This document shows positions 1 to 12,271 of a stretch of 12,271 nt of DNA, piece after piece (position 1 is the first letter of the stretch; each line of letters starts with the position of its first letter). Source of the stretch: an uncultured Lachnospiraceae bacterium (lineage in GTDB: Bacteria > Bacillota > Clostridia > Lachnospirales > Lachnospiraceae); assembly GCA_945836355.1 (NCBI GenBank), contig CAMALD010000012.1, positions 1 through 12,271 of the forward strand. The letters run 5' to 3'. Made by a program: the position numbers and the translations under genes. The notes below the pieces were generated by a model. That model had not been told where the DNA came from. It ran no database searches and saw nothing but the letters and a program-made list of their open reading frames with translations.

Positions 1-597
1 GCTGAGATAAAGCTCAGGGTTAAAACAAAAGCTCTTGTCAAGGACACGAAATACGCACTGAAGGTTTACAATCTTTCTGAAAACCAAAAGGCAATATTCA
101 AGTCAAGTGAGCCGGAGATTGTATCGGTAAATGAGGAAGGGATTATTTGCGGCCTTTCGAACGGTACAGCAATCATTACAGTTACGATCAAAGAGGGCGT
201 TAAGACCGTCACCTCGCTGACCTGCGAGGTTACTGTCGGACCACCCGCAATCAATGTCAAATGGACCAAATCCGAGATCACTCTTCTTGTTGGCAAACGT
301 ACCACCTTGAAAACGATTCTCCTTCCGTTTAACACCGCAGAATCTGCCAAGTTCTATTCTGCGGACACTGACATTGTAACGGTAAGCAGCACCGGTAAGA
401 TTACAGCCAAAACAGTTGGCACTACATACGTTTTCACTACTATTGACAATGGCAAATATGATGTTTGCAAGGTTACGGTAGTGGAGGATGGCATCGATGA
501 TCCATCGCTCGAGGAAGATGAAAACTCATCTGTGGATGATGAATCAAAACCTTCCGAGGCAGACGATGACGCAAACAATCCTGCAGAGTCCGAATAA
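1..597 (+). CDS. C-terminal part of a surface protein with bacterial Ig-like (BIG_2) repeats
   Basis: The frame is open from the first base to a TAA at 595-597, so the N-terminus, with any signal peptide or catalytic domain, lies outside the window; 198 residues are visible. Two Ig-like repeats can be seen, about residues 5-80 and 88-161. Each carries the pattern typical of the BIG_2 family: a strand with a hydrophobic K-x-T or V-G-K start, then 'SSEPEIVSVNEEGII' or 'SADTDIVTVSSTGKI', then a Gly/Thr turn (NGTA, VGTT) and a closing Val-rich strand. After residue 162 comes a tail of about 37 residues in which nearly half are Asp or Glu. There is no LPXTG motif or C-terminal membrane segment, so anchoring must come from elsewhere. 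Such repeats usually act as spacers or adhesion modules on secreted proteins. The function of the whole protein cannot be told from this end. Confidence 0.85.
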   Translation, partial: AEIKLRVKTKALVKDTKYALKVYNLSENQKAIFKSSEPEIVSVNEEGIICGLSNGTAIITVTIKEGVKTVTSLTCEVTVGPPAINVKWTKSEITLLVGKRTTLKTILLPFNTAESAKFYSADTDIVTVSSTGKITAKTVGTTYVFTTIDNGKYDVCKVTVVEDGIDDPSLEEDENSSVDDESKPSEADDDANNPAESE

Positions 598-605
598 TGG
601 ACATC

Positions 606-637
606 AAAAACAGCAGCATGGACATGCTGCTGTTTTT
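606..637. terminator. Bidirectional intrinsic terminator between convergent genes
   Basis: This is a perfect 15-bp inverted repeat (606-620 pairing with 623-637) with only GA between the arms. The core CAGCAGCATG is flanked by A5 on the left and T5 on the right, so the same hairpin ends with a U tract on both strands. It starts 8 bases after the stop of the Ig-like gene and lies 38 bases beyond the stop of the convergent gene at 676. It therefore probably ends both transcripts. Confidence 0.9.
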
Positions 638-675
638 ACGTTTTGGAAGCACAGTTTCCGATACGTTGTCCCATC

Positions 676-1080
676 CTAGCTGACCATTCCGCCTATCATC
701 CCCCCGGCAGCCATCACCGCAAGGGATTTCAGCATACTTCCTGCCGCCAGCTCCGGCCCCGAGATTAAAAAGGCCAGAATCAGATACACCAAAAAGTACA
801 GGATTCCAAAAATCAATCCCCATAAAAACTTTTGCTTTCCCGCCTTTTTTCCCAGATACAAGCCCCCGGTAAATACCGCCAAAGCATCCACCCCCGCCAG
901 CAGCACGGCTAAAACCTTGTCATTCAACCCCATTTTTAATAGAAGAAATGCACAAAACAATAATAACACCACAGTCAGCAGTGCCGACAGGACAAAGGCT
1001 TTCACAAAATGTACCGCCTGAACACCTCCGGTTAATTTCTTATCCACCCTTCTTCCCCCTTTCTTTTTTTGGTAAGACAT
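676..1080 (-). CDS. Small four-helix membrane protein, TIGR04086-like
   Basis: The 134-residue protein has a Lys/Arg-rich N-terminus (about residues 5-16) followed by four hydrophobic segments, near residues 27-49, 53-74, 83-104 and 112-133. The third begins with a K-F-L-W-G-L pattern and the last ends in a Gly-rich GGMIGGM. Length, topology and these motifs match my recollection of the TIGR04086 family of clostridial membrane proteins, whose function is unknown. In Clostridia that family usually sits beside yajC and the SCIFF peptide genes. Here yajC is close, but a gene on the opposite strand lies between. Start uncertain: the ATG at 1080 has no Shine-Dalgarno sequence. A GTG at 1047 is preceded by GGGGG seven bases upstream and would give a 123-residue protein that keeps all four helices. 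Confidence 0.75.
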   Translation of the reverse strand: MSYQKKKGGRRVDKKLTGGVQAVHFVKAFVLSALLTVVLLLFCAFLLLKMGLNDKVLAVLLAGVDALAVFTGGLYLGKKAGKQKFLWGLIFGILYFLVYLILAFLISGPELAAGSMLKSLAVMAAGGMIGGMVS

Positions 1081-1138
1081 GTTAAACTATATGACATGTG
1101 AAAGGGTAATATTCCACAACAATACGGAGGAACCATCC
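1081..1138. promoter_or_regulatory. Short divergent intergenic region, probable back-to-back promoters
   Basis: Only 58 bases separate the two divergent starts, so both promoters should lie here or reach slightly into the genes. On the plus strand TAATAT at 1107-1112 could be a -10 box, with TTAAAC at 1082-1087 as a poor -35 box 19 bases away. On the minus strand TATAGT ends 5 bases before the ATG at 1080. If that is a -10 box, transcription starts close to this ATG, which would favour the GTG at 1047 as the real start. All of these elements are weak. Confidence 0.3.
1126..1130 (+). promoter_or_regulatory. Ribosome binding site fixing the PHP gene start
   Basis: GGAGG lies 8 bases before the ATG at 1139. 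The frame is open further upstream to an ATG at 1079, but that one has no such site and would add 20 residues that do not fit the family, whose members begin close to the first metal-binding motif. Confidence 0.85.
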
Positions 1139-2011
1139 ATGAAATACATCGATCTTCATGTGCATTCAAATATTTCCGACGGCACTCTCACACCCTCCGA
1201 GGTGGTCAGACATGCTGCAGAGCACAGCCTCGCTGCGATTGCTCTCACCGACCATGACTGCATTGGCGGGATTGCCGAAGCCTTCCATGAGGCCGGACAG
1301 CTTTCAGAGAACGGTACCGAAATTGAAATTATTCCCGGAGTTGAAATCTCTGCCGACTATAAAAATCGTGATATCCACATTCTCGGTCTATTTATTGATC
1401 CGCAAAATCCTGCTCTGACCGCTGCACTTGCCGCCGCCATTCACTCGCGCGATGTCCGCAACGAAAAAATGGTCCGCAATCTTCAAAACGCCGGTCTTGA
1501 CATCACTCTGCAGGACCTCGTGTTCGACAACCCGAATACAGTAATCACCCGGGCACATTTTGCGAGACACCTGATAGACCGCGGTTATGTCCGCAGCCGT
1601 GAAGAGGCATTCCGCCGTTATCTCGACAGCACCACGCCTTACTATGTCCGGCGTGAATATATGACACCGCAAGCCGCAATCGAGCTGATTGCAGGCGCCG
1701 GCGGCATCCCTGTACTGGCCCATCCGCTACTCTATCATCTGACTCCGTCGGAGGTAACCACCCTTGTCAGTCGCTTAAAGGATGCCGGCTTGCAAGGTAT
1801 TGAGACCATCTATTCCGCCAATACCGGGACCGATGAAGCGTTTGTGCGCCAGCTCGCTTCCCGCTTCAAGCTTCTGATTACCGGAGGCTCTGATTTCCAC
1901 GGTGCAAATAAGCCGGACATCGAAATCGGCATTGGCAGAGGAAATCTCCGCATCCCATACGAGCTTTTGACACGGCTGGCAGACTTTAGAAAAGAAAACG
2001 GATTGCGGTAA
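1139..2011 (+). CDS. PHP-domain phosphoesterase (TrpH / RNase AM-like)
   Basis: This 290-residue protein has the full set of metal ligands expected for a PHP phosphoesterase: H7 and H9 in DLHVHS, D14, H39 in LTDHD, E69 in PGVEIS, H80 in DIHILG, H195 in LAHP, and D252 and H254 in GSDFHG. The order PHP N-half, helical insert (about residues 95-185), PHP C-half is that of the YciV/TrpH group. Known members remove nucleotides from the 5' end of short RNAs (E. coli RNase AM) or hydrolyse 3',5'-nucleoside bisphosphates, using a trinuclear metal centre in the cytosol. Which of these this protein does is inference. The gene stands alone on the plus strand between minus-strand genes and runs into its own terminator at 1990-2032. 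Confidence 0.9.
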   Translation: MKYIDLHVHSNISDGTLTPSEVVRHAAEHSLAAIALTDHDCIGGIAEAFHEAGQLSENGTEIEIIPGVEISADYKNRDIHILGLFIDPQNPALTAALAAAIHSRDVRNEKMVRNLQNAGLDITLQDLVFDNPNTVITRAHFARHLIDRGYVRSREEAFRRYLDSTTPYYVRREYMTPQAAIELIAGAGGIPVLAHPLLYHLTPSEVTTLVSRLKDAGLQGIETIYSANTGTDEAFVRQLASRFKLLITGGSDFHGANKPDIEIGIGRGNLRIPYELLTRLADFRKENGLR

Positions 2012-2032
2012 TCCCGCAATCCGTTTTCTTTT
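1990..2032. terminator. Bidirectional terminator overlapping the end of the PHP gene
   Basis: This is a perfect 19-bp inverted repeat (1990-2008 with 2014-2032) with a five-base loop that contains most of the TAA stop codon at 2009-2011. The GC part is CGGATTGCGG. Runs of A and T at the outer ends (TTTTCTTTTT on the plus strand) give a U-rich tract in both directions. It ends the PHP transcript and, from the other side, the tgt-yajC transcript, whose last stop is at 2051. Confidence 0.9.
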
Positions 2033-2050
2033 TAACGAACCCAGTAAGCT

Positions 2051-2395
2051 TTACTTGCTCTCTTTATTCTCTCCGTTATCTGCTTTCTCTACTTCCACTA
2101 CGGCAGTCTTCTTCATTGGGATGCGGCAATTCTTGTTGTTTCCGAACTCGACAACCACCACTTCCTCCATGACGTCGATTACTACGCCGTAGAAGCCTGC
2201 AGTCGTCAGAACACTGTCACCGATTTCCAGAGAGCTGACCAGTGCATCCATCTTCTTCTGCTGCTTTTTCTGCGGACGAATCAGGAAAAAGTAAAATACC
2301 GCACCGATTACAACAATGTAGATTAACATCGATACGAGTGTCATAGTTCCCGCTCCCTCGGTACCTGTCGATTCCAAAAATGGTAAATAGTTCAT
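2051..2395 (-). CDS. yajC: Preprotein translocase accessory subunit YajC
   Basis: The 114-residue protein has one N-terminal membrane helix (about residues 18-38). It is followed at once by the family signature F-x-x-I-R-P-Q-K-K (residues 37-44, then more Lys/Gln), and a small cytosolic domain containing EIGDSVLTTAGFYG (57-70). YajC binds the SecDF-YidC part of the Sec translocon; loss is mild in other bacteria. The start at 2395 is set by GGAGG at 2404-2408, 8 bases upstream; an in-frame TTG at 2410 overlaps that site and is rejected. It lies 38 bases after tgt and is clearly in the same operon, the common tgt-yajC arrangement. The C-terminus is Lys/Glu-rich. Confidence 0.95.
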   Translation of the reverse strand: MNYLPFLESTGTEGAGTMTLVSMLIYIVVIGAVFYFFLIRPQKKQQKKMDALVSSLEIGDSVLTTAGFYGVVIDVMEEVVVVEFGNNKNCRIPMKKTAVVEVEKADNGENKESK

Positions 2396-2433
2396 AAATA
2401 TTTCCTCCAATTCCGACCATACCGGCCACTCAA

Positions 2434-3570
2434 TTATTCTTTCTCACCTTCGGCAAAGCCGTCCAGCTTTCTCTTTTTGTATGCTGCATATTCCTGTCTC
2501 TCGATGGCATCCCGAATCTCTTCCATCATTTTATTATAGAAGTATAGATTGTGCGTGACAATCAGACGTAGCCCCAGCATCTCCTTCGCCTTGAGCAGAT
2601 GTCTGATATATGCCCTGCTGTAATGCCTGCAGGTCGGACAGCCGCAGCCCTCCTCAATCGGCCGGGTATCCAGCTCGTACTTTGCATTCATCAGGTTCAT
2701 CTTGCCATGATTGGTATAGGCATGCCCGTGACGTCCGTTTCGTGCAGGATATACGCAATCGAAGAAATCCACACCTCGCTCAACCGCCTCGAGAATGTTT
2801 GCCGGAGTCCCGACGCCCATCAGATAAACCGGTTTTTCCAGCGGCAGATGAGGAACTGTCTTCTCGATTATATGATACATCTCCTCATGCGTCTCTCCCA
2901 CTGCAAGACCACCGATTGCATAGCCGTCAAGCTCCATCTGGGTAATTCTCTTGGCATGTTCAATTCGAATATCCTCGAAGGTCGTGCCCTGATTAATTCC
3001 AAACAACAGCTGATTGCGGTTGATGGTATCCTCTTTTGCATTCAGTCGGGTCATTTCCGCTTTACAGCGCTCAAGCCACCGTGTTGTGCGCGCTACGGAC
3101 TTCTCAACATAGTCCCTCGCCGCATCATGCGGTGCACACTCATCAAATGCCATTGCTATCGTGGAAGCGAGATTGGACTGTATCTGCATACTCTCTTCCG
3201 GACCCATAAAGATTTTACGCCCATCGATGTGCGAATTAAAAAATACGCCCTCTTCCTTTATCTTGCGCAAGCCTGCCAGAGAAAATACCTGAAATCCTCC
3301 GGAGTCCGTCAGAATCGGCTTGTCCCACACCATGAATTTATGGAGACCACCCAGCTTCTTAATGATCTCATCCCCGGGTCGGACATGTAGGTGATACGTG
3401 TTGGACAATTCCACCTGAGTGCCGATTTCCTGCAAATCCATCGTAGATACCGCTCCCTTGATGGCGGCAACGGTTCCGACATTCATAAACACCGGTGTTT
3501 GTATCGTTCCATGCACGGTAGTCAGCTCACCGCGTTTTGCAGAACCATCCCTGCATATTAGCCTGTACAT
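2434..3570 (-). CDS. tgt: Queuine tRNA-ribosyltransferase (tRNA-guanine transglycosylase)
   Basis: This 378-residue enzyme exchanges guanine 34 in tRNAs for Asp, Asn, His and Tyr with preQ1 or queuine. Visible features, numbered here: D89 in LTDSGGFQVF (active-site Asp), the base-recognition segment AFDECAPHD (141-149), GGLAVGE (220-226), the nucleophile D271 in FFDCVYPARNGR, and zinc ligands C309, C311, C314 and H340. The zinc spacing is the same as in E. coli Tgt. The Leu-Ala-Val-Gly form of the recognition loop is that of bacterial enzymes which use preQ1, rather than the eukaryotic form. No queuosine biosynthesis or transport genes are in the window. The Shine-Dalgarno sequence AAAGG is weak and about 10 bases from ATG, but the N-terminus MYRLICRDGSAKRGE fits the family start. 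Confidence 0.97.
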   Translation of the reverse strand: MYRLICRDGSAKRGELTTVHGTIQTPVFMNVGTVAAIKGAVSTMDLQEIGTQVELSNTYHLHVRPGDEIIKKLGGLHKFMVWDKPILTDSGGFQVFSLAGLRKIKEEGVFFNSHIDGRKIFMGPEESMQIQSNLASTIAMAFDECAPHDAARDYVEKSVARTTRWLERCKAEMTRLNAKEDTINRNQLLFGINQGTTFEDIRIEHAKRITQMELDGYAIGGLAVGETHEEMYHIIEKTVPHLPLEKPVYLMGVGTPANILEAVERGVDFFDCVYPARNGRHGHAYTNHGKMNLMNAKYELDTRPIEEGCGCPTCRHYSRAYIRHLLKAKEMLGLRLIVTHNLYFYNKMMEEIRDAIERQEYAAYKKRKLDGFAEGEKE

Positions 3571-3634
3571 TTCGTTTTATCCTTTCATGCTCGTTTTCTG
3601 CCCCAAAAACACAGCTTCGGGCATATCAGTAGAT

Positions 3635-3663
3635 AGTATATCGTTTTCACACTGATTTTTCAA
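3635..3663 (-). promoter_or_regulatory. Sigma-A type promoter for tgt-yajC
   Basis: On the minus strand TTGAAA (3658-3663) is followed after exactly 17 bases by TATACT (3635-3640). Transcription would start near 3628, giving a leader of about 58 bases before the tgt ATG. The leader holds only a weak hairpin (TGCCC with GGGCA). I see no terminator between the preceding stop at 3693 and this promoter, so read-through from the upstream operon may add to its output. Confidence 0.75.
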
Positions 3664-3692
3664 GCAATATTGTTCATTTTGCCGCACTATTT

Positions 3693-4271
3693 TCAGTCGC
3701 ACAGATGGTGAATCATGCTATATGCTGTCGGCATATAAATATCTGCAATCTGAATATCCTTTGAACCATACATTTTTTCCGCAAAATCATTGCAGACCAT
3801 GTCAAAGGTTTCCTTGGTATATTTGACAGAAAGCAATGCCGAAATCTTGTCAAAGGTGGTCGGCGGAACTGCATACCCCCACTGGCTGTCATCATCACGG
3901 ATATAGCGGACCTGCTCCATGCACTTTGGCGTGATGGCGTAATCCTTGCCTGACCTTTTGTCATGACAGATAATCTCCACATATCCTGTCCTCTCCGCGA
4001 TTCTGTACTGAAGCTGACAGTTTTTCTGCTGCTTCTTCAAATCACCGATAGCATCAATCAACAGCAGGGCGCTGCTGTCCTCACGCTTTGATTCCGGCAC
4101 ATTGGTATCAAATTTGACATCCCGCACCATATCGGTACGAAGCAGCTTAATAAGGCGGTCTATACTGTCCTGATCCATGACCTCATTTGTCACTTTCTCC
4201 TTCTGCGCGGTGAGAAAATCCACCAGCACATCAATTTCCGTCTGGGACATCAATGCCATATTGTCGTTCAT
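3693..4271 (-). CDS. Unknown protein with FliM-like N-terminal peptide
   Basis: I do not recognise the family of this 192-residue soluble protein. It has no signal peptide or membrane segment. Residues 7-16 (LMSQTEIDVL) closely resemble the N-terminal peptide with which FliM and FliY bind phosphorylated CheY, but no SpoA (FliM/FliN) domain follows. The middle has charged helices (about 17-85), then a mixed region with KNCQLQYRIAERTGYVEI and a C-terminal half rich in Tyr and Met. The start at 4271 has GGAGG 6 bases upstream (4278-4282). An in-frame ATG at 4295 would lie before that site and is rejected. It follows the peptidase stop by 27 bases and is the last gene before the tgt promoter, so it is likely co-transcribed with the peptidase. 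Confidence 0.7.
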   Translation of the reverse strand: MNDNMALMSQTEIDVLVDFLTAQKEKVTNEVMDQDSIDRLIKLLRTDMVRDVKFDTNVPESKREDSSALLLIDAIGDLKKQQKNCQLQYRIAERTGYVEIICHDKRSGKDYAITPKCMEQVRYIRDDDSQWGYAVPPTTFDKISALLSVKYTKETFDMVCNDFAEKMYGSKDIQIADIYMPTAYSMIHHLCD

Positions 4272-4298
4272 AACGCACCTCCTATATTTTTTCATTAT

Positions 4299-5231
4299 CT
4301 AACGGGATGCCGCATACTCTGCCAAGACTGCCCACAGCAACGCATTGCGCTCCCATATATTATCAAACTCATTCGCTGCCAGAGGAGCCGCTCCGACCCC
4401 AATCTCTATCGTGACCGACGGGATGCGCAGTTCCATTACACTCCAGTCGCCGTATCCTGCCGCATCCTGTTTATCATTCGATGCATAACGTATTTCGTTG
4501 CGGTTGATGGATTGAATCAGCTCCACCAGCTTCTCGCAGGAGCTTCTAAGCTCCCCCGTCTGACCGTAATCCCAGTACAGGACACTTCCGGTCGCATGAT
4601 AACTGATTGTAAGAACCGGTCTGACCTCTTTGGTCAGCCGCATCAATGCCCGGGTCTCCGCCTCGCTTCCCGCTTCGGTTCCTTTATATTTTTGCGCCCC
4701 CGGATCTGCTGCACCCTTATATTCTGTAAAACCATAGGAAAAATTCCGGTTCAGGTCAACCCCATTTGCATTGGCTTTCCAGTATTTCAGATAATCTGCC
4801 AGTCTGTAGGAGGTGGCACCGCTGTCAAAATCTCTGCGATACCATTCCTGCACCTTATCAGCAATCCGGGCATCCCGGATTCCATCCAGACCATACTGGC
4901 TGATAGCGATTCCATCGGGATTTGCCATCGGAACAAGGTGGATGCACACCTTGTCAAGCAGCTCCGATACCGCATTATCATGATACTGTGCTTTTTTTTC
5001 ATATGCCAGATAAAATTCGAGCTGCTTCATCACTAATTGTGAAGTCATATACTCTCTGGCATGAATCCCGGCTTGAATCAAAATCGATTTTTCCGCATTT
5101 GGATTGCCCACCGTGACACCGTATACCTTTCGGCCATCGGCAGTCTGCGCCAGCACCTCATACTCCAGCCTCTCCGGGTAAGCCCGCCTCAGTTCCTCCA
5201 AATTTTCCATCAGCTCTTCATACGAATACAC
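4299..5231 (-). CDS. M14-family zinc carboxypeptidase, possibly the C-terminal half of a lipoprotein fusion
   Basis: This has all hallmarks of an M14 metallopeptidase. Zinc ligands are His and Glu in GIHARE and His in TISYHATG, the substrate-binding Arg is in VDLNRN, and the catalytic Glu is in SVTIEIGVG. Numbered from the GTG at 5231 these are H57, E60, H212, R162 and E276. Bacterial relatives of this type often cut gamma-D-glutamyl-diamino acid bonds in peptidoglycan peptides; the substrate here is inference. The domain is complete (about 310 residues) but has no signal peptide. Start uncertain: GTG at 5231 has GGAGG 5 bases upstream and begins right at the domain. GTG at 5252 lies 2 bases beyond the lipoprotein stop and has no Shine-Dalgarno. 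The frame also stays open upstream inside the lipoprotein gene, -1 relative to it, so a slip on the A9 run would make one exported protein. Confidence 0.9.
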   Translation of the reverse strand: MYSYEELMENLEELRRAYPERLEYEVLAQTADGRKVYGVTVGNPNAEKSILIQAGIHAREYMTSQLVMKQLEFYLAYEKKAQYHDNAVSELLDKVCIHLVPMANPDGIAISQYGLDGIRDARIADKVQEWYRRDFDSGATSYRLADYLKYWKANANGVDLNRNFSYGFTEYKGAADPGAQKYKGTEAGSEAETRALMRLTKEVRPVLTISYHATGSVLYWDYGQTGELRSSCEKLVELIQSINRNEIRYASNDKQDAAGYGDWSVMELRIPSVTIEIGVGAAPLAANEFDNIWERNALLWAVLAEYAASR

Positions 5232-5236
5232 TGCAT

Positions 5237-5241
5237 CCTCC
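5237..5241 (-). promoter_or_regulatory. Ribosome binding site inside the peptidase frame
   Basis: GGAGG on the minus strand stands 5 bases before a GTG codon (5229-5231) in the peptidase frame. It is the only good site near the peptidase start and supports independent translation from 5231. It also spells ordinary Glu-Asp codons, so chance is possible. Its first two G are in the right arm of a small hairpin (5240-5254). Confidence 0.5.
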
Positions 5242-5267
5242 GTGTCAACCACGGTCAGTTTTTTTTT
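5240..5267 (-). other. Possible slippage site: A9 run, stop codon and small hairpin
   Basis: On the minus strand a run of nine A (5259-5267) is read GTA AAA AAA AAC TGA in the lipoprotein frame; TGA is its stop (5255-5257). Moving back one base gives AAA AAA AAA CTG ACC GTG, which runs straight into the M14 peptidase. Immediately after the stop, CCGTG (5250-5254) and CACGG (5240-5244) can form a 5-bp hairpin with a 5-base loop. Runs of this length are known to allow ribosomal or RNA-polymerase slippage, and they are also error-prone in sequencing. No Shine-Dalgarno-like stimulator is seen just upstream of the run. Confidence 0.45.
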
Positions 5268-5776
5268 ACATTTACCGCGGAAGCATAGTATTCCAGCGAC
5301 TGTCTGCCGTCCTGCTGCGGCTCCGGACTCTCCGCAAGGTATTCAGCAAAGGCATACACAATCTGGTCGCCGTACAGCAGCATGTCCCAGCCATTGTCCC
5401 CCTTTGCCAGCCTCGTAAAGGTATCACCGAATTTGACCAGCGCAATAATCTCGGTATCCGTAGACGGTCCGGAACGCAGGTTTAGCTTGGACACCGCCAC
5501 CACTACCACATCATTGGTTTTGGTAAAGCCGTCCATATCATCTGCAATGTCGCTTCCCGGCTGTGTCTGCGGCTGTCCTCCCCCCTGCTCGGCGTCGGGA
5601 GTATCCACCGTGTCACCCGGTTCATCCGCCTCTGTCTCCGGGACCACCTTGTGCTCGTAGGTTTTAATCACATTCATGTCCACCGTCTGCGGTGCGCTCT
5701 CACCGGCACTTTCGCCGCATGCCGCCAGCAGCAGAACCGCCGCTAGCATTCCTATCCCTCTTCGCGTATATCTCAT
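5255..5776 (-). CDS. Lipoprotein with bacterial SH3 domain
   Basis: The 173-residue protein starts with an Arg-rich n-region and a hydrophobic stretch ending in a lipobox L-A-A-C (residues 17-20), followed by Gly. It should therefore be exported and lipid-anchored at Cys20. A disordered linker rich in Asp, Glu, Pro and Gln (about 21-85) leads to one SH3b domain (about 92-148) with the signature LNLRSGPSTDTEI. Such domains usually bind cell-wall peptides. The last 25 residues form a short hydrophilic tail ending VNVKKN at an A9 run. The ATG at 5776 is preferred because GAGG lies 6 bases upstream; ATG at 5788 would add four residues. The next gene downstream, an M14 peptidase, begins within a few bases. 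SH3b plus M14 is a sensible single architecture, so this may be the N-terminal half of one protein. Confidence 0.88.
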   Translation of the reverse strand: MRYTRRGIGMLAAVLLLAACGESAGESAPQTVDMNVIKTYEHKVVPETEADEPGDTVDTPDAEQGGGQPQTQPGSDIADDMDGFTKTNDVVVVAVSKLNLRSGPSTDTEIIALVKFGDTFTRLAKGDNGWDMLLYGDQIVYAFAEYLAESPEPQQDGRQSLEYYASAVNVKKN

Positions 5777-5818
5777 AGGCATCCTCATTTCTTTTGAATG
5801 TTTACCGCCCTGTTGTTC

Positions 5819-6232
5819 TTATTCTTCCCCGGCTGCAAAACTGCATATCGCCTCTACGGCATCCTGCGCAGCCGCAACGGATTCCTCCATCCGGTGAATG
5901 ACCTCACTGCCGATTTCCGCCTCCGTCAAAATATTCATCAATGCCTCCAGCATCTTTTTATTCAGCATTGCATCCTGCTCTGTAAGCTGCAGCAACGCTT
6001 CCTTTTGCTCCTCTTCTATCTGCGATTTTTCGATGGACGCCGTCATCTCAAGGTTAATCATGTCCCTCGTGCCCTCAGCTTCCTGTATCGCATGTATCAC
6101 ATCGTAAATCGACTTCAACAGCTTATCATGTTCATTGATTGCATCAAATGCATGCTGTCCGAGCATAAGCTCTGCGCTTTGCAATTCCTGCGTCAACCCC
6201 TGAAGTATTTCCAAGCCCTTCTCTTCTGCCAT
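5819..6232 (-). CDS. Small helical protein of unknown function downstream of radA
   Basis: I do not recognise the family. The 137-residue protein has no signal peptide or membrane segment. It is almost free of Pro and Gly after residue 20 and rich in Glu, Gln, Leu, Ala, Met and Ile, so nearly all of it should be alpha-helical, with likely coiled-coil stretches around residues 15-60 and 65-125. A structural or partner-binding role is possible. The ATG at 6232 lies 4 bases beyond the radA stop, and its ribosome binding site (GGGGG at 6241-6245) is inside the last radA codons. It is therefore probably translationally coupled to radA. A longer reading from 6256, inside radA, lacks a ribosome binding site. 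The lipoprotein gene follows after about 40 bases. Confidence 0.75.
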   Translation of the reverse strand: MAEEKGLEILQGLTQELQSAELMLGQHAFDAINEHDKLLKSIYDVIHAIQEAEGTRDMINLEMTASIEKSQIEEEQKEALLQLTEQDAMLNKKMLEALMNILTEAEIGSEVIHRMEESVAAAQDAVEAICSFAAGEE

Positions 6233-6236
6233 CGCA

Positions 6237-7616
6237 TTATCCCCCAAACAGTCCAAACAGTTCTCTCACGTTACGCACTCCGGTCAGTTTCATCCCGGAG
6301 GTCTTCTTGCGGTTTGTCATAATGCTCTTTGCATTGGCAAACGGCAATATGCATTGATCATAGCCCAGCTTCTCTGCCTCGGTCACACGCTGCTCCGCCA
6401 TTGTCACAGCGCGCACCTCACCAGTCAGACCAACCTCCCCAAACACAATGGTCCGCTCGGGCATCGTCCTGTTCTTATAGCTCGACAAAACAGCAAAGAC
6501 GATTGCCAGATCAAGCGCCGGTTCATTGATGCGCATTCCGCCGGCAACATTGACGTATGCATCACAAAAAGATATCTGTATTCCCAAACGTTTTTCCAGT
6601 ACCGCCAGCAACAGATTGACGCGGTTGAAATCGGTGCCCGCGGCAGTCCTCCTCGGCATATTAAAATTGGTCTGACATACGAGTGCCTGTACTTCCACCA
6701 GCATTGTCCTGCTGCCTTCTGCCACCGCGGTCACAACGGAACCCGGCTCCCCTTCCGGTCTGCCCTCCAGCAGATATTCCGAAGGGTTGAGGATTTCAAC
6801 CAGCCCCTCCGCTCTCATCTCAAACACCCCGATTTCGTTTGTAGAACCAAACCGGTTTTTCACCGCCCTTAAAAAACGATAGGATGCCGCATTGTCCCCC
6901 TCAAAGTACAACACCGTATCCACCATATGTTCCAGCACGCGGGGACCCGCTACCGTTCCTTCCTTCGTGACATGTCCGACAATGAAAATGCTTACCCCCT
7001 GCCCCTTCGCAATGCGGAGCAGGCTTCCCGTCGTTTCCCTCACCTGACTGACGCTGCCCGGCGCAGCGGGAATATCTTCACGGTACATCGTCTGTATCGA
7101 ATCGATAATCACCATCTGCGGTTTCTTCTCATCAATCGCCGCCTCTACAAAATCAAGGTTTGTCTCGGACAACAGCCATAGCTTCTCGCTGGGCTCGTCC
7201 AGACGGTCTGCGCGCATTTTTATCTGCTGCAGCGATTCCTCACCGGATATATATAATACCGAATGGTCTTCCTCAGCAAGCTTACAGCACATCTGCAACA
7301 ATAATGTCGACTTTCCGATGCCCGGGTCACCTCCGACCAGAACCAGGGAACCGGCAACAATGCCGCCCCCCAGCACACGGTCAAGCTCGCCTATCCCGGT
7401 CAGGGTGCGTGCCTCCTGCGCACTGGTCACATCGGCCAGCCGCTTCGGAGTCATCCTCGGCGCAGCCGCGCGCGCAGCTCCTGCCGGGGCGGGCTTTACA
7501 ACCGGTTCTTCTACAAAGCTGTTCCACGCCCTGCACCCCGGACACTGTCCGAGCCATTTGGGTGATTCCTGTCCACATTCCTTACAGAAAAATACTGTTT
7601 TTGCCTTACCTGCCAT
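6237..7616 (-). CDS. radA: DNA repair protein RadA (branch-migration ATPase)
   Basis: The 459-residue protein has the full RadA/Sms order. First comes an N-terminal C4 zinc finger (C11, C14, C25, C28, in CKECG and CPGC). A RecA-like ATPase follows with Walker A GDPGIGKST (96-104) and a Walker B region around MVIIDSIQ (168-175). Then come the RadA signature KNRFG (253-257) and a C-terminal Lon-protease-like domain without the protease catalytic pair. RadA acts with RecA in the cytosol, promoting branch migration in recombinational repair. The ATG at 7616 has GGGAG 5 bases upstream. The gene follows a small unknown gene by 32 bases. In many Firmicutes radA follows clpC and is followed by disA; here disA is absent and a small helical protein takes its place. 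Confidence 0.97.
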   Translation of the reverse strand: MAGKAKTVFFCKECGQESPKWLGQCPGCRAWNSFVEEPVVKPAPAGAARAAAPRMTPKRLADVTSAQEARTLTGIGELDRVLGGGIVAGSLVLVGGDPGIGKSTLLLQMCCKLAEEDHSVLYISGEESLQQIKMRADRLDEPSEKLWLLSETNLDFVEAAIDEKKPQMVIIDSIQTMYREDIPAAPGSVSQVRETTGSLLRIAKGQGVSIFIVGHVTKEGTVAGPRVLEHMVDTVLYFEGDNAASYRFLRAVKNRFGSTNEIGVFEMRAEGLVEILNPSEYLLEGRPEGEPGSVVTAVAEGSRTMLVEVQALVCQTNFNMPRRTAAGTDFNRVNLLLAVLEKRLGIQISFCDAYVNVAGGMRINEPALDLAIVFAVLSSYKNRTMPERTIVFGEVGLTGEVRAVTMAEQRVTEAEKLGYDQCILPFANAKSIMTNRKKTSGMKLTGVRNVRELFGLFGG

Positions 7617-7648
7617 CTACACTCCCATCCGATATGCCCTGTCTGTAA

Positions 7649-8056
7649 TCAGCACTTGGTGATGCGCACTGCAGCGCTCTCCTGCTCCTTAATCTCCACA
7701 CTAATGACAAGCTTGCCGCCGAGATTTGTCTTCATCTTGCCGACATTGGTATCATCAATATAAATGCGGTACTCCTTTTCCGGCTCCAGCTCCAGCGTAA
7801 TCTGCGCATCCTCAGCAGCACGCACGCAAAACGACACTTCCCTGTCCGTCTGGAAAAAATGCTCCACAGCCGTACCCGGCACGGACTCATACACGAACAT
7901 ACCGTTTTTTTCAAGCTTCGTCACTTCGAAGTAGGTCTTAACCTTGTACAAGTCGCCCTCATACTCAAAATCACTGACCTTTGTCTTTGTCTCCAATGTA
8001 TAGTCACCAAAACTAAGTGTTCCGTCTTCCTCTTTGCGAATCAATTCTGTGCTCAT
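7649..8056 (-). CDS. Small unknown protein between clpC and radA
   Basis: This is a 135-residue, acidic, soluble protein without signal peptide, membrane segment or obvious catalytic motif. The pattern of alternating charged and hydrophobic residues (for example DLYKVKTYFEVTKLEKNG, then VSFCVRAAEDAQITLELE, then GGKLVISVEIKE) suggests a mostly beta-strand fold, possibly a beta-sandwich. I recall similar proteins in Lachnospiraceae next to clpC, sometimes carrying the label endosialidase, but nothing in the sequence supports an enzyme of that kind. The ATG at 8056 has GGAGG 5 bases upstream (8062-8066), which rules out the in-frame ATG at 8086. It sits in the heat-shock operon, separated from clpC by a 143-base gap that holds a strong hairpin. 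Confidence 0.8.
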   Translation of the reverse strand: MSTELIRKEEDGTLSFGDYTLETKTKVSDFEYEGDLYKVKTYFEVTKLEKNGMFVYESVPGTAVEHFFQTDREVSFCVRAAEDAQITLELEPEKEYRIYIDDTNVGKMKTNLGGKLVISVEIKEQESAAVRITKC

Positions 8057-8105
8057 CTTATCCTCCATTTCCGCTGTAAACCTCATACATCCTGCAGCAT
8101 TTTTA

Positions 8106-8152
8106 TATGCTTATGGTACAGCAGGTCTCCTCCTGCCGTTACCATAAGCATA
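8106..8152. repeat. Long inverted repeat between clpC and the next gene
   Basis: A perfect 13-bp inverted repeat (TATGCTTATGGTA at 8106-8118, its complement at 8140-8152) encloses an inner 5-bp stem (GCAGG/CCTGC) and a short loop, making a hairpin of about 47 bases. It is not followed by a T run on the minus strand, so it is not a standard intrinsic terminator for clpC. It could stabilise the 3' end of clpC mRNA, be an RNA processing point, or reduce read-through into the following genes. The remaining bases of the 8057-8199 gap show nothing firm; TGGTATGCT on the minus strand could pass for an extended -10 box but has no -35 box. Confidence 0.7.
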
Positions 8153-8199
8153 CCATATATCATTCCATTTTTCTACTGTTTTCTGCCAATTTCGCTCAT

Positions 8200-10668
8200 T
8201 TATTTCATCGTCTTCGCACCGCGCTTATGACGCACCGCAAGCTTAAGCTCCTTGTCGTGGGAAAGTGTTATCGTGTCCCCCTCACACAATCTTCCCTCAA
8301 GAATTTCCTCGGACAGCTTATCCTCAACCTCATTCTGGATGGCCCTGCGCAGCGGTCTTGCGCCGTATTTCTCATCAAAGCCCTTTTCTGCGAGATAATC
8401 CAGCAGAGAATCCTCCGCCTTAAGCCGGATTCCCATCTGCTCCATGCAACGCTTCGATATGGTATCGAGCATGATGCGCACGATCTCTCTGATATCCTTG
8501 CGGGTTAATGCGTGGAATACGATTGTCTCATCGATACGGTTTAAGAACTCCGGCTTAAACAGCTGCTTCACTTCACTCATAACTCCGTCCCGCATGCGGT
8601 TGTAATCCGCCTCTTCATCCGTGCCACTGGTAAATCCGAGACGTTTCGGTGAAATAATGCTCTGGGCACCGGCGTTGGAAGTCATGATGATGATGGTATT
8701 TTTAAAGCTTACCTTGCGCCCCTGGGCATCGGTCACATGTCCGTCATCAAGAATCTGAAGCAAAATATTAAAGATATCCGGATGCGCCTTCTCTATCTCG
8801 TCAAACAAAATAACGGAATATGGATTGCGCCGTACCTTTTCACTCAGCTGTCCGCCCTCATCATAGCCAACATATCCCGGCGGCGAACCAATCATGCGGG
8901 ATACACTGTGTTTCTCCATGTATTCCGTCATGTCAACCCGGATCATCGAGTTTTCATTGCCAAACATAGCCTCTGCAAGTGCCTTGGACAATTCTGTCTT
9001 TCCGACACCGGTAGGCCCGAGGAATAAAAACGAGCCGATCGGTCGATTCGGATCCTTCAGACCTACGCGCCCTCTGCGGATTGCCTTCGCCACCGCAGTA
9101 ACCGCTTCCTCCTGACCGACCACGCGCTCATGCAGCACTTTTTCCAGCTTCAGAAGCCGCTCGCTTTCCTCCTCCCGAAGCTTCTGCAGCGGAATGCCGG
9201 TCCACTGCGCAATCACGCCCGCAATCTCCTCCTCGCCGACGACAAGCTCCTGTTGTTCCCTTTCTTCCTCGCGCTTCTGGCGGATTTGCTCCATACTGTT
9301 CTTCACGCGGTCCTGTTTCTTTTTTATTTCTCCCGCACGCTCAAATTCTTCGGATTTGATAGCCAGTTCCTTTTCCTCTTCCAGCTTTTGCAGCTTTTCT
9401 TCCAGCTCCTTCATTTTCGGAATCGGCGCATACATGGCAAGTCTCATCTTGGAAGCAGCCTCATCCATGACATCAATCGCTTTATCCGGAAGGAAACGCT
9501 CATTAACATAGCGGCTTGTCAGTCTTACCGCCGCATCCAGCGCCTCCTGCGCGATTGTCACATGATGGTGCTTCTCATACGCCGGACGCAGACCCTGTAA
9601 AATGCGGACCGCTTCCTCCTCGCTTGGCTCCTCAATCACCACCGGCTGGAAACGTCTCTCCAGCGCCGCATCCTTTTCAATATGTTTGCGGTACTCCTCG
9701 CGGGTGGTCGCACCCAACAGCTGTATCTCACCTCTGGCAAGGGACGGCTTGAGAATATTGGATGCATCAATCGCACCCTCGGCGCCGCCGGCACCGATGA
9801 TGGTATGCAGTTCATCAAGAAACAGGAGCACATTACCATCCGCAATCACCTCCGCAATCACCTTCTTGATGCGCTCTTCAAACTCACCGCGGTACTTTGA
9901 GCCTGCAACCATGCCCGACAAATCAAGCGTCACTACACGCTTATCCGTCAGCACATCCGGCACATCCCCCTCAACGATCTTTTCTGCGAGGCCTTCTGCG
10001 ACTGCTGTCTTACCGACACCCGGCTCTCCCACCAGACACGGATTGTTTTTGGTCCTTCTGCTCAGAATCTGAATCACGCGCTGTATCTCATTCTCCCTGC
10101 CAATGACCGGGTCCAGCCTGCCCTCGCGCGCCATCTGCGTCAAATCCCTGCTGTACTGGTTCAGCGTCGGAGTCTGCGATTTTCCGCGGCTCTTTCCCCT
10201 TCCTCCCGCATAATCCGCCTTAGTATTGCCGGAGTCCGCACCGATTGCCGTCATGATATCTGCATACAACTTCTGTAAATTAACCCCCAGAGTATTCAAG
10301 AGACGCACGGCAATACAGTCCGCCTCTTTGATAAGCGCGAGCAGAATATGCTCCGTGCCGATTTTGTCAGCCCGCAGGCGCTGACTTTCCTTTGCGCTCG
10401 CCTCAAGTATGCGCCTTGCCCGCGGTGTAAAATTCTCCTTCTCCATAATTTTGATTCCGTTGTTGGGAGCAATCAGCTGGTTCACCAGCTCCAGCAGCTT
10501 CTCCTCGTCCACCTCATGCTCGTCAAGGATTCTGCCCGCCACTCCGTCCGCCATTGTCAGACCAATCAGCAGATGCTCCGTGCCGATATAGTTATGCGCA
10601 AGCCGGTAGGCTGTCTCCGTAGCATAGCGGATTGCCTCCCTCGCATGCTCTGTATATCTCTCATCCAT
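8200..10668 (-). CDS. clpC: ATP-dependent Clp protease ATPase subunit ClpC
   Basis: This 822-residue AAA+ unfoldase is of the ClpC type. The N-domain has two Clp_N repeats, each with GTEH. E31 and E106 match the two Glu residues by which B. subtilis ClpC binds phospho-arginine. AAA domain 1 has Walker A GEPGVGKT (214-221) and Walker B LLFLDE (281-286). A middle coiled-coil domain with a UVR motif (about 416-470) is the docking site for adaptors such as McsA-McsB or MecA. AAA domain 2 has Walker A GPTGVGKT (551-558) and Walker B VILFDE (619-624). The loop LGF (677-679) is the ClpP-binding tripeptide, so it should feed ClpP, encoded elsewhere. The start is set by GGAGG 6 bases upstream. It follows mcsB by 31 bases. 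Confidence 0.98.
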
Positions 10669-10699
10669 AAAAAACCTCCGCTTAAATAATTAGTGATTC

Positions 10700-11740
10700 T
10701 CAGATTGATGACGTCAGTCCCTGAGCCATCAGCTTATTCAGATATTCCCCGCGGTACGCCGCACGCTCTTTGCTTTCCATACTTTTCCCGTACACCTTCT
10801 GCAGATTGGCAGGCTGAATCCTCATCATCTGCTCGTACAGGCTAAGACTTTTCTTGAGCGGAATCATCCCGAGATCTCTGCCCAGCTTTAACTGCGCCAG
10901 CAACAGTAATCCGTCCTCGGTGCTGATGCGTTTCGCATAGCGCAGCACGCCGTAGGAGCGATAGACCTTATCCTCAATATCATCCGCCCCGACCTTGCAA
11001 AGATAGTCGCGGTATTTCTGCTCCTGACCCACAATCTGGTTCATAATCTGCCTCAGATTGCCCATGATTTCTTTTTCACTGCAGCCAAGCGTTTTCTGAT
11101 TTGAAATGCGGTATAGATATGCATGTGTATTAGTCCCCTCCCCGGGAATTCCCCGGATGGCCACACCGTACTTGCCCACCTCATCTGCCAGCTTCTGTAT
11201 CTTGCCGGTCATGTTGATAGCCGGAAGAAACATCAGATACGACGCTCTCATCCCGGTACCCGCATTTAACGGCGATGTCGTCAGATAACCGTAGCGGTCA
11301 TCATAGGCATACCCTAATTCCTCCAGACAATTGTCCACGCCCTCCGCGCGTCTGTATGCCTCCTCTAAATCAGCTCCCGGGGCTACCGACTGTATCCGGA
11401 TATGATCCTCCTCATTAATCATGATACTGATACCCTCGTCCTCAGACAATACCAGCCCGGTTTCCTGCCGCCTGCCGACCAAAAGATCGCTGATGATATA
11501 CCATTCCTTAAGAGATGCTTTCTCCAGCTCCGAAAGCTTGTTGACATTGCAGGAATAATACTTCATACCATCAATTCCCTCAAGCTGTGCTACCCGGTCA
11601 CGCACACTCTGCGTCAGCTCCTGTGCCTCTTTTTCCTTCATCTTCCCTGAAAAATGATACTCGGCAAGATTTCTCGCCAGCCTAACCCGGCTTGAAATCA
11701 CAATACTGTCTTCCTCTCTCTTTTCATACCATTTATTCAT
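10700..11740 (-). CDS. mcsB: Protein-arginine kinase McsB
   Basis: McsB phosphorylates arginines on damaged or regulatory proteins (including the repressor CtsR) and so marks them for ClpC-ClpP. The 346-residue protein has the phosphagen-kinase fold signatures: SSRVRLARNL near the N-terminus, NEEDHIRIQ (about 109-117), and a guanidino loop RGIPGEGTN followed by ISNQ-TLG. Two sites differ from B. subtilis McsB as I remember it. The active-site Cys of the SCPTNVGTG segment is Ser here (TSPLNAGTG, S156), and the C-terminal RDxxRA allosteric motif reads ESKERA (322-327). Both are discussed as findings. The start at 11740 has GGAG 6 bases upstream; the ATG at 11752 overlaps that site and is rejected. 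mcsA precedes it closely. Confidence 0.96.
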   Translation of the reverse strand: MNKWYEKREEDSIVISSRVRLARNLAEYHFSGKMKEKEAQELTQSVRDRVAQLEGIDGMKYYSCNVNKLSELEKASLKEWYIISDLLVGRRQETGLVLSEDEGISIMINEEDHIRIQSVAPGADLEEAYRRAEGVDNCLEELGYAYDDRYGYLTTSPLNAGTGMRASYLMFLPAINMTGKIQKLADEVGKYGVAIRGIPGEGTNTHAYLYRISNQKTLGCSEKEIMGNLRQIMNQIVGQEQKYRDYLCKVGADDIEDKVYRSYGVLRYAKRISTEDGLLLLAQLKLGRDLGMIPLKKSLSLYEQMMRIQPANLQKVYGKSMESKERAAYRGEYLNKLMAQGLTSSI

Positions 11741-11746
11741 TCTAAT

Positions 11747-11750
11747 CTCC
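11747..11750 (-). promoter_or_regulatory. Ribosome binding site fixing the mcsB start
   Basis: GGAG on the minus strand lies 6 bases before the ATG at 11740. The in-frame ATG at 11752 would place this site inside the coding region, and nothing similar lies before it. The protein therefore begins MNKWYEK. Confidence 0.8.
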
Positions 11751-11784
11751 ATTCAAATCCATATCAGGCAAAAGCCCCTGTATT

Positions 11785-12271
11785 CTATTTTATTGCCTTC
11801 AACGCGCGGAGTCTGTCCCTCAAAACAGCTGCCATCTCATAGTCTTCTCTCTCGATCGCCTGTTCGAGCTGCATGGACAGCTTTTCACGCTCGTCCAGTT
11901 CCGGCAGCTTTTCGGAATCCGAATCAAATTCCGCCGCGGCTACTTTATTCTTCGGCTGCTTGCCGCTGTGCGTATCCGCGCCCTGAATGTTGCGCAGATT
12001 GCGGTTTAGCAGCTTGCCGAAGCTCTGATAGCATTTTGCACATCCGAACTGCCCGCTCTGTTTGAACTCATCAAAGGTCAGTCCGCACCCGCTGCAAGAT
12101 ACATGGCTCTTCGGTGCCTCATTCTCCTCCTGCTGCTCTTCCCGTTCCATTGCGCCCTCGAGCATCCCGGATAACAGACCTCCGAGGGAAATCTCCTGCC
12201 CGCCAAACGGCAGCTTCAGACGAAGACTGGTATTTTCCGCCGCACATTCCTCACAGAGATACTGTTCCTTC
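11785..12271 (-). CDS. mcsA: McsA, zinc-binding activator of McsB (5' end missing)
   Basis: The frame is open to the right edge of the window, so the first residues, including the first CxxC of the first zinc finger, are missing; 161 residues are visible. The first is Lys and the text continues with YLCEEC, the second CxxC of that finger. A second finger follows (CSGC, then CAKC about 18 residues later), a charged linker, and a C-terminal UVR domain (last about 35 residues, ALRDRLRALK-like end). McsA stimulates the McsB kinase and links it to ClpC. The methionine at 12165 lies after the first finger and is not the true start. The stop is 44 bases before the mcsB ATG. The usual upstream neighbour, the repressor gene ctsR, is outside the window. 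Confidence 0.95.
   Translation of the reverse strand, partial: KEQYLCEECAAENTSLRLKLPFGGQEISLGGLLSGMLEGAMEREEQQEENEAPKSHVSCSGCGLTFDEFKQSGQFGCAKCYQSFGKLLNRNLRNIQGADTHSGKQPKNKVAAAEFDSDSEKLPELDEREKLSMQLEQAIEREDYEMAAVLRDRLRALKAIK

Follow-up and report, generated by a model that had tools for sequence, protein, structure and literature searches.

A long poly-A run between an SH3 lipoprotein and an M14 peptidase in gut Lachnospiraceae as a probable site of frameshifting

Mobile elements and a small number of individual genes supply most known cases of frameshifting on runs of adenine. According to the available parts of the source articles, the A11 run in tssM1 of Citrobacter rodentium undergoes transcriptional slippage at a frequency of about 20–25% and gives truncated and full-length variants (PMC4256274). 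The A9 run of IS1447, an IS3-family element of Clostridium thermocellum, slips in transcription in both directions, ~16% each (PMC6211511), and an A9 run in dnaX of Thermus thermophilus leads to two lengths of one protein (PMC1088944). The A8 tract of Campylobacter jejuni pgp1 has eight adenines in 830 of 859 alleles and is longer in 20 and shorter in 9 (PMC5133587 Table 2). For clusters of frameshifted genes, the GeneTack rule assigns those shifting in one direction to ribosomal frameshifting (PMC3711429).

In this study we describe a locus of a gut Lachnospiraceae clade at which an SH3 lipoprotein and an M14 peptidase meet at such a run, and which resembles and differs from these systems as far as the available parts of the articles describe them. 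Like tssM1, it is a chromosomal gene with a poly-A run before a premature stop and with truncated and full-length variants, here predicted; in the available text the tssM1 site lacks a Shine-Dalgarno-like signal or structure nearby, and here no such element is common to all five genomes compared. Unlike here, tssM1 is a type VI secretion gene whose slippage was shown by experiment, whereas ours is read from sequence, and such sites are uncommon among tssM genes, whereas most clusters found in our clade carry the run. IS1447 shares the A9 run and a Firmicutes host, and its extra-base slippage leads to the full product; it is, however, a mobile element with an upstream stem-loop, whereas the upstream fold at our locus beats shuffled sequences in only two of five genomes. 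dnaX likewise has an A9 run and two protein lengths, but there slippage leads to the shorter product, and the protein is a DNA polymerase subunit. In pgp1, too, an A tract that can change the frame lies in the gene of a wall-peptide carboxypeptidase (PMC5530802, PMC5133587); pgp1 differs in that one length dominates and changes are treated as mutation or possible phase variation, and the available parts of both articles describe no separate short lipoprotein product. The kind of frameshift is therefore already known (dnaX, tssM, IS1447), and for the SH3-M14 gene pair we found no report in the literature listings searched. A literature search combining "Lachnospiraceae" and "transcriptional slippage" found no paper, the available parts of PMC3711429, PMC5009743, PMC4256274, PMC6211511, PMC1088944, PMC5530802 and PMC5133587 do not mention an SH3-M14 gene, and in the main text of PMC3711429 no word begins with peptidase or SH3.

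The window, that is the whole stretch of 12,271 nucleotides analysed here, is contig 12 of a draft genome (G000) that is 68% complete and consists of 310 contigs. Its minus strand carries, in this order, a RadA-like gene, a small ORF, the SH3-domain lipoprotein, the M14 zinc carboxypeptidase and a further small ORF. The gene at 7616..6237 we take to be RadA, a name read from the sequence rather than obtained by family search. The features are as follows.

7616..6237, minus strand: RadA-like gene upstream of the SH3 lipoprotein (name read from the sequence; gene order by tblastn)
5819-6256, minus strand: small ORF between the RadA-like gene and the SH3 lipoprotein (gene order)
5788..5255, minus strand: SH3b-domain lipoprotein frame, 177 aa (ORF; Pfam SH3_3, E 4.7e-07), with the C-terminal end VKKN-stop right behind the A run
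5267..5259, minus strand: A9 run, the candidate slippery tract between the lipoprotein and peptidase frames (T9 on the plus strand, 5259-5267)
5257..5255, minus strand: TGA stop of the lipoprotein frame, 1 base past the A9 run
5252..4299, minus strand: M14 zinc carboxypeptidase frame, 317 aa from GTG 5252 (Pfam Peptidase_M14, E 4.5e-43)

An earlier note on this DNA had read the lipoprotein as ending in GTA AAA AAA AAC TGA with the M14 frame open at -1 through the A9 run, and both the ORFs and the Pfam matches confirm this; the M14 frame is open back to about 5342. A lipobox-like LAAC was spotted by eye in the lipoprotein, and no separate signal sequence is evident in the M14 ORF of the window. 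The order RadA, small ORF, SH3, M14 is conserved in four further genomes of the genus (G001-G004; tblastn; loci L006, L027, L028, L029). Positions 1-597 of the window, plus strand, hold the end of a protein that resembles Ig-like surface repeats by eye.

The run at the junction is more than a product of chance, since such runs are rare in the genome, this one sits between domains that form one frame in relatives, and it is kept wherever the gene was found in the genus. The draft genome contains 8 runs of at least nine A per 1.72 Mb on both strands (25 overlapping 9-mer hits). The genus sample comprises six genomes, the relatives' DNA being metagenome-assembled, and the peptidase is present in five; the sixth, G005, is 68% complete. 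A search of 395 genomes with the fused query found no additional genome of the genus with the gene. All five carry a pure A9-A10 at the junction, as long as poly-A transcriptional slippage calls for (about nine or more): the window and G002 have nine A, and G001, G003 and G004 have ten. The peptidase is out of frame at -1 in four (G000, G001, G002, G003), and in G004 a single frame of 510 codons reads through the A10. The junction comparison among close relatives proposed in the earlier note accordingly gave a conserved run in 5/5, shifted frames in 4/5 and one ORF in G004. Nine adjacent A columns are invariant in the five-genome alignment, and the sequence immediately upstream is poorly conserved. 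Lysine codons in the tract are AAA in 13 of 13 cases (hand count); in the remainder of the five peptidases the figure is 36 of 65. This comparison ignores shared ancestry. A second candidate slippery coding run lies on contig 3 of G000 (1724-1733; L089, ORF from 1423), where an in-frame A10 falls within a Lys-rich segment at roughly codon 26 of an ORF that by eye resembles a chemotaxis receptor and has 529 codons or more.

The same break is observed well beyond the genus. A protein search with the peptidase gave 1318 matches, and among the best 120 of these, from which the composition was taken, peptidase-only forms and fused SH3-M14 forms are both present near the window. All five fused clusters of the clade among the matches listed (P0004, P0009, P0018, P0024, P0040) have KKKM at the join, and this shared Lys-Lys-Lys junction supports the earlier proposal that the two frames join into one protein on the A run. 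A profile search with the short lipoprotein, a query that itself ends at the run, scored the best 7995 word-sharing candidates at E up to 1e-10 and gave 32 clusters among them; 31 were used (P0122-P0152) and P0153, a long unrelated SH3 protein, was dropped. Among these matches, 29 of the 31 SH3-only clusters end at the run: 23 stop directly after KKK or KKN, 5 have three extra residues and 1 has nineteen. The third run codon is Lys or Asn in all 29. The remaining two are P0140, which stays in frame through the run and then departs from the family sequence, and P0152, which terminates ahead of it. GeneTack looks for at least five members with a conserved frameshift site; here there are 29 SH3-only clusters, with the break present in the DNA of four genomes.

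The direction of the shift is -1 wherever it could be read. In addition to the four out-of-frame genomes, read from DNA, the tail of P0138 can spell the peptidase start of P0024 at -1 and not in the other frame, and the motif test gives -1 also for the tails of P0128, P0143, P0145 and L028; the same test leaves P0147 and P0148 ambiguous. The contigs of eight further clusters (P0127, P0129, P0134, P0135, P0136, P0141, P0144, P0146) are each exactly as long as that of a peptidase cluster starting M-[K/T/N], and since such starts fit an ATGA overlap, these are probably paired with them at -1. An opposite shift was not seen in the testable cases (the genomes' DNA and the cluster tails); the opposite frame stops within 37 nt in the five genomes, and a protein of that kind would lie within the size range of the search. 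The shift direction is uniform throughout the testable cases, and immediate stops alone are no proof of direction.

A peptidase tree was built from 33 rows, leaving out P0007 (partial) and P0006 (a copy of L028). Within it, one clade holds 24 cut rows and 5 fused ones, and the fused rows there need at least three changes, gain and loss not being distinguished by the method. Outside the clade there are one-frame SH3-M14 proteins (L032, L033, L034) and M14 proteins with a lipoprotein-like leader and without SH3 (e.g., L030, L031). No homopolymer of at least nine was found within 500 nt upstream at any of nine named loci outside the clade, or at any of 29 family loci (17 plus-strand, 12 minus-strand); some loci recur under a second label, L055 and L056 duplicating L032 and L034, and L003-L005 duplicating L028, L027 and L029. 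The simplest history suggested by these sequences would be one ancestral frame, a single gain of the run, and since then repeated switches from one state, cut or in-frame, to the other. Between the cut alleles L029 and L006, dN is 0.19 and dS 1.62 (dN/dS about 0.12) over just 188 codons, because the G001 peptidase is split over two contigs (L006, L022); for L028 and L006 dN is 0.32 and dS 3.30. The estimate covers these 2 of 10 pairs, dS not being computable in the other 8, and third codon positions differ most in 10/10 pairs. On both grounds the peptidase is apparently still in use and appears to be under purifying selection where it is cut. At L069 (G281) the M14 match has one internal TAG.

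How should a conserved frame break of this kind be understood? The earlier note had left four options: a controlled frameshift making two forms, phase variation, a recent mutation, or a sequencing error. The first fits best. The SH3 lipoprotein and the M14 peptidase would be a single gene whose frame is broken at the long A run; slippage on the run would let a fraction of the product continue into the peptidase, so that the cell would have a short lipoprotein that binds the wall and a long form, lipoprotein-SH3-peptidase. As the same cut is present at the same place in many related bacteria, slippage probably makes both forms, and we consider it likely that functional frameshifting at the run gives the lipoprotein with and without its peptidase. 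Of the readings weighed, it best accounts jointly for the A run, the early stop, the frame offset and the selection on the peptidase, although that slippage takes place, how often, and what each form does are inferred. Sequencing error and fresh mutation were rejected on the repeated break, the tree and the selection estimates: the identical break in three further genomes of the genus and the 29 clusters ending at the run contradict both. A pseudogene or an assembly error in the tract would suit a 68%-complete draft in 310 contigs, but against the same recurrence, a dN/dS of about 0.12 for one pair and intact active-site residues, it is very improbable. Phase variation, by which replication slippage would alter the tract length so that any one clone would be in an on state, with the fused enzyme, or in an off state, with the truncated lipoprotein, stays a rival through cut and fused forms with near-identical lipoprotein parts: those of the cut P0138 and the fused P0024 share 98.2% identity over 169 aa, with the P0138 tail fitting P0024 only at -1, and identity is 89.6% between the peptidases of the cut P0022 and the fused P0018. 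The three or more state changes on the tree and the existence of in-frame alleles are also as it predicts. It must, however, explain the cut form as the majority state, where Campylobacter pgp1, in the tabulated alleles, has the 8-A length in nearly all (PMC5133587); the opposite shift was not seen, though its frame stops so soon in the five genomes, and 23 of 29 clusters retain the stop directly behind the run. We regard phase variation as unlikely. Re-initiation of the peptidase at an ATG or GTG by the stop, as a separate product that stays intracellular, is possible in view of an ATG right behind the run in three of five genomes (within ATGA in L029 and in L027, which is in frame) and of the many M14 clusters among the matches listed that are predicted to start there with MKIVDT, MTIVDT or MNIVDT; M14 relatives without an evident signal sequence also exist (P0032, P0033, P0039, P0041, P0042 and P0044 (by eye), L008 and L072). 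The window and L028, however, have no ATG there and a GTG a few bases on instead, the pure A run and the KK[KN] of 29 clusters would be left unexplained, and the fused relatives and the one-frame L032-L034 resemble lipoproteins by eye, so that such coupling seems quite improbable.

If frameshifting at the run does give both forms, the slip could occur in either of two machines. Ribosomal -1 programmed frameshifting on A AAA AAA or A AAA AAC, with RNA polymerase uninvolved, is one branch of this reading; it is consistent with the -1 heptamers inside the run and with a shift of -1 only in testable cases, which the GeneTack rule, as the available text of PMC3711429 gives it, would assign to the ribosome. 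A stimulator common to all five genomes was not found among downstream folds, upstream folds and Shine-Dalgarno-like motifs. Downstream RNA folds showed no shared conservation, with z-scores of -0.11, 0.25, 0.46, 0.13 and -2.09, below -2 in one of five. Upstream, z was 0.43 in the window, -2.44 in L027, -0.47 in L028, 0.87 in L029 and -3.54 in L006, with a strong hairpin just upstream in two of five (L006 1421-1480, L027 2925-2984) and none in the window, L028 and L029. A Shine-Dalgarno-like motif within 30 nt upstream of the run is absent in three of five genomes; the other two have AGGAG 19 nt before the run in L028, a point in favour of the ribosome, and AGGA 28 nt before it in L027. Further against the ribosome, the run is at least nine long though seven suffices, its third codon is Lys or Asn in all 29 clusters, and it is kept in the in-frame genome, which makes this branch somewhat unlikely. 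Slippage of RNA polymerase is preferred on the run length of at least nine, the constant Lys or Asn codon, the lack of a common stimulator and the precedents of IS1447 and tssM1, and we judge it the likelier of the two at a little short of an even chance.

The peptidase keeps its active-site residues. Zinc ligands and the catalytic Glu are present, with HxRE, NRN, His and Glu aligned to solved carboxypeptidases, and H240, E243, H395 and E459 (P0004 numbering) are invariant across 51 rows. The structural model of the fused protein P0004 (mean pLDDT 83) has a disordered leader, followed by SH3-like strands, by a short helix that ends at the join, and by the M14 domain; its fold matches carboxypeptidases B, T and A, and sequence likeness to the murein tripeptide amidase MpaA is far under the family cut-off (35.7 bits vs 157). 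At the cell surface, the long form would probably trim stem peptides of the wall. The short form may fill wall sites but not cleave there, or it may determine the ratio. More tentatively, the poly-A run may be a built-in dosage device of this gut Lachnospiraceae clade that sets the ratio of enzyme-bearing to enzyme-free lipoprotein, with cut and fused alleles as a heritable dial. If frameshifting at the run is true, many species would be keeping a chromosomal wall enzyme out of frame, a conserved cellular use of slippage; this would also account for gene prediction splitting the SH3-M14 gene and connect slippage with wall remodelling. The M14 relatives without an evident signal sequence listed above are about 320-332 aa long and without SH3, and may be either cytoplasmic enzymes or further split genes.
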